This document shows positions 1 to 61,142 of a stretch of 61,142 nucleotides of DNA, piece after piece. How positions within the stretch are numbered: position 1 is the stretch's first letter; the number at the start of each line of letters is the position of its first letter. Made by a program: the position numbers and the translations under genes. The notes under the pieces were generated by a model. That model was given only the letters and a program-made list of their open reading frames with translations. It was not told the origin of the DNA and searched no databases. Source of the DNA: Thioalkalivibrio versutus (GTDB taxonomy: Bacteria > Pseudomonadota > Gammaproteobacteria > Ectothiorhodospirales > Ectothiorhodospiraceae); assembly GCF_001999325.1 (NCBI RefSeq), contig NZ_MVAR01000020.1, positions 1-61,142 on the forward strand, given 5' to 3'.

Positions 1-374
1 AAATCACTTGACCACCACAGCAGGCGCTGGACAGGGCGTAGCCAGGGTTTCATCGCCGACATCCCGTTCCACGTGGGGTCGACTGCCGGAGAAAATCGAC
101 CCAAAGTGGAGCAAATAGGTGCTGCAGGGGGGCAGTCCGGTGGGCATGGCGCTTCGTGAACCATGCCGGCAGCCGACGCATGCCACCCAGCTGAGTGTGA
201 CCTGCCGGTGGTCTGGGCCTGACATGAGTGCGGTGGATGGCGCGTTTCCTCGAGTCGCGGCTAGGCATGTCGAGTCTCCGTGTTTCCGAATGCTCGTCCT
301 GCTTCCAGCATGTTGCCGCCGCAGCCAATCATCCAGGCATGTTTGTCCCAGTCTGGTGGGATGCCCTTGGCGCA
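1..374. other. Left-edge region with no supported gene
   Basis: This stretch follows the stop of the transposase remnant that ends at 375. Reading frames exist on both strands but none shows a recognisable domain, a good ribosome binding site or the codon pattern of the neighbours. I looked for the missing catalytic half of the IS5 transposase here and did not find it in any frame. It may be decayed insertion-sequence DNA or part of a feature cut by the window edge. Confidence 0.4.
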
Positions 375-881
375 TTAAGCACGGTCCATGGGGACGGAGG
401 TTTGCGGACGCGGGGAGAGTGCGAGGGGATCGCCCAGCCCGGCTGCCACCGGGTCGCGCAAAAGGACCGGATCCTCGACCCGCCCGGGCTTGAGGGTCAG
501 GCCGGCGCCTTGTAGCGTCTGGTTCACTCGATCATGCAGTGAGTCGAGCAGTCCAAGCCCGTCCAGGGTGTCTCTGAATTCGTTGATCCGTTTGCCTTCG
601 ACCGATGTTTCGGTCCCGCAGAAGGCACAGAAAAGGGGAATTTCGTACAGGGCTTCTTCGACTGCCGGGTCGGTATAGGTGAACCACTGTTGCAGGCAAT
701 GGATGCGCAGGTGGGTGTTCAGCCCTGCCGGGAAGTGATCCTCGGCAACGCCGGCATCGATCAGCTGCTGGATCAGCGTCTCCCACGGAAGCAGGCGTTC
801 GATTCGGTCCAGAAAAAGCGCACGATGGGTCATGCAGGCCGGGTCATCGGTCAGCGGGCGGGGCCAAGTGAGCAAGGCCAT
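375..881 (-). pseudogene. IS5-family transposase N-terminal remnant
   Basis: A 168-residue product whose first 130 or so residues resemble the DUF772 N-terminal domain of IS5-type transposases: a 'FLDRIERLLPWETL' start, then 'HLRIHCLQQWFTYTDPAVEE' and 'INEFRDTLDGLGLLD', then 'VNQTLQGAGLTLKPGRVED'. IS5 transposases normally run well over 300 residues with a DDE catalytic domain. Here homology ends about where the first catalytic Asp is expected ('VED'), and a short unrelated tail follows. The start at 881 is chosen because GAGGA lies at 892-896 with good spacing. The gene reads in the same direction as the histidine kinase, 46 bp after its stop. It cannot be an active transposase. It is either decayed or, less likely, a kept DNA-binding piece. 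Confidence 0.6.
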
Positions 882-927
882 CGGTTTGGGTTCCTCGAAT
901 GGTAGAAGGCGGACGGAAAGGATGTTT

Positions 928-2298
928 TTACGGTTGTGCGTTGGGGGGCAGCGGTAGATAAACCGAGACGCGGGCGCCACCGCTCGTGGATGCCAGTTCG
1001 ACATGGCCACCGCGCGCCTGTGCGATCCCCTGGACGAGCGTGAGGCCCAGTCCGAGGCCCTGCTCCTTGGTCGTGTAGAACGGTTCGAACAGGCGCGCCG
1101 AAGGTCCCTCGGGGAGACCACAACCGGTGTCCTGGATCGCAAGCACCGCCCAGGGGGCACCGTTGTATATCTCGCGGGACGTGGTGATCCAGATGGTGTC
1201 CTGTCCATTGCGCATGCGGGAACCAGGCTTTGTCTCCAGCGCATCGCGGGCATTGAACACGAGGTTGGCCACAATGTGTTCGAGATCACCGCGTGCGGCG
1301 TGGACTGCGGGTAGCTCCGCGAACTGACACTGCACCCGGATGTCGCGCATCTCGAGTTGTTGCCCCATCAACGTGAGGACATGGTCAACCGCATCCCGCA
1401 ACTGGATGGCTTGAAGGGCTGTCGCCTGCGGTCCGAACAACCGCAACAGGCGGATCAGTTCGGCCGCCCGCTCGGTCTGCTCCATGATCCGTTCGAGCCG
1501 TGCAACGGCGTAGGAGGGTGGCTGACCGCCACCGGGTTTGCGCAAGAATTCCTGGGCATTGTCCGCCGCTAGCTGGATGACCTGAAGCGGCTGGTTGAAC
1601 TCGTGCGTCAATCCCAGTGCGATCTGGCCCATGGTGGCCATGCGAGCGTTTTCGAGCAGGCGTTGCGGACCGAGGCGGGCGCCCGTGACATCCAGGGCGA
1701 GCCCGGCGATGGTCCAGGGTCCGTCCGTTGTTTTGTCGCAAATGGCCAGTCGCTCGTGGATCCAGCGCAGGGTCCCGTCAGGAAGCTGGATACGATAGTC
1801 GACTTCACAGCGGCCCTGTGCGCGCAGGGTTTCCAGGGCGCACTCGATGTTCGATGCGTCCTCTTCCACGGCCGTCCCGAACCAGTCGTCCGGAGGTTCA
1901 TTCAGTCCGGTGAGGCTGGTATAGCCATCGCTGACGGAGTCCACCCTGGGGCGCCCCTGCGGCTGCAGCGTCCCGCTCCACAGGGCGAGGGGGGCGGGGA
2001 GGCCGGTCAGGCACGCCAGTTGATGACGTTGCGTTGCCTCGACTGTGGAAGGCCGATCGGCGGACCCGGGCCTGTCACTCTCTTGCCCGGCGGTATGGGG
2101 GCTCGTTACGTCGAAGCCCAGAAACCCGATCAGCCAGGCTGTGGCAAGCCCCGCCACCAGGCCCCCAAGTACGTACCAGGGGCCCCCGGTCGATGGAGGC
2201 GAAGCCATGACGGTGTGGCCGGCCCAGGGGATCCCGAACATCACGATCGGGATCACAAGTGCGAGCAACAAGCCGATGCGTAGCAGGCGGGGGTTCAT
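928..2298 (-). CDS. PAS-domain sensor histidine kinase
   Basis: A 456-residue membrane histidine kinase. Two hydrophobic segments lie near residues 5-25 and 42-62. A PAS-like region covers about 100-205 ('DYRIQLPDGTLRWIHERLAI' ends its core). The phosphoacceptor box follows at about 220-245, with His in 'LTHEFNQPLQV'. The ATP-binding domain has an N box ('NLVFNARDALE'), a G1 box ('DTGCGLPEG') and a G2 box ('EQGLGLGLTLVQGIA'). The HEFNQPL H-box places it in the NtrB/FixL-like HisKA group. Its ATG overlaps the stop of the upstream REC-EAL-REC gene by one base (TGATG at 2296-2300), so the two are translationally coupled and probably work together. No receiver is fused, so partners are likely the flanking receiver proteins. 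The ligand is not evident. Confidence 0.9.
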   Translation of the reverse strand: MNPRLLRIGLLLALVIPIVMFGIPWAGHTVMASPPSTGGPWYVLGGLVAGLATAWLIGFLGFDVTSPHTAGQESDRPGSADRPSTVEATQRHQLACLTGLPAPLALWSGTLQPQGRPRVDSVSDGYTSLTGLNEPPDDWFGTAVEEDASNIECALETLRAQGRCEVDYRIQLPDGTLRWIHERLAICDKTTDGPWTIAGLALDVTGARLGPQRLLENARMATMGQIALGLTHEFNQPLQVIQLAADNAQEFLRKPGGGQPPSYAVARLERIMEQTERAAELIRLLRLFGPQATALQAIQLRDAVDHVLTLMGQQLEMRDIRVQCQFAELPAVHAARGDLEHIVANLVFNARDALETKPGSRMRNGQDTIWITTSREIYNGAPWAVLAIQDTGCGLPEGPSARLFEPFYTTKEQGLGLGLTLVQGIAQARGGHVELASTSGGARVSVYLPLPPNAQP

Positions 2299-4061
2299 CA
2301 GTGGTGCAGCGCCGCGGTGGCAGAGGATCGACAGGTGTTTCGCGACGGCGAGCGCGCGCAGGCCTGCCTGAATGCCGTGCGGATCTGTTCTCGCGATACC
2401 GGTTTTTCAAGGTATTCGGCGTGGTGCTCGCGGGCCTGGTTGGCGGTCGTCTCGTTGCCATGCCCGGTCAGGATGATGGGAATGGGTGCGAGCTGACGGT
2501 CGAGAAAGACCGGATGCTGAAGTAACTGCAGCCCGTTGCCGTCGGGCAGGTCGATGTCGATGAACATGACCGCCACATCGTCGATGTTTGCCAGTTGCCA
2601 CTCGGCATCGCTGACGCTGCCGGCCAGCCAGCACGTCACGCCTTCGCCGGTAAGAATCGCGGACATCTCTTCGCGAATATGGGGGTCGTCGTCGACGATC
2701 AGGCACCAGGCGGATGGTTCGTGGGTCGTCTCTGCATGCGATGAAACGAGGGCCTCGGGTTCCAGGGAGACCTCCGTCGTGCGGATGGTCCGGTTCGGGG
2801 CGTCGCTCTTCGTGGTGGATTCCGTGTTCAGGGCGAAGTGATCGGCGCACTCCATGGCGTGCTCGATCGGCACTGGATGCCCGAACAGGTATCCCTGTGC
2901 GACACCGAAGCCAAACCGCTGGGCCATCTGCAGCATTGCCTGGTCCTCGATCCCTTCGATGACACTCTCGATGGCCCGGTGGTTGCAAAGGATGGCGATA
3001 TCCCGCAACAGGGCCTGACGGCGCCGGTCGCTGGTGGCGTTGCGGATGAACCAGCTATCCACCTTGGCTTCGGTCAAGGGCAACTGGGCCAGCCGTGTCA
3101 GACCTGCCGAGCCGGCACCGAAGTCATCCAGAGAGATCCCGAACCCCGCGATGCGTGCCTGGGCGAGACCCAGGCGCTGCTCGACGCTGAGTGACGGTGC
3201 GCTCTCGGTCAGTTCGATGGTGAGTGAATGAACGGGCAGCGCTGCCTCGGTGCATGCCCGAACCAGATCGCCCGGGAAGCGGGCGTGTCCAAAGATCGTT
3301 GCACCGGCGTTGACGGCAAAGCGCAGGTGAGCGCCGAACCGTTGTTGCAGGGCGGAGGCGTGGTGCAGGACCTGGCGGAAGATCTGTTCGAATACGGGCC
3401 ATGCGAACTCAGGGTCATCCAGGTAGGCCGCAAATGTAACGGGCGTCAGCGTTTGGCCGAGTTCCCAATGCTCCCAGCGGGCAAGGCTCTCGAATCCGAG
3501 CAAACGCCCGCTGCGAAGACAGTATTGGGGTTGAAGGTAGGGGATCAGCCGCCTTTGTGCGAGCCCTTCGGTGAATTCACGCCGGCCAAGGACGGCTGGG
3601 AGCTTGACCCCGGGGCGGGAGCGAGGCTCTTGTTCCAGTTGCCGAAACAAAGCGGTCAGGGATGCGTGCCGGATGGGCTTGCCGAGTGGGGCGAGCACGT
3701 CCAGCCCGAGTTCGGCCGCCACGTCGCCCGCGGCACCCAGGATGTCCTCGTGGAGTCCGGACAGAAACGCCAGCGCGGGTGCCGCTGATTCCATCCGCGC
3801 GAGTTCGGGCAACAGGGCGAGCCCGTCCCCTTCCGAGAGCTTCAGGTCGAGCAGGATCAGGTCGTAGCGAGCCGTTCTCAGGCGGCGCCGTGCTTCCGCC
3901 AGATCGGGGGCTCCATGGGCCGCGATGCCATGAAGGCCGGCGCTGGCGATCAGTTCCTCCCGAATCTCGCGCACATCGTCCACAATCAGCATGAGTGGCG
4001 CGCTGGGCATGGTGGCAGGCTGCGTGTGGTCCACTGGCGTCATGCTGAGCCCCGGGGTCAT
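2298..4061 (-). CDS. REC-EAL-REC response regulator, c-di-GMP phosphodiesterase type
   Basis: About 587 residues from the ATG at 4061; the ATG at 4043 is an equally good start, and no strong ribosome site decides. The order is receiver ('LMLIVDD' with 'LILLDLKLSEGDG'), EAL domain, second receiver ('CLIVDDDPHIREE', 'VMFIDIDLPDGNG', Lys in 'YLEKPVS'). The EAL domain reads ESL in place of EAL. It keeps the Asn in 'FAVNAG', the Glu in 'IELTES', the 'LDDFGAG' Asp pair, the Lys of 'EAKVD', the Glu of 'IEGIE' and the Gln of 'QGYLFGHP', so most residues needed for c-di-GMP hydrolysis are present. Both receivers keep the acidic pocket, the phosphorylated Asp and the Lys. It overlaps the histidine kinase gene and is divergent from the third receiver protein at 4366, forming a phosphorelay-to-second-messenger locus. 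Confidence 0.85.
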   Translation of the reverse strand: MTPGLSMTPVDHTQPATMPSAPLMLIVDDVREIREELIASAGLHGIAAHGAPDLAEARRRLRTARYDLILLDLKLSEGDGLALLPELARMESAAPALAFLSGLHEDILGAAGDVAAELGLDVLAPLGKPIRHASLTALFRQLEQEPRSRPGVKLPAVLGRREFTEGLAQRRLIPYLQPQYCLRSGRLLGFESLARWEHWELGQTLTPVTFAAYLDDPEFAWPVFEQIFRQVLHHASALQQRFGAHLRFAVNAGATIFGHARFPGDLVRACTEAALPVHSLTIELTESAPSLSVEQRLGLAQARIAGFGISLDDFGAGSAGLTRLAQLPLTEAKVDSWFIRNATSDRRRQALLRDIAILCNHRAIESVIEGIEDQAMLQMAQRFGFGVAQGYLFGHPVPIEHAMECADHFALNTESTTKSDAPNRTIRTTEVSLEPEALVSSHAETTHEPSAWCLIVDDDPHIREEMSAILTGEGVTCWLAGSVSDAEWQLANIDDVAVMFIDIDLPDGNGLQLLQHPVFLDRQLAPIPIILTGHGNETTANQAREHHAEYLEKPVSREQIRTAFRQACARSPSRNTCRSSATAALHH

Positions 4062-4289
4062 TTCGACGATCGTTTCGTGTCGGCTCCAGCATACGGAACC
4101 AGCCGCCAAGCGGAAGCGAGCGACAATGAGACTTCTGCCAGAATGGGGCCATTGTGGCGATGCGATGCAAGGCACCTTCGTGGGATTGCCCCGCGCGGGT
4201 CCGCTTATCCAGTGGCTTTAGCCGGCAAATAGAGGCGGGTGCTGCTCGCGGTACCTTGTGAGCGTCTTTCCAGAATGAAAGAAGTGCTT

Positions 4290-4320
4290 TTGACGAGCCA
4301 ATGCATTGATGATGCATTGA
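4290..4320 (+). promoter_or_regulatory. Possible promoter and direct-repeat operator
   Basis: TTGACG at 4290-4295 is followed 17 bases later by TGCATT (4313-4318), a weak -10. Overlapping it, ATGCATTGA occurs twice at 4301-4309 and 4312-4320, 11 bp apart, about one helical turn. The position is suitable for transcription of the regulator starting at 4366, and the repeat could be a regulator site in the divergent region. Judged by eye only. Confidence 0.3.
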
Positions 4321-4365
4321 GCGCGCAGGTACAACACTTCAACTCGGCAATGGATAACGCTCCGC

Positions 4366-5259
4366 ATGAACACGACGTCACTTGCCGAATCGGCGGTTGC
4401 CCCGATTGCGCTACTGGTCGATGACGACCCCGATGTCCTGGATGAACTCCAGGGCAGCCTGTCGCTTTCGGATATCCCGTGCGTTTCGGCGAGGGACGGA
4501 CGTGAGGCCCTGCGATGGCTGCAGGGACACCCCGGCATTCTGGTCGTTGTCGTGGACCTTCGAATGCCGGGCATGGATGGCTTCGCGCTCATCCGCGCCA
4601 TACATGACATCGCGGAGGATGGCGCGCGCCCTCGCATCGTCGTGATGAGCGGTCACCTGGATGCGGATGCGGCCGTGACGGCGCTGCGCCACGATGTTGA
4701 GGACGTGCTCAGCAAGCCGGTCAGTCGCGAAGTCCTGCACGGAGCGGTCACCCGGGCGATCCGCCGGGCACGCGAAGAGCGCGAGAGAAGTGGCTTTGTC
4801 GATAACGTGTCGTCCGCGATGGAGCATCTGCGCAAACAGATGCGCGATATGGACCGCCAGTTGAAGGCATTCGGATCGACCAGCCACAGGCGCGGGGCAG
4901 GCTCGACGCAACCGGACGAAGTCGAACTGTCGGACGGCGAGATGCTGGAGCGTGTCGGAGAGGTGTTGGCCCTGCAGCGACGACGGCTACAGCATTTTCC
5001 GTCCGATCTCTTTTCCGATCCGGCCTGGGACATGCTCCTCGATCTGACCCATAACCACCTGACTGGCCATGCGACTTATGTCTCCAGCCTCGCGGTAGGC
5101 GCGCGAGTGCCGTTGACGACCACCTCCCGCTACCTGGATACCCTCGAGCGTCTCGGTCTGACGAGTCGGTATCCCGATCCAGGAGATCGCCGGCGAATGC
5201 GAGTCGCTTTGACCGACAAGGGCCTGGCCTCGATGCGCGCCTACCTGGCATCGCTGTGA
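4366..5259 (+). CDS. Response regulator with C-terminal MarR-like winged helix
   Basis: A 297-residue protein. The receiver domain covers about residues 14-130: 'LLVDDDPDVLDE' carries the acidic pair, 'VVVVDLRMPGMDG' the phosphorylated Asp, 'VVMSGH' the Ser/Thr switch and 'DVLSKPVS' the Lys. A linker with an Arg/Glu-rich helix follows. The last 100 residues look like a winged helix: 'VGARVPLTTTSRYLDTLERLGL' resembles a recognition helix, and 'SRYPDPGDRRRMRVALTDKG' resembles the beta-wing of MarR-type regulators. It is probably a DNA-binding output for the signalling locus, divergent from the REC-EAL-REC and kinase pair. REC-MarR architectures are uncommon compared with OmpR or LuxR types. Target genes are unknown. 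Confidence 0.8.
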   Translation: MNTTSLAESAVAPIALLVDDDPDVLDELQGSLSLSDIPCVSARDGREALRWLQGHPGILVVVVDLRMPGMDGFALIRAIHDIAEDGARPRIVVMSGHLDADAAVTALRHDVEDVLSKPVSREVLHGAVTRAIRRAREERERSGFVDNVSSAMEHLRKQMRDMDRQLKAFGSTSHRRGAGSTQPDEVELSDGEMLERVGEVLALQRRRLQHFPSDLFSDPAWDMLLDLTHNHLTGHATYVSSLAVGARVPLTTTSRYLDTLERLGLTSRYPDPGDRRRMRVALTDKGLASMRAYLASL

Positions 5260-5944
5260 CGTGACTCTCCCTGGCATCTCATTGGGTCTTGGCGTGAGTG
5301 GTTACAGATTCCCTGCAGCCCGAAGAAAGGAAAAAACGCACCGGATGTGGATGCCCTCTTTCGAAAATATGGCGCGCCCGACTTCGTTCGTAGCCAGAAT
5401 TTTCCATACTTCGGGAAACAGGCTAAAGCGACCTCAAGTGGGATCGCGGTACCCTGGTAATAACGTAACCCCCGGAAAATCGGCGCGGCCTTGTTCTTGA
5501 GATGGGACAAACAAGAACGGAAGACGTCGACTACGGTGTCACAGGGGGTGTCCCGCCCAAACGAGTATCTAGCGCTCGTCGGACACGAGTCGGTCGACCA
5601 TTATGTGGAACCGTCTGGACAGGGAGGTGAGCGGACTGAGAGCATCCCTTCCGGTCGCCCCAACGGGTTGGGGGCTACCCAAGCCATCCCTCGCCGAACC
5701 TCCAGGCCAAAAAGGTAACGCCGCCCGGATACCCACTGATGTGGCACGGCTACGCCAAACTCACCACGACGGCCTACGCCTACGCTTTGAGAGATGAAAT
5801 CGGATGACATCGCCCTGCATTGATGGGTCTGCGCGACGTATGGGTAAAGGGCAGGACTAGCGCGGAACCGCGTCGATAGCGTGCATTCCCCGGCGCAACG
5901 CTTTTTGCGACTCGGCGTCCGCGCCTTGCCAGACGCCAAGCGCT
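5260..5944. other. Long intergenic region, no gene seen
   Basis: About 685 bp between the regulator and the end of dinB. Short reading frames exist, but none has recognisable content or a convincing ribosome site. The only structure I recognise is the broken tRNA-Arg fragment at 5366-5397, listed separately. Base composition is lower in GC around 5320-5520 than in flanking genes, which suggests decayed or imported DNA. Confidence 0.5.
5366..5397 (-). pseudogene. tRNA-Arg remnant with internal deletion
   Basis: The 15 bases at 5366-5380 are identical to the 3' end and flank of the intact tRNA-Arg (7316-7330), including the CCA. Six bases later, 5387-5397 match the anticodon-loop and stem segment of the same tRNA. 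About 28 bases of the T-arm and variable region are missing between them. It cannot fold as a tRNA, so it is a relic of a tRNA-Arg copy or of an insertion event at that gene. Confidence 0.55.
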
Positions 5945-7201
5945 TCACTCCTCGAAGGCCAACTCGCCCTGGGCCCAGGGTCCCGGATCTTCACCGCCCT
6001 TGCCAACCGGCACCAGGGCGCTGACATGTACGCCCAGCAGCCGCAGTGGCCGCTCCAGAGGCGCCCGGCGCAGGCACTCCCGGCTCGCGGCCAGCAGGCC
6101 TTCCGGTTCGTCGATTGGCTCGCGCAGCGTGTGGTCGCGGGTCAGCGTGCGGAAGTCCTCATAGCGGAGTTTGATGCCCACGGTCCGTCCGCGCACGCCC
6201 AGCGCCTGGAGATCCACGGCCACCCGTTCGCAGAGGGCCACAAGGGTTTCGGTGAGTTGCGCGCGGTCATGACGCGGATGCAGGTCGCGTTCGAACGTCG
6301 TTTCCCGGCTGACCGACTTGCGCCCGGCCTCTGTCACCACCGGCCGGTCGTCCCGCCCGCGTGCGGCCGCGTGTAGCAAGGTGGCGTAGTTGGACCCGAA
6401 GTGTTCTTGCAGAGACCCGAGCTCTGCTCGGGCGAGATCGCCGATGGTGTGAATGCCCAGACGCGCCAGGCGCTCTGAGGACTTCGGCCCGACCCCGTTG
6501 ATCTTGCTCGCCTTCAACGGCCATATCCGGCCAGCCAAATCCGCCGGACCCACCAGCGTGAGACCATCCGGCTTGTCGAACTCCGAAGCCATCTTCGCCA
6601 GCAGCTTGTTCGGAGCGATTCCGATCGAGCAGGACAACCCCGTCGCGGCACGCACCGCCTCTTTGATCCGGCGGGCGATCCGCGCAGGGCCGCTGCGGTA
6701 GGACGTCAGGTCGATGTAGATCTCGTCGATCCCGCAGTCCTCGATCTGCGGCGCCAGGGACGCGACGGCCATCTTGAATCGCCCCGAGTAGTGCCGGTAG
6801 GCCGTGAAATCGGCCGGCAGCAGGAACGCATCCGGCGCGCGACGGGCAGCGGTCATCAATCCCATGCCGGAATGCACGCCGAGGGCCCGCGCCTCGTAGG
6901 TCGCGGTGGTCACCACGCCCCGGCCGCGGTAGTCGCGCAGGCGGGTGAACTGAACCCCGCCGTCGTCGCCCACAACCGGGGCTTCGATACGGCGCCCACC
7001 GACCACGAGCGGCTGGCCCCGCAGTTGCGGGTAGCGCAGCAACTCCACGGAAGCGAAAAAGGCGTCCATGTCGAGATGTGCAATGCAGCGGTCCAGAACA
7101 CTCAGAGCGGTCTCCTCCCGTTGACGGTATTTTCCATCAACCGAAAAGGCCTGGCGTGTTTCGCGTTCCGCTTTCACCACAGTGCAGCCAATATCCTTCA
7201 T
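5945..7201 (-). CDS. dinB: DNA polymerase IV (Y-family translesion polymerase)
   Basis: A 418-residue Y-family polymerase that extends DNA past lesions. The palm motif 'HLDMDAFFASVELLRYP' supplies the first metal-binding Asp and 'GIDEIYIDLT' the Asp-Glu pair. 'CSIGIAPNKLLAKMASEFDKPDG' (two overlapping family blocks) and the helix-hairpin-helix 'INGVGPKSSERLARLGI' follow. The C-terminal little-finger domain runs to the end. An extra loop after 'PLVVGG' carries 'DDGGVQFTRLRDYRGRG', which is longer than in E. coli DinB; longer DinB subfamilies in other bacteria have similar extensions. The start is uncertain: ATG at 7201 is used, but an upstream in-frame start at 7249 is possible. No ribosome site is strong. 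It lies downstream of tRNA-Arg, behind a terminator. Confidence 0.88.
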   Translation of the reverse strand: MKDIGCTVVKAERETRQAFSVDGKYRQREETALSVLDRCIAHLDMDAFFASVELLRYPQLRGQPLVVGGRRIEAPVVGDDGGVQFTRLRDYRGRGVVTTATYEARALGVHSGMGLMTAARRAPDAFLLPADFTAYRHYSGRFKMAVASLAPQIEDCGIDEIYIDLTSYRSGPARIARRIKEAVRAATGLSCSIGIAPNKLLAKMASEFDKPDGLTLVGPADLAGRIWPLKASKINGVGPKSSERLARLGIHTIGDLARAELGSLQEHFGSNYATLLHAAARGRDDRPVVTEAGRKSVSRETTFERDLHPRHDRAQLTETLVALCERVAVDLQALGVRGRTVGIKLRYEDFRTLTRDHTLREPIDEPEGLLAASRECLRRAPLERPLRLLGVHVSALVPVGKGGEDPGPWAQGELAFEE

Positions 7202-7272
7202 GTTGTGTTTGATTTTCGGGGGGGCACAGAAGTGGCACGAGAGTGTCACGGGGCGTGACCTGGCCCAAAACG

Positions 7273-7309
7273 AAAAAAGGACCAGCGACGGTAAGTCACT
7301 GATCCTTTT
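7273..7309 (-). terminator. Intrinsic terminator after tRNA-Arg
   Basis: On the minus strand an A-rich AAAAGGATCAGTGA arm pairs with TCGCTGGTCCTTTT, ending in a T run. It sits 11 bp past the CCA end of tRNA-Arg and before the dinB start, so it ends the tRNA transcript. Confidence 0.75.
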
Positions 7310-7319
7310 CTCTGGAATA

Positions 7320-7396
7320 TGGCGCGCCCGGAAGGATTCGAACCTCCGACCACCTGGTTCGTAGCCAGGTACTCTATCCAGCTGAGCTACGGGCGC
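7320..7396 (-). tRNA. tRNA-Arg, anticodon ACG
   Basis: A complete 77-nt cloverleaf with encoded CCA. The acceptor stem GCGCCCG pairs with CGGGCGC, followed by discriminator G and CCA. The D-arm contains AGCTCAGCTGGATAGAG. The anticodon stem is CCTGG/CCAGG around a loop holding ACG, and the T-arm carries GGTTCGAATCC. ACG reads CGU, and CGC/CGA after A-to-I editing. Two broken copies of this tRNA occur nearby, at 5366 and 10787. Confidence 0.97.
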
Positions 7397-7414
7397 ATCG
7401 ACTGAAGGCGCGCA

Positions 7415-7640
7415 TTATCGCGATTGGTCCCGAAGGATGCAAGTCGTCGCGGGGTATTCTTTGCGTTCGGCTTGGTCTGCCTGGCTCTCCCAGCCGTGCA
7501 CGATCGGGCGATATAGCGTACTTCGCACTCCGTCGCGTTCACGAATGCGGACGTGGGCGAAATTCTGCATGTCGCCGAAGCCCACGGAGGCATGGCCGGT
7601 GCGCCGTTGTTCCGGTGTGGATTTCACGATTCGAGCGTGC
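7415..7640 (-). pseudogene. 3' fragment of a metallo-beta-lactamase hydrolase gene
   Basis: About 45 residues here align without gaps to the C-terminus of the intact hydrolase at 10923-11630. The fragment 'RIRERDGVRSTLYRPI' matches 'RMHEHDRVRSTPYHPI', and upstream 'KSTPEQRRTGHASVGF' matches 'ESTLAEEDAGNPFLHF'. The rest of the enzyme, including the THSHHDH metal site, is absent, and the fragment runs on past the homologous stop. Like the intact gene, it lies immediately upstream of tRNA-Arg sequence on the same strand. It is one half of the duplication that brackets the 7.6-10.8 kb island. Confidence 0.65.
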
Positions 7641-7669
7641 GCCTGAAAAGCCCCGGTCCCGGACGCGAA

Positions 7670-8221
7670 TCAGAAGTTGTAGCCAAGTCCGACAGTGTAC
7701 GAAAAGTCACTATCGAGGAGCGCATTCTCTGCGTCATTCGAGCCGCTGAAGAACCACTGGTATTCAATGCGACCCAGGGCGTAGGTGTCCTCCAGGAGGT
7801 AGTACTTCAAGCCCCCATCCAATCCGGCGAACCCGCTGTTGTTGACCCCGTCGCCGTAGACTGCGCCCAGGCTCCCGCCAGCGAAGGGACGGATCCGGCC
7901 GTCTGTGTCTTGAAGGTTGAGATAGCCTCGCGTGGCGCCGCTCCAGAAGTCATTGGTCAGGAAGTCGCCCTCGAGGTCGGCGTAGTGGATGCTCTGGCGG
8001 ACGCCGAGGACCAAGTGACCACGCAGATACCAGCCTATATCACCCGTGATGCCGAGGTTGGTGTTGTCGAACCTCCGGTCACTGCTGCCACTTCCGGAAA
8101 GCGAGAATTCGCGGTCGCCTATGGAGGGGCCAAAGTTGGCGGCTGATCCTTGTTGAGCCTGGACGGAAAGGGTGAACGGTCCAGCCAGGCAGAGCATGAC
8201 TGCGGCTACCTTTTTCATCAT
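7670..8221 (-). CDS. Outer-membrane beta-barrel protein, copy A
   Basis: A 183-residue protein with a Sec signal peptide (cleavage likely after 'LSVQA') and a small-barrel pattern of alternating hydrophobic strands rich in Gly and Tyr. It ends in 'YTVGLGYNF', whose terminal Phe is the usual signal for the outer-membrane BAM machinery. Segments such as 'WYLRGHLVLGVRQSIHYAD' and 'RPFAGGSLGAVYGDGV' resemble OmpW/OmpA-type 8-strand barrels. It is closely similar over its whole length to the gene at 8744-9298. Expression probably depends on the 18-bp element at 8346-8363, 124 bp before the start. Exact function is unknown; a stress or permeability role is inferred from its neighbours. Confidence 0.8.
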   Translation of the reverse strand: MMKKVAAVMLCLAGPFTLSVQAQQGSAANFGPSIGDREFSLSGSGSSDRRFDNTNLGITGDIGWYLRGHLVLGVRQSIHYADLEGDFLTNDFWSGATRGYLNLQDTDGRIRPFAGGSLGAVYGDGVNNSGFAGLDGGLKYYLLEDTYALGRIEYQWFFSGSNDAENALLDSDFSYTVGLGYNF

Positions 8222-8743
8222 TACCTGCCTCCTGAAACGTTACCCGCCGCGTTGGCATGGCGCAGAGCACTTTGGAGTGCGACCGCGACCGGGAGGGCCC
8301 GCTTTGCATCCGAAACGGCAGATTGCGGTCGCAACCGAGAGGGCATCTGTACGTTGCCGCACATTCGCCCCCGGGCGCGTTGGGTTTCAGGTAACGGGAG
8401 ACAGAAAAAATACGAGGGATCAATGGCGTAACGATGATTTCGATACGTCATATGAGGTGTTGAAAAGGATCTTCAGCGAGACGCTGATTGAAGCGCGTTT
8501 GCGTGTTCTCGCGGTGTCGCCCCATGTCGTCCGAGATAAGGGCGCTGTGCATTGGGTAGTGAACGAAAGGGGCCTGATCGAGGACGCACAGAAGTCTCTG
8601 TCAACCTGCTCTTCGAGCAGTTATGAAGCGACTTTGCGGCCCGATTGGATGGTGGCGGGCGGCGGCTGCCCCCTGACCGTGGTGTGCCTCGGGGCAGGGC
8701 AGCAGGCGTTCTTTCGAACTGCCCCTACCCCGGGCAAGAAGGC
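8222..8743. other. Gap between the two barrel genes
   Basis: About 520 bp with no convincing gene. It contains the leader of barrel gene A with the shared 18-bp motif (8346-8363), and, near the other end, the 3' side of barrel gene B with a small perfect hairpin at 8606-8620 (CTGCTC arm). I see nothing else of note between 8400 and 8600. Confidence 0.5.
8346..8363 (-). promoter_or_regulatory. Shared stress-gene motif, site 1
   Basis: Minus strand reads TGTGCGGCAACGTACAGA. The identical 18 bases occur at 9423-9440. Related copies occur upstream of the PRC-barrel gene (10769-10786) and of the CsbD gene (9593-9610, plus strand). Each is oriented toward its gene. Here the distance to the start codon is 124 bp. 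Confidence 0.65.
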
Positions 8744-9298
8744 TCAGAAGTTGTAGCCGAGGCCTACGGTGTAGGCGAACGCACCATCGCGGAAGGCATC
8801 TTCTGCATCGCTGGAGCGGCTGAAGAACCACTGGTATTCGACGCGGCCCAGGACGTAGGTGTTTTCCAGCACGTAATACTTCAGGCCGCCTTCCAGGCCG
8901 GCGAACGCGCTGTCCTTGACGCCGTCGCCGTAGATGAAGCCCAGGCTGCCACCACCAAAGGGACGCAGACGGCCGTCCGTCGTCTGGAAGTTGAGGTAGC
9001 CGCGCGTGGCGCCATTCCAGAAGTCATTGGTTATGTTCTCGCCCTCGATGTCGGCGTAGTTGATGCTCTGGCGGACCCCGACGATCAAATGATCGCGCAG
9101 GTACCAGCCCATATCGCCCGAGATACCGAAGTTGGTGCTGTCGAACTTGCGGTCACTGCTGCCGCTTCCGGAAAGCGAGAACTCGCGGTCGCCCATGGAA
9201 GGTCCAAAGTTCGCCGTTGATCCTGCTTGCTGGGCCTGGACGGCGAGGGGGAGTGTTCCGGCCAGACAGAGCGTGAGCGCGATTAGCCTTTTGGTCAT
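8744..9298 (-). CDS. Outer-membrane beta-barrel protein, copy B
   Basis: A 184-residue paralogue of the gene at 7670-8221, alike across signal peptide ('LAVQAQQ'), N-terminal block ('NFGPSMGDREFSLSGSGSS') and C-terminal strand ('FAYTVGLGYNF'). The pair arose by tandem duplication, and the upstream motif was copied too (9423-9440, again 124 bp from the start). Differences cluster in putative loops, for example 'FFSRSSDAEDAFRDGAF' here against 'FFSGSNDAENALLDSDF' in copy A, while strand residues are held. This argues that both copies are functional. It probably resides in the outer membrane; the ligand is unknown. Confidence 0.8.
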   Translation of the reverse strand: MTKRLIALTLCLAGTLPLAVQAQQAGSTANFGPSMGDREFSLSGSGSSDRKFDSTNFGISGDMGWYLRDHLIVGVRQSINYADIEGENITNDFWNGATRGYLNFQTTDGRLRPFGGGSLGFIYGDGVKDSAFAGLEGGLKYYVLENTYVLGRVEYQWFFSRSSDAEDAFRDGAFAYTVGLGYNF

Positions 9299-9422
9299 TA
9301 GGTTTCTCCTGATTGGTTCCCATCCGGGGCGGGATAGGGTGGTTGTCTCGGTGGGTTCTGGGCGTGGCCGGGATGGTCCCGGTCGATACTCGGGATCAGA
9401 TTACTTTTCCAGAGATCGGGTA

Positions 9423-9440
9423 TCTGTACGTTGCCGCACA
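9423..9440 (-). promoter_or_regulatory. Shared stress-gene motif, site 2
   Basis: Minus strand TGTGCGGCAACGTACAGA, identical to site 1, and the match continues into flanking bases (A before, TACCC against TGCCC after). It is 124 bp upstream of barrel gene B. Sites 1 and 2 may be identical because gene and leader were duplicated together. Confidence 0.65.
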
Positions 9441-9592
9441 TAGACATCCGGACGCGCTGTGTTCTGGTTGGCGAAAATCAACAGAGCCCTGGGTTCTGCG
9501 GAACCGTGGATCGAAATCGTGCTTTTCAAGATGGGAAGGACCCTTGATGGGTAGAACGGAGGCGGACGTTGCGCGTGAAGTTCGGGCGGGTT

Positions 9593-9610
9593 TGTGCGGT
9601 CGCGCACAGA
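9593..9610 (+). promoter_or_regulatory. Shared stress-gene motif, site 4
   Basis: Plus strand TGTGCGGTCGCGCACAGA, which agrees with sites 1 and 2 at 14 of 18 positions and keeps the outer TGTGCGG and ACAGA blocks. It is oriented toward the CsbD gene and lies 74 bp before its start. It is on the opposite strand from sites 1-3, so it is not explained by the barrel-gene duplication. Confidence 0.5.
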
Positions 9611-9684
9611 CGGGGACGGGTGTGCTCCGCAGGGTTCTGGATCGGGCGGCAATCAGGCCGACCAGCCATTCGGAGGAGTGCGAG

Positions 9685-9897
9685 ATGAACTGGAATATCG
9701 CGAAAGATCACTGGAAGCAGTTCAAGGGCAAGGTCAAGGCGCGTTGGGACAAGCTGACCGACGATGAACTGGAAACCGTGGCGGGGGAACGCGACGAGTT
9801 GGTGGGCTGCATCCAGGAGCGGTATGGCGTGAGCCGGGCCGCGGCCGAGGGGCAGCTCGTAGAGTTCGAGAGGAAAGTGAGTCGGGTCCACCACTGA
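9685..9897 (+). CDS. CsbD family stress-response protein
   Basis: A 70-residue protein of the CsbD/YjbJ family. It begins 'MNWNIAKDHWKQFKGKVKAR' and continues 'WDKLTDDELETVAGERDELV', ending in a short charged helix, which is the usual length and pattern. In other bacteria these small helical proteins are abundant under general or osmotic stress, and their biochemical role is not settled. The ribosome site GGAGGAG lies at 9672-9678. It shares the upstream motif with the barrel and PRC-barrel genes, which supports a common stress regulon. Confidence 0.9.
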   Translation: MNWNIAKDHWKQFKGKVKARWDKLTDDELETVAGERDELVGCIQERYGVSRAAAEGQLVEFERKVSRVHH

Positions 9898-10102
9898 ACC
9901 GCCAGCCGTGGGTGGGGCCTGGCCCGCCGGGGCTCACCTCCAGGGTTCGGTGATTGGCGTGTGTCCGGGGCGGTGGCGTAGTGGTGGGCGGCCCTGCTAG
10001 CCGGAAACTGGCTACGCGGTTTGGGTGGCGCACTGGGTTTGCGCAAGCGCAGGGCCCCACCCGGACGCGCGAGATAACCAATGGCTGCGTAGCGAGTCGG
10101 TG

Positions 10103-10131
10103 GCCCCGAGGAGTGTGGTACCCCTCGGGGC
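10103..10131 (-). terminator. Hairpin after the PRC-barrel gene
   Basis: GCCCCGAGG at 10103-10111 pairs with CCTCGGGGC at 10123-10131. It lies 16 bp past the stop of the minus-strand gene. No clear T run follows, so termination strength is uncertain. The block GATAACCAA is repeated near 10073 and 10135, which suggests a small local duplication. The rest of the 9898-10147 gap shows no gene. Confidence 0.4.
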
Positions 10132-10147
10132 GAGGATAACCAACGCG

Positions 10148-10648
10148 TTAGTCGCGTTCGTATTCCGGTATTTCCTGCAGCGTGTCTTCATTCATGTCGA
10201 TGTAAAGCTTGACCTCTCCGTCTTCGGACGTACGCTCGATACGGTCCCAGGCGATCGCCACGTCCTTTCCGCCGAGGCCGAGAACGCCGCTGCCCGTGCC
10301 GATCACGACCGCGACGATACGGCCGTCCTGATCGACGACCAGGTCATGGACTTCCCCGATCTCGTCCTGGCTTTCACGGCTATGGATCTTCTGGTCCATC
10401 AGGTCCGAGACGTGCAGCCCCTGGTCCGGCATGCGCTGGATATGGGGGGCATCGTCACGGGCATCCGCACGTGGTTGTTCCATGGCGTCGCGGTCGTGGC
10501 CTTCGGCGCCACGTTCTTCCATCATCTCGTGGTCGTCCGAGTCCTTCTCGTGTTCGCCGGCCATCGCGCCGGTCATGACACCGCCCAGGCCAAAGACGAA
10601 GATGGGGACCGTGGCCGCGGCGAGTTTGAGTGAGGCAAGTTTTTTCAT
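10148..10648 (-). CDS. Secreted PRC-barrel domain protein
   Basis: A 166-residue protein with a signal peptide (hydrophobic 'AAATVPIFVFGLGGVM', cleavage near 'AMAGEH'). A very acidic, His-rich and Met-rich linker follows ('EHEKDSDDHEMMEERGAE'). A PRC-barrel is seen in the C-terminal half: 'DLMDQKIHSRESQDEIGEVH' followed by 'DLVVDQDGRIVAVVIGTGS' and 'GGKDVAIAWDRIE'. It is probably periplasmic or envelope-associated. PRC-barrel proteins with signal peptides commonly occur in stress clusters with CsbD and BON proteins. The shared motif lies 120 bp upstream (10769-10786). The His/Asp-rich linker could bind metal; that is inference. Confidence 0.85.
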   Translation of the reverse strand: MKKLASLKLAAATVPIFVFGLGGVMTGAMAGEHEKDSDDHEMMEERGAEGHDRDAMEQPRADARDDAPHIQRMPDQGLHVSDLMDQKIHSRESQDEIGEVHDLVVDQDGRIVAVVIGTGSGVLGLGGKDVAIAWDRIERTSEDGEVKLYIDMNEDTLQEIPEYERD

Positions 10649-10768
10649 GGTGTCGCTCCTTGATGGGTCCGGCGTTCAATCCGGAAGTCGATGTCGCGTG
10701 CATCACGCGGGCACTTGGACCCAGCGATGCGAACGCACCAACGATGTTGCGGAGCGCTGTCACCCACG

Positions 10769-10786
10769 TCTGTACGTTGAGGCACA
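10769..10786 (-). promoter_or_regulatory. Shared stress-gene motif, site 3
   Basis: Minus strand TGTGCCTCAACGTACAGA, 16 of 18 identical to sites 1 and 2, located 120 bp before the PRC-barrel start, nearly the same distance as at the barrel genes. It abuts the tRNA-Arg fragment at 10787, so the motif sits at the boundary of the duplicated segment. Confidence 0.6.
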
Positions 10787-10832
10787 CACCTGGTTCGTAG
10801 CCAGGAAGTCTATTCAGCTGCGCTCGCATCGA
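10787..10832 (-). pseudogene. tRNA-Arg 5'-half remnant
   Basis: This segment contains the anticodon arm of tRNA-Arg(ACG) with 18 consecutive identical bases, then a diverged D-arm (AGTCTATTCAGCTG), a shortened acceptor region and the same GCATCGAC flank seen beyond the intact tRNA at 7394-7401. The T-arm and 3' acceptor are gone. Together with the downstream hydrolase 3' end it repeats the arrangement at 7350-7640. Confidence 0.65.
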
Positions 10833-10922
10833 CGGGATGCACGGTGGACCCGATGGGCCCCGAGGCAGCAAGCAAGCCGTCGCGGTGAGTGTGTTGTGGC
10901 TTTCCGGCCCCGTCCGCCGTCC

Positions 10923-11630
10923 TTATCCCCTCGGGATGGGGTGATAGGGCGTACTGCGTACTCGGTCGTGTTCATGCATGCGGTAATGGACGAAGGCGTC
11001 CTTGTCGTCAAAGTGCAGGAAGGGGTTGCCCGCATCCTCCTCCGCCAGTGTGGATTCCGCCTTTTCCGCGTAGTTGTGGCCCGGGTGGATGCAGGTATGG
11101 GCCGGAAGCCCCTCGCGCAGGCCGTTGAGGGTGTGAAACATCTGTTCCGGATCGCCGCCGGCCAGGTCGCAGCGGCCGCAGCCGAAGACGAACAGGGTGT
11201 CGCCGGTGATCAGGTCGTCGCCCGCCGGCATGTGGAAGCAGGCGGAGCCGGGGGTGTGGCCGGGTGTATGCAGGAAGCGGATCTCGGTGTCGCCCAGACG
11301 CATCTCGTCGCCACCGTGGTGCAGTTCCGGACGTTCCAGCTCCTTGCCCCAGAACTCGGCCTCGGGCTTGAGCAGGTGCAGTCGCGCATTTGGATACTGT
11401 TCAAGGATTGCCTCGACCCCGTTGATGTGGTCGTGGTGGCTGTGCGTCAGCAGGATGTCGGAGATGTCGACTTCATTTTCGCGGGCCTGACGGATGATCG
11501 CCTCCGGATCCCAGGCTGGATCGACCACCGCACCACGATGGCTGGCGCGGTCCTCGATCAGATAGACGAAGTTCTCCATCGGGCCGAGTTCCTGGCGGTG
11601 GATGCGATAGGGCAGTTGGGTACGGTCCAT
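10923..11630 (-). CDS. Metallo-beta-lactamase fold hydrolase, glyoxalase II-like
   Basis: A 235-residue MBL-fold enzyme. The metal site 'LLTHSHHDHING' is followed by His in 'LHTPGHTPGSACFH', Asp in 'ITGDTLFVFGCGRCDL' and His in 'CIHPGHNYAEK', the full dinuclear ligand set of the glyoxalase II group. It therefore probably hydrolyses a thioester such as S-lactoylglutathione (hydroxyacylglutathione hydrolase). 'GHTPGS' and 'GCGRCDL' are typical of that family. The ATG at 11630 has GGAG 7 bases upstream. Its 3' end has a degenerate twin at 7415-7640, and a tRNA-Arg fragment follows it. Persulfide dioxygenase is an alternative but less likely. Confidence 0.85.
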   Translation of the reverse strand: MDRTQLPYRIHRQELGPMENFVYLIEDRASHRGAVVDPAWDPEAIIRQARENEVDISDILLTHSHHDHINGVEAILEQYPNARLHLLKPEAEFWGKELERPELHHGGDEMRLGDTEIRFLHTPGHTPGSACFHMPAGDDLITGDTLFVFGCGRCDLAGGDPEQMFHTLNGLREGLPAHTCIHPGHNYAEKAESTLAEEDAGNPFLHFDDKDAFVHYRMHEHDRVRSTPYHPIPRG

Positions 11631-11702
11631 CGAGGTCTCCGGGAGTTATTCGTGGTTTGGTAGGGTCTATGCATTTCCTATCCTGTGCCGAGAAGGGGAG
11701 TG

Positions 11703-12323
11703 ATGCCAATTTCCGAAGGTTCGCCAGTTGATTCCGAAGTTCTGGATGCCGAGACCGACTGGGAGGCGCGCTATCAGGCGGGTTCGACCCGTTGGGATCG
11801 CGGCACGCCCAGCCCTTCGCTGGAGCGTTGGTTGGAGGTCACCGCGCTGGGGCCCGGCGCGCGGATCGTGGTGCCCGGTTGTGGCTTTGGTCACGAGGTG
11901 CCGGCTCTCGCTGCGCGGGGTTTCCGTGTGACCGGGCTGGATGTGGCGCCAACGCCGGTAGAACAGTTGCGCCGCGATCTGGCGCAGGCCGGGCTGGAAG
12001 CGGAGGTGGTGCAGGCGGACATGCTCGCCTGGCAACCCGAGGTGCCAGTGGACGGGATCTACGAGCAGACGTCTCTTTGTGCCCTGCCGCCCGAGCAGTG
12101 GTCGGCCTACGAGGCGAAGCTGCATGGCTGGCTGCGTGAAGGCGGTGAACTGTTTGCGTGTTTCATGCAGACCGGTCGCGAGGGCGGGCCGCCCTACCAT
12201 TGCGCAGTGCCAACGATGCGTCAGCTGTTTCCTGCCGATCGTTGGGGTTGGCAGGACGAGGTGGGCCGGACCGACCACACCAATGGCAAGTACGAGCAGC
12301 TCTACTGTTTGATCCGGCGTTAA
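11703..12323 (+). CDS. SAM-dependent methyltransferase, TPMT-like
   Basis: About 206 residues from the ATG at 11703, which follows GGGGAG closely; a GTG at 11685 is an alternative. A class I Rossmann methyltransferase: motif I is 'RIVVPGCGFGHEVPALAARG' and the acidic residue after beta-2 is in 'VTGLDVAP'. 'DGIYEQTSLCALPPE' and 'WLREGGELFACFMQTGREGG' fit the thiopurine S-methyltransferase family (PF05724). Early 'WEARYQAGSTRWDRGTPSP' is the family's substrate-pocket segment. Bacterial members methylate thiol, selenium or tellurium compounds or unknown small thiols; the substrate here cannot be told. It is divergent from the hydrolase. Confidence 0.85.
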   Translation: MPISEGSPVDSEVLDAETDWEARYQAGSTRWDRGTPSPSLERWLEVTALGPGARIVVPGCGFGHEVPALAARGFRVTGLDVAPTPVEQLRRDLAQAGLEAEVVQADMLAWQPEVPVDGIYEQTSLCALPPEQWSAYEAKLHGWLREGGELFACFMQTGREGGPPYHCAVPTMRQLFPADRWGWQDEVGRTDHTNGKYEQLYCLIRR

Positions 12324-12505
12324 GGCGCTACTGTGGCTCGTATCGGCCGGGCCGGTGCAGGGGCCCGGCGCCGATGGCGAATCTCCCGCGTCCAGGCGCG
12401 GTAGATGCGGTGAAGTGCATGCGCATGATCTAGATTCGCACTAGGGAGGGCCGCAAGGGCTTTCGGCCGGCGGGCTCTCCCGTCCACCCGAACCAGGAGT
12501 GCGCG

Positions 12506-13027
12506 ATGAAAGTCTGGATGCTCGTGTTGTCGTTATTGCTGCTGCCGCTTCCGCTGGCCGCGTCCGAATCGACGGAGGGGGACGAGGCGCTGGATCCTGA
12601 AACGTTGCAACAGATGGTTCGGCAGAGTGCCGAGGTTTTCAAGATCGAAGATGGTGTCACCATCGACGAGGCCATCGAGTCGATGAAATTGCGGGCCAAT
12701 CTGCGCAATTTCCAGGAGGTCGCCGATTTGCCGCTGTCGGATCAGGTGCAGGCAATGGGCGGCGAGGGCAATTACATGCGTATTCTCGCCTTCTGTGATG
12801 CCCTGATCGCCAACCAGATGGTGAAGCACGACATCATCTATGCGAGCTTTCTGCCCTGTCGTATCGCAGTGGTGGAGGATGACGAGGGGCAGGGCTGGAT
12901 CGTCACCACCAACATGGACATGATGCTGCATGCGACGGATCTCCCCGAGGATCTCGAGGTCGTGGCCCGCGAGGTGCGCGACACGATCTACAGCATCGTC
13001 GAGGCGGGGCGCACCGGAGATTTCTGA
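12506..13027 (+). CDS. Exported DUF302 family protein
   Basis: A 173-residue protein with an N-terminal signal ('MLVLSLLLLPLPLAAS'). A helical, acidic segment follows, then a DUF302-type core: 'ILAFCDALIANQMVKHD' and 'SFLPCRIAVVEDDEGQGW', ending 'VAREVRDTIYSIVEAG'. The 'LPCRI' block and the preceding Cys are typical of the family. Function of DUF302 is not established; some members sit with sulfur or heavy-metal genes. The ribosome site CCAGGAG is well spaced before 12506. The gene is convergent with deaD, and a strong hairpin separates them. Confidence 0.75.
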   Translation: MKVWMLVLSLLLLPLPLAASESTEGDEALDPETLQQMVRQSAEVFKIEDGVTIDEAIESMKLRANLRNFQEVADLPLSDQVQAMGGEGNYMRILAFCDALIANQMVKHDIIYASFLPCRIAVVEDDEGQGWIVTTNMDMMLHATDLPEDLEVVAREVRDTIYSIVEAGRTGDF

Positions 13028-13039
13028 ACGTCCAAATGA

Positions 13040-13074
13040 AACGCCCGCGGCTCCTTTCGGAGGCCGCGGGCGTT
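13040..13074. terminator. Bidirectional terminator between DUF302 gene and deaD
   Basis: An almost perfect hairpin with 15-bp arms (ACGCCCGCGGC ... GCCGCGGGCGT) and a short TTTC loop sits between two convergent stop codons. It can serve both transcripts. Confidence 0.75.
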
Positions 13075-13103
13075 GTCTGGCACGCGCCTTTGAGTTGCCG
13101 CGC

Positions 13104-15059
13104 TTAGCCGTTGGCGGCCTTGCGCTTGATCATCAGCGTGCCGTCCGCGCGCGAGCCGGTGTTCTTGGGCCCACTGGTACCCTTGCGCACGGGGCGTTTG
13201 CCGGGTGCGGCGGCATAGGCCGGGCGCTTGCCGTTGCCCGGGGCCGGGCCGCGCTTGGCCGGTGTGGGCTTGCTGGTCGGCTTGGACCTGCCGCTGGTCT
13301 CCGGCTTGTCACTGCGCGGCTTGGCGGTCTTGCGCGGCGCAGGCTTGCGAGCGTCGTCCTGGTTCGCGGCCTGGCCCGGGCGCGGGGCCTGAAGGGTCAG
13401 TTCCAGCTTGCGGTTGGCAATATGGATGTTGCCCAGGCGACGAATCGCGGCTTCGTCCAGCGACGCCGGAAGATCCACATGGCTGTGGTCGTCACGCAGG
13501 CCAATGCGGCCGATGTCGCGGCCGTTCAGGCCGCCCTCGTTGGCCAGCGCGCCAACGATGGCACCCGGCGCCACGCCGTTGTTGCGGCCGACCGGCATGT
13601 AGTAGCGCACCATGTCGGCTTCCGGTTCGCGATCCTTGCCGCGCGACGGACGCTCGCCCCGGGGCTTGCTGTCCCGGCGGTTGTCGCCGCGCTCGGAATA
13701 GGGGGCACGGGCGGCCGCCAGCAGCGGATCGGCGCCCTTCGTGGCGTTGGCATCCAGCGGGCTGCCGGCGGTGGCCAGTGCGACCAGGGCTGTGGCGAGT
13801 TCGCGCTCGGATACGCCACTGTCGGCCAGCAGGCGATCGACCAGGGCTTCGTGTCCGGAGTTCTGTTCGCTGCCCAGGAGGGCCTGAACGCGCTCGGCGA
13901 AGCGCGTCTCGCGGCGGGCCTGTACGGCCTGGCGGTCGGGCACCGGCTGTTCGCGCACCGGCTTGCCGGTGAGGCGTTCGATGTCTTTCAGCATGCGGCG
14001 CTTGCGCGGCTCCAGGAACAAGATGGCGCGGCCCTTGCGGCCGGCGCGACCGGTACGGCCGATGCGGTGGACGTAGACCTCGGCATCGCCGGGGGCGTCG
14101 AAGTTGAAGACGTGGCTGATGCGCGGCACATCGATGCCGCGGGCGGCAACGTCGGTGGCGACGATGACATCCAGACGGCCGTCGCGCAGGTCACTGACCA
14201 CACGCTCGCGCTCGCCTTGTTCCATGTCGCCGTTCAGCGCGGACGCGGCGATGCCGGCCTGGCCGAGTGAATCGGCGATCTCGACCGTAGAGGCCTTGGT
14301 GCGGGCAAAGACGACCGCGCCGTCCAGGTCTTCCTCGGTCTCCATCAGGCGGGTCAGGGCCTCCACCTTGTGGCGGGCATCGACCAGGCAATAGCTCTGG
14401 TCGATGTCGGTGCCAGCCTCGTTGCCGGCGCCGATGCGGATCTCTTCCGGTTCGCGCATGTGGCGGTGCGCGATACGACGGATGGGCGCCGGCATGGTGG
14501 CGGAGAACAGGGTGGTCTGGCGCGCTTCGGGGGTCTGTTCCAGGATCCACTCGATCTCTTCGACAAAGCCCATGCGCAGCATTTCGTCGGCTTCGTCCAG
14601 CACCACGACGCGCAGGGCATCCAGGTTCAGGGTGCCGCGCTTGATGTGGTCCACCACGCGGCCGGGCGTACCGACCACGATCTGCGGGCCCTTGCGCAGG
14701 GCGCGCAGCTGTTCGCCCATCGGCTGGCCGCCGTAGACGGGCAGCACATCGATGCCGGAGAACTCGCGGGCGAATTCAGTCAGGGCGCCGGCGACCTGGT
14801 TGGCCAGCTCGCGCGTCGGGGCCAGCACCAGTGCCTGGGGCGCGCGCTTTCCGGCGTCCATCAGGTCAATCAGCGGCAGGCCGAAGGCCCCGGTCTTGCC
14901 GGTGCCGGTCTGGGCTTCGCCCAGAACGTCGCGGCCTTTCAGCAGCGCGGGGATGCAGGCGGCCTGGACCGGGGTCGGGGTCGTGAAGCCCATGTTCGAC
15001 AGGGCATGAACCAGCGACTCGGAAAGCCCGAGCTGGGAGAAGGAGGGGGAATCAGACAT
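13104..15059 (-). CDS. deaD: DEAD-box ATP-dependent RNA helicase, DeaD/CsdA type
   Basis: A 651-residue RNA helicase. Motif Q is near 'FTTPTPVQAACIPALLKGRD', motif I 'AQTGTGKT' at 49-56, 'PTRELA' at 81-86, the DEAD box at 155-158, 'SAT' at about 187, and 'ARGIDVPRISHVFNFD' plus 'HRIGRTGRAG' in the second RecA domain. A DbpA-like RNA-binding domain follows ('YYMPVGRNNGVAPGAIVGAL' and 'IGRIGLRDDHSHVDLP'). The basic, Lys/Pro/Gly-rich tail of about 80 residues is also typical of CsdA. It helps ribosome assembly and RNA decay, especially in the cold. The 255-bp gap to the divergent ArsR gene may hold a long structured leader, as is common for deaD; no specific element was identified. Confidence 0.95.
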   Translation of the reverse strand: MSDSPSFSQLGLSESLVHALSNMGFTTPTPVQAACIPALLKGRDVLGEAQTGTGKTGAFGLPLIDLMDAGKRAPQALVLAPTRELANQVAGALTEFAREFSGIDVLPVYGGQPMGEQLRALRKGPQIVVGTPGRVVDHIKRGTLNLDALRVVVLDEADEMLRMGFVEEIEWILEQTPEARQTTLFSATMPAPIRRIAHRHMREPEEIRIGAGNEAGTDIDQSYCLVDARHKVEALTRLMETEEDLDGAVVFARTKASTVEIADSLGQAGIAASALNGDMEQGERERVVSDLRDGRLDVIVATDVAARGIDVPRISHVFNFDAPGDAEVYVHRIGRTGRAGRKGRAILFLEPRKRRMLKDIERLTGKPVREQPVPDRQAVQARRETRFAERVQALLGSEQNSGHEALVDRLLADSGVSERELATALVALATAGSPLDANATKGADPLLAAARAPYSERGDNRRDSKPRGERPSRGKDREPEADMVRYYMPVGRNNGVAPGAIVGALANEGGLNGRDIGRIGLRDDHSHVDLPASLDEAAIRRLGNIHIANRKLELTLQAPRPGQAANQDDARKPAPRKTAKPRSDKPETSGRSKPTSKPTPAKRGPAPGNGKRPAYAAAPGKRPVRKGTSGPKNTGSRADGTLMIKRKAANG

Positions 15060-15314
15060 TGAGGGTACTCACACAGGCCGGAAACGAAGGCCCGGCGAAA
15101 ATCGGATGGCAACTGCCAACCCCGCATCATACACGAATCGAAGACGTAACGAGCGAAAACGTCGGACATCTTCCAGGGAGATGCGGCCGGATGTTCGAAA
15201 TGCCGCAACCGGCTTGCTCGTCCTGGACTGGGGCGGAATCGTGGGGACGCCTATTCGTTGTTCCACTTGAGCTGTCGGGATATAGTTCGTCCAAGGATTT
15301 TTGCTGGATACGGT

Positions 15315-15668
15315 ATGTCGCTTACCCCTACGGACCTGTTCAACTTGCTGGCCGACGAGACACGGCTTCGCTCGCTCTTGCTGATGCAGGCGGAAGGGGA
15401 GCTGTGTGTCTGCGAGCTGACCCACGCGCTGGAGATGTCCCAGCCGAAGGTATCGCGTCACCTGGCCGCTCTGCGCCATTATCAGGTGGTGCGGACCCGG
15501 CGCGAGAGCAACTGGATCTATTATCGGCTCTCGCCGGAGCTTCCTGAATGGGCCGCGGAGATCCTGAAGACTGCGGATGGTGCCGCCTCCCGAACGGAGC
15601 CGTACACAAGTGATCGCGACCGGCTCAACACCGCGCCCAGTCGTGCGGAGTGCCTGGATTCGGCCTAA
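15315..15668 (+). CDS. ArsR/SmtB family metalloregulator
   Basis: A 117-residue winged-helix repressor. The early helix 'DLFNLLADETRLRSLLLMQ' is standard for the family. 'GELCVCELTHALEMSQPKVSRHLAALRHYQVV' (two blocks) contains the alpha-3 'ELCVC' Cys pair that binds arsenite or antimonite in ArsR, followed by the recognition helix 'SQPKVSRHLAAL'. The wing is 'TRRESNWIYYRL'. A third Cys sits near the C-terminus ('AECLDSA'). No arsenate reductase or efflux gene lies beside it: a terminator follows and the next gene is convergent. It therefore acts on genes elsewhere or only on itself. ATG at 15315 is preferred; an upstream TTG start has no support. Confidence 0.88.
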   Translation: MSLTPTDLFNLLADETRLRSLLLMQAEGELCVCELTHALEMSQPKVSRHLAALRHYQVVRTRRESNWIYYRLSPELPEWAAEILKTADGAASRTEPYTSDRDRLNTAPSRAECLDSA

Positions 15669-15702
15669 GGGTCGTCGTACTCAGAAAGCTGCAATAACGT
15701 CA

Positions 15703-15739
15703 AAACGGCCGGACCACCAAGAGGGTGGTCCGGCCGTTT
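15703..15739. terminator. Bidirectional intrinsic terminator
   Basis: A perfect 16-bp arm AAACGGCCGGACCACC pairs with GGTGGTCCGGCCGTTT across a five-base loop. It lies between the convergent ArsR and lipoate-ligase genes, with A and T runs on its two sides. Confidence 0.85.
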
Positions 15740-15771
15740 CTGTTTGGATGCGAAGCCTTGCGCGTGACCGC

Positions 15772-16851
15772 TCAATGAGGCTCGCGGTGGACGCAGGCGA
15801 GGATCGCCGTCGCGATGTCGCTGGCTTCGATGCCCGGGGCGTCCAGGCCGATCTCCTGCATGCAGGTGGTCGCAGCAGTCCGCAGGGCTTCTTCTTCCAG
15901 TGGCTGGCCGTGCAGGGCGTCGGCGATGCGGTCCATGCCGTCTTCCGGGAAGACCGTGAAATCGCCGGACAGCAGGAGATCGGCGATGTGGTCGTCCTTC
16001 TCCATCAGCTGGGCCCGGATCAGCCCGCCGGGGGCCTTGTGGGCACCTTCGGTCAGGTGGGTTCCGGCGGCGATCTTGACGCCCATCTCGACGAATTTGC
16101 GGCCCTTTCGGTAGGTCCATTCGGGGTCGGTCAGCTCGGCCATCTGTTCCTCGATGGCGGCGGTTTCCTCGGCGGTGGGTTCGCTCATCGCGACCTCGAT
16201 GGCGAGGTCACTGGCTACGCGTTTCAGGAAGGCATCGCGCACGGTCTCGCGGGCAGGCATCTCGCCGAGTTCGCGTGACAATGTGGTGATGTAGTCCTCC
16301 ATGCCGGCGCGCAGCTTGTCGCGGAACTTCTCCGAAGGGACCTTGAGGCAACGCGCCATGGTCGCGGTGTCGAAGTCGAACATGAAGCTGCCGACCATCA
16401 CGGTGGCGTTGCCAATGCTGGCGGCACCCGTGCCACCGATCTTGCGTCCGTCCACGTGGATGTCGTTCACCGGGCGGAAGGTCGCGTTCACGCCCAGGTC
16501 CTGGTAGGTGTTGATCACCGGGTCGATGAACTTCTTGTAGATCTCGGAGACGATCCGCGGGGCCTTGGACGACGGATAGATGAAGTGGAAGAACATCTGG
16601 TTGTGGTCCAGATACACCGCACCGCCACCGACGTGGCGGCGGATGATCGGCAGGTCCTGTTCCTTGCAGAAGTCTTCGTCGGCCTCCAGGGCGATCTCCT
16701 GATGCAACCCGACGCAGACATACGGGTCGTCGGGGTTGACCAGGGTGAGCACCGGATCATCGTCCTTGCCCATGGCCTCGGCGATGCCGTGGTAGACCGC
16801 CTGGGAGCGCACGGCGGGCTGCTGGCCGAAATCGATTACGCGTAAACGCAT
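15772..16851 (-). CDS. Lipoate-protein ligase-like protein (sLpl/LplA type)
   Basis: A 359-residue protein of the biotin/lipoate ligase fold. The lipoyl-AMP site 'IIRRHVGGGAVYLD' (near residue 75) and the catalytic Lys of 'DGRKIGGTGAASIGN' (near 140) are both present. The C-terminal 120 residues form the accessory domain ('GVKIAAGTHLTEGAHKAPGG'). The opening 'MRLRVIDFGQQPAVRSQAVYH' region and overall length resemble the ligases that charge LbpA proteins in sulfur-oxidising heterodisulfide reductase (sHdr) systems. No lbpA or hdr gene is in this window, so this assignment is inference and a general LplA is the alternative. It follows the TonB receptor by 44 bp on the same strand. Confidence 0.8.
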   Translation of the reverse strand: MRLRVIDFGQQPAVRSQAVYHGIAEAMGKDDDPVLTLVNPDDPYVCVGLHQEIALEADEDFCKEQDLPIIRRHVGGGAVYLDHNQMFFHFIYPSSKAPRIVSEIYKKFIDPVINTYQDLGVNATFRPVNDIHVDGRKIGGTGAASIGNATVMVGSFMFDFDTATMARCLKVPSEKFRDKLRAGMEDYITTLSRELGEMPARETVRDAFLKRVASDLAIEVAMSEPTAEETAAIEEQMAELTDPEWTYRKGRKFVEMGVKIAAGTHLTEGAHKAPGGLIRAQLMEKDDHIADLLLSGDFTVFPEDGMDRIADALHGQPLEEEALRTAATTCMQEIGLDAPGIEASDIATAILACVHREPH

Positions 16852-16895
16852 GGTGTTGTCCTTGTCTTGTCTTGGGGGCGATGTCTGCGGCCGGT

Positions 16896-19034
16896 CTAGA
16901 ACTCGGCGTTCCAGGTGAGCCCGAAGCTGCGGCCGGGGGCCCAGATGTCCTGTACGCCATTGGCCGGGTCCAGGCGTGCCTCGGTCATCTCGTTGACGTG
17001 CTCGCGGTAGGTCTTGTTGGCGATGTTGGTCACGCTAAAGGTGATCTCGTTGGAACGAAAGCCGGCGCTGGGCCCGAAGCGGTAGCCGACCGCGAGGTCG
17101 GCGGTGGCGAATCCGGAGGTGTTGCGTTCGCTGTTCTCCGTGAAGGTGTCGGCCGTCCGGCTCTGGCTCGCCACGGCCCGGATGCGGGCATCCCACTGCC
17201 AGCCCTGCGGGACAGAATGGCTGAGCCCGACGCTGGCCTCCGGCGGCGGCATCTGGGTCAGCGGCTCGTCAAAGCGGCTGTCGCGGTTCTCGCCGCGAAT
17301 CCACGTGCCGCTCGCGTAGCCGGTGATCGCAGCGGTAAACGCGTGCTCCACCAGGGCTTCGATGCCGTGTATGCGGGCCTCGTCGAGGTTGATCGTCTGC
17401 TTGGTTTCGGAGCCGATTACTTCGCCACCTATGTAGTCGCGGATCCGGCTTTCGTAAGCGGATACGGTGTAGGAGGTCGCGCCGATCTGGCCGCGTGCGC
17501 CCACCTCGAACGTGCGGTTCCGTTCCGGGTCCAGCTGCGGATTGCTGAGCCAGGTGTAACCGTCGCTGTAGGGATAGGTGAGATAGCGTTCCAGCAGACT
17601 GGCAGAGCGATAGCCCTCGGAGAGGCTGAAGTAGGGGTTGAAGGCCTCATCCAGGTGCCAGGTCAACCCGGCCGACCAGCTGAGGTTACGGTCGGTCTTG
17701 TCGAGTGGGGGGGCGACCATGAACGCATCATCCGCTTTCCCGGAAATCTCGTCGTACCGAACACCAAGATTGACCGTGGCCCAGTCCAGGTAGGTCTCGT
17801 GCTGCGCGAATATCCCAACCGACTCAATGCGTCCGTTCTCTACCAAAGGCTGAGGCGTATCGATAAACGGATTGACATACTCGCCTGGTTGGAACTCATT
17901 GCTCTCGGTCCCGAAATACGATTCGGGGCTTGCACGAAGACGCCAGGCCTCGGCTCCGACCAGCAGGATCTGGTCGTCGGCGGGGACCAGTTCCGTCTGC
18001 ACGCGAAGCCCGTCCGTAGTGAAGTCGGTATCCGACGTGCGGTAATCGCGGCCGAGTTCCGCGTTCCAATCGTAGTTGCCACGCGAGAGTTCGTGTCGGT
18101 ACACCGAGGCTTCAACGCGAGGTGCCCAGTCGCCGGATAGCTCGCCCTCGTAACGAAGTTCGAAGAGATCGCGTGTCTGACGCGGGGTGTAGTGGGTATT
18201 AAGCCCCAGGGGCGGAGCAATGGGATTCGGTGAGGCGCTGGGTGGGGTTTCATTGAAGTTGCGCGAGGCGAGGTACCAGACGTCCTTGCGCTGGTCGCGC
18301 TGGGCGCGGAACTGGACCTCGTGGCCTGGTGCGAGCTTGCCGCGGTAGCGCAGGTGGTAGGCGTTCTGTTCGGTGCCGGAGTCGCGCAGACGGTCGCCGT
18401 CGCCGTTCTTGTAGTCGTCGGTGTTCAGGTAGGCGGTGGAGAGGTCCAGCACGTTGCGGTCGTTGGAGACGGTGACGCCGACCGCCCCGCGGATGCCTTC
18501 GTCGACCGAGGTGACGCCCAGGCGGGAGAAGCCGCGGGTCTCGGGTTCGTCGGTGAAATCGCCGCCGCGGGTGATGATGTTGATCACGCCGCCCATGGCA
18601 CCGGCGCCGTAGAGCACGGAGCCCGGGCCGCGCACGATCTCGATGCGTTCGATCAGGTCGACGTTGACATAGGAAGCCAGCGAGCCGCGGGCCGGCGGCT
18701 GCATCGCATTGATGCGCACGCCATCGACCAGAACCAGCACCTGGTCGCGCTTCAGGCCACGAATGATCGGATCGGAGCCCACCGATCCGTCCACGGCCGT
18801 AGCGACACCCGGCTGGCCGCGCAGGAGGTCGCCCAGGGTGCGGGCCTCGCGGTTGCGGATTTCGCTGGCCTCGATCACGGTGACGGAGGACGGCGTCTCG
18901 TCGATCAGGGTCTCGTATCCGGTGGCCGTAACCGATACGGTGCCCAGTGTCTGAGCGGCCTCCTGGGCATGAGCGAGGGCGGGTGATGCAAGCAGACTGG
19001 CCAGCGTCAGATGACCGACAACACGACGTTTCAT
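16896..19034 (-). CDS. TonB-dependent outer-membrane receptor
   Basis: A 712-residue receptor for active uptake across the outer membrane. It has a signal peptide ending near 'ALAHAQEAAQ' and a TonB-box-like 'TLGTVSVTATG'. The plug domain follows ('NREARTLGDLLRGQPGV', 'RGLKRDQVLVLVDGVRINA', 'IERIEIVRGPGSVLYGAGA', 'GGVINIITRGG'), then a 22-strand barrel ending in Phe ('SFGLTWNAEF'). The plug wording and the 'YREHVNEM' C-terminal region fit the heme/siderophore/cobalamin receptor group; the substrate is not determined. ATG at 19034 is chosen because GGGGAG lies 10 bp upstream; the longer TTG form would start inside that ribosome site. It is followed by the lipoate ligase. Confidence 0.9.
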   Translation of the reverse strand: MKRRVVGHLTLASLLASPALAHAQEAAQTLGTVSVTATGYETLIDETPSSVTVIEASEIRNREARTLGDLLRGQPGVATAVDGSVGSDPIIRGLKRDQVLVLVDGVRINAMQPPARGSLASYVNVDLIERIEIVRGPGSVLYGAGAMGGVINIITRGGDFTDEPETRGFSRLGVTSVDEGIRGAVGVTVSNDRNVLDLSTAYLNTDDYKNGDGDRLRDSGTEQNAYHLRYRGKLAPGHEVQFRAQRDQRKDVWYLASRNFNETPPSASPNPIAPPLGLNTHYTPRQTRDLFELRYEGELSGDWAPRVEASVYRHELSRGNYDWNAELGRDYRTSDTDFTTDGLRVQTELVPADDQILLVGAEAWRLRASPESYFGTESNEFQPGEYVNPFIDTPQPLVENGRIESVGIFAQHETYLDWATVNLGVRYDEISGKADDAFMVAPPLDKTDRNLSWSAGLTWHLDEAFNPYFSLSEGYRSASLLERYLTYPYSDGYTWLSNPQLDPERNRTFEVGARGQIGATSYTVSAYESRIRDYIGGEVIGSETKQTINLDEARIHGIEALVEHAFTAAITGYASGTWIRGENRDSRFDEPLTQMPPPEASVGLSHSVPQGWQWDARIRAVASQSRTADTFTENSERNTSGFATADLAVGYRFGPSAGFRSNEITFSVTNIANKTYREHVNEMTEARLDPANGVQDIWAPGRSFGLTWNAEF

Positions 19035-19178
19035 GACTCGATGGCTCCCCAATAAGCGTTTCAGAACGCGCTAAAGTAGGTTCGTCGATCACGAAGGGCA
19101 ACTTAAACCCCGGATGGCCAGGCCCATTCCGGGCGTGTCATGGCCGTTGGAGAACAGCCGCCAGAGGAGGGATCCGCC

Positions 19179-19811
19179 ATGCTGGAACTGGGAATCGTCG
19201 CGCTGGCCACGTTTTTCGTGACCATCGGGCCGGTGGATGTCGCGGTGGTATTCGCGGTCCTCAGTCGGGGCGTGGACCCAGCCCAGCGCCGTGCCATGGC
19301 CATCCGCGGGGCGGCGGTCGCGGGCGGCATCCTGTTGCTGTTCGCGCTGGTCGGGGAGGCGCTGCTGTCGCTGCTGGGGATCTCGCTGGCGGCGCTGTAC
19401 ACCGCGGGCGGGATCCTGCTTCTGTTGATTGGCATCGACATGGTGTTTGCCCGCAGCTCGGGCGCGGTGTCGGCCACGGCGGCCGAGACGCAGGAGGCGC
19501 GCACCCGCAAGGACTTGTCGATCTTTCCGTTGGCCACGCCCTTGCTGGCCGGCCCCGGCGCGATGGGGGCCGCGATCCTGATGATGAGCCGGGCCGAGGG
19601 CGACTGGGTGGCCCAGGCCGTGGTACTCGGGGCGTTGGTGGCCGTTATGGTACTTGCGCTGGTGTGCCTGCTGGTGGCGTCACGTCTGCAGCACTGGCTG
19701 GGCGTGACCGGCGCGCATGTGCTCACGCGCATTCTGGGCGTGCTGCTGAGCGCGCTCGCGATGCAGTTTATCTTCGACGGGCTTCAGCGAAGCGGTTTGC
19801 TCGGCGCCTGA
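19179..19811 (+). CDS. MarC family integral membrane protein
   Basis: About 210 residues with six predicted membrane helices, a typical MarC/UPF0056 length and layout. 'ATFFVTIGPVDVAVVFAVLSRG' opens the first repeat, and 'IFPLATPLLAGPGAMGAAILM' opens the second; the paired GP motifs are diagnostic of the inverted-repeat MarC fold. ATG 19179 follows GAGGAGG at 19164. The family is old and widespread but its transport role is unproven. The naming after multiple antibiotic resistance is historical. It is divergent from the TonB receptor and convergent with the HbpS-like gene. Confidence 0.85.
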   Translation: MLELGIVALATFFVTIGPVDVAVVFAVLSRGVDPAQRRAMAIRGAAVAGGILLLFALVGEALLSLLGISLAALYTAGGILLLLIGIDMVFARSSGAVSATAAETQEARTRKDLSIFPLATPLLAGPGAMGAAILMMSRAEGDWVAQAVVLGALVAVMVLALVCLLVASRLQHWLGVTGAHVLTRILGVLLSALAMQFIFDGLQRSGLLGA

Positions 19812-19837
19812 ACCGGCTCGCGTGGTCATGCGATGAA

Positions 19838-19868
19838 CGGGGCCCCCCGCTCACGCGGGAAGGCCCCG
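19838..19868. terminator. Bidirectional terminator between MarC and HbpS-like genes
   Basis: CGGGGCC and CCCGC arms pair with GCGGG and GGCCCCG with a TCAC loop, giving a long GC-rich stem between two convergent stop codons. Confidence 0.65.
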
Positions 19869-19881
19869 GCAGATGGTGGGT

Positions 19882-20382
19882 TCAGAGCAGGTCTTCGGTG
19901 ATGGCGTCGATGCCGGCTGCCGCGCACTCGTCATCGACCTGTCCGCTAGGGGCGCCGGAGATGCCGATGCCGCCGACAATCCGACCACCGGTGGTGATCT
20001 GCTTGCCGCCGCCCAGAGTGCTGACGCCCGGCAGGTGCTGGATGCCATAGCCGGCTGCCCCCGGTTCCGTCATCTCGCGAAGCTCCAGGGTGTCGGTGCG
20101 GAAGCTGACGGCAGTCCAGGCCTTGCGGATGGCGGTATCCACCGTGTGCGGACCGGCAAAGCGGTCGCGCTTCAGGGCCTGGGGGGTGCCATGTCGGTCG
20201 ACCACGGCCGCAGTGACCTGGGTGTCGCGTTCGCGGCAGGCCTCGACCGCGGCCTCTGCGGCCTTGACCGCAAGCTCGGGGATCAGCGTTGGGGTGTCGA
20301 AGGTACCCTCGCTGGCGTGCAGGGGCGCGGCGGCAAACGCAAGGAAGATCGGGGCAGCAAGGCAGTAACGCAGGGTGGTCAT
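19882..20382 (-). CDS. Exported HbpS/GlcG-like heme-degrading domain protein
   Basis: A 166-residue protein with a signal peptide ('APIFLAFAAAPLHAS'). It belongs to the GlcG/HbpS family (PF03928): 'AAVEACRERDTQVTAAVVDRHG', then 'AIRKAWTAVSFRTDT' and 'PGVSTLGGGKQITTGGRIVG' and 'GGIGISGAPSGQVDDECAAAG'. The GGIGVSG-type loop is the strongest marker. Relatives bind heme or are encoded with glycolate or diol enzymes. An exported copy near a TonB receptor could handle heme, which is inference. The start at 20382 follows GGAGG with 6-bp spacing; an upstream ATG gives a non-signal extension and is rejected. Confidence 0.82.
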   Translation of the reverse strand: MTTLRYCLAAPIFLAFAAAPLHASEGTFDTPTLIPELAVKAAEAAVEACRERDTQVTAAVVDRHGTPQALKRDRFAGPHTVDTAIRKAWTAVSFRTDTLELREMTEPGAAGYGIQHLPGVSTLGGGKQITTGGRIVGGIGISGAPSGQVDDECAAAGIDAITEDLL

Positions 20383-20595
20383 GATGGGCCTCCAGAAAGC
20401 TGTGGTTTCGCAACTCTGATAACTAGATGCCCGGGCACCGCTCTTCAATGCGCCGAGACCCCGCGCTAAGTGGTATCCACTTTCGATCAGGTAAATCTGA
20501 CTATTCGACAGTAAGGTACGGAAGAAGTCTTATAAAACGGATTGAATAACGCCACGCCTGGCGGGTGTGCAGCTGGGGCCCGTAGGACGGGCCGA

Positions 20596-21366
20596 TCAGG
20601 CGGCGCCGCTCGCGGCTTCACGCTCGCGACGGGCGAGATCGCGCAATGCGTGGCGCAGGGCCGGGCGCAACGGGGTATTCAGGTGAGCCCTCGCTCGCGA
20701 CGGCGGGATGGTGTGCCGCCGGCAGAACAACCCCAGGGCGTAGGCAAGGTCGTCGCGCGAGAGTGCGGTTTCGCGTTCGGCGCTCGGCCCCTTGCAGGCA
20801 CCGCACTGATTCACGCGGACCTGGAAGGCGGTATTGGCCAGCATGACCCCGAAGCCCATTTGGGTGGCGAGGAGTTCCGCGATATGGGCCTCGTTACCCT
20901 CCAGGGCGGGTGGGGGCTCGCCAGCCGTGGCGAGCAGGCGCAAGGCGATCTCGCGCGCGAAGTGGGCAATCAGCGCCTGGGAATGGGCGACGAGCTCCGG
21001 GTCGTAGCGGATGCCGACGCCCCCGGAGTGGGGTTCCGCCGGGTTGCGGCTGGGTCGGGCCGTATTCATCGAATCCCAGGGGATGGGATCGTCCATCAGG
21101 TTTCCAGGGTGCACGAGCCGGAACGGGCTGTCTGCGAGCCCGGCATGTTCCAGCACGCGATCGAACACCAGTTGAGCCATGGCCTGGCGATTGTCGGCTT
21201 GCCCGGGGAAGTGCTCGGCCGTGGGCAGAACGAGGTGGGCCTTGCGCAGCATCGATCCCAGGTGTGGTTCGTTCCCGGCCCAATCGAAGATGGCGTGGAT
21301 CCAGGCCCGGCTTTCGGGATCGAGGGCCGGGGCGCGTTGAAACAGGCGGGGAATGAGCGAGATCAC
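20596..21366 (-). CDS. Conserved hypothetical protein with CxxC pair
   Basis: A 256-residue soluble protein I do not recognise. It has no signal peptide or membrane segment. Visible features are a helical N-terminus, 'PFRLVHPGNLMDDPIPWDSM', a middle helix 'HSQALIAHFAREIALRLL', and a Cys pair in 'VRVNQCGACKGPSAER', followed by an Arg-rich C-terminus. Codon use matches neighbours, the frame is clean, and a 20-aa block just before the stop is all charged helix. The CxxC could bind metal or act in redox. Neighbours are the HbpS-like gene on the same strand and the alcohol dehydrogenase read divergently; neither predicts its role. Confidence 0.6.
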   Translation of the reverse strand: MISLIPRLFQRAPALDPESRAWIHAIFDWAGNEPHLGSMLRKAHLVLPTAEHFPGQADNRQAMAQLVFDRVLEHAGLADSPFRLVHPGNLMDDPIPWDSMNTARPSRNPAEPHSGGVGIRYDPELVAHSQALIAHFAREIALRLLATAGEPPPALEGNEAHIAELLATQMGFGVMLANTAFQVRVNQCGACKGPSAERETALSRDDLAYALGLFCRRHTIPPSRARAHLNTPLRPALRHALRDLARREREAASGAA

Positions 21367-21667
21367 AGGCGATCCTGAACAGCAGATGTAGGCTCATTGT
21401 AAGGGAGGCGAGCGGGGCGTCGCGATCAATCGGTGCCCGGGCGGGAAGATCGCGTGGCTGGCCTGCTATGTTTGATGAACAGGGTGTGCATGACGGCATG
21501 CCGCCCCTTGGGGAAAACGCTGGATGAGCCGGGCTTGCGGGTAGCACAGCGGCGAAGCAATCCATGAACAGCGGATGGCCAGGCCCGATTGATTGGCTCG
21601 CTGCGCTCGAAATCATGGAAAGCGGGTGGTTCAGTGTTTTTCCGGGAACGCTACAAAGGAGGTTGGT
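21367..21667. other. Divergent intergenic region
   Basis: About 300 bp between the hypothetical gene and the alcohol dehydrogenase gene. No coding sequence or structured RNA is recognised. The right end holds the ribosome site AGGAGG (21657-21662) of the dehydrogenase. Confidence 0.4.
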
Positions 21668-22723
21668 ATGAGCACGATGAAGGCGGCAGTTTTTGTCGAA
21701 CCCGGGCGGATCGAGTTGCAGGAGCGTCCAATCCCGGAGATCGGGCCGACGGACGCCCTGCTGCGGGTGACGACCACGACCATCTGCGGGACCGATGTGC
21801 ACATCCTCAAGGGCGAATACCCGGTGGAGGCGGGCCGCATCGTGGGGCACGAACCGGTTGGGGTGATCGAACGCCTCGGGGACGCAGTGACCGGCTACGA
21901 GGTCGGCCAGCGGGTCATCGCGGGGGCGATCACGCCCTGCGGGCAATGCCATTCCTGCCAGGAGGGCATCTCCAGCCAGTGTGGTGGCAAGGCCATGGGT
22001 GGCTGGCAGCTGGGAAACACGATCGATGGCTGCCAGGCGGAGTACGTGCGTATCCCCAATGCGCAGGCGAATCTGACCCCGGTGCCGGATGGCCTGAGCG
22101 ATGAGCAGGTTCTGATGTGTCCCGACATCATGAGCACGGGTTTCGGCGGCGCCGAGCATGGGCATATCCACATCGGCGATACCGTGGCCGTGTTCGCCCA
22201 GGGCCCCATCGGCCTTTGTGCCACGGCGGGTGCCAAGCTCATGGGGGCCACCCGGATCATCGTGGTGGACGGTGTGCCGGAACGCCTGGAGACCGCCCGC
22301 AAGCTGGGCGCGGATGTGGCGATCAACTTCCGCGAGCAGGACCCGGTCGAGACGATCATGGAGCTGACTGGCGGGCGCGGGGTCGATGTGGCCATCGAGG
22401 CCCTGGGGCAGCAGCAGACCTTCGAGGCCTGTCTGCGCATCCTGAAACCGGGCGGGACCCTTTCCAGTCTCGGGGTGTATTCGGGCAAGCTTTCCATGCC
22501 GCTGGATGCGATTGCAGCCGGGCTGGGCGATCACACCATCGTGACCACCCTGTGCCCCGGCGGGAAAGAACGCATGCGGCGGTTGATGGAGGTCGTCGCC
22601 TCGGGGCGCGTGGACCTGACGCCGATGGTGACGCACCGTTACAAGCTGGCGGATATCGAGACGGCTTACGAACTGTTCTCGCATCAACGCGACGGCGTGC
22701 TGAAGGTCGCCATTACGCCGTAG
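21668..22723 (+). CDS. Zinc-dependent alcohol dehydrogenase
   Basis: A 351-residue medium-chain dehydrogenase. The catalytic zinc ligands are Cys in 'TTICGTDVHILKGEYP' and the His-Glu of 'IVGHEPVGVIE'. The structural zinc loop has four Cys in 'CGQCHSCQEGISSQC'. The Rossmann segment 'VAVFAQGPIGLCATAGAKLMG' is followed by 'IIVVDG', whose Asp favours NAD(H). 'IDGCQAEYVRIPNAQANLTP' and the overall wording resemble the isopropanol/2,3-butanediol and broad-range secondary alcohol dehydrogenases. It oxidises an alcohol or reduces an aldehyde; the physiological substrate is not certain. Its end overlaps the convergent hydrolase gene by 11 bp. Confidence 0.9.
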   Translation: MSTMKAAVFVEPGRIELQERPIPEIGPTDALLRVTTTTICGTDVHILKGEYPVEAGRIVGHEPVGVIERLGDAVTGYEVGQRVIAGAITPCGQCHSCQEGISSQCGGKAMGGWQLGNTIDGCQAEYVRIPNAQANLTPVPDGLSDEQVLMCPDIMSTGFGGAEHGHIHIGDTVAVFAQGPIGLCATAGAKLMGATRIIVVDGVPERLETARKLGADVAINFREQDPVETIMELTGGRGVDVAIEALGQQQTFEACLRILKPGGTLSSLGVYSGKLSMPLDAIAAGLGDHTIVTTLCPGGKERMRRLMEVVASGRVDLTPMVTHRYKLADIETAYELFSHQRDGVLKVAITP

Positions 22724-23360
22724 GCAAGCACTCGCTGAACCAGGCGGCCGCGAGTTCGGCTGCCTGTTCCAGCGTGCCCGGTTCCTCGAACAGGTGGCTG
22801 GCGCCGGGTACGATCTGGAGCTCGCAGCGCGCGTGCATAAGCGCCTGCGCCTGGCGATTCAGCTGAATCACCATGGTGTCGTCACCGCCCACGATCAGGA
22901 GGGTAGGGCTCTCGACTCGGGGCAGGGCGGCGCCCGCCAGATCCGGGCGCCCGCCGCGCGAGACAACGGCCCGGATGGTCTCCGGAGCTGCTGCAGCGGC
23001 CTGCAACGCTGCGGCGGCGCCGGTGCTGGCGCCAAACAGCCCGAGCGGCAGGGTTGCCAGGCGAGGCTGGACGGACGCCCATTGGCAGGCCTGCACCAGC
23101 CGCCGGCCGAGGAGTTCGATATCGAAGCGGTTGGCGTAGGTGCGATCTTCCTCTTCGGTGAGAAGATCGAACATCAGGGTGGCGATGCGGCTGGCCTGCA
23201 GTGTCCGCGCCACTTGATGATTGCGCGGGCTCAGGCGGCTGCTACCGCTGCCGTGTGCGAAAACGACGAGCCCAATGGGTCTCTCGGGCACGCCGAGAAT
23301 CCCCTGGTGGACCTGGCCGTCCAGGGCGAGGTCGACGGACTGTTCATTCGCGCGAGACAT
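22713..23360 (-). CDS. Alpha/beta hydrolase, dienelactone-hydrolase-like
   Basis: About 215 residues. 'GLVVFAHGSGSSRLSPRNHQ' is the oxyanion strand-loop, 'LGLFGASTGAAAALQAAAA' holds the nucleophile Ser in GxSxG, 'PTLLIVGGDDTMV' the acid, and 'IVPGASHLFEEPG' the catalytic His. The triad is therefore complete. This small-hydrolase type is very often found next to, or fused with, a phosphoribosyltransferase like the one upstream. Here the two reading frames overlap by 17 bp, so translation is coupled. The substrate of the pair is unknown. A GTG at 23375 is an alternative start. Confidence 0.85.
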   Translation of the reverse strand: MSRANEQSVDLALDGQVHQGILGVPERPIGLVVFAHGSGSSRLSPRNHQVARTLQASRIATLMFDLLTEEEDRTYANRFDIELLGRRLVQACQWASVQPRLATLPLGLFGASTGAAAALQAAAAAPETIRAVVSRGGRPDLAGAALPRVESPTLLIVGGDDTMVIQLNRQAQALMHARCELQIVPGASHLFEEPGTLEQAAELAAAWFSECLPTA

Positions 23361-24000
23361 CGGGGTTTTCCGCACGGTGGACGGAGGCCATCATCGCGAT
23401 GACCGCGTCGTCGGAGACTTGTTCGAAATCGTCGTAGTACGCCCCCACCGAGCCGCGGTAGTACTCGGGGATGTCCAGGGTGACCAGTTCATCGACCTCG
23501 TTTTCCAGGAGCGCCGCGGTCTCCTCTGGTGCCACCGGGATCGCCACGACCAGATGGCGAGGCTGGCGCTGACGTGCGTCGCGGATCGCGGCGCGCATGG
23601 TGAGTCCGGTGGCGATCCCGTCGTCGACAATGATCGCCAGCTTGCCGCCAACGTCCGGGGAAGGCGTCGTGCAGTACAGTTGGCGCCTGCGCCGGGCTTC
23701 GGCGCGTTCGCGTGCCTCGGCCTGGTCCAGCCAGCCTGGATCGACGCGTTCCGCCTCGCGTGGATTGCAGACCGGTTCGCCCTGCTCGGGCACGGCACAG
23801 ATCGCGTACTCGGGATGGAACGGGTGGCCGATCTTGCGCGGGATCAGGAGATCCAGGGGCATGCCCAGGTGCCGGGCGACGGCGATCCCCAGGGGGACTC
23901 CGCCGCGCGGCAAGGCATACACAACGCCGGGTTGGCCGCGATAGCGGTCCAGGGCATGTGCGAGTTGCTCGCCGGCTTCCTTTCGGTCTCGAAATCGCAT
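23344..24000 (-). CDS. Phosphoribosyltransferase-domain protein
   Basis: A 218-residue type I PRTase fold protein. The PRPP-binding loop is 'LAIIVDDGIATGLTMRAAI', and the pyrophosphate loop region is 'VYALPRGGVPLGIAVARHLG'. 'LLIPRKIGHPFHPEYAICAV' is the segment typical of the orphan PRTases that pair with alpha/beta hydrolases rather than of purine salvage enzymes. The reaction would transfer or remove phosphoribosyl groups; the acceptor base is unknown. Its stop overlaps the downstream hydrolase start, which predicts a shared pathway. Confidence 0.85.
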   Translation of the reverse strand: MRFRDRKEAGEQLAHALDRYRGQPGVVYALPRGGVPLGIAVARHLGMPLDLLIPRKIGHPFHPEYAICAVPEQGEPVCNPREAERVDPGWLDQAEARERAEARRRRQLYCTTPSPDVGGKLAIIVDDGIATGLTMRAAIRDARQRQPRHLVVAIPVAPEETAALLENEVDELVTLDIPEYYRGSVGAYYDDFEQVSDDAVIAMMASVHRAENPDVSRE

Positions 24001-24077
24001 TGGGCCTACCCTCAGCGTGAGTGGGTATCACCTGAAGTGTAGACAGGCGTTGATCACTCGCGGGCGGCGCAAACAAA

Positions 24078-24108
24078 AAGGCCCGGGACTAGCGGTGCCC
24101 GGGCCTTG
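24078..24108 (-). terminator. Intrinsic terminator after DUF2892 gene
   Basis: AAGGCCCGGG pairs with CCCGGGCCTT across a 10-base loop. On the minus strand the stem is followed by TTTTTG, giving a good terminator 24 bp past the stop of the gene at 24132. Confidence 0.8.
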
Positions 24109-24131
24109 GAAGGGGTGGGGACCCCTCGGTA

Positions 24132-24335
24132 TTAGTTGAAGGCTTCCCCGGGCTTCACGCCCATCGCCTTCAGGATCATGGCCAGCGGGCAGAAGCCGGT
24201 GAAGGCGGACTGCAACAGGTTCGCGCCGACGAACAGGGTCAGGATCAGCCACATCGGGGTGAAGACCCACCCGAGGATGGCGCTGATGATCACGACGGTG
24301 CCGGCAAAGGCGAGGACAATGCGGTCAATGCTCAT
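24132..24335 (-). CDS. DUF2892 small membrane protein, copy 1
   Basis: A 67-residue inner-membrane protein of the YgaP-tail/DUF2892 family, with two hydrophobic helices ('VLAFAGTVVIISAILGWV' and 'LILTLFVGANLLQSAFTG'). It ends with the family signature 'TGFCPLAMILKAMGVKPGE'. In E. coli YgaP this module anchors a rhodanese domain, but here it is a stand-alone protein. The conserved Cys-Pro in 'FCPL' could take part in sulfur handling; that is inference. A close paralogue lies 114 bp upstream, and the two are likely co-transcribed. Confidence 0.85.
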   Translation of the reverse strand: MSIDRIVLAFAGTVVIISAILGWVFTPMWLILTLFVGANLLQSAFTGFCPLAMILKAMGVKPGEAFN

Positions 24336-24449
24336 GGATGGTGTCTCCTGATTAAGTATTAGCGAAGTCTAATATGCAGTCTGACGCTCACGAACACAAG
24401 GGGCGCGCAGTCGATGGGGTTTCCTCGCCACCCACCGCGCGGGCCGGGT

Positions 24450-24653
24450 TCAGGGGAAGATTTCGCCGGGCTTGAGCCCCATGGATTTCAGGATCATCAC
24501 CAGCGGGCAGAAGCCGGTAAACGAGGCCTGAATCAGGTGGATGCCCATGAAGACGGCGAGCAGCAGCCACCAGGGGCTGGCCAGCCAGGTGAGCAGTACG
24601 CTGATCAGGACGACAATACCGGCAAACAACATGAAGAAACGGTCGGTGGACAT
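24450..24653 (-). CDS. DUF2892 small membrane protein, copy 2
   Basis: A 67-residue paralogue of the preceding entry, starting 'MSTDRFFMLFAGIVVLISVL' and ending 'TGFCPLVMILKSMGLKPGE'. Both hydrophobic helices and the FCP motif are kept. Start 24653 is chosen over an upstream ATG because GGGAGGGAG lies just before it and the length then equals that of copy 1. The upstream leader contains TACTACCCAGTAGATAG, a short inverted repeat (CTAC/GTAG) that could be an operator. Confidence 0.82.
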   Translation of the reverse strand: MSTDRFFMLFAGIVVLISVLLTWLASPWWLLLAVFMGIHLIQASFTGFCPLVMILKSMGLKPGEIFP

Positions 24654-24971
24654 GAGCACTCCCTCCCTTGTTACTACCCAGTAGATAGCACCGGCGCGGG
24701 AGTTCGGCAAGCATCGGATCGGATGCCCGCCTGGGGTGGATGCGGATCAACGCACGCGTTCGCGCTCGCGCGGCAACACCGTCGGTGGGCAGAATCGGCC
24801 AAGCCCCGGCGTTCCATCGGTCGTGGGGTGGGTACTCCACGCTCCCCGATCTGCGTTGCGACCTCCAATGAGAGGACACAGGCCGGTAGCGCGTCTACCC
24901 GTCTGCGTGCCGTATCGGGTCGCGGAAAACACGGGGTGCCAACGCGGACCTGCGCATGGATCCGTGTCTCT
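24654..24971. other. Intergenic region between gltA and the DUF2892 pair
   Basis: About 318 bp. Frames here have no recognisable content. It holds the DUF2892 promoter region at its left end and the 3' trailer of gltA at its right end. I found no hairpin strong enough to call a terminator. Confidence 0.4.
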
Positions 24972-26276
<1,305 letters not shown>

Positions 26277-26414
26277 GAAACGGCCTCGTAGCGAAGGGGT
26301 CGTCCGGATGCGGATTAGGTGAATGGTAAACCATCGACCGGCCCGCGGCAGAGGGGTGCGTGAAGTGTGTTGAGCTCGGAGGAAAAGGGCGATCGCGCTT
26401 GCCGCGCGAGGGCG

Positions 26415-27386
26415 TCAGGGCCCGGGGGTTCCGCGGCGCTGGCGCTTGTCGGCGTACATCGCGGCATCGGCGCTGGTCTGGGCCTCGGGCAGGGACCCGC
26501 TGACGGAGCGGCAGGCGTAACCGATGGACGCCGACACACCGGCCTCCTGCAGCACCGCCCGCAGCCGGTTCGCGATCCCGGGGAGGTGGTCGGCCGGCGT
26601 CTCCGGAAGCAGCACGCCAAATTCGTCTCCACCCAGGCGGGCAATGATGTCGATTTCGCGACTGGCATCCCGCAGGGCCTGGCCAGCCGCCTTGATCAAT
26701 CGGTCGCCGGCGTCATGGCCTTCCTGGTCGTTGACGGTCTTCAGGTTGTCGAGGTCGATGGCGACGAGACCCGCCGGGAGGCTGTGATCCTGGCAGCGCT
26801 GTTCCTCGGCGCTCAACGCGAGTAGCCAGCCGCGCCGGTTGCAGGTGCCGGTGAGGGCGTCGTTGTAGGCCTCCAGTCGCAGGGCCTCGCGCTCGCGTTC
26901 CAGTTCGTCGATCTGGCGGCGCTGGCGGATCAGTGACTCGATGACGGTGACGGCGGCCTGGATCTGGTCGGATTGCGCTTCGATGTCGGCCGATATGGGC
27001 TCCGGATTCATCGCGCAAAGTACGCCATACATCTCGTATTCGTGGTCCTGTACCGGAAACCCGATGTAGCTGCCGATGGCGGGGGGATCGGGTTGTGCGG
27101 CGAGGGCTTCCTGGTAGGCGGGAACCTGTTGTACGTCCGGCGTGATTCGCGGGCCGCGTTCGGCGAGCATGCGGATGCAGAAGGAGTTGCTCCAGTCAAA
27201 GGCCGTGCCGGCCTGAATGCCGTACCCGTGGTCGTCGGCGCGCACCACGATCTGCTCGTTGCCCTCGATGCGGGTTAGCATCCAGACGTCCAGGGGGGCG
27301 ATCCGGCGGAGCAGTTTCAGGACGTGATCGACCCCGAGGTTGAACGGCGAGGGCGCGGTATCGGGGGGATCGAAGATTCGGGCCAT
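26415..27386 (-). CDS. GAF-GGDEF diguanylate cyclase
   Basis: A 323-residue cytoplasmic protein. A GAF domain covers about residues 20-155 ('DVWMLTRIEGNEQIVVRAD' and 'NSFCIRMLAERGPRITPDV' and 'IGSYIGFPVQDHEYEMYG'), followed by a coiled linker rich in Arg/Glu and a GGDEF domain. The A-site is intact ('IARLGGDEFGVLLPE'), and the metal-binding Asp is in 'VAIDLDNLKTVND'. It should therefore make c-di-GMP. No RxxD inhibitory site is evident five residues before the motif. It is followed on the same strand by nothing, and preceded 56 bp upstream by a paralogue whose active site is destroyed, suggesting an enzyme and sensor pair. Confidence 0.9.
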   Translation of the reverse strand: MARIFDPPDTAPSPFNLGVDHVLKLLRRIAPLDVWMLTRIEGNEQIVVRADDHGYGIQAGTAFDWSNSFCIRMLAERGPRITPDVQQVPAYQEALAAQPDPPAIGSYIGFPVQDHEYEMYGVLCAMNPEPISADIEAQSDQIQAAVTVIESLIRQRRQIDELEREREALRLEAYNDALTGTCNRRGWLLALSAEEQRCQDHSLPAGLVAIDLDNLKTVNDQEGHDAGDRLIKAAGQALRDASREIDIIARLGGDEFGVLLPETPADHLPGIANRLRAVLQEAGVSASIGYACRSVSGSLPEAQTSADAAMYADKRQRRGTPGP

Positions 27387-27442
27387 GGGGCATTCCGTCG
27401 AGACGGTGGGGGCGGCTGTTCGCCGCGCAGGATGGAAAAAGT

Positions 27443-28393
27443 CTAGGAGATCGCAGGTCGCGCTGCCGGTCGCAGTTCGCGTTCCGCGCGCTTCAGGGCG
27501 TGTTCCAGGCTTCCAGCACCGGGTTCGCGCATGGCGTGGCCAATGGCCGCGGGGATGGCCTTTGCGGACAGGGCCTGTCGGATGTGTTGCGCCCGCGCCG
27601 CCAGGGGTTGCGCCCTCAGGTCGATCGCGAGCAGGCCGAAGCGGGTGCCACCGAGTCGACCGATCAGGTCGCTGGGGCCTGCCAGGCCCTGCAGGGCGAG
27701 GATCGCGCGAACCAGTTCGGTGTCATCCTGAATGCCAGTGCTGTCCACGCTCGAGTCCCCGGGGAAGAGATCGAACAGGATGATGCCGGCGGGTTGGCCG
27801 CTCTGTTGGCAGCGGGTCTCCTCTGCGTCTACCGCGAGCTCCCAGCCGTGGCGGTTGAGCACGCCGGTCAGGGGATCACCGTGGGCGGCCAGGGCCGCGT
27901 GCTGTCGCAACCGGTCCAGCCCCTCGGCGCGCTGGCTGAGGCGCAGCAGGTGCCCCAGCGATCCTGCCAGGGCACGAACGACCGGCTCATGGTGTTCGAT
28001 CGCGGGGTCCATGGGTTCGGGATGCAATCCGCAAAGCGTGCCGAAGAGTTCGCCATCGGCATCGTACAGCGGGAACCCGATGTAGCAGCCAATCGTTGCG
28101 ATGTCATTGATCGGGGCACTGGCATAGGCTGGAACCGTGCGTGCGTCGGCGGCGATGTTCGGTCCGTCTCCGGCGTTCATGTGCACGCAGTAGGAGTGCT
28201 GCCAGCTGAATGCCGCCCCGGGACGGATGCGCGGTGCGTGGCCGTGGGTGTGCAATACCACCCAGTCGTCGGATTCGACCCGCGTGAGCATCCACATGTC
28301 CAGCGGGATCAACGCCTGCAGCGCCCTCAGGGTGGCGTCGACGGCTCCGGAGAAGTCGTCGGCCAGTGCGGTAGCAAGGGTGGCCCGGGGCAT
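27443..28393 (-). CDS. GAF with degenerate GGDEF (GGTRF) protein
   Basis: A 316-residue paralogue of the downstream cyclase. The GAF part is well kept ('DMWMLTRVESDDWVVLHTH', 'IGCYIGFPLYDADGELFG'). The GGDEF part starts normally ('DPLTGVLNRHGWELAVDAE') but the signature reads 'IGRLGGTRFGLLAID', so the catalytic Asp-Glu is Thr-Arg. The first metal segment 'IILFDLFPGDSS' is also altered. It therefore cannot cyclise GTP and may act as a ligand-binding or dimer partner for the active cyclase 56 bp downstream. The frame is clean over its whole length, which argues against simple decay. Confidence 0.85.
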   Translation of the reverse strand: MPRATLATALADDFSGAVDATLRALQALIPLDMWMLTRVESDDWVVLHTHGHAPRIRPGAAFSWQHSYCVHMNAGDGPNIAADARTVPAYASAPINDIATIGCYIGFPLYDADGELFGTLCGLHPEPMDPAIEHHEPVVRALAGSLGHLLRLSQRAEGLDRLRQHAALAAHGDPLTGVLNRHGWELAVDAEETRCQQSGQPAGIILFDLFPGDSSVDSTGIQDDTELVRAILALQGLAGPSDLIGRLGGTRFGLLAIDLRAQPLAARAQHIRQALSAKAIPAAIGHAMREPGAGSLEHALKRAERELRPAARPAIS

Positions 28394-28428
28394 TGGAGGT
28401 TTAGCTCGGTTCGGTCGAGCCGGTCATC

Positions 28429-29925
28429 CTACAGGCGCGGGAGTTCTGGGTGCGACAGCTGCCCACCGTGGACGTGTTGGCGTCCGAACTCGGCGCAGCG
28501 GGCGAGGGTGGGGATGGCCTTGCCGGGGTTGAGCAGCCCGAGCGGGTCGAACGCGCGGCGCAGGTGGTGAAACTGCTCCAGTTCCGGCGCGGCGAACTGC
28601 ACGCACATGCCGTCCAGCTTTTCCACGCCTACGCCGTGTTCCCCGGTGACGGTGCCACCCACCTCCACGCAGAGTTCGAGGATCTGCTGGCCGAAGGCCT
28701 CCGCCGTTTCCAGTTGCCCGGGCTGGTTGGCGTCGTAGAGGATCAGTGGATGCAGGTTGCCGTCGCCGGCGTGGAACACGTTGCACACGCCGAGGCCAAC
28801 CTCGCGCGACAGGATGTTGATCCGTTCCAGCACCGTCCCGATCTGGTGGCGCGGGATGGTCCCGTCCATGCAGTAGTAGTCCGGCGAAATACGCCCGGCG
28901 GCAGGGAACGCGGCCTTGCGCCCGGCCCAGAACAATGCGCGTTCGGCGTCGTCGCGGGCGGTGTGCACCTCGGTGGCCCCCAGATCCAGGAGCTTCTGGC
29001 GTACCACCATGACGTCCTCGGAGACCTCGGCGTTGGTCCCGTCGAGTTCGCACAAGAGGATCGCGGCCGCCTCCACCGGGTAGCCGGCGTGGACGAAGTC
29101 CTCCGCAGCGCGGATGGCAGCGTTGTCCATCATTTCCAGCCCGGCGGGAATCAGTCCGGCGGCGATGATGCCTGCCACTGCGCGTCCGGCGGCCTCGGCC
29201 TGGTCAAAGCTGGCCAGCAGGACCTGGGTGCGCTCGGGGCGGGGCAGCAGCCGCACGGTGACTTCGGTGACGATGCCCAGCATGCCCTCCGAGCCAACCA
29301 TGAAGGCGAGCAGGTCCAGTCCGGCACTATCCAGCGTCTTGCCGCCGAGGCGGATGATCTCGCCCTCGAGGGTGACCAGTTCCAGCCCGATCACGTTGTG
29401 CACGGTGAGTCCGTACTTCAGGCAATGCACGCCTCCCGCGTTCTCGGCCACGTTGCCGCCGATGGAACACGCGATCTGCGAGGACGGGTCGGGTGCGTAG
29501 TAGAGCCCCTGCGGGGCCGCCGCCTCGGAGATCGCGAGGTTGCGCACGCCGGGCTGGACGACCGCGCAGCGGTTGTCGGCATCGATCTCCAGGATGCGAT
29601 TGAAGCGCGCCAGGGATAGCAGCAGCCCAGTCTCGCTGGGCAGGGCGCCGCCGGACAGCCCGGTGCCAGCCCCGCGTGGCACGATCGGGACCCCGTGCTC
29701 GCGACAAAGCCGGAGGCAGGTCAGCAGTTCCTCGTGGGTCCGTGGCAGGGCCACGGCCCCGGGGATCTGGCGGTAGGCGGAGAGACCGTCGCACTCATAG
29801 GCTCGGCGTTCCGCGGCCTCGACCACCAGGGCGTCCGAGGGCAGCTCGGTGGTCAGACCCTCAATGACCGCAGCCAGCGCCTGTGCGGCGGCCTCGGTCG
29901 GCGGTGTGGCGGGATGGGCGCTCAT
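28429..29925 (-). CDS. FAD-linked 2-hydroxyacid oxidase, GlcD-like
   Basis: A 498-residue flavoprotein of the PCMH/vanillyl-alcohol oxidase fold. 'VPIVPRGAGTGLSGGALPSE' is the FAD pyrophosphate loop, and 'APDPSSQIACSIGGNVAENAGG' and 'LKYGLTVHNVIGLELVT' follow. The C-terminal cap has 'NVFHAGDGNLHPLILYD', the His/Asp/Asn metal-site block, and 'GTVTGEHGVGVEKLDGM'. These are typical of glycolate oxidase subunit GlcD, which oxidises glycolate or D-lactate and passes electrons through GlcE and GlcF. No glcE or glcF is adjacent here. D-lactate dehydrogenase is an alternative name. The ATG at 29925 overlaps no neighbour; crcB is divergent. Confidence 0.9.
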   Translation of the reverse strand: MSAHPATPPTEAAAQALAAVIEGLTTELPSDALVVEAAERRAYECDGLSAYRQIPGAVALPRTHEELLTCLRLCREHGVPIVPRGAGTGLSGGALPSETGLLLSLARFNRILEIDADNRCAVVQPGVRNLAISEAAAPQGLYYAPDPSSQIACSIGGNVAENAGGVHCLKYGLTVHNVIGLELVTLEGEIIRLGGKTLDSAGLDLLAFMVGSEGMLGIVTEVTVRLLPRPERTQVLLASFDQAEAAGRAVAGIIAAGLIPAGLEMMDNAAIRAAEDFVHAGYPVEAAAILLCELDGTNAEVSEDVMVVRQKLLDLGATEVHTARDDAERALFWAGRKAAFPAAGRISPDYYCMDGTIPRHQIGTVLERINILSREVGLGVCNVFHAGDGNLHPLILYDANQPGQLETAEAFGQQILELCVEVGGTVTGEHGVGVEKLDGMCVQFAAPELEQFHHLRRAFDPLGLLNPGKAIPTLARCAEFGRQHVHGGQLSHPELPRL

Positions 29926-30003
29926 GACCTCGATGGTAGGGGTCTGCTGGGTCCGTGTGAGGTGATCGCATAAACTGTGGGTCTTTTCCGCAAGCGGGAC
30001 GTG

Positions 30004-31789
<1,786 letters not shown>

Positions 31790-31814
31790 GAGGTCCACCG
31801 GGAGTCTTCTCGAC

Positions 31815-32885
31815 GTGAATAACGCCCTTGGCAGGAAGAATTGGTTGGGTTGGCTGGCGAGCGTCGTCTCGCTGGTGGGCATGGTGGTGTTGTTCGCGAC
31901 CGCCTCTGTGGCGGACGAATCCGTCGAATCCGACGAGGGGATCGTGTTCGATGACACCCCGCGCCCGATTGGGCTGCATACGCCCGACTGGTTCGAGCTG
32001 AGCTTCCTCGATCTGCGCGAGGACCTGGAAGACGCGGTGGAGCAGGGAAAGATGGGGCTGGCCGTCTACTTCGGCATGGATGACTGCCCCTATTGCGAGG
32101 CGCTGTTTGACAAGAACTTCGCACAGGACGATATCCGCGAGTACCTCGCGTCACACTTCAACGTGGTGGCGATCGACGCGCTGGGCACACGTGAAGTCAC
32201 GGACCTGGAGGGCGAGACCTGGCTTGAACGGCGCTACGCCGCCGAACAACGGCTGAACTTTACCCCTTCGATTGCCTTTTACGACGAGGATGGCGAGCGC
32301 ATCCATCAGATGCGCGGTTACTACCCGCCATACCGGTTCCGCGCGCTGCTGGAATACGTGATTGACCGGCATGACCGCGAGGAGAGTTTTCGCGACTATC
32401 TGGAGCGCGCCGACCCACCGCCAAAGTTCGATCTCGACGACATCAACCAGCGGGAGTTCTTCATCAACCAGCCGTATGCGCTGGATCGGAGCCGAATCCC
32501 CGCCGAACGCCCACTGGTGGTGTTCTTTGAGCGCGAGGCCTGCCATGCCTGCGATATCATGCACTCCGAGCCGCTGCAGCAGGACGAGGTGCTGGAGCGC
32601 ATCGGCCTGATGGATGCGGTGCAGCTGGATGCCGACGATGCCGATACGCCGGTGCTGACGCCGGGTGGCGACCGCACCAACGCAAAAGACTGGGCCGCGG
32701 AACTGGGTGTGCACTGGGCGCCCACGCTCATTTTCTTCGACGAGCGTGGCGAAGAGATTATCCGCATCGATTCGGTCGTCCACCAGAATCGGCTGCGCAA
32801 CGTGCTGGACTTTGTCCTGACCCGTGGCTACGAGGAGTATCCGACCTTCGAACGCTGGCGTGCCCAGCAGCCGCCGCGCCCCTGA
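31815..32885 (+). CDS. Exported tandem thioredoxin-fold protein (SoxW-like)
   Basis: A 356-residue protein with an N-terminal signal or anchor ('WLASVVSLVGMVVLFATASV') and two thioredoxin-like domains. The first has CPYC at residues 91-94 with a cis-Pro block 'RLNFTPSIAFYDEDG'. The second has CHAC at 243-246 with 'LGVHWAPTLIFFDERG'. Each domain resembles the SoxW/thioredoxin_2 group of periplasmic reductases. Two unequal active sites in one chain suggest relay of electrons or a dithiol-disulfide exchange partner, which is inference. A GTG start with GGGAG upstream is used. It follows serS closely but is functionally unrelated, so readthrough is likely. Confidence 0.8.
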   Translation: MNNALGRKNWLGWLASVVSLVGMVVLFATASVADESVESDEGIVFDDTPRPIGLHTPDWFELSFLDLREDLEDAVEQGKMGLAVYFGMDDCPYCEALFDKNFAQDDIREYLASHFNVVAIDALGTREVTDLEGETWLERRYAAEQRLNFTPSIAFYDEDGERIHQMRGYYPPYRFRALLEYVIDRHDREESFRDYLERADPPPKFDLDDINQREFFINQPYALDRSRIPAERPLVVFFEREACHACDIMHSEPLQQDEVLERIGLMDAVQLDADDADTPVLTPGGDRTNAKDWAAELGVHWAPTLIFFDERGEEIIRIDSVVHQNRLRNVLDFVLTRGYEEYPTFERWRAQQPPRP

Positions 32886-32914
32886 CCACGCCGCTGACTC
32901 AAGGAATCATCCCT

Positions 32915-33337
32915 TTGCATTTCGACCGTGACTTCGTAATCCGCAACCGTGAAGTGCTGGAAGGTATCGTTGCCCGTTCCCACCGCGTGGCGCTGGGAAT
33001 CTTCGCGCTGACCTTCGGGGGCTACGGGGCGGCGGTATGGCTCTGGTTCCAGGACAACGTGTGGGCCGCCCTGGTGGTGGCGACGCTCAGCTATCTGGTG
33101 TTCCGCCAGTTCCGCATGCTGGCGCTGGGCGTAGCGCGCATGCCGCTACGCGGCGATGCGGAGGCGGTGGAGGCGCTCAAGGCGATCGATATGGCGCTGG
33201 AACAGGACAAGCCCCACCCGGTACTGGCCGAGGTCGAGGCGCATCTGCGGGCGCTAGAAGAGGCGCCCGCAACGCAGGAGGAACGCGAGGCCGCGGGCCC
33301 GGACGATTCGAAGAAGGGGGCCGGCAAGGGCGACTGA
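32915..33337 (+). CDS. Small membrane protein of unknown function
   Basis: A 140-residue protein starting at TTG 32915 with AAGGAA upstream. Two hydrophobic segments occur ('VALGIFALTFGGYGAAVWLW' and 'VWAALVVATLSYLVFRQF'), then a soluble tail 'DAEAVEALKAIDMALEQDKP' with a Lys/Asp-rich end. I do not recognise the family. It lies 29 bp after the tandem thioredoxin gene, so the two may be co-transcribed and co-located in the envelope. A rare start codon and lack of recognised homology lower the certainty. Confidence 0.6.
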   Translation: MHFDRDFVIRNREVLEGIVARSHRVALGIFALTFGGYGAAVWLWFQDNVWAALVVATLSYLVFRQFRMLALGVARMPLRGDAEAVEALKAIDMALEQDKPHPVLAEVEAHLRALEEAPATQEEREAAGPDDSKKGAGKGD

Positions 33338-33358
33338 CAGCGACCTGTGATCTCCGGA

Positions 33359-33682
33359 TCAGAGCTCGACGGGTACGCCCAGTTTCTGTTCGATGACCCG
33401 CACCAGGGTCGCGTGCAGCTCTTCGCCGTTGCGATCGTCGATCCAGGTGCCTTCCTCGTCGGAATAGCCGAAATGGGCCGGTCCTTCGGGCGAGGAGAGC
33501 CAGATCTGCTGTGCGGCCTCCTGGCGGTTCAGGATCATCTGGGCGCCATCGTCGAATTCGATCGTCATCACGCCGTCGATCAGGTCAATGTCCAGGTCGT
33601 CCAGCGCGCTTTGCTCGGTGAGGCGGGTCTGGATGTCGTCCAGGGTGTTTTCGGCGAATACGGCGAAGGAGGTCTGGCTCAT
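33359..33682 (-). CDS. cyaY: Frataxin-like iron-sulfur assembly protein
   Basis: A 107-residue CyaY homologue, normal length. The acidic first helix 'TLDDIQTRLTEQSALDDLD' is the iron-binding ridge, then beta strands 'DGVMTIEFDDGAQMILNRQEA' (family block in part) and 'QQIWLSSPEGPAHFGY' with the conserved Trp. It tunes the IscS-IscU cysteine desulfurase complex. It is convergent with the membrane protein and upstream of no obvious operon partner. Start at 33682. Confidence 0.95.
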   Translation of the reverse strand: MSQTSFAVFAENTLDDIQTRLTEQSALDDLDIDLIDGVMTIEFDDGAQMILNRQEAAQQIWLSSPEGPAHFGYSDEEGTWIDDRNGEELHATLVRVIEQKLGVPVEL

Positions 33683-33734
33683 GGGGATCTCGATACGGTC
33701 GGGAAGAGGGGGTTGGCTGCGCCGCGATTATAGG

Positions 33735-34121
33735 TCAGCCGCGCCAGGCGGCAATGGCCAACCCGGCCCAGCCGAGGATAAACGCCGTGCCGCCCAGCGG
33801 TGCAATCGCGCCGAGGATACGGGGTGCGCCGAGCGCCAGGGCATACAGGCTCCCAGAGAACAGCAGGATGCCGATCACGAACGCCACAGCACTGGCAGCG
33901 GCCCAGCCGTTGGCCAGGTGGGCCCACAACGCCGCGACCAGCAGCAGGGCCAGGGCATGGATGAAGTGATACTGGACGCCGGTATGCCAGGTCGCGAGGG
34001 CCTGTTCCGTCAGGCGTTCCTGCAGGGCGTGGGCGCCGAAGGCGCCGAGGACGACGGCAATCCCTGCCAACAGGGCAGCGATGACAACAAGGGGGCGAAT
34101 CAGCGGTTCGCTGGCCCCCAT
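33735..34121 (-). CDS. DUF423 integral membrane protein
   Basis: A 128-residue protein with four hydrophobic helices. Family marks: 'GIAVVLGAFGAHALQERL' near the N-terminus, 'WHTGVQYHFIHALALLL' in the second helix, 'GILLFSGSLYALALGAPR' and 'APLGGTAFILGWAGLA' at the end. DUF423 (YgdD) is widespread and uncharacterised. The ATG overlaps the stop of the upstream hypothetical gene (TGATG at 34119-34123), so the two are translationally coupled. Confidence 0.88.
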   Translation of the reverse strand: MGASEPLIRPLVVIAALLAGIAVVLGAFGAHALQERLTEQALATWHTGVQYHFIHALALLLVAALWAHLANGWAAASAVAFVIGILLFSGSLYALALGAPRILGAIAPLGGTAFILGWAGLAIAAWRG

Positions 34122-34456
34122 CAGGCGTCGTCGCCCATCTCGCTGTCGATGTCCTGGCCGGCGACCCAGCCGTGCTCACGGGCGCGCTCGATGGCTTCGT
34201 TATGGATGCGCTCATGGCGCTCGCGCAGCTCGGGCGGGAGGTTGCTGATGCGCAGGCTGTATTTGTCCCACTCGGCGTTGACCTGGTCATGCAGCATCTG
34301 GATGCGCGAGACATCCCAGCCATCGCAGGTTTCGTCCTCCGGGAGGATGCCGAATACCCAGGCATCGCGGATGAAATTGCCGATGGGGGTCATGCCGGCG
34401 TACATGTCGTTGTACAGGCCGACGTAGGTGCGACTGGAGCGTTTGGGTTCATTCAT
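34121..34456 (-). CDS. Conserved hypothetical protein
   Basis: A 111-residue soluble protein beginning 'MNEPKRSSRTYVGLYNDMYA' and ending 'EHGWVAGQDIDSEMGDDA'. It has no Cys pair or membrane segment. The sequence is Tyr/Asp/Glu-rich with several conserved-looking Trp. I do not recognise a family. It overlaps DUF423, which argues that it is a real gene. The compound hairpin element starts 19 bp upstream of it, so its promoter may lie inside that repeat. Confidence 0.6.
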   Translation of the reverse strand: MNEPKRSSRTYVGLYNDMYAGMTPIGNFIRDAWVFGILPEDETCDGWDVSRIQMLHDQVNAEWDKYSLRISNLPPELRERHERIHNEAIERAREHGWVAGQDIDSEMGDDA

Positions 34457-34474
34457 GCTGCATAGTCTAGGGAA

Positions 34475-34761
34475 ATACTGATGAATGTACACACTCGCGT
34501 TGGCACCCCAGGTTTTCCGAGACAAGGCGCGTCGTGCAGCGGGTAGTGGTTCTACCCGCCCGTTTTTGATGGATTCGGGGCGCAACGCAGGATCGGGGAA
34601 CCTGGGGTGCCAACCCCATAAACCATTGAATGCAGGGGCTCGGCCGCTTTTGCGTGCGCCCAGCGTTGCGGCTCGCTTATGTAGCTCGGCTACACTTCGC
34701 TCACCGCGCCTTGTTCGCACGCAAAAGCGACTCGAGCGCGAGGGTGTACATTCATCAGTAT
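34475..34761. repeat. Compound hairpin (REP/MITE-like) element
   Basis: Terminal inverted repeats of 25 bp (34475-34499 and 34737-34761, 24 of 25 complementary) enclose two palindromic units. Unit 1 has 15-bp perfect arms at 34500-34514 and 34599-34613 and an inner hairpin (GCGGGTAG/CTACCCGC). Unit 2 has 14-bp arms at 34645-34658 and 34716-34729 and an inner GTAGC/GCTAC hairpin. Both units contain an ACAAGGCGCG-type block, showing they are related. It has no coding capacity and resembles non-autonomous or REP-type elements. It fills the gap between two divergent genes. Confidence 0.7.
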
Positions 34762-34842
34762 GTCCCTCGGCGTGCGTCCGTCTCAGGCAAAGCGATTTCG
34801 ACGCGGGTTCCGGGGGCTTCCGGACGCGAACGGGGATACCAG

Positions 34843-35403
34843 GTGCACGCAACAAACGACTCGCTGACTCGGGTACGCATCCGCGCCCTGATCAAACTGA
34901 TGGTTCTCGGGGCCGCCCTGCTGCTGGTTGGGGTGATGCTCCGGTACGCCTTTTCCGGACCGGGCGATACCCGTGGCGAGACGCTGCGGGTGGATCTTGC
35001 CGAGATTGCCCCGGGCGAGGCCCTGCGTGTGATTCACGGTAGCCGCCACGTGCTTGTGGTCCATCGCGATGCGGCGTGGCAGGCCGCCCTGGCCGGTGAT
35101 GACGAGCTGGTCGACCCGGAGGCCCGCCGCGGCCAGCAACCGGACGGGCTGGATCGGCCATTGCGCAGCTTCCGGCCCGAGTGGCTGGTGGTGATCGGCG
35201 AAAGTGCGGATCTGGGTTGCGAGCTGGACCTGGTCCACCCGGACGAGGCCGACGGCTGGAGCGGTGGCTTTGTCGACCGCTGCCGGGGCGGACGTTACGA
35301 CGGCGCCGGCCGCGTATATGCGGATCAATCGGCCCGGCGCAACCTGCCCATCCCCGACTATCGCTTCGCCGGGGATGACCAACTGATCCTGGGCAGACCG
35401 TGA
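34843..35403 (+). CDS. Rieske-fold protein lacking all iron-sulfur ligands
   Basis: A 186-residue protein from GTG 34843 (CGGGG upstream). One membrane helix lies near residues 15-37. The rest matches the ubiquinol-cytochrome c reductase Rieske subunit: 'VDLAEIAPGEALRV', 'HGSRHVLVVHRDAAW', 'LRSFRPEWLVVIGESADLGC', 'GGFVDRCRGGRYDGAGRVY' and 'NLPIPDYRFAGDDQLILG'. In true Rieske proteins these read C-T-H-L-G-C and C-P-C-H. Here they are S121-A-D123-L-G-C126 and D145-R-C147-R148, so both Cys and both His ligands are gone while the disulfide pair C126/C147 remains. No petB or petC gene is nearby. It cannot hold a [2Fe-2S] centre in the usual way. A structural or regulatory role is inference. Confidence 0.8.
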   Translation: MHATNDSLTRVRIRALIKLMVLGAALLLVGVMLRYAFSGPGDTRGETLRVDLAEIAPGEALRVIHGSRHVLVVHRDAAWQAALAGDDELVDPEARRGQQPDGLDRPLRSFRPEWLVVIGESADLGCELDLVHPDEADGWSGGFVDRCRGGRYDGAGRVYADQSARRNLPIPDYRFAGDDQLILGRP

Positions 35404-35532
35404 AGGTCACCTCCCAAGCGGCCCCGGCTCTTTCACAGGGCCCCAGGGGTGACGTGGTTCCGGGAGGCGCCAACCCGGTATGCGGGTGTCTCTGCGGACG
35501 CGGAAAACCGTGTCCGGCCTGGACGGTCTGAG

Positions 35533-36303
35533 TCAGCCGTCCTCCACCTTCGCGAGGGTGATGGCAGGGTAGAGGTCAAAGCGCACGCTCTTGCCCTTGA
35601 TGCTCGCCTGGGGCGAGTCGGGACCGAGGGCGGGCGCATGCAGCGGGCGCTTGACGATGACGCGACGTCCCACGTTCTGGCGCAGGGTGGCCAGGGTTTG
35701 CTCTGCGTCGGGGTCGGCCGCCTCGGGCATCAGCGCCTGCATCAGCTGCATGTCCTTTTTCACCGCGGCCCGCTTGGCCCGTTCCGGGAACATGGGATCG
35801 AAGACCGCGGCCATTGCCGGGACGGCGAGATGCGCCGGATCGGCCTTTCCCTCGTGCAGGGTGATGCGTCCGATGATGGGCGCGAGTTCCGGACTGGCCG
35901 CCGCGCGTTCCAGCGCGTCGGCGAGCAGGTGGTACACCACGGGATGCCGCTCCCAGGCCGTGACCCGGAAGCCGTGCGCGGCCAGCAGGAGGGTGTCGCG
36001 GCCCAGGCCGGCGGAGGCATCCAGCACATGGCCGTCACGCGGGAGTCTGCCGAAGGCGCGGATCAGGCCCTCGCGCTGGTGACCGGCATGGGCGAGGCGA
36101 TAGCCCTGGCGCCCGGCGGCAAAGTCCAGCTGCAGTCGCAGCGGCGGGTGTACGTCCTCGCGGACCAGTTCGAGCCCGCGGTCTCCCGTCTCCAGCACGA
36201 GCGTGGCTTCCCCGGCATGGGCGTAGCCGCGCGCCGCCAAGGCCTGGCGCAGTGCGTTGGCGGCGGACTCGTGGCCGGGGGCCGCGCGTACGGTGAGTGG
36301 CAT
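35533..36303 (-). CDS. rsmJ: 16S rRNA (guanine-1516-N2)-methyltransferase
   Basis: A 256-residue SAM methyltransferase of the RsmJ family. Motif I is 'VLDASAGLGRDTLLLAAHG', followed by 'VTAWERHPVVYHLLADALER'. 'VFDPMFPERAKRAAVKKDMQ' is the family hallmark, and 'VGRRVIVKRPLHAPALG' with 'IKGKSVRFDLYPA' close the C-terminus. Start 36303 is used rather than a longer N-terminus because it keeps the family length. It is the last gene of a tight row: hydroxyacid dehydrogenase, slyX, rsmJ, with gaps of 5 bp each. Confidence 0.93.
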   Translation of the reverse strand: MPLTVRAAPGHESAANALRQALAARGYAHAGEATLVLETGDRGLELVREDVHPPLRLQLDFAAGRQGYRLAHAGHQREGLIRAFGRLPRDGHVLDASAGLGRDTLLLAAHGFRVTAWERHPVVYHLLADALERAAASPELAPIIGRITLHEGKADPAHLAVPAMAAVFDPMFPERAKRAAVKKDMQLMQALMPEAADPDAEQTLATLRQNVGRRVIVKRPLHAPALGPDSPQASIKGKSVRFDLYPAITLAKVEDG

Positions 36304-36308
36304 GGGCG

Positions 36309-36527
36309 TCAGTAGTGCGGCGGGGGTGGTTCGGCGCCCTCCGGCCCGCCGCCGTGCTCCTCGAGGTCGCGCATGCGATCGCGCAGCCACTGGACCTGCT
36401 GGCGCAGCTCGGTATTGGCCTGTTGCAGCTCCAGTTGCACGCGGGCCTGCTCCTCCTGGGTGTATTCCTGATGGGCCAGGCGGATCTCCAGATCCTCGAT
36501 GCGTTTTTGCAGGGCTTCCGAATCCAT
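36309..36527 (-). CDS. slyX: SlyX family coiled-coil protein
   Basis: A 72-residue protein that is nearly all heptad coiled coil ('LQKRIEDLEIRLAHQEYTQE' and 'LRQQVQWLRDRMRDLEEHGG'), ending 'EGAEPPPPHY', the standard SlyX tail. Its function is unknown, although its presence is widespread in Gammaproteobacteria. It lies between the dehydrogenase and rsmJ with 5-bp gaps. Confidence 0.92.
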   Translation of the reverse strand: MDSEALQKRIEDLEIRLAHQEYTQEEQARVQLELQQANTELRQQVQWLRDRMRDLEEHGGGPEGAEPPPPHY

Positions 36528-36532
36528 GTGAG

Positions 36533-37504
36533 TTACTCCACCACGTTGCGCGGCTGGTCGCTCGCGAAGCCGTGGATATTGGCCGTAACCTCGTCGATCA
36601 CCCGCTGTCGGGCGGTTCGCGCGGCCCAGGCGGTGTGGGGCGTGAGGACGAGGTTGGGGATATCGTCGGCCAGCAGGGGGTGATCCGCCGGTGGGGGTTC
36701 CGGTTCCAGTACGTCGATGCCGGCGCCGCCGAGATGCCCGCTGCGCAGGTACCTGGCCAGGGCCTCGGGATCGACCAGGCCACCCCGGGCGGTGTTCAGC
36801 AGCAGGGCCCCCGGACGCATCTGGCGCAGGGCGGCATCATCGATGAGGTGCCGGGTCGTCGCGGTCAGGGGGCAGTGCAGGCTGATGACGTCGCATTGTC
36901 CCAGCAACCGTTCCAGCGGCACGCGATCCTCTTGTGCTGCGCGGTCCGGATTCAGGCTCTCGGCGACCAGCACCTCCATGCCAAAGGCCTCGGCGACGCG
37001 CGCGGTGGCCCGGCCCAGTACGCCCCAGCCGATGATGCCGAGGCGCATTCCGGCCACGGTGCCGATGGGGTGGTCGAGGAGACAGAACTGATCGGAGGCG
37101 CTCCAGCGACCGGCGCGAATGTCCGCGCGGTAGGCGTCCAGTTGGGTGACCAGCGTCAGCAGCAGGGCGAAGACGTGCTGCACCACGGAGTCGGTGGCGT
37201 AGTCGCGCGCATTGCTGACGACGATACCCAGGCGGCGGGCTGCCTCCACGTCGATATTGTTGGTGCCGGTAGCGGCGGCGCAGACGAGTCGCAGGCGGGG
37301 TGCGGCGGCCAGTGCCTCCGCATTCAGCTCGACCTTGTTGGTGACGATCACCTCGGCATCGCCGATCCGGCCCAGCCGCTGATCCGGCTCGGTGTGCTCG
37401 TGGAAGGACCACACGGGAAGGCTGGCCCGGAGTTCGGTCAGGTCAAGATCGTCGCGGTCGACCGTGGCGAGATCGAGAAAGACGCCGCGTTGAAGGTGGC
37501 TCAT
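36533..37504 (-). CDS. D-2-hydroxyacid dehydrogenase, glycerate-dehydrogenase-like
   Basis: A 323-residue NAD-dependent dehydrogenase. The catalytic triad is Arg in 'LLNTARGGLVDPEALARYL', Glu in 'GIDVLEPEPPPADHPLL' and His in 'LVLTPHTAWAARTARQRVI'. The nucleotide-binding 'GMRLGIIGWGVLGRATARVA' has GxGxxG with a Trp. The 'VCAAATGTNNIDVEAARRLGI' substrate loop is that of glycerate/hydroxypyruvate reductases (HprA group). It probably interconverts hydroxypyruvate and D-glycerate, a role related to the GlcD-like enzyme's glycolate chemistry. Start 37504 is preferred over 37543. Confidence 0.9.
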   Translation of the reverse strand: MSHLQRGVFLDLATVDRDDLDLTELRASLPVWSFHEHTEPDQRLGRIGDAEVIVTNKVELNAEALAAAPRLRLVCAAATGTNNIDVEAARRLGIVVSNARDYATDSVVQHVFALLLTLVTQLDAYRADIRAGRWSASDQFCLLDHPIGTVAGMRLGIIGWGVLGRATARVAEAFGMEVLVAESLNPDRAAQEDRVPLERLLGQCDVISLHCPLTATTRHLIDDAALRQMRPGALLLNTARGGLVDPEALARYLRSGHLGGAGIDVLEPEPPPADHPLLADDIPNLVLTPHTAWAARTARQRVIDEVTANIHGFASDQPRNVVE

Positions 37505-37549
37505 GATCGGCGTGTATCCGTATTCAATGAAGATGGTGTCCAATGAAAA

Positions 37550-37570
37550 GGGCCCCGCTGTGCGGGGCCC
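37550..37570 (-). terminator. Intrinsic terminator after the YccA-like gene
   Basis: GGGCCCCGC pairs with GCGGGGCCC across a TGT loop. On the minus strand the stem is followed by TTTTCATT. It ends the gene at 37608-38297 before the hydroxyacid dehydrogenase. Confidence 0.85.
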
Positions 37571-37607
37571 TGGAACGCATTCCTGCCGTGCTGTGCAGCG
37601 CGGAACC

Positions 37608-38297
37608 CTAGTTGTCGCCCATGAAGGCGTGGAACAGGTTCAGCAGGTGCAGGAACATCACATAGAGGTTCGCGTACAGCGAGACCGTCATCACGATGTA
37701 GTTGGCCTCGGGATCGTGAATCATCCGGCTGGTGTCGAACAGGATGGCGGCCGACAGCAGCAGGACAACCGCGGCCGAGATGGCCAGCGACAGAGCCGGG
37801 ATCGCCAGGAACAGGTTGGCAACGATGGCCAGCAGGGCGACGATCAGGCCGACGACCAGGAAGCCGCCGAGGAAGCTGAAGTCCTTCTTGGTAGCCAGGG
37901 CGTAGCCGGAAAGCGTGACAAACGCGACCGCAGTGGCGGCGAAGGCGTTGCCGACGATCTGTGGCCCGTTCGGCAGACCCAGGTACATGCTCAGGATCGG
38001 GCCGAGGAAGAAGCCCAGCACGCCGGTGAAGGCGAAGGTCAGCACGATGCCCAGCGCCGAGTTGCGCGCGGCGTGGATGGCGAACGGGCCGCCGATCAGC
38101 ACCCCCAGCATGATGATCCAGTGCACCGGCGGCGCGTTGACCGCCATGGCGATGAACGCGGTGATCGCGCTGAACGCCAGGGTGAGCGACAGCAGCATGT
38201 AGGTCTGCCGGATCACCTTGTTGGTGGAGATGGTCTCGCTGATGGAACCAGTGCTGGACGGATTGCGACTCGAGCGGACGATCTGGTCTCGGGACAC
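37608..38297 (-). CDS. Bax inhibitor-1/YccA family membrane protein
   Basis: A 229-residue protein with seven predicted membrane helices and the BI-1 family pattern: 'VIRQTYMLLSLTLAFSAITA', 'LTFAFTGVLGFFLGPILSMY', 'LSGYALATKKDFSFLGGFL' and 'ASLYANLYVMFLHLLNLF'-like end ('VSLYANLYVMFLHLLNLFH'). The double-Asp-like 'LFDTSRMIHDP' segment corresponds to the calcium or pH-sensing region. E. coli YccA/YbhL relatives modulate FtsH proteolysis. It is preceded by the SulP gene and followed by a strong terminator. Confidence 0.92.
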   Translation of the reverse strand: MSRDQIVRSSRNPSSTGSISETISTNKVIRQTYMLLSLTLAFSAITAFIAMAVNAPPVHWIIMLGVLIGGPFAIHAARNSALGIVLTFAFTGVLGFFLGPILSMYLGLPNGPQIVGNAFAATAVAFVTLSGYALATKKDFSFLGGFLVVGLIVALLAIVANLFLAIPALSLAISAAVVLLLSAAILFDTSRMIHDPEANYIVMTVSLYANLYVMFLHLLNLFHAFMGDN

Positions 38298-38386
38298 GGG
38301 TCAACTCCTCATTGGATTCGAAACAAGCACAGTGTAGCGACAAGCGTTCCCGGTTGCAGCGTTTCCCTTGCGGTTTCAGGGCATGC

Positions 38387-38411
38387 GGGCCGATCACGCG
38401 GTGATCGGCCC
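38387..38411 (-). terminator. Hairpin after the SulP gene
   Basis: GGGCCGATCAC and GTGATCGGCCC form an 11-bp perfect stem with a GCG loop directly past the SulP stop. No T run follows, so it may work as a rho-assisted or processing hairpin. Confidence 0.5.
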
Positions 38412-38419
38412 GGCGCGGG

Positions 38420-40492
38420 TTACTTGATCGGCTCGCCGACCTTTTCCGAGATGGTCTTCACCGCATGGTCGGTGGACTTGAAGATGTTGTCCTTGCCGAT
38501 GATGTCGTCCAGCCCCGTGCGCTGCATGACCTCCATGATCTGGGCCTTGACGCCGGCGAACACGAGCGTGATGCCGCGCGCCTTGAGGCGGTGAACCAGT
38601 TGATGGATGACCTCTTCGCCGGAGGCGTCGATCTCGTTGATGCCCTTGCCGACGACGATCAGATATTTGGATTGTGGGTGGCGGGCCAGCAGGTCCAGTA
38701 CGGCATCTTCGAAGTAGGGCACGTTGGCGAAGTACAACGACCCATCGAAGCGCATGATGCCGACCTTCTCGTTGGTCTCCAGGCCGTAGCGCTGGGCCTC
38801 GCGCAGGGTGCCGTCCTCATAGCGTGCCAGTTCCGAGACACGCGGCTTCATGGTGCGATACAGATACAGCACGATGGCCAGACCGGCACCGGTGAGGATG
38901 CCGTAGTCCAGGTTCGGAGCCATTGCGAGGGTCGCAACGAAGGTCACGGCCGCGGCAGCGCCATCGTGCTTGTTGGCCACCCATGCGTGCTTGATGGCCT
39001 TGAAGTTCACGAGCCCGGCAACCGCCATCATGATGATCGCAGCGAGGACCGCCTGTGGCAGGTGATAGATCAGCGGCGTCAGGAACAGCAGGGCCAGGCC
39101 GATGAGTACCGCAGTAAAGACCGAGGAGAGGCCGGTCTTGGCGCCGGAGTTCAGGTTGACCGCTGATCGCGAGAACGAGCCGCTGACCGGGTAGCCCTGG
39201 GTGAAGCCGCCGGCGATGTTCGCCAGACCCTGACCCATCAACTCCTTGCTGGGGTCCAGGCGCTGGCCGGTCCGTGCTGCCATGGCCTTGGCGATCGCGA
39301 TGGCCTCGGTGAAGCCCACCAGCGCGATGACGAAGGCGGTGGTCAGCAGCGTGGTGAAGGTGCCGAAGGTGATATCCGGGATCGAGAACCCGGGGAGGCC
39401 CTGGGGCACATTGCCCACCACGGCGCCGCCGCCATTCAGATGCACGGTATCTTCACCGACCCGTTCGATACGCCATGCGGCGCGATCGGCGCGTGCACGT
39501 TCGGCATCAGTCAGGTGATCGTCTGCAATGAACCGCGCAGGCTGATCGTTCTCGCCGGGGACGCGACGCAGCGTGATGTCGCGGATCTCCTCGCGCATGC
39601 CGGCAAGTTCGGGGCGCAGTTCATCGCGCTGCAGACGCAGCTGGTCGGCCTCGTGGCGCAGGCGCACGGCCTCGGCGCCTTCCTGTTCCTGGAGCTCTGC
39701 TTCCAGCCGACGGATCTGCTCGTCGAGATCGGCGAGGCGCCTGCCATCGCTCTCGATGGACTGCGCGAGAGTCAGAACCTGGGCCGGGGCGATCTGCTGA
39801 AGGGACGTCTCGGCCTTCTGCTCGTAGCCGATTGCCCAGCTCACCAGGATCGCCACGACCACGGCGACAAGTACCCCCGGGATCTTCGGTACGAACCGTT
39901 TCATCAGCACCATCAGGCCAATGGCGCCGACGCCGAACGCCAGCGTGGGCCAGTGGACGCTGCCCAGTTCCGTCATCACGCCCCAGAGACCCAGCATGAA
40001 GTGGCCGCTGGTATCAATCGGGACGCCGAGGATCTTGTTCAGCTGCGACAGGGCGATGATGATGGCCGCGGCATTGGTGAAGCCGACGATGACCGGATGC
40101 GAGATAAAGCTGACCAGCGCGCCAAGCTTGAACAACCCCAGCATCAACTGGACCAGGCCCACGATGAATGCCAGGGCAATGGCCAGCATGACAAATTCGG
40201 AAGAGCCCTCGGCGGCCAGCGGTATCAGCGCCGAGGCGGTAAGTAGAGAGACCACGGCGACCGGGCCGGTGGCGAGCTGGTTCGATGAACCCCACAGCGC
40301 GGCGACCATGACGGGCAGCAGGGAGGCGTAAAGCCCGTACACCGGCGGCAGCCCGGCCAGCTGGGCATAGGCCATGGACTGCGGGATCAGGACCAGGGCG
40401 ACCGAGATCCCGGCGATGAGGTCCGCGTTGAGGGTTTGCTTCGTCGGGCGCCAGCTGAGGAAGGGGAACACTCGCAGCAGAATCGAATTCAT
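38420..40492 (-). CDS. SulP family anion transporter with coiled-coil insertion and STAS domain
   Basis: A 690-residue transporter. The SulP core is clear: 'DLIAGISVALVLIPQSMAYAQLAGLPPVYGL' (in parts) at about 24-54, 'ATGPVAVVSLLTASAL', 'SHPVIVGFTNAAAIII', 'GFTEAIAIAKAMAART' and 'GYPVSGSFSRSAVNLNSGAKTG'. A STAS domain follows ('GSLYFANVPYFEDAVLDLLA', 'VGKGINEIDASGEEVIHQLV'). About residues 225-355 hold an extra Glu/Arg-rich coiled coil ('LDEQIRRLEAELQEQEGAEA' and neighbours) that ordinary SulP proteins lack, making it about 130 residues longer. It probably carries sulfate or bicarbonate with sodium or protons; substrate is uncertain. Which membrane side the insertion faces was not settled. 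Confidence 0.88.
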   Translation of the reverse strand: MNSILLRVFPFLSWRPTKQTLNADLIAGISVALVLIPQSMAYAQLAGLPPVYGLYASLLPVMVAALWGSSNQLATGPVAVVSLLTASALIPLAAEGSSEFVMLAIALAFIVGLVQLMLGLFKLGALVSFISHPVIVGFTNAAAIIIALSQLNKILGVPIDTSGHFMLGLWGVMTELGSVHWPTLAFGVGAIGLMVLMKRFVPKIPGVLVAVVVAILVSWAIGYEQKAETSLQQIAPAQVLTLAQSIESDGRRLADLDEQIRRLEAELQEQEGAEAVRLRHEADQLRLQRDELRPELAGMREEIRDITLRRVPGENDQPARFIADDHLTDAERARADRAAWRIERVGEDTVHLNGGGAVVGNVPQGLPGFSIPDITFGTFTTLLTTAFVIALVGFTEAIAIAKAMAARTGQRLDPSKELMGQGLANIAGGFTQGYPVSGSFSRSAVNLNSGAKTGLSSVFTAVLIGLALLFLTPLIYHLPQAVLAAIIMMAVAGLVNFKAIKHAWVANKHDGAAAAVTFVATLAMAPNLDYGILTGAGLAIVLYLYRTMKPRVSELARYEDGTLREAQRYGLETNEKVGIMRFDGSLYFANVPYFEDAVLDLLARHPQSKYLIVVGKGINEIDASGEEVIHQLVHRLKARGITLVFAGVKAQIMEVMQRTGLDDIIGKDNIFKSTDHAVKTISEKVGEPIK

Positions 40493-41071
<579 letters not shown>

Positions 41072-41227
41072 GGGGCTGGGCATTGTCTGGCAAGGAGGGC
41101 GGGCTGGCAACCGGGGGTGGCCCGCGTGGCCTGGCGGCCACGATAGGGAGGGATAGATTCGGACCTGCGGTCCTCACCCTCCGGGCGTTGCCTGGCGGCA
41201 ACGTCCTGCGGCGGCTGCGCCGCCTTG

Positions 41228-41299
41228 TCGAACCCTCGAGGGGCTTTCACCCCTGCCGGTTTTCAAGACCGGTGCAATCGACCACTCTGCCACCTCTCC
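41228..41299 (-). pseudogene. tRNA-Ser(UGA) copy truncated in the T-arm
   Basis: Seventy-two bases are identical to the matching part of the intact tRNA-Ser(UGA) at 41000-41071: acceptor 5' strand, D-arm, anticodon arm and variable arm. Identity continues some 45 bp into the flank. The 3' acceptor and half the T-arm are replaced by a GC-rich insert (about 41150-41227) that follows GGGAGGGAT. The fold cannot be completed, so it is not expected to make a functional tRNA. Confidence 0.75.
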
Positions 41300-41445
41300 G
41301 AGGCTGGGCATTGTCTGGCAAGGGCGGCGGGCTGGCAACCGGGGGGCGGTGCCGGGTCTCCCGGCGAAGGGCTCGATGGGAGCGGGATATTCGGCATGCA
41401 ACGCTTGACGTTCGCTCGCTTGAACCCTAATCTTGTCCGCGCTCC

Positions 41446-41520
41446 GGGCGGTTAGCTCAGCGGTAGAGCACTGCCTTCACACGGCAGGGGTCACTAGTTC
41501 GAACCTAGTACCGCCCACCA
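41446..41520 (+). tRNA. tRNA-Val, anticodon CAC
   Basis: A 75-nt cloverleaf with encoded CCA. Acceptor GGGCGGT pairs with ACCGCCC. D-arm TTAGCTCAGCGGTAGAGC. The anticodon stem CTGCC/GGCAG encloses TTCACAC with CAC as the anticodon. T-arm CTAGTTCGAACCTAG. It reads GUG. It is on the plus strand between the two tRNA-Ser genes and is followed by its own terminator. Confidence 0.97.
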
Positions 41521-41535
41521 GCTTTGAATAACAAG

Positions 41536-41568
41536 AAAGCGGCCTCGGGAAACCGGGCCGCTTTTTTT
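41536..41568 (+). terminator. Intrinsic terminator after tRNA-Val
   Basis: AAAGCGGCC with CGG pairs with CCG and GGCCGCTTT around a GAAA loop, followed by a run of seven T. It begins 15 bp after tRNA-Val. Confidence 0.92.
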
Positions 41569-41615
41569 GTGCCTGTGAGACGGTCGCATGTGACATGAGA
41601 GGCGCTTGCGGAATC

Positions 41616-41735
41616 TGGCGGAGCGGGAGGGATTACGGCCAGCGCGGCTGGCCGCTTTCGCTTTGCTGCGGCGTTCTGGTGTCGCGTGCGCGCCACCGGT
41701 CGAACCATCGTTTCCGATTCCTCGGGTTCGAATCT
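41616..41735 (-). repeat. Interrupted tRNA-Ser copy 2
   Basis: 41616-41634 match the tRNA-Ser 3' end with one change (GCGGGAGG). The insert starts with GGCCAGCGCGGCTGGCC, then CGAACC, then GATTCCTCGGGTTCGAATC. A degenerate copy of the tRNA-Ser(CGA) terminator hairpin follows at 41761-41783, so the repeat unit included terminator and tRNA end. Confidence 0.5.
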
Positions 41736-41792
41736 CCAGGCATCTGTGGCCAAGAACGCGAAAGGGGCCACTAGGGCCCCCTTGCTTGAATC

Positions 41793-41930
41793 TGGCGGAG
41801 AGGGAGGGATTACTCGGCACTTCTTCGCGCCTCGCCCTTCGGGTCGTCGCCTGCGGCGACGTTCTGGCATCGCTGCGCGCTGCCAGTCGAACCGTCATTT
41901 TCGATTCCTCGGGTTCGAATCCCGAAACCG
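41793..41930 (-). repeat. Interrupted tRNA-Ser copy 3
   Basis: 41793-41811 match the tRNA-Ser 3' end exactly. An insert of about 75 bp follows, with a GTCGCC/GGCGAC hairpin different from that of copies 1 and 2, then CGAACC and GATTCCTCGGGTTCGAATCC. Next to it lies the genuine terminator (41948) and intact tRNA-Ser(CGA), which share the preceding CGAAAGGGGCC block. Confidence 0.5.
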
Positions 41931-41947
41931 AAGAGGCCAGACATGCG

Positions 41948-41970
41948 AAAGGGGCCGCTCGGGCCCCTTT
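41948..41970 (-). terminator. Intrinsic terminator after tRNA-Ser(CGA)
   Basis: AAAGGGGCC pairs with GGCCCCTTT around a short loop, 9 bp past the tRNA CCA end, followed on the minus strand by CGCATG. A degenerate copy of it stands at 41761-41783. Confidence 0.75.
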
Positions 41971-41979
41971 GCTAGTGTT

Positions 41980-42069
<90 letters not shown>

Positions 42070-42151
42070 GAATCTTCTTGCCGCGCGGGGTCGAGCCGCT
42101 ACGACGGAGCGAATCCTAGCAGATTCGGTTGGCCGAGCGGTAGCGTCTCCC

Positions 42152-42796
42152 TTAGGGCATCAGACGGGTGATCTCCCAGTCGCTGCCCACGCGGTGGTAT
42201 TGGAACCGGTCGTGCAGCCGATTGGGGCGGCCCTGCCAGAATTCGAACAGTTCGGGCTGCAGGCGGTAGCCGATCCAGGCGGGATCGCGCGGAATGTCGC
42301 CCTCCGGGTATTGCTGCTCCAGCGAACGCACACGCTGCTCGAGTTCGTCGCGGCCGGCGACCGGGTGGCTTTGGGTCGAGGCCGCCGCGGCAATCTGGCT
42401 GCCGCGCGGGCGCTGGTGGAAGTAGGTATCGGCCAGTTCGCCCGGGAGGGCGGTGACCGGGCCTTCGACCCGGATCTGGCGCTCGGTCTCGGGCCAGTAG
42501 AACAATAGGGCGGCCTGCGGGTTTTCGCTCAGGTCCTGGCCCTTGCGGCTGCGCGAGTCGGTGTACCAGGCCAGGCCCTCGGGATCGACGTGCTTGAGCA
42601 GAACGGTGCGAGCGGAGGGCTGGCCGTCGGCGCCGGCGGTGGCCAGGATCATGGCGGTGGGGTCCGGGTTGCCGGCTTCACGGGCGGCCTCGAGCCAGTC
42701 ATTCAGCAGGCCGAGCGGGTTTTCGTGCAGGTCGCCGCGGCGAAGTTCGGCGTGGGTGTAATCGCGGCGGGTATGGCGGTGGTCGGCGGTGCTCAT
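42152..42796 (-). CDS. pdxH: Pyridoxamine 5'-phosphate oxidase
   Basis: A 214-residue FMN enzyme that makes pyridoxal 5'-phosphate. 'RRDYTHAELRRGDLHENPLG' is the opening block. FMN contacts are in 'RTVLLKHVDPEGLAWYTDS' and 'SRKGQDLSENPQAALLFYWP', substrate and dimer residues in 'RPRGSQIAAAASTQS' and the C-terminal 'LFEFWQGRPNRLHDRFQYHR'. The last block is diagnostic. Start 42796 is used; a longer upstream frame is not needed. It is divergent from the CDGSH-glutamate synthase gene. Confidence 0.97.
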   Translation of the reverse strand: MSTADHRHTRRDYTHAELRRGDLHENPLGLLNDWLEAAREAGNPDPTAMILATAGADGQPSARTVLLKHVDPEGLAWYTDSRSRKGQDLSENPQAALLFYWPETERQIRVEGPVTALPGELADTYFHQRPRGSQIAAAASTQSHPVAGRDELEQRVRSLEQQYPEGDIPRDPAWIGYRLQPELFEFWQGRPNRLHDRFQYHRVGSDWEITRLMP

Positions 42797-42915
42797 GGGG
42801 CCCCCTGGGCTGGATGCGACGACGTCATCATACGGCGCCGGCGGGGATTCGGAAATTTGTGCGACTTTCACTGTCACAGATGAGGACGATTCAATTCGAG
42901 CGCAAGGAGCATCTG

Positions 42916-44478
42916 ATGGCTGAACCGATTATCGCCGCAGTGGAACCCCGGGGAGTGGAACTGACAAAGGGCGAGGAGTACGCGTTCTGTCGCTGCGGGC
43001 GCTCGAAGGATCAGCCATTCTGCGACGGCTCGCACGAGGGCACAGGTATCGAGCCGCTGATTTTCACGGCGGAAGAGGACGGCGAGGCGTACCTGTGTCA
43101 GTGCAAGCAGTCCGGCAATCTGCCGTACTGCGACGGGACGCATGCGCAGTTCGATCAGGACGCGGTGGGTCAGCCCGCGAGCGCGGCGGAAGGGGATTCC
43201 GAGGCATCGGATCAGGGCGGTCAGGCCCCGAGCCCCCGTAACAGCGCGGTTGAACCGCATGTCGAGTGGATTCACGCCCTGGCACGCGATGGCTTGGAGG
43301 GTGTGGGCCGCCATGGCACAACGGTGGCCATGGGTGTCCCGCGCGATCGATTGCCCGCGTGGGACGGGCTGCAGCTCCTGGCGGCGCAACTGGCCACACG
43401 CCCGCTCGACGAAGATGCCGACGTGGGCACCTCGCTGGTGATCGGGCCCGAGGCGAAGCGCCCGCTGGAACTGGCGATTCCGCTGCTGGTGTCGGACATG
43501 AGCTTTGGTGCGCTTTCGCGCGAGGCAAAGATCGCCCTGGCGCGCGGGGCAGAGCGGGCCGGGACCGGTATCTGCTCCGGCGAGGGGGGCATGCTGGACG
43601 CCGAGCAGGCAGAGAATTCGCGCTACCTGTTCGAGTTGGGGCCGGCGCAGTTTGGCTATTCGGACGAGGTGCTGGACCAGATTCAGGCGTTTCACTTCAA
43701 GGCCGGGCAAGCCGCGAAGACCGGGCTGGGCGGGGTTCTTCCGGGCAGCAAGGTGAGTGACGAGATTGCGCGGGTGCGTGGGATCGAGGCGGGGCAGGAT
43801 GCCCATTCACCCGCTGCCCATGCCGATCTGCAAAGCCCGGACGATTTCCGCCGGTTTGCCGACGCGGTGCGCGAGAAGACCGGTGGTGTGCCGGTCGGAT
43901 TCAAGCTGTCGGCCAACCACATCGAGGCGGACCTGGCCTTTGCCCTGGAGGCTGGCGCCGACTACCTGATCCTGGATGGCCGAGGCGGCGGCACGGGAGC
44001 CGCGCCGGCCCTGCTGCGCGATCACATCAGCGTGCCTAGCATCCCGGCGCTGGCACGGGCGCGGCGCTTTCTCGATGCCAACGGCGCCACTGGACGGGTG
44101 ACGCTGCTGGTTACCGGTGGGCTGCGCACGCCCGCGGACTTCGTGAAGGCCCTGGCCCTCGGTGCGGACGGGATTGCCCTCGCCAATTCGGCGATCCAGG
44201 CCGTGGGCTGCGTGAGCGCGCGGATGTGCCATACCAATCAGTGCCCCAGTGGTGTAGCGACCCAGGATCCGAAACTGCGCAGCCGGCTGGACCCGCAGGA
44301 GGGGAGCGAGCGGCTGGAGCGCTTCCTGAATGGTTCCACCGAGTTGATGAAAGTACTGGCGCGGGCCTGTGGGCATTCCAGTCTGGAGGACTTCGGGCCG
44401 AATGATCTGACCACGTTCGATCGCGATCTCGCACGTCTCGCCGGTATCCAGTACGCAGGGGTTCTCGAGGGACGTTGA
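42916..44478 (+). CDS. Double CDGSH iron-sulfur domain fused to glutamate-synthase FMN domain
   Basis: A 520-residue protein. Residues about 25-45 ('FCRCGRSKDQPFCDGSHEG') and 60-82 ('LCQCKQSGNLPYCDGTHAQF') are two CDGSH motifs, each with C-x-C, Cys and His ligands for a [2Fe-2S] centre. From about 130 onward it is an FMN-binding GltB2-type barrel ('LLVSDMSFGALSREAKIALA', 'SGEGGMLDAEQ', 'ILDGRGGGTGAAPALLRD'). A [3Fe-4S]-type Cys cluster lies in 'VGCVSARMCHTNQCPSGVAT'. It is a redox enzyme of the glutamate-synthase-like family, but no glutaminase domain is present and the real substrate is unknown. A strong AAGGAGC site precedes ATG 42916. Confidence 0.9.
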   Translation: MAEPIIAAVEPRGVELTKGEEYAFCRCGRSKDQPFCDGSHEGTGIEPLIFTAEEDGEAYLCQCKQSGNLPYCDGTHAQFDQDAVGQPASAAEGDSEASDQGGQAPSPRNSAVEPHVEWIHALARDGLEGVGRHGTTVAMGVPRDRLPAWDGLQLLAAQLATRPLDEDADVGTSLVIGPEAKRPLELAIPLLVSDMSFGALSREAKIALARGAERAGTGICSGEGGMLDAEQAENSRYLFELGPAQFGYSDEVLDQIQAFHFKAGQAAKTGLGGVLPGSKVSDEIARVRGIEAGQDAHSPAAHADLQSPDDFRRFADAVREKTGGVPVGFKLSANHIEADLAFALEAGADYLILDGRGGGTGAAPALLRDHISVPSIPALARARRFLDANGATGRVTLLVTGGLRTPADFVKALALGADGIALANSAIQAVGCVSARMCHTNQCPSGVATQDPKLRSRLDPQEGSERLERFLNGSTELMKVLARACGHSSLEDFGPNDLTTFDRDLARLAGIQYAGVLEGR

Positions 44479-44594
44479 TGGCCGTCCTCTGGAGCCGGGT
44501 AACCCCGATGTGTTCCTGCTCCCGGGGGGATCTGGATTAGCCCGCCTCGGAGCAATCCCGGTAGAATCGCGCTTTTTCGGGAATGGGGGTTTTG

Positions 44595-44993
44595 ATGAGC
44601 TACTCCGATGTCCACCAGAGCTACGGGCGTTGTCGGCGGGCCGGCAACTTCGTGGATCGCTTCTACGAACGCTTTCTCGCCGCCGACGAGCGGGTGGCGC
44701 AGGCGTTCACGACCACCAACTGGTCGCAGCAGAAGCGGGCCCTCGGGCAGGCAATCTCCACTGCGATCAGTTACGCCGAGGGCGAGAGCTTCGTGGCCCC
44801 GACCATGGAGAAGATGGCCGAGGTGCACAGCCGCCATGGCCGCGTACCGGTCGCGCCGGAGCTGTACGGGGTGTGGCTGAACTGCATGGTGGAGACGGCC
44901 CGCGAGGTGGATCCGCGCTGGGACGAGTCCCTGGCGCAGCGCTGGCGCGGCGCGCTGAGTCCTGCGATCGATCTGTTCATCGAGCGCTACTGA
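44595..44993 (+). CDS. Bacterial globin
   Basis: About 132 residues with a single-domain globin look: 'RAGNFVDRFYERFLAADERV' (A-B helices), 'LGQAISTAISYAEGE' (E-helix region), the likely proximal His in 'EVHSRHGRVPVAPELYG' and 'WRGALSPAIDLFIERY' at the end. It resembles the sensor/protoglobin-like single-domain family found in proteobacteria. Heme and gas binding (oxygen or NO) is inference. ATG 44595 follows GGGGG; an in-frame ATG at 44583 is the alternative. It stands alone between the CDGSH fusion and the radical-SAM gene. Confidence 0.8.
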   Translation: MSYSDVHQSYGRCRRAGNFVDRFYERFLAADERVAQAFTTTNWSQQKRALGQAISTAISYAEGESFVAPTMEKMAEVHSRHGRVPVAPELYGVWLNCMVETAREVDPRWDESLAQRWRGALSPAIDLFIERY

Positions 44994-45132
44994 CGCGAGC
45001 CGGGCCGTTTCCGGCGGCCCGGTTACCCACTGCGAAGTCCCGCCCGCGGGCGTGCCCTGTTGATCTTGGGGCGCCCCCGGCGTGTAATGCGCGCATTTCC
45101 TGTTGCCGGCGTCCGCCGGAAGAAGCCTGGTC

Positions 45133-47442
45133 ATGTCCGCAGCACCCGATTCCCTGTTCGCCCGCAAGCCCTACTGGGCCAAGCGCTTTGGCACGGCGCC
45201 GTTTCTGCCAACCACGCGCGAGGAAATGGACGATCTCGGCTGGGACAGCTGCGACATCGTGCTGGTGACCGGCGATGCCTATGTGGACCACCCGAGCTTC
45301 GGCATGGCGATCATCGGCCGGCTGCTGGAGGCCCAGGGGTTCCGCGTGGGCATTCTGGCGCAGCCGGACTGGACCTCGGCCGAGCCGTTCCGGGCCCTGG
45401 GGCGGCCGAACCTGTTCTTCGGCGTGACCGCCGGGAACATGGACTCGATGGTCAACCACTACACCGCGGAGCGGAAGATCCGCTCCAACGATGCCTATAC
45501 CCCGGGCGACGTGCACGGTAAGCGCCCGGACCGGGCGGTGATCGTGTACGCCCAGCGCGCCCGCGAGGCCTACAAGGATGTTCCGGTCGTCGCCGGGGGG
45601 ATCGAGGCCAGCCTGCGGCGGATTGCGCACTACGACTACTGGCAGGACAAGGTGCGTCGCTCCGTCTTGCTGGATTCGCGCGCCGACATCCTGCTGTTCG
45701 GCAATGCCGAGCGCGCCCTAGTGGAACTCGCCCATCGCGTCGCGGCGGGCGAGCACCCGCGCGAGATCACGGACCTGCGCGGGACGGCCCTGCTGCGGGA
45801 TGCCGTGCCGGCCGGCTACGTCGAGCTGGATTCCAGCGAGGTCGATACCCCTGGACCGGTGGATGCCAACCCCGATCCCTACGCCATGGTCTCGCCCGAG
45901 ACCTGCGCCGATGCCGAGGCACAGGATGCGCAGGCGGCTGAAGCGGAGGCGGGCGCGAAGGTCGTGCGTTTTCACCGGGATATCCCGCGCGGCACCCCGC
46001 GCGACCAAACGGTCATCCGTATTCCGGCCTTCGAGCAGGTGAAGGGCGACGCGGTGCTCTACGCGCATGCCTCGCGGGTGCTGCACCTGGAGACCAATCC
46101 GGGCAATGCCCGCGCGATCGTGCAGCGCCACGGGGACAAGGAGGTCTGGCTCAACCCGCCACCGATCCCGTTGTCGACGCCCGAAATGGACGCGGTGTTC
46201 GATCTGCCCTATGCGCGGGCCCCGCATCCGTCCTACGGGAATGCACGCATCCCGGCTTGGGAGATGATCCGCTTCTCGGTGAACATCATGCGCGGCTGCT
46301 TCGGCGGCTGTACGTTCTGTTCCATCACCGAACACGAAGGGCGGATCATCCAGAGCCGTTCCGAGGACAGCGTGCTGCGCGAGATCGAGGAGATCCGCGA
46401 CAAGGTGGACGGGTTCACCGGCGTGATCTCGGATCTGGGCGGCCCGACCGCCAACATGTACCGCCTGGCCTGCAAGGACCCGAAGATCGAGCAGAGCTGC
46501 CGGCGACTGTCCTGCGTGTACCCGGGCATCTGCAGCAACCTGGACACCGACCACGCGCCGCTCATTCGCCTGTACCGCAAGGCACGGGCGCTGCCGGGCA
46601 TCAAGAAGATACTGATCGCCTCCGGGCTGCGCTACGACCTGGCGATCGAGTCACCGGAGTATGTGAAGGAACTGGTGACCCATCACGTGGGGGGTTACCT
46701 GAAGATTGCGCCGGAACATACGGAAACCGGACCGCTTTCGCGCATGATGAAGCCGGGCATGGGGACCTATGACCGGTTCAAGGCCATGTTCGAGAAATAC
46801 TCGAAGGCGGCCGGGAAGGAGCAGTACCTGATCCCGTATTTCATCGCCGCGCATCCCGGCACCACCGACCAGGACATGCTGCAGCTCGCGCTCTGGCTCA
46901 AGCGCAACGACTTTCGCGCGGATCAGGTGCAGGCATTTCTGCCCAGTCCCATGGCCCTGGCCACCGCCATGTGGCATTCCGGGCGCGACCCGCTGCGCGG
47001 CATCCGGCGCACGACCAGCGAACGCGTCCCGGTGCCTCGCGGGGCGCGCGCGCGGCGTCTGCACAAGGCGTTCCTGCGCTATCACGATCCGAACAACTGG
47101 CCGCTACTGCGCGATGCCCTGCAACGCATGGGGCGTGCGGACCTGATCGGCAATGGCAAGCATCAGCTGGTGCCGACCTGGCAGCCGGCCGGGACCGGTC
47201 AGGGTGCGGCACGTCCGTCCACCGGCGGGCGCATCACCCGAGGCGGCAAGGCGCTGAAAAAGCGCGGCCAGACCTTCCAGACGCAGCACAACGGCGTCGA
47301 GGCTGCGGCGCGTCCCGGTGGCAAGCCAGCGCCAGCGGGCAAGGCCGGGGCACACTCTGCCGCGCCCAAGGGCGGCAAGCCGCGCGCGGGTGGTGGGAAG
47401 GTGCGCAAAGGGCGCCCGGCCGGAAAACGACCGCGCGCCTGA
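45133..47442 (+). CDS. YgiQ family radical SAM protein
   Basis: A 769-residue UPF0313/YgiQ-type radical SAM enzyme. The cluster motif is CxxxCxxC in '[20 protein letters not shown]' at about residue 388. The N-terminal YgiQ block '[20 protein letters not shown]' and '[20 protein letters not shown]' is intact, and '[20 protein letters not shown]' closes the core. A disordered, Lys/Gly/Ala/Pro-rich basic tail of about 120 residues follows, which is often seen in this family in Proteobacteria. The reaction is unknown. Start 45133 is used. Confidence 0.93.
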
Positions 47443-47454
47443 CGCCGCTGCGGT

Positions 47455-48227
47455 TCAGGACGCCGCGTCGGGCACCGGGACCTGGCCTTCCAGACTGATG
47501 TTCAGACCGGTGGTGGTGCGGTCGCCGGGGTCCAGGAAGTACAGATAGGGGCCGACCACGGCCTCGGGCTCGGGCAGGAGGTCGGGGTTTTCCCCGGGAT
47601 AATGGCCGGCGCGGAAGCGGGTGCGCACCGGGCCGGTGTCGATACCGTTCACGTGCAGGAAGCGCGGTTCGTTGCGATGCTCGTGCGACAGGATGTCGAT
47701 CAGGCCGTCCTGGGCCGCCTTGGCCATGCCGAAGGCGCCCCAGAAGGCCTTGCGGGCGTTCTGAGTGGACACGACCAGGCTCCCGGTGGGACTGGCCTCC
47801 AGCAGCGGCAGGACGGCCTGCGTGAGGAAGAACGGGCCGTGCAGGTTACTGTTGATGACCTTGAACCACAGCTCCGGGTCGTAGTTCTTCATCGGCATCA
47901 GGGCGCCGGCCCAGCCCGCGTTCAGTACCAACCCGTCGAGGCGGCCGAGGGAGTCGCGGATGTTCTCCGCCAGGTCACCATAGTCCTTGACCGTCGCGCC
48001 TTCGAGATTCAGTGGGTAGATCGCGGGCTGCGGGTGACCGGCCTGTTCGATCCGGTCATAGACCGCTTCGAGGCCCTTCAGGTCCTTGTCCAGCAGCACC
48101 ACGATCGCGCCGGCCGCGTGCCGCGGCCGATGCCGTCGGCGGCCCCGGTGACCAGGATCACGCGTTCATCGAAGGCGCCGGGTTCCGGGCGGTAGGCGAG
48201 CAGGCGGGGAATATCGAGATCGGTCAA
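47455..48227 (-). pseudogene. yciK: YciK-like short-chain dehydrogenase with small frameshifting deletion
   Basis: The N-terminal part, from TTG 48227 ('LTDLDIPRLLAYRPEPG', 'VILVTGAADGIGR'), and the rest ('VVLLDKDLKGLEAVYDRIEQ', 'LVLNAGWAGALMPMKNYDPE', C-terminal 'TGLNISLEGQVPVPDAAS') are in different frames. The break is at about 48118, just after the glycine-rich cofactor loop, where a YciK protein needs about seven more residues before HAAGAIVVLL. Only two bases (GG) remain there, so some 22 bp are missing. The total length of 773 nt is not a multiple of three. The start overlaps the hpnE stop as TTGA, so translation is coupled but truncated. A sequencing or assembly error is possible. Confidence 0.7.
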
Positions 48228-49570
48228 GGATGGTCCTCCAGATACAGGTGCGCCGATTCTAGTCCAGATTGTACGGCCGCTTCGAGCGTGGACGGCAGTG
48301 CAGGCGTCAGGTAATCCCCGGCCAGATAACACCCCGGCCAGGGCGTGCGGGCCGGCGGGCGACGTGCATCCAGACCGGCTTGCGCGTCCAGCGTCGCGCG
48401 GCGTTCGCAAATGCTGTGGCCGGTCTCGGGTTCGCCCAGTTCGGGGAAGGTTTGGGCCAGGGAGCGGGTGACGGTGCGCCATCGCGCATCCGCCGTCAAC
48501 GGTTCGAGGTCGTCGGCCGCCGAGATCACGACCGCCAGCCAGTGTGGTGCCCCGGCGACATGCCGCGCGATCAGCCATTGGCCATGCTGGTCCAGCAGCC
48601 CCTGTAGTGGCGGAAGATCATCAAGGCGCCGCGCATAGCGCAGGTAGACCGTGCAGATGCTGCGGGCGCCCATGGCATTCAGGCCCTGGTGCGTGGCCTC
48701 CCAGCCGGTTTCGTGTGGCAGCAGGGCAGCGGCGGCGGCTGGAGGGGTCGCCATGATCACGCCGCGCGCCGGGCTCGCCACGCCCTGGCGGTCGCGCAGG
48801 CGGAAGGGGGCGGCGTCGTGAGTCGTGCTGCGCTCAATGGCGGTGATGCGGCGGCCCAGATCCACGCTGGCGCCACGCTCCCGGAGTTCCTGGACAGCCG
48901 GTTCCGGGAACAGCTCGCCGAGTGGCCGCGCGGGGACGAGAAGGCGCGCGGCCTCCGGGCCATGGTTGAGCGCCAGGCGCAGGACGTTCTGGAAGATGCG
49001 GGCCGAGGCGGTTCGGGTCGGGGTGTTCATCACCGCCAGGCACAACGGGTCCCACAGGCTCCGAATGAGGGCGTCGGGCTGACGGCGCTGGCGCAGCCAG
49101 TCGAGGACGGGGAGATCGTCGCGCAGGGGCCGGTGCAACATGGCGGCGGCGCCGGACAGGGCACGCAGGCGTGTACCAAGGGAGTGCTTCGCAAGCGCCC
49201 GGTAAAGCGCGGCGGCCAGGGCGGGCAACCGGGGCGAACGCGGTTCCAGCAGGAACGCCGGGGCCTGCGGCCGGCCGGTAGGCTCGAACATGCGCAGGCC
49301 GAAGGGCAGGGCCTGAAACGCCTGCTCGGGGTTGATGCCGACCGAACGGATCTGCTGCAGGGTCTGCTGGCAGGCCCCGACCAGGATGTGCTGGCCGTTG
49401 TCGAGCGGGGTGCCGTCCAGGTCGAGGTTGCGGGCACGGCCACCGGGGGTCTTGCCGGCCTCGATCAGGTGCACGGATTGCCCGGCGCGAGCAAGCGCCA
49501 GCGCAGCGGTCAGGCCGGCCCAGCCCGCGCCGACCACGACCGCCGGGGCCGGGGGGGAGCTGGAGGTCAT
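48224..49570 (-). CDS. hpnE: Squalene-associated FAD-dependent desaturase-like protein HpnE
   Basis: A 448-residue flavoprotein. 'AVVVGAGWAGLTAALALARA' is the dinucleotide-binding fold, followed by 'VHLIEAGKTPGGRARNLDLD' and 'LDNGQHILVGACQQTLQQI'. The end has 'PGCYLAGDYLTPALPSTLEA', the FAD C-terminal box. HpnE reduces hydroxysqualene to squalene in the HpnCDE route from farnesyl diphosphate. Four bp separate it from hpnD, so the two form an operon, and its stop overlaps the yciK-like start. Confidence 0.93.
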   Translation of the reverse strand: MTSSSPPAPAVVVGAGWAGLTAALALARAGQSVHLIEAGKTPGGRARNLDLDGTPLDNGQHILVGACQQTLQQIRSVGINPEQAFQALPFGLRMFEPTGRPQAPAFLLEPRSPRLPALAAALYRALAKHSLGTRLRALSGAAAMLHRPLRDDLPVLDWLRQRRQPDALIRSLWDPLCLAVMNTPTRTASARIFQNVLRLALNHGPEAARLLVPARPLGELFPEPAVQELRERGASVDLGRRITAIERSTTHDAAPFRLRDRQGVASPARGVIMATPPAAAAALLPHETGWEATHQGLNAMGARSICTVYLRYARRLDDLPPLQGLLDQHGQWLIARHVAGAPHWLAVVISAADDLEPLTADARWRTVTRSLAQTFPELGEPETGHSICERRATLDAQAGLDARRPPARTPWPGCYLAGDYLTPALPSTLEAAVQSGLESAHLYLEDHP

Positions 49571-49574
49571 GGCA

Positions 49575-50435
49575 TCAGGCCGCGCGGCGGCGTTGTTCGC
49601 GCTTCAGGCGGCGCGCGGTGCGCCACGCGATCCACAGCTTGCGGATCGGGGTCAGGCGTACGCGGTGTTCCAGCACGCGATAGCCATCGTCCGCGATCTC
49701 GTCGAGCAGGGTGCGGTAGATGGCTGCCATGATCAGGCCCGGGCGCTGGGCGTAGCGGTCGGCGTCCGGGAGGTGTTCCTCGGCGCGTTCGTAGTAGCGT
49801 CGCGCCCGTTCCGCCTGCTCCGCGAACAGGGCGCGGTGGCGGTCGTCGGTGATGTTGATCTGGAATTCCTCCGGCTTGACCCCGTGCTTGCTGAGCTCGT
49901 CCATGGGGATGTACACGCGGCCGCGCATGGCGTCCTCGTGCACGTCGCGCAGGATGTTGGTGAGCTGCAACGCCATGCCGAGGTCGTGGGCGTACTTGAG
50001 AGTGCGCCGATCGGTGTAGCCGAAGATGTGAGCGGACAGGATGCCCACGACGCTGGCCGCGCGGTAGCAGTACAGCGACAGCGTGGTGAAGTCCGGATAG
50101 CTGTCGTAGTCGAGATCCATCTGCATGCCGTCGATGATCTCGTCGAAATACTCGCGCCCGAGGTCAAAGGCGGCGATATGCGGCTGCAGTGCCTGGGTGA
50201 TGGGGTGGCGGGGTTCGCCGGCGAACAGGCGCTCGATCTCCTGGCGCCACCAGTCGAGCTTGGTGCGCGCAATGCTCTCCTCGCTCACCTCGTCGACGAT
50301 GTCGTCGACTTCCCGGCAGAAGGCGTACAGCGCCGTGATGGCGCGACGGCGATCCGGTTCCAGAAAGCGGAACGCGTAGTAGAAGCTGGAGCCGCTTTGC
50401 GCGGCCTTCTCCTCGCAATACTCGTCGGGGGACAT
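49575..50435 (-). CDS. hpnD: Presqualene diphosphate synthase HpnD
   Basis: A 286-residue trans-prenyltransferase. Both Asp-rich motifs of head-to-head synthases are present: 'FCREVDDIVDEV' and 'LQLTNILRDVHEDAMRGRVY'. 'MDLDYDSYPDFTTLSLYCY' and 'RVYIPMDELSKHG' are in the usual order. The length and its position next to hpnE identify HpnD, which makes presqualene diphosphate from two farnesyl diphosphate. Transcription probably starts in the region shared with hemN, where an FNR-type box occurs. Confidence 0.93.
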   Translation of the reverse strand: MSPDEYCEEKAAQSGSSFYYAFRFLEPDRRRAITALYAFCREVDDIVDEVSEESIARTKLDWWRQEIERLFAGEPRHPITQALQPHIAAFDLGREYFDEIIDGMQMDLDYDSYPDFTTLSLYCYRAASVVGILSAHIFGYTDRRTLKYAHDLGMALQLTNILRDVHEDAMRGRVYIPMDELSKHGVKPEEFQINITDDRHRALFAEQAERARRYYERAEEHLPDADRYAQRPGLIMAAIYRTLLDEIADDGYRVLEHRVRLTPIRKLWIAWRTARRLKREQRRRAA

Positions 50436-50522
50436 GCGCTCTCGCGTGGCGGGTGTCGAACAGGGAGGAGAAGGCTAGCACAGGCAGCACAGGGGGCGGG
50501 AGAGGGCGCCGAAGGCGGATTG

Positions 50523-50536
50523 TTGACCTGTATCAA
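50523..50536 (+). promoter_or_regulatory. FNR/Anr-type box
   Basis: TTGACCTGTATCAA matches the FNR/Anr consensus TTGAT-N4-ATCAA with one difference. It lies 75 bp before the hemN start and 88 bp from the divergent hpnD start. Low-oxygen control of hemN is common, so hemN is the likely target; a role for hpnD is speculative. Confidence 0.6.
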
Positions 50537-50610
50537 GCTCGGGCCTGGCGTGCGGCCGTAGTCTGCAGAACCAAGGTCGCGAGTGCGCGGCGACGGCTGT
50601 GGAGCTCCCA

Positions 50611-51999
50611 ATGGAACAACGCCTGGTGTTTGATCCCGAAATCCTGCGCCGCTACGACGTGAGTGGGCCGCGGTACACGTCGTATCCCACCGCGCCACAG
50701 TTTCACGAGGGCTTCGACGACCGCGCCTATGCCGAGGCGGCGCAGGCGACCAACGGGGCCGATCCGGCGCGCCCCCTGTCGCTGTACGTGCATGTCCCGT
50801 TCTGCGACACGGTGTGCTTCTACTGCGCCTGCAACAAGGTCATCACCGGAAATTACCAGCGCGCCCAGCGCTACCTGCAGTATCTGGAGCGCGAGGCCGA
50901 ATTGCAGGGCGAGCTGTTCGATCGGGAACGCACTGTCGGGCAGCTGCACTTCGGGGGCGGCACGCCGACCTATCTTGGCGATGACGATCTGCGCCGGGTG
51001 ATGGCGACGCTGGCGAGGCACTTCCGCCTGGACGAAAGCGATGCCCGCGAGTTCTCCATCGAGATTGATCCGCGCGCGGTGCGGCCCGGGACCATCCCGC
51101 TGCTGGGCGAGCTGGGTTTTAACCGGATCAGCCTCGGGGTGCAGGATTTCGACCCGAACGTGCAGCGGGCGGTGAACCGCATCCAGCCGTTCGAGGTGAC
51201 CGCGCAGGCGGTGGAGAAGGCGCGGGCCAACGGCTTCGAATCTACCAACCTGGACCTGATCTACGGCCTTCCCTTGCAGACGGTGGAGACCTATACCGCA
51301 ACCCTGGAACGCGCGCTGGAGCTGCGCCCGGAGCGCCTGGCGATCTACAACTACGCGCACCTGCCGCAGATGTTCAAGACTCAGCGCCAGATCCGCGAGG
51401 CCGACCTGCCGGACGCCGCGGAGAAGCTGGCGATCCTCGAGACCACCATCGCTCGCCTGACCGATGCCGGCTATGTATACATCGGCATGGACCACTTTGC
51501 CCTGCCGGACGACGAACTGGCCACGGCCCAGCGCGCCGGGACGCTGCAGCGCAATTTCCAGGGCTACTCCACACGGGCGGAGTACGACCTGGTGGCACTG
51601 GGGCCGACGGCTATCGGCAAGGTGGGCGCCACCTACAGCCAGAACCTGCGCGAACTGGATGCCTATTACGCGCGGCTGGATGCCGGGCGCCTGCCGGTCT
51701 TTCGCGGACTCGAACTGAGTGCCGACGATCGGCTGCGCCGGGACGTGATTACCGAACTCATGTGCCACTCGCGCATCGATTTCGCCGCGATCGAGGCGCG
51801 CCACGGGATCGTGTTCGGCGAGGTCCTTGGGGATGCACTGGAGCGGCTGCAGGGCATGGAGGCCGATGGACTGGTACGGATCGGCGCGGGGCGCCTGGAA
51901 ATCCTGCCGCGCGGGCGGTTGCTGCTGCGCAACGTCGCCATGGCCTTCGACGCCTACCTGAAGACGGAGAGCGCGCAGCGCTACAGCAAGGTAGTGTGA
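50611..51999 (+). CDS. hemN: Oxygen-independent coproporphyrinogen III dehydrogenase
   Basis: A 462-residue radical SAM enzyme of heme synthesis that decarboxylates coproporphyrinogen III without oxygen. The cluster motif is CxxxCxxC in 'HVPFCDTVCFYCACNKVIT' near residue 65. Hallmarks include 'YTSYPTAPQFHEGF', 'LHFGGGTPTYLG', 'ISLGVQDFDPNVQRAVNRIQ' and 'GYVYIGMDHFALPDDEL'. The longer N-terminus and length fit HemN rather than HemW. ATG 50611 is used; a GTG at 50599 is an alternative. The FNR-type box upstream fits use in low oxygen. Confidence 0.96.
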   Translation: MEQRLVFDPEILRRYDVSGPRYTSYPTAPQFHEGFDDRAYAEAAQATNGADPARPLSLYVHVPFCDTVCFYCACNKVITGNYQRAQRYLQYLEREAELQGELFDRERTVGQLHFGGGTPTYLGDDDLRRVMATLARHFRLDESDAREFSIEIDPRAVRPGTIPLLGELGFNRISLGVQDFDPNVQRAVNRIQPFEVTAQAVEKARANGFESTNLDLIYGLPLQTVETYTATLERALELRPERLAIYNYAHLPQMFKTQRQIREADLPDAAEKLAILETTIARLTDAGYVYIGMDHFALPDDELATAQRAGTLQRNFQGYSTRAEYDLVALGPTAIGKVGATYSQNLRELDAYYARLDAGRLPVFRGLELSADDRLRRDVITELMCHSRIDFAAIEARHGIVFGEVLGDALERLQGMEADGLVRIGAGRLEILPRGRLLLRNVAMAFDAYLKTESAQRYSKVV

Positions 52000-52067
52000 G
52001 CGGCTTGACGGCGATCCGTTCTCGGCGGAAGCTTTGAACAATAGCAACCGGTAACAGGGACGTTCCG

Positions 52068-52304
52068 GTGAAGACGACACGTTACTTCGAGACTGTACGC
52101 GAGAGGCCGGATCGGCGAATGATCCGGGATCACTGGATCAGTAGTGCAATCGACCAACCGTTGTGCGAAGAAGTCCAAGGCGATGGGCGTATCCGCAGAT
52201 GGGCTCGTGTCGAGGAGGCTGAAGGACGCTACCTTCGCGTTGTTCTGCTGCCGGATGGAGAAACCGTTCACAACGCCTTTTTCGATCGAGGGTTCCAGCC
52301 ATGA
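52068..52304 (+). CDS. Small hypothetical protein paired with DUF2283
   Basis: A 78-residue protein starting at GTG 52068, with 'RMIRDHWISSAIDQPLCEE' and 'RYLRVVLLPDGETVHNAFFD' as its core. Its pattern (short, Trp/His-containing, charged) resembles the partner proteins that precede DUF2283 genes in many bacteria; their role is unproven, and toxin-antitoxin pairing has been proposed for such couples. Its stop overlaps the DUF2283 start in ATGA. It lies between hemN and hpnC, unrelated to either. Confidence 0.65.
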   Translation: MKTTRYFETVRERPDRRMIRDHWISSAIDQPLCEEVQGDGRIRRWARVEEAEGRYLRVVLLPDGETVHNAFFDRGFQP

Positions 52305-52498
52305 AACTCCAGTACTTCGGGGATACGGATACGCTTTATATCGAATTCCGAGGCGATAGCGTGGCCGAAACCCGCTCGCTTGACGAGAACACTACCCTGG
52401 ATGTCGATGCCAGTGGTGGTGTTTGCGCCATTACCTTTGAGCACGCTAGCGAACGAACTGACCTCCAGCACCTTACGGTCGAGGGCATTGCCGCTTGA
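52301..52498 (+). CDS. DUF2283 family protein
   Basis: A 65-residue protein with the DUF2283 pattern: 'DTDTLYIEFRGDSVAETRSL' opens it, 'DENTTLDVDASGGVCAITFE' is the core and 'HASERTDLQHLTVEG' the end. It overlaps the preceding gene by four bases (ATGA), so the two are co-translated. A weak hairpin (TTAAGCT/AGCTTAA at 52505-52521) follows. The pair may be a mobile small-gene cassette, given its place among hopanoid genes; no direct evidence is present. Confidence 0.8.
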   Translation: MKLQYFGDTDTLYIEFRGDSVAETRSLDENTTLDVDASGGVCAITFEHASERTDLQHLTVEGIAA

Positions 52499-52546
52499 TG
52501 CCTTTTAAGCTCTCAGCTTAACCAGGGGTTCTCGGCGGCTCGATCC

Positions 52547-53410
52547 CTACGGTCTTCGGCGGCGCGGCCGAAGGCTGTGGCTCAGGATGATCCAGGCGTC
52601 GCGGGTACGCAGGCGCGGGCGGGCAAAGACGTCGTCCTGCTGGCGCAGCCGCCATAGGATGCGCGCCCCGCCGTTGATGATCGCCCGGATCTCCAGCCCC
52701 ATGCGCCCGCGCAGCAGGCCGCCCAGCGGCGCCCCGGCGCGCAGCAGCCGGTCGGCGCGGGCGTATTGAAACTGCATCAGGTTGCGTAGCTGGAAGGTGG
52801 TCTGCCCGGTGGCCAGCATCGCTTCGGTCACGCCGTACTGGTCCATCTCTTCCTGCGGCAGGTAGATGCGGTTGTTCTCCTGCAGGTCCTGCTGCAGGTC
52901 CTGGTAGAAGTTGATCAGCTGCAGCGCCGAGCAGATGGCGTCCGAGTACCCCAGCATCTCGTCGGTCGGGTTGCCGTTCAGGTGCAGCATCAGCCGGCCA
53001 ACCGGGTTGGCCGAGCGGCGGCAGTAGTCCATGACCTCGCCGAAGGTCGCATAGCGGGTCTGTTCCAGATCCTGCAGGAAGGCGTCGATCAGGTCGGAGA
53101 ACGGCGCGGCCGGGAGGTCGAAGCGGGCGCGGGCGTCGGCAAGGGCAATCCATTCGGGTTCGTGTTCGGCGGCGGGGTCTTCCAGGATCTGCACCCGTTC
53201 CTGCATCGTCAGCAGCGCCTGGCGCCGCTCGGCGACCGGACGCGGGTCCTCGTCGGCCAGGTCGTCGGCATCGCGTGCGAAGCAGTAGATCGCCGCCACG
53301 GGGCCGCGCAGGCGACTGGGCAGCAGCCAGGAGGCCACGGGGAAGTTCTCGTAATGCGCCTTGGCACGCTGGCGACAGTGGCGGTAGGCCGAACGGATAC
53401 GGGGCGACAT
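52547..53410 (-). CDS. hpnC: Hydroxysqualene synthase HpnC
   Basis: A 287-residue prenyltransferase-fold protein. The Asp-rich motifs are 'FARDADDLADEDPRPVAER' and 'INFYQDLQQDLQENNRIYLP'. 'RSANPVGRLMLHLNGNPTDE' and the Arg-rich end fit HpnC. Established role: it converts presqualene diphosphate to hydroxysqualene, between HpnD and HpnE. In this genome it is separated from hpnDE by about 2.1 kb containing hemN and the DUF2283 pair, and is the last gene of the mtaD-ubiG-gph row, 49 bp from gph. Confidence 0.9.
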   Translation of the reverse strand: MSPRIRSAYRHCRQRAKAHYENFPVASWLLPSRLRGPVAAIYCFARDADDLADEDPRPVAERRQALLTMQERVQILEDPAAEHEPEWIALADARARFDLPAAPFSDLIDAFLQDLEQTRYATFGEVMDYCRRSANPVGRLMLHLNGNPTDEMLGYSDAICSALQLINFYQDLQQDLQENNRIYLPQEEMDQYGVTEAMLATGQTTFQLRNLMQFQYARADRLLRAGAPLGGLLRGRMGLEIRAIINGGARILWRLRQQDDVFARPRLRTRDAWIILSHSLRPRRRRP

Positions 53411-53459
53411 GGGTGCTCAGGCCCTGTTTCCGGCGTGCGGGGCGCCGGGGTGGGCGGAT

Positions 53460-54149
53460 TCAGCGCGCAAGCCCGGGCTCCGTGGCGGCTCCGTCGGCGT
53501 ACCAGGCCCAGAAGTCGTTCGGCTGTTCCAGGGCGGCATCGGCGCCCCATTGATCCGGACGCTGGTTGGCGTCGATGTAGCCCCAGTTGGCGATCAGGGT
53601 GGGCATGCCGGCGGCCCGTCCGGCCGCGATGTCGCGTTCTGCATCGCCCCAGTAGCAGTGGCGTTCCGGCGGCAGGCCAGTCTGCCGGGCGGCCAGCCAC
53701 ATGGGTTCCGGGGCGGGTTTGCGCTGGGGCAGGGTATCGCCGCTGACGACGGCTGCCATGCGCGCATGCAGCCCGAGGGCCTCCAGCAGTGGATCGGTCA
53801 GCCAGCCCGGCTTGTTGGTCACCACGCCGACGGACCAGCCGCGGGCCTCGCAGGCGTCCAGCAGCTCTGCGAGTCTGGGAAACAGGGCGGTGGTCCGGCA
53901 CAGGTCGCGGGCGTAGATCTCCAGGTAGCGCTTCTTGAGATGCTCCGCGAAGGCGGGATCGGCGTCCGGGAAGGCGAGATCCACCAGGGCCCGGGACCCG
54001 TGGGAGACAAAGTTACGCACGACCTCGAACGCCAGCGGCGCACGGTCGTGTTCGGCCATCAGGGTGACCAGGGCCGCATGCATGTCGGGAGCGGTGTCCA
54101 GCAGGGTCCCGTCGAGGTCGAACAGGACCGATCCGAGTTCGTGGGTCAT
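53460..54149 (-). CDS. HAD phosphatase, phosphoglycolate phosphatase or MupP
   Basis: A 229-residue HAD-family enzyme. The nucleophile Asp is in 'VLFDLDGTLLDTAPDMHAAL', motif II in 'VGVVTNKPGWLTDPLLEALG', Lys in 'LPQRKPAPEPMWLAARQTG', and motif IV in 'CYWGDAERDIAAGRAAGMPT'. By sequence this is Gph-like. Position counts for more: mtaD, ubiG, this gene in a row is the Pseudomonas arrangement PA3170-PA3172, where the phosphatase is MupP (MurNAc 6-phosphate phosphatase of wall recycling), followed there by a yciK gene. I cannot separate the two functions by eye. It overlaps ubiG by four bases (ATGA). Confidence 0.88.
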   Translation of the reverse strand: MTHELGSVLFDLDGTLLDTAPDMHAALVTLMAEHDRAPLAFEVVRNFVSHGSRALVDLAFPDADPAFAEHLKKRYLEIYARDLCRTTALFPRLAELLDACEARGWSVGVVTNKPGWLTDPLLEALGLHARMAAVVSGDTLPQRKPAPEPMWLAARQTGLPPERHCYWGDAERDIAAGRAAGMPTLIANWGYIDANQRPDQWGADAALEQPNDFWAWYADGAATEPGLAR

Positions 54150-54892
54150 TCGTCGGGGCCGGCTTCGTCGCGGCGGGCGGCCATCAGGTAGTTCACGTCG
54201 GTGCGGGCGACCAGGCGATAACGCCCGCTCAGGGGCGAATAGGTCAGGCCGGTCATCGCGGTGACCTCGAACCCGTGGCGGCGCAGGGCGGTGCCCAGTT
54301 CGGAGGGACGGATGAAGCGGCCGTACTCATGGGTGCCGGTGGGCAGCATGTGCAACACGTATTCGGCCCCCACGATGGCCTCGGCAAAGGCGCGCGGAGT
54401 TCGGTTGATGGTGGACAGGAACAGCCAGCCGCCGGGGCGCACGAGCTTTGCAAGGGCGTCGATGACGGCATCCGGATCGGGCACGTGTTCCAGCATCTCC
54501 AGGCAGGTCACCACGTCGTAGTCGCCGGCGTGACGTTCGGCGTGCGCCTCGGCGGTGGTGTGCAGGTAGTGGATCTCAAGCCCTGCCTCCACCGCATGTT
54601 CGCGCGCCACCTCCAGGTGTTCGGCGCCGGCGTCCAGCGCGGTGACCTGAGCGCCGCGAACCGCCATTGCCTCGGAGAGGATGCCGGCGCCGCAGCCTAC
54701 ATCCAGCACCTTCTTGCCGGCGAGATCGGCCTGGCCGTCGATCCATTCGAGGCGCAACGGGTTGATCGCGTGCAACGTGGCGAAGGGGCCCTTCGGGTCC
54801 CACCATTCGTGGGCCCGATGGGTGAATTTGTGGATCTCGGCGCTATCGACGTTTGCGTGCGCAGAAGTTTGGGAGAGGGGTTCGGGGCTCAT
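54146..54892 (-). CDS. ubiG: Ubiquinone biosynthesis O-methyltransferase
   Basis: A 248-residue SAM methyltransferase. 'IHKFTHRAHEWWDPKGPF' and 'LHAINPLRLEWI' are the UbiG opening. Motif I is 'VLDVGCGAGILSEAMAVRG' and the later block 'VTCLEMLEHVPDPDAVI' and 'GTHEYGRFIRPSELGTALRR' completes the family pattern. It performs both O-methylations in ubiquinone synthesis. Its stop overlaps the start of the phosphatase gene (ATGA), so these are cotranslated. Confidence 0.97.
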   Translation of the reverse strand: MSPEPLSQTSAHANVDSAEIHKFTHRAHEWWDPKGPFATLHAINPLRLEWIDGQADLAGKKVLDVGCGAGILSEAMAVRGAQVTALDAGAEHLEVAREHAVEAGLEIHYLHTTAEAHAERHAGDYDVVTCLEMLEHVPDPDAVIDALAKLVRPGGWLFLSTINRTPRAFAEAIVGAEYVLHMLPTGTHEYGRFIRPSELGTALRRHGFEVTAMTGLTYSPLSGRYRLVARTDVNYLMAARRDEAGPDE

Positions 54893-54914
54893 GGCGTCTG
54901 TCTCGCTCAGGCAG

Positions 54915-56249
54915 TCAGGCAGTGGGCTGCTGGGTTTCCAGCACCCGGATGCGCCAGTACTCGGCTTCGGCGTGGAGATCCTGCGAGTTCAGCGTAAGCA
55001 GTTCGCGGTCGCGTAGCAACGGCCGTCCGGCCACGTAGACATCGCGCACGGCATCGCGGGTGGCGGCGTAAACGATCTGTGCACTGGGGTCGTGCGCCGG
55101 TTGCAGTTCCAGCGCCTGCAGGTCTACTGCGACCACATCGGCCTGCTTGCCGGGCTCCAGGGAGCCGATCCGATCCGCGAGTCCCAGGGCTTTGGCACTC
55201 CCCAGCGTCGCCATTTCCAGCGCGGCGGTGGCGGGCAGGGCGGCGGCATCGCCACTGACGCCCTTGGCCAGCAGTGCAGCGGTCCGCATCTCGCCGATCA
55301 TGTCGAGATCGTTGTTGGAGGCGGTGCCGTCGGTCCCGAGGGCGATGTTGATGCCGGCGGCCTGTAACCGCGTGACCGGGCAGAAGCCGGAGGCGAGTTT
55401 CAGATTGGATTCCGGGCAGTGGGCGATGGAGATCGGGCGTTCGCGCAGCAGATCCAGATCGGTATCGTCGACCTGGGTCATGTGCACCGCGATGAAGGGC
55501 TGGTCCAGCATGCCAAGGCGTGCGAGGCGGGCCAATGGTCGTTCGCCCTGGTCGCGCAGGGCGTCGGCGACCTCGCTGGCCGTCTCGTGAACATGCATGT
55601 GGATGGGCACGTTCAGTTCGCGGGCACGGGCCGCCACGCGCTCCAGGCTTGTATCCCCCACGGTGTATGGCGCGTGCGGGGCGACATTGAAGGCGATGCG
55701 GTCATGGTGCCCCCAGTTCGCGACGACGTCCGCGCCGCGCTGGAAGTATTCGTCTGCCGTGCTTGCCCAGGGCGTGGGGAAGTCGAACACGGTGAGGCCC
55801 AGCGAGGCGCGGATGCCGGTCTCGTCGACCACCCGGGCCGCATCGTCCACAAACAGGTACATGTCACTGAAGCACGTCGTGCCCCCGCGCAGCATCTCGG
55901 CTATGGAGAGGCGGGTGCCTGCGCGTACGAATTCGGGGGAGAGCAGCTTGCCCTCGGCGGGCCAGATATAGCGCTTGAGCCAATCCATCAATGTGTGGTC
56001 GCTGCCGATGCCGCGCAGGAGGCTCATGCCGGAATGCGTATGGGCGTTCACCAGGCCCGGGATCAGGACCTGTCCGGGGTGGTCCCGGTACTCGGCGTCG
56101 GGATGGTTTGCGCGAGCGGTGGCTTGCGGCTCGATGGCTTCGATCACGCCGTTACGAATCACCAGGGCGTGATCCCGCAGGATGGTGTCGCGGGGAATGA
56201 CCGGGAGGATCTGCGGGGCGCCGAGGATCAGCGTCTGGGCGTTGTGCAT
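54915..56249 (-). CDS. mtaD: TRZ/ATZ family amidohydrolase, MTA/SAH deaminase type
   Basis: A 444-residue cyclic amidohydrolase. Metal ligands: His-x-His in 'VNAHTHSGMSLLRG', His in 'IHMHVHETASE', His in 'IAVHMTQVDDTD', and Asp in 'IALGTDGTASNNDLDM'. 'NVAPHAPYTVGDTSLERV' and 'HCPESNLKLASGFCPV' are typical of 5-methylthioadenosine/S-adenosylhomocysteine deaminases. It deaminates MTA or SAH in the methionine or methyl cycle. It heads the mtaD-ubiG-phosphatase-hpnC row, with 22 bp before ubiG. Confidence 0.9.
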   Translation of the reverse strand: MHNAQTLILGAPQILPVIPRDTILRDHALVIRNGVIEAIEPQATARANHPDAEYRDHPGQVLIPGLVNAHTHSGMSLLRGIGSDHTLMDWLKRYIWPAEGKLLSPEFVRAGTRLSIAEMLRGGTTCFSDMYLFVDDAARVVDETGIRASLGLTVFDFPTPWASTADEYFQRGADVVANWGHHDRIAFNVAPHAPYTVGDTSLERVAARARELNVPIHMHVHETASEVADALRDQGERPLARLARLGMLDQPFIAVHMTQVDDTDLDLLRERPISIAHCPESNLKLASGFCPVTRLQAAGINIALGTDGTASNNDLDMIGEMRTAALLAKGVSGDAAALPATAALEMATLGSAKALGLADRIGSLEPGKQADVVAVDLQALELQPAHDPSAQIVYAATRDAVRDVYVAGRPLLRDRELLTLNSQDLHAEAEYWRIRVLETQQPTA

Positions 56250-56295
56250 GGCGGTATGTCTGCGCGGGGGCCAGGGTCGCGCATGGTACCCGAAA

Positions 56296-56316
56296 GGGGC
56301 GGCATTGCGCCGCCCC
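56296..56316 (-). terminator. Intrinsic terminator after the DoxX gene
   Basis: GGGGCGGC and GCCGCCCC form an 8-bp perfect GC stem on the minus strand with TTTCG after it. It separates DoxX from mtaD, which lies downstream on the same strand. Confidence 0.6.
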
Positions 56317-56331
56317 GGGAAACGGCCGGGA

Positions 56332-56724
56332 CTACCAGCGATTAATCGCCAGGCGGCCCGGACCGGTCAGTGCCAGGGCGATGGCCGTGAACAGGAACAT
56401 GCCCTGCAGCTCGAGGGCCCAGCCGCCGGTGCCGGTGAGCAGGAAGACCTCGTGGGTGTGGGCGAGCGCGATGGCGAAGAGCATGTTGATGGCGATAATC
56501 ACCGCGCCGATGCGCGAATACAGGCCGATGATGACGAGGATCGGGGCGAGGATCTCGCCGATGTAGACGCCATAGGCGAGGATCGCCGGGAGTCCGGCGT
56601 TGGTAACCATGCCTTCGATGCCGCTGATCCCGCCAGTCAGCTTGGCGATGCCGTGCAGCAGGATCATGATCCCGAGGGCCAGGCGGAGTACGAGCTTGCC
56701 ACTGTCGTCTAGCGTGTTGTCCAT
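56332..56724 (-). CDS. DoxX family membrane protein
   Basis: A 130-residue protein with four hydrophobic helices in DoxX/YphA style: 'LVLRLALGIMILLHGIAKL', 'GLPAILAYGVYIGEILAPILVI', 'IGAVIIAINMLFAIALAH' and 'LELQGMFLFTAIALALTG'. 'LLHGIAKLTGG' is a family mark. It may help redox or membrane-linked electron transfer; DoxX roles vary. ATG 56724 with AAGGAG 10 bp upstream is used; a second ATG two codons earlier is possible. Confidence 0.85.
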   Translation of the reverse strand: MDNTLDDSGKLVLRLALGIMILLHGIAKLTGGISGIEGMVTNAGLPAILAYGVYIGEILAPILVIIGLYSRIGAVIIAINMLFAIALAHTHEVFLLTGTGGWALELQGMFLFTAIALALTGPGRLAINRW

Positions 56725-56855
56725 TGCCATCCTCTCCTTGTCGTGCTGCGGATCGATGTCCCCAGAAGCTACGGTCGGGCCTGTGCCCGACCGGGTTTGT
56801 CCCCGGGCAACATCCGGCCAGGGCATGCGCCCCTTTGGGATGTACCTGTGGCGGG

Positions 56856-57476
56856 TCAGCCGGCGTCGCGCCCCAGACGCTGGGCCCGGGCGACCTCGGC
56901 GACGTGACGCCCCTGCGAGGCGGCCATGCCCAGTTCGTTCTCGCTCGGCTGGCGCGAGCCGTCGCCGTCGGCCAGCGTGGTCGCCCCGTAGGGGGTGCCG
57001 CCGCAGACCTCGCTGACATCGAGCAGGCGCTTCTCGGTGTAGGGTAGACCAACCACGGTCATACCGTAGTGCAGCAGGTTCACGATGGTCGAGATCAGGG
57101 TGGTCTCCTGGCCGCCGTGCTGCGAGGCGGTGGAACTGAACACGCTCCCGACCTTGCCGACCAGCTTGTCGCCGAACCACAGGGCACCGGTTTGATCGAG
57201 GAAGTTGGCCATCTGCGCGGCCATCCGGCCGAAGCGGGTAGGGGTGCCGATGATGATCGCGTCGTAGTCCGCCAGTTCTTCGGGCTTGGCGATGGGGGCG
57301 GCCTGGTCGAGCTTGGCGCCGGCATTGCGAGCCACGTCGTCCGGCATCAGCTCGGGGACGCGCTTGATCGTGACTTCGGTCTCCGGGACCTCACGGGCGC
57401 CGCGGGCCACAGCTTCGGCCATCTGCTCGATGTGGCCCCAGGTGGAGTAGTACAGGATCAGGATCTTGGTGCTCAT
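56856..57476 (-). CDS. wrbA: NAD(P)H:quinone oxidoreductase WrbA
   Basis: A 206-residue flavodoxin-like quinone reductase of the WrbA type. '[20 protein letters not shown]' binds FMN phosphate, '[20 protein letters not shown]' and '[20 protein letters not shown]' complete the isoalloxazine site, and '[20 protein letters not shown]' is the diagnostic WrbA block. It reduces quinones by two electrons, limiting radical formation. It is co-oriented with DoxX, with a 130-bp gap. Confidence 0.96.
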
Positions 57477-57584
57477 GGCGAGTCGCCTCTGGTTGGCTAG
57501 GTTGCAATACCCGCCACCTTAGATCCGATTTATACGAATGAAAATGGCGAAAAACGGCTCAAACGATTCGGATAATACGAATGG

Positions 57585-60377
57585 TTAGGGGTGGGTTGCG
57601 GCGTTTCCGTTGCCGCTCTGGCGCAGCACCAGGGCCTCAAGTTCTGCCAGCGTGTCGGGATGGCCGTACAGGTAGCCTTGAAAGTGGCGGCAGCCGAGGC
57701 CGAACAGGAAGGCCCGCTGCTGGTCGTTCTCGACACCTTCGGCGATGACGTCCAGGTCGAGAGTGTGAGCCAGGTTGACCACCATCTGGGCGATCGCGGC
57801 ATCGTTGGGATCGTCCAGGACGTCGCGGACGAAGGACTGATCGATCTTCAGCTGAGCGAGGGGCAGTCGCTTGAGGTAGGCGAGAGAGGAGTAGCCGGTC
57901 CCGAAGTCGTCCAGGGAGAACTCGATGCCGAAGCTCCGCAATTCCTCGATGTGGGCAATGACGGTCTCCACGTTTTCGAGCAGCATGCTCTCGGTCAGCT
58001 CCAGCTTCAGGCGGTGCCCCGGGGCGCCGGTAGCCTCGAGCGTCTCGGCCAGATCGCGCACGAAGTACTTGTGCCGGAATTGGCGCGCGCTGACGTTGAC
58101 CGACAGGGTGAGGTCCCGAAAGGCGGGCTGGTGTTTCCAGGCGGCCAGCTGCTCACAGGCCGCGCGCAGCACCTTGCGGCCAATCGGGACGATCAGACCG
58201 GTCTGTTCAGCCACGGGGATGAACTCGGCGGGCGAGATCATCCCGCGGCTGGCGTGCTTCCAGCGCAGCAGGATCTCGGCCCCGATGACCGCGCCCGACG
58301 TGTTCACCTGTGGCTGGTAGTGCACGCTGAAGGCGTCCTGATCCAGGGCGTGGCGAAGCTCGCTCTCCAGCTCGAATCGGGCCTCGACGGCGCGGTGCAG
58401 CTCGGGGTCGTAGAAGCGCACAGTGTTGCGCCCGGCGTTCTTGGCCCGGTACATGGCGAGGTCCGCCTGCTTGAGGATCTCCTCCACGCTCAGACTGCGG
58501 CCGCTGAACAGTGTGGCGCCGATACTGGGCGTTACGTGCCGCCTCTGTCCCGCCAGCTTGAATGGATCGCGCAGAATCTCGATGAGCTTGCGACCCACGG
58601 CCTCGGCCTGGGTCGCCGCGCGTGCCGGGTCCGGGTGGAGATCATTGAGGATGATGACAAACTCGTCGCCCCCGAGGCGGGCGAGGGTGTCCGCCTCGCG
58701 CACGGAGTTCAGCATGCGCTCGGCGACCTGGCGTAGCAGGTCGTCGCCGACTGCATGGCCGAGGGTGTCGTTGATGTCCTTGAAGTTGTCGAGATCGATG
58801 AACAGCAACGCGCCATGCAGTCGGGTGCGTTCGGTATTGGCGAGACTCTGACCCAGCCGGTCGTGCAGCAGGGTGCGATTGGGCAGTTGGGTCAGCCCGT
58901 CGAAGAAGGCGAGACGCCGGATCTCGTCCTCGGCCTGCTTGCGATCGGAGATGTCGGTCATCGTGCCGAAGGTCGCCATCACCTGGTCGTGGTCATCGAA
59001 GCGGGCACTGGCGTAGATGCTGACCCAGCGGATGTCACCGTCGCGGGTGCGCAGACGGATCTCCTCGGATTGGGAATGGGAGCCGCCCTCGAGGAGGGTG
59101 GCACAGAAGCTATGGGCGTCGTCGTGGTCCTCGGGGGCTACAAAGTCGCACAGCGGGCGGCCGAGAGTCTCTTCCACGCTGAACCCCGTCAGGGCCTCCC
59201 AGGCTGGATTCAGCAGGGTCCAGTGGCCTTCGGCATCGGTACGGAAGATGACCTCGGAGATGTGGTCCACCACGTCGCGGTAGCGGTTCTCGCTTTCCGC
59301 CAGAGCATCGGTGGTGCGTCGGTGGGTGGTGATATCCAGGGTCAGGCCGCGCAGGCTCTCCCGGCCGTCCGCGTCACGGGCCCAGGAGAGAATGTCTCGC
59401 AGCCAGATCCACTGGCCGTCGCGATGGGCGAAGCGGTAGTCCACCGTGCGCGGGCTGGTCCGGCTCTCGCGGGCGGCGTTCTGCACGCGCGGCAGGTCGG
59501 CAGGGTGGATATGCCGGGCGCGCAGCTCGCCCCGGCCCAGGTTGTGGGCCGGGAAGCCCAGCAGACGGCGGGTGTCGCCGGACACGAACTCCCATTCGTG
59601 GGTGCGCGGGTCAGCCTCCCACAAGATCGCATTGGCACCGCCGAGCATGGACTCCAGGCGTGCGACCGAGCGGTTCAGTTGCTGGTTCTGTTGTTCCAGG
59701 GTGGTCTGGGTGGACCCCAGATGGGCGGCGACATCGTTGAAGGTGCGCGCGAGGTCGCCGAACTCGTCGTGCGACCGCACCGGGATGCGATGGTCCAGAC
59801 GGCCGCCCTGTAGCGCCTTGCCGCCCTGGTTCAACAGGCGCAGGCGGCGAGTAATAACCAGGCTGAAGACCACCGCGGCCAGCATGGACAACACGAGCAC
59901 GCCCAGTGCCAGCAGGACGTTGCGCTGCAGGAGGGTGGCGGACAGGGCGTCGATCGCATCGGTGGAATAGCCCACCGCCAGGGTCCCGAGCGGTTGCCCG
60001 GCCAGCTCAATGTCGCGCAGGATCTCGATCTGCCCGGGCGTGGTGCGCGTGCCGTCTGCGCGTTCCGGGATGGTGTCGGGAGAGATGCCCACCGACGCCA
60101 TCGGCTGGTCCTGGGCATCGAGTACCACGGCATAGAGGACATTGGAGTCGTCCGCGACGAGTTCGAGCAGGTCCTGCAGCATCGCCGGATCCGCGTAGGC
60201 CAGGCCGGGGGTCAGGGCGCTGGAGAGCAGGCGGCCCTGCTGTTCGGCAAAGCGTTCCAGCATCTGCGACTGGTTCTGCTGCACCTGGGAGATGCCGCTG
60301 ATCATCAGCGCTGCCACCATCGCGACCTGGATCGCGACGGTGCCGATAATGATCTGCCAGGCGAAATTCAGGCGCAT
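57585..60377 (-). CDS. Membrane PAS-PAS-GGDEF-EAL protein
   Basis: A 930-residue c-di-GMP enzyme. Two membrane segments flank a periplasmic sensor region (about 30-150), followed by a HAMP domain ('RIPVRSHDEFGDLARTFNDV'), two PAS domains with PAC segments ('YRFAHRDGQWIWLRDILSW', 'EVIFRTDAEGHWTLLNPAWE'), a GGDEF domain with an intact 'LARLGGDEFVIILNDL', and an EAL domain. EAL reads 'GAEILLRW', so the signature is EIL, yet 'VNVSARQF', 'LELTES', 'SLDDFGTGYSS', 'LKIDQSFV' and 'IAEGVEN' are intact. It may both make and degrade c-di-GMP; balance is set by the sensors. Start at 60377. Confidence 0.95.
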   Translation of the reverse strand: MRLNFAWQIIIGTVAIQVAMVAALMISGISQVQQNQSQMLERFAEQQGRLLSSALTPGLAYADPAMLQDLLELVADDSNVLYAVVLDAQDQPMASVGISPDTIPERADGTRTTPGQIEILRDIELAGQPLGTLAVGYSTDAIDALSATLLQRNVLLALGVLVLSMLAAVVFSLVITRRLRLLNQGGKALQGGRLDHRIPVRSHDEFGDLARTFNDVAAHLGSTQTTLEQQNQQLNRSVARLESMLGGANAILWEADPRTHEWEFVSGDTRRLLGFPAHNLGRGELRARHIHPADLPRVQNAARESRTSPRTVDYRFAHRDGQWIWLRDILSWARDADGRESLRGLTLDITTHRRTTDALAESENRYRDVVDHISEVIFRTDAEGHWTLLNPAWEALTGFSVEETLGRPLCDFVAPEDHDDAHSFCATLLEGGSHSQSEEIRLRTRDGDIRWVSIYASARFDDHDQVMATFGTMTDISDRKQAEDEIRRLAFFDGLTQLPNRTLLHDRLGQSLANTERTRLHGALLFIDLDNFKDINDTLGHAVGDDLLRQVAERMLNSVREADTLARLGGDEFVIILNDLHPDPARAATQAEAVGRKLIEILRDPFKLAGQRRHVTPSIGATLFSGRSLSVEEILKQADLAMYRAKNAGRNTVRFYDPELHRAVEARFELESELRHALDQDAFSVHYQPQVNTSGAVIGAEILLRWKHASRGMISPAEFIPVAEQTGLIVPIGRKVLRAACEQLAAWKHQPAFRDLTLSVNVSARQFRHKYFVRDLAETLEATGAPGHRLKLELTESMLLENVETVIAHIEELRSFGIEFSLDDFGTGYSSLAYLKRLPLAQLKIDQSFVRDVLDDPNDAAIAQMVVNLAHTLDLDVIAEGVENDQQRAFLFGLGCRHFQGYLYGHPDTLAELEALVLRQSGNGNAATHP

Positions 60378-60698
60378 ATGGGGGGCGCCGACGCCTGTGG
60401 GGCGATGCCGGCAGGGGTGGGGCCAGAGCTGGTTGGAGCCGGGCCGGGAAGGGGCATCGACGGAATCCGGGTTGCGTGCGCGCCAGAGTCACCGCGTGGT
60501 GCGGCCATGGATTTATCGCGCCCATTTTAACGGTACTGGACGAAGGATGCCCGTCCCGCTTTGAAATGTGGGGAAGGCCACGGGGGGCGGCGGTGGCGAT
60601 CGTTGGGGTGGGTGGATGGCGAGGTAGCGGGGGAGAAGCCGAAAGCCCAGGTGCGGTCCGCGCCCGCGCGTGGGCGTGATGGATGCGGCGGGCTGAAC
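60378..60698. other. Intergenic region, no gene seen
   Basis: About 320 bp between the GGDEF-EAL gene and the 3' end of the next minus-strand gene. No gene, tRNA or clear hairpin was recognised. Confidence 0.4.
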
Positions 60699-61142
60699 TT
60701 ACGGGGTCGGGTTCCCGGCCGGGATGGGGGCCCGGAGATCGAATTTGGCTTCCAACTCATCCAGCGCACCCTGGAAGGCCGCGTACTCGCCGGCATGCGC
60801 CTCGATGAATCCGCGGTGTCCGATATGCCTCAGGAGTGTTGTGCCGGACGGGCTCTGCTGCAGCGTGATCAGGCGATGGTGCAACCGCGGGATGTCGCGA
60901 TCCAGACGTTCGTGTACCAGAAGGGTAAGCCCCGGGAACCGTTCGGATTGGGCGAGGATACGCACCAGGCTTCCGTCGCCCAGCGACATGTGGCGTTGGC
61001 GGGTGCCTTCGATATCCGGTCGTACCGGCAATACGTTGCCTTCGATGATCATGACGAGGGCATCGGCGATTCCGCGTTGGAATGCGGCCACTGCCGCGTT
61101 GTTGTGGTGATAGTGCAGGTAGCGGGGCGGGCCGGGTGGGTC
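60699..61142 (-). CDS. PhnD-like ABC transporter substrate-binding protein, 3' part only
   Basis: At least 147 residues; the reading frame runs off the right edge of the window. 'HNNAAVAAFQRGIADALVM' looks like the repeating-loop helix of phosphonate/phosphite/phosphate binding proteins, and 'LVRILAQSERFPGLTLLVHE', 'LHHRLITLQQSPSGTTLLR' and 'HIGHRGFIEAHAGEYAAFQG' fit the last third of PhnD/PtxB-type proteins. The likely role is binding an anionic ligand for an ABC importer, or signalling input. The N-terminal signal peptide is outside the window, so this is a partial gene. Confidence 0.6.
   Translation of the reverse strand, partial: DPPGPPRYLHYHHNNAAVAAFQRGIADALVMIIEGNVLPVRPDIEGTRQRHMSLGDGSLVRILAQSERFPGLTLLVHERLDRDIPRLHHRLITLQQSPSGTTLLRHIGHRGFIEAHAGEYAAFQGALDELEAKFDLRAPIPAGNPTP

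Follow-up and report, generated by a model that had tools for sequence, protein, structure and literature searches.

A conserved paralogue of the bc1 Rieske protein PetA without cluster ligands in Thioalkalivibrio versutus and its relatives

The window analysed here, a stretch of 61,142 nucleotides from the genome of Thioalkalivibrio versutus (contig NZ_MVAR01000020.1), carries at 34843..35403 on the forward strand a gene for a 186-residue paralogue of the Rieske protein PetA, identified as cluster-free from its frame, its score against TIGR01416, a phmmer search and an alignment. The frame runs open for 186 codons from a GTG at 34843 to the TGA at 35401-35403; an alternative in-frame ATG at 34630 gives a longer mechanical ORF of 257 aa. 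The 13 closest relatives (L002-L014) have a start codon at the GTG-equivalent site or one codon upstream, often preceded by a purine-rich stretch, where the start in each relative is a scripted choice of the one nearest to the window's GTG. A scan of the locus for promoters and terminators found none above chance. The product begins with a predicted helix (residues 4-36; 34852..34950, forward strand) that displays R10, R14 and K18, followed by a Rieske head that the structure model places at residues 47-186 (34981..35400, forward strand). The helix is taken as a membrane anchor: an anchor had already been proposed from the letters of the DNA, and the model supplies the helix while the anchoring role stays putative. 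By analogy with PetA, the head would lie in the periplasm.

Convergent with the paralogue is a PF04445 methyltransferase gene (35533..36309, reverse strand, with the start at 36309 being a chosen one), which we take to be rsmJ. A gene of this type is present in 20 of the 21 neighbourhoods compared, and another ten family codes (11 in all) also have it adjacent or close to the paralogue, at a distance of about 2.5 kb in genome G166. On the other side, a divergent gene (34121..34456, reverse strand) encodes a conserved 111-aa protein which belongs to no Pfam or NCBIfam family and for which the structure model is poor (mean pLDDT 70.2). It recurs in 19 of 20 neighbourhoods, divergent to the paralogue in the Thioalkalivibrio and Ectothiorhodospira loci, and is not specific to the paralogue, being encoded in 112 of the 369 class genomes sampled. 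A MITE-like element of about 300 bp (34469-34767) separates this gene from the paralogue. Its 31-nt inverted ends are 94% complementary; it has 35 matching stretches in its own genome, itself included, and 15 others are near full-length at 66-84% identity.

Pfam assigns the remaining neighbours to a thioredoxin-like gene, cyaY, DUF423, a 2-hydroxyacid dehydrogenase, Bax1-I (YccA) and SulP, and others are presumably serS, slyX, yajQ, gatCAB and mreB. The gene at 31815-32885, which lies between serS and the gene for a small, hydrophobic-looking protein of 140 aa, encodes 356 aa that include two thioredoxin-like stretches (PF13098), and it recurs near the locus in relatives. An iron-sulfur connection through the nearby frataxin gene cyaY was given no weight, because that gene is on the opposite strand with other genes in between. 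No respiratory gene is linked in an operon with the paralogue in the neighbourhoods compared and no operon partner that would tell its function was found; beyond rsmJ and housekeeping genes, no recurrent neighbour points to another system.

The C-terminal domain had been read as a bc1 Rieske fold, and this is upheld by several comparisons. The best phmmer match among PDB sequences is the Rieske chain of a bc1 complex (8smr_C, E 5e-25). Against NCBIfam TIGR01416, the model for the proteobacterial bc1 Rieske subunit, the paralogue scores 79.8 bits, which is under the curated cut-off of 97.4 and compares with 219.4 bits for the PetA of the same genome; two relatives of the paralogue (in G033 and G035) exceed the cut-off. 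In the predicted structure, built on an alignment of the window's sequence with 30 of the 32 named loci, the fold matches bc1 Rieske, and in a structure comparison the predicted head is closest to the zinc-bound 'immature' form of TtPetA (7yr9). No Pfam family, PF00355 included, matches the paralogue at E-values up to 10, and a scan of 22 family members (set A3) returned one chance match and none to Rieske. The TAT-signal family PF10399 matches the genome's own PetA and not the paralogue, as expected if no folded cofactor protein needs export.

The six columns of the Rieske motif, located by alignment with canonical PetA, are occupied in the paralogue by S121, D123, C126, D145, C147 and R148. 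Loop 1 (S121-A-D123-L-G-C126; 35203..35220, forward strand) and loop 2 (D145-R-C147-R148; 35275..35286, forward strand) have each had a ligand Cys and a ligand His replaced, and each retains its disulfide cysteine, C126 and C147, respectively. The canonical set of four [2Fe-2S] ligands, C-x-H ... C-x-C-H, is missing from the paralogue, whereas all six motif residues are present in 13 canonical PetA rows of the same alignment. The sequence-only reading had described just this replacement of all four ligands with retention of the disulfide pair, and the pattern extends to the relatives: the four ligands are absent and both cysteines present in all 31 other close relatives, among which we found no orthologue that keeps the Cys or His ligands. 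The motif S/G-x-D-L-x-C with D-x-C-R occurs in 30 of these 31, the copy in G055 having G-T-G-F-G-C and E-R-C-G instead. That the loops owe their sequence to a frame or sequencing error is ruled out, since the 31 relatives also lack the four ligands; there are no stops within the 32 close matches, and the sequence-only observation proved correct in both place and content.

Over the loci that were read, motifs were counted in the wider family in 68 distinct rows of the non-canonical kind and 115 of the canonical kind; L183, a PetA truncated by the end of its contig, was omitted here and included in the count for R166 given below. No ligand letter is found in 65 of the 68 rows, two retain one ligand histidine and one (L169) retains both; a ligand cysteine occurs in none. 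Both disulfide cysteines are present in 67, the exception (L178) being perhaps an alignment shift. When the rows are thinned at 60% identity, both cysteines occur in 32 of 33 and an Asp or Glu at position 145 in 30 of 33. The fixed replacements are limited to the close relatives: further out the ligand columns drift, whereas the disulfide pair does not.

Columns 123 and 148 are the positions of the two histidine ligands in PetA. Among the 33 thinned rows, 12 combine an acid at 123 with a base (Arg/Lys) at 148, 16 have neither, four have the acid only and one the base only, an association with a Fisher p of 5.9e-5 that ignores shared ancestry. Perfect coupling of D123 and R148 is rejected, with five of the 33 rows breaking the pairing. 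We read the association as a putative salt bridge between the loops, which would replace the metal. Close by, R166 (35338..35340, forward strand) adjoins the site of P-A-P in PetA; an Arg occupies this column in 82% of the 106 rows of the cluster-free set, with near copies included, and in four of the 115 distinct PetA rows.

Close relatives (E 2.3e-30 or better) are found in 32 of the 58 genomes searched around that of the window, which is itself included: 26 of 30 genomes of the genus, five of seven others from the same family, and G055, which belongs to a different family. The 32 named loci comprise 23 from Thioalkalivibrio (among them sulfidiphilus, denitrificans, halophilus, thiocyanoxidans and a MAG labelled paradoxus), eight from Ectothiorhodospira and one from a gammaproteobacterial MAG. 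G003 (96% complete) and G032 (98% complete) gave no such match. Across the class, a profile search of 369 genomes with reading of the hits found paralogues in at least 32 of them and in at least 23 family codes, a lower bound with single weak hits left out; further hits were sought in 46 genomes with two or more profile matches, some of whose hits were also left out (e.g. G037, G071, G186, G228 and G391). Among 299 genomes of the phylum, no paralogue was seen outside the class, from where the motifs of 11 hits were read.

The paralogue is under purifying selection. The NG86 dN/dS ratio against the nearest relative, at a dS of 0.25, is 0.099; pairs within another species group give 0.05-0.08 at a dS of 0.38-0.49, so that the check proposed alongside the sequence-only reading returned values of 0.05-0.10. 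Ratios rise to 0.46 for distant pairs, in which dS is near or above 1, and these were not relied on. A recent pseudogene is disfavoured both by dN/dS and by the open frames.

A tree of 103 rows (44 cluster-free and 59 PetA) contains one branch that splits the two sets, with support of 98/99. A second tree, of 72 rows with both loops blanked (27 cluster-free, and with 11 PetA from outside the class added), also has one splitting branch, at 100/100 with a bootstrap that had not fully settled. This second tree holds 27 of the 68 distinct cluster-free rows, omitting near copies and most of the longest rows, among them L164, L166, L169, L171, L174, L175, L176 and L181, which are placed weakly or unsurely in the first tree. 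Some long-branch rows may be independent degenerations. Three of the divergent Rieske-like proteins (L169 near 4903, L174 near 4676 and L176 near 5876) start, by eye, in the manner of a cleavable signal peptide, and L169 (in G120) is the one with both ligand histidines and neither ligand cysteine. In these unrooted trees, the single separating branch suggests one origin for the cluster-free rows, with which the synteny with the rsmJ-type and 111-aa genes agrees. Head identity to the window's genome, compared over eight genomes, is 43-74% for the paralogue versus 64-79% for PetA, so the paralogue evolves faster.

The same genome has an intact petABC operon elsewhere, which encodes a canonical PetA with cytochromes b and c1; petA, petB and petC stand together on contig 14, and the paralogue beside rsmJ on contig 20. 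Among 42 paralogue-bearing genomes, a match to the C-terminal domain of cytochrome b is present in 41, as is a PetA that exceeds the curated cut-off. The paralogue of G166 (95% complete) is accompanied by neither a cytochrome b match nor a PetA over the cut-off; this copy, L170, was matched as two pieces of one 159-aa frame. The co-occurrence with bc1 is suggestive and partly built in by the choice of genomes, and it counts as weak evidence because many of the 42 were found through having two hits. Conversely, bc1 can do without the paralogue, since 290 of the 369 class genomes have some profile match at E 1e-10 against 32 in which the paralogue was found. Residues characteristic of PetA are not kept in the paralogue family, either at helix columns 21, 24 and 31 (Gly, Gly and Pro in 91-97% of PetA rows) or at column 165 of the P-A-P loop (Pro in 91%), while R14 and K18 are particular to the paralogue family; near copies are counted in these percentages, as in that for R166 (106 cluster-free and 121 PetA rows). 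With neither the helix pattern nor the P-A-P loop kept, it is doubtful that the protein would fit on cytochrome b as PetA does.

On this basis, the gene is almost certainly a conserved and selected cluster-free paralogue of PetA. The loss of the ligands, the retention of the disulfide pair and purifying selection together argue that a cluster-free role is being maintained; the relatives show that the ligand loss is old and has been maintained, and the job is probably one other than electron transport. The earlier suggestion of a selected cluster-free role is borne out to this extent, while its further assignment to a respiratory complex, as regulator, decoy or assembly subunit, is not, given the lack of a respiratory operon and the loss of the PetA helix and P-A-P pattern. 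The best overall explanation, to which we assign a probability of roughly 0.5, is an old cluster-free PetA paralogue that would be redox-inert and serve the bc1 chain. A duplicate of PetA would have stopped binding the [2Fe-2S] cluster long ago; sequence and model show that it retains the PetA layout of an N-terminal helix followed by a Rieske head, the latter with its large domain and its cluster-binding loops. The disulfide and salt bridges (D123 with R148, and D145 perhaps with R166 or R146) would close both loops at the cluster site, and the head, with its loops held in this way, would be permanently apo-like and redox-inert outside the membrane. Such a protein may act as a membrane-tethered module for protein-protein interaction in biogenesis, stability or regulation of the bc1 chain, carrying no electrons. 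That its work concerns the bc1 chain at all, be it assembly, stability or regulation, falls just short of an even bet. More tentative is the full proposal of an undescribed PetA paralogue lineage, which would have arisen a single time by an ancient duplication of PetA and now occur in many families of Gammaproteobacteria. In its members, a salt bridge linking the loops would stand in the cluster's place, and the permanently apo head, tethered outside the membrane, would serve the bc1 chain as a subunit with a structural, assembly or gating role.

The main alternative is that only the fold recalls bc1 and that the protein belongs, as a subunit or as an assembly factor, to a different membrane system (an oxidase, a complex for sulfur oxidation or for cytochrome c maturation, or a general chaperone located outside the membrane). 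We regard this as a possibility of some weight, if a doubtful one. It would account for the PetA-specific residues of membrane helix and P-A-P loop not being conserved, for the missing respiratory operon, for the one paralogue genome that shows no bc1 (G166) and for the signal peptide-like rather than anchor-like starts seen by eye in L169, L174 and L176; the remaining 41 of 42 genomes, a biased set, do have bc1, and no neighbour that recurs, rsmJ and housekeeping genes aside, points elsewhere. The same unlike helix and P-A-P residues speak against a dominant-negative decoy, one that would take the place of PetA within bc1 and so switch the complex off in certain conditions, an idea which the PetA-like layout and fold and the intact PetA in the same genome invite and which we consider improbable.

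Two further readings concern the head itself and the fate of the gene. Binding of another metal or cofactor, for example zinc via D145 and nearby residues, would fit the Asp or Glu at 145, which 30 of the 33 thinned rows share, and the existence of a zinc form of TtPetA (PMC10492824), and a thiol-disulfide redox function could be sought in C126 and C147. Residues 123 and 148 vary, however, three of the 33 rows have no acid at 145, and the two cysteines correspond to those of the structural disulfide known from Rieske heads (PMC10492824) and not to a CxxC motif, so this reading is unlikely. Least probable, and very much so, is a decaying leftover of the PetA duplication that has no present function. 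Faster evolution than PetA (43-74% versus 64-79% head identity in eight genomes) and a patchy presence, with G003 and G032 giving no match, are what decay would produce, but dN/dS is 0.05-0.10, the 32 close matches have no internal stop, both cysteines stand in 67 of 68 rows and the position near rsmJ is kept in 11 family codes. We therefore retain the old, redox-inert paralogue serving the bc1 chain as the preferred reading.

Genes of this kind can be mistaken for the iron-sulfur subunit of bc1, and counts of Rieske proteins could include some that are unable to carry electrons, since two of the relatives tested, those in G033 and G035, pass the TIGR01416 cut-off. A natural cofactor-free paralogue beside a working copy also offers a test of which parts of a Rieske protein serve folding, assembly and docking as opposed to electron transfer. 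It would equally test whether the loop disulfide is of use in itself.

Compared with bc1 PetA (TIGR01416; PF00355 with PF10399), the paralogue is alike in fold, length, order of segments, loop disulfide cysteines and the AGRV...NL..P block; it differs in having no ligands, in scoring under the cut-off with no TAT or Rieske match in Pfam, in lying outside petABC and in forming a separate branch. NirD, the small subunit of assimilatory nitrite reductase, also has a Rieske-like fold without a cluster, but is a soluble cytoplasmic partner of NirB, unlike the paralogue with its putative membrane tether. Searches of the literature by title and abstract found no account of a cluster-free PetA paralogue in Gammaproteobacteria, although other wording might find one. 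The closest head structure, that of TtPetA (PDB 7yr9; PMC10492824), is a zinc-containing form of the Rieske head; it represents a canonical PetA, putatively at a precursor stage, as opposed to a protein that is permanently cluster-free. That a Rieske domain without a cluster can work in assembly has a precedent in TEF5/PSB33/LIL8 of the green lineage, which resemble the paralogue by description: they have a membrane-attached Rieske-like domain without cluster-binding residues, and TEF5 takes part in photosystem II assembly, but they are plastid proteins with C-terminal membrane helices (PMC12164590). The nearest parallel in pattern is the 'deranged' Rieske subunit of Acidocella, which, according to Degli Esposti et al. 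2023 (PMC10715153), is missing three or four ligands and keeps the two disulfide cysteines, its bc1 complex being suggested to persist for a structural role in stabilising complex I. There, the protein is the iron-sulfur subunit of a degenerate bc1 in an alphaproteobacterium, whereas the gammaproteobacterial copy described here is additional to an intact PetA. The molecular pattern of ligand loss is the same in both, seen in Acidocella in the bc1 subunit itself and in the present family in a conserved cluster-free paralogue beside a working PetA.
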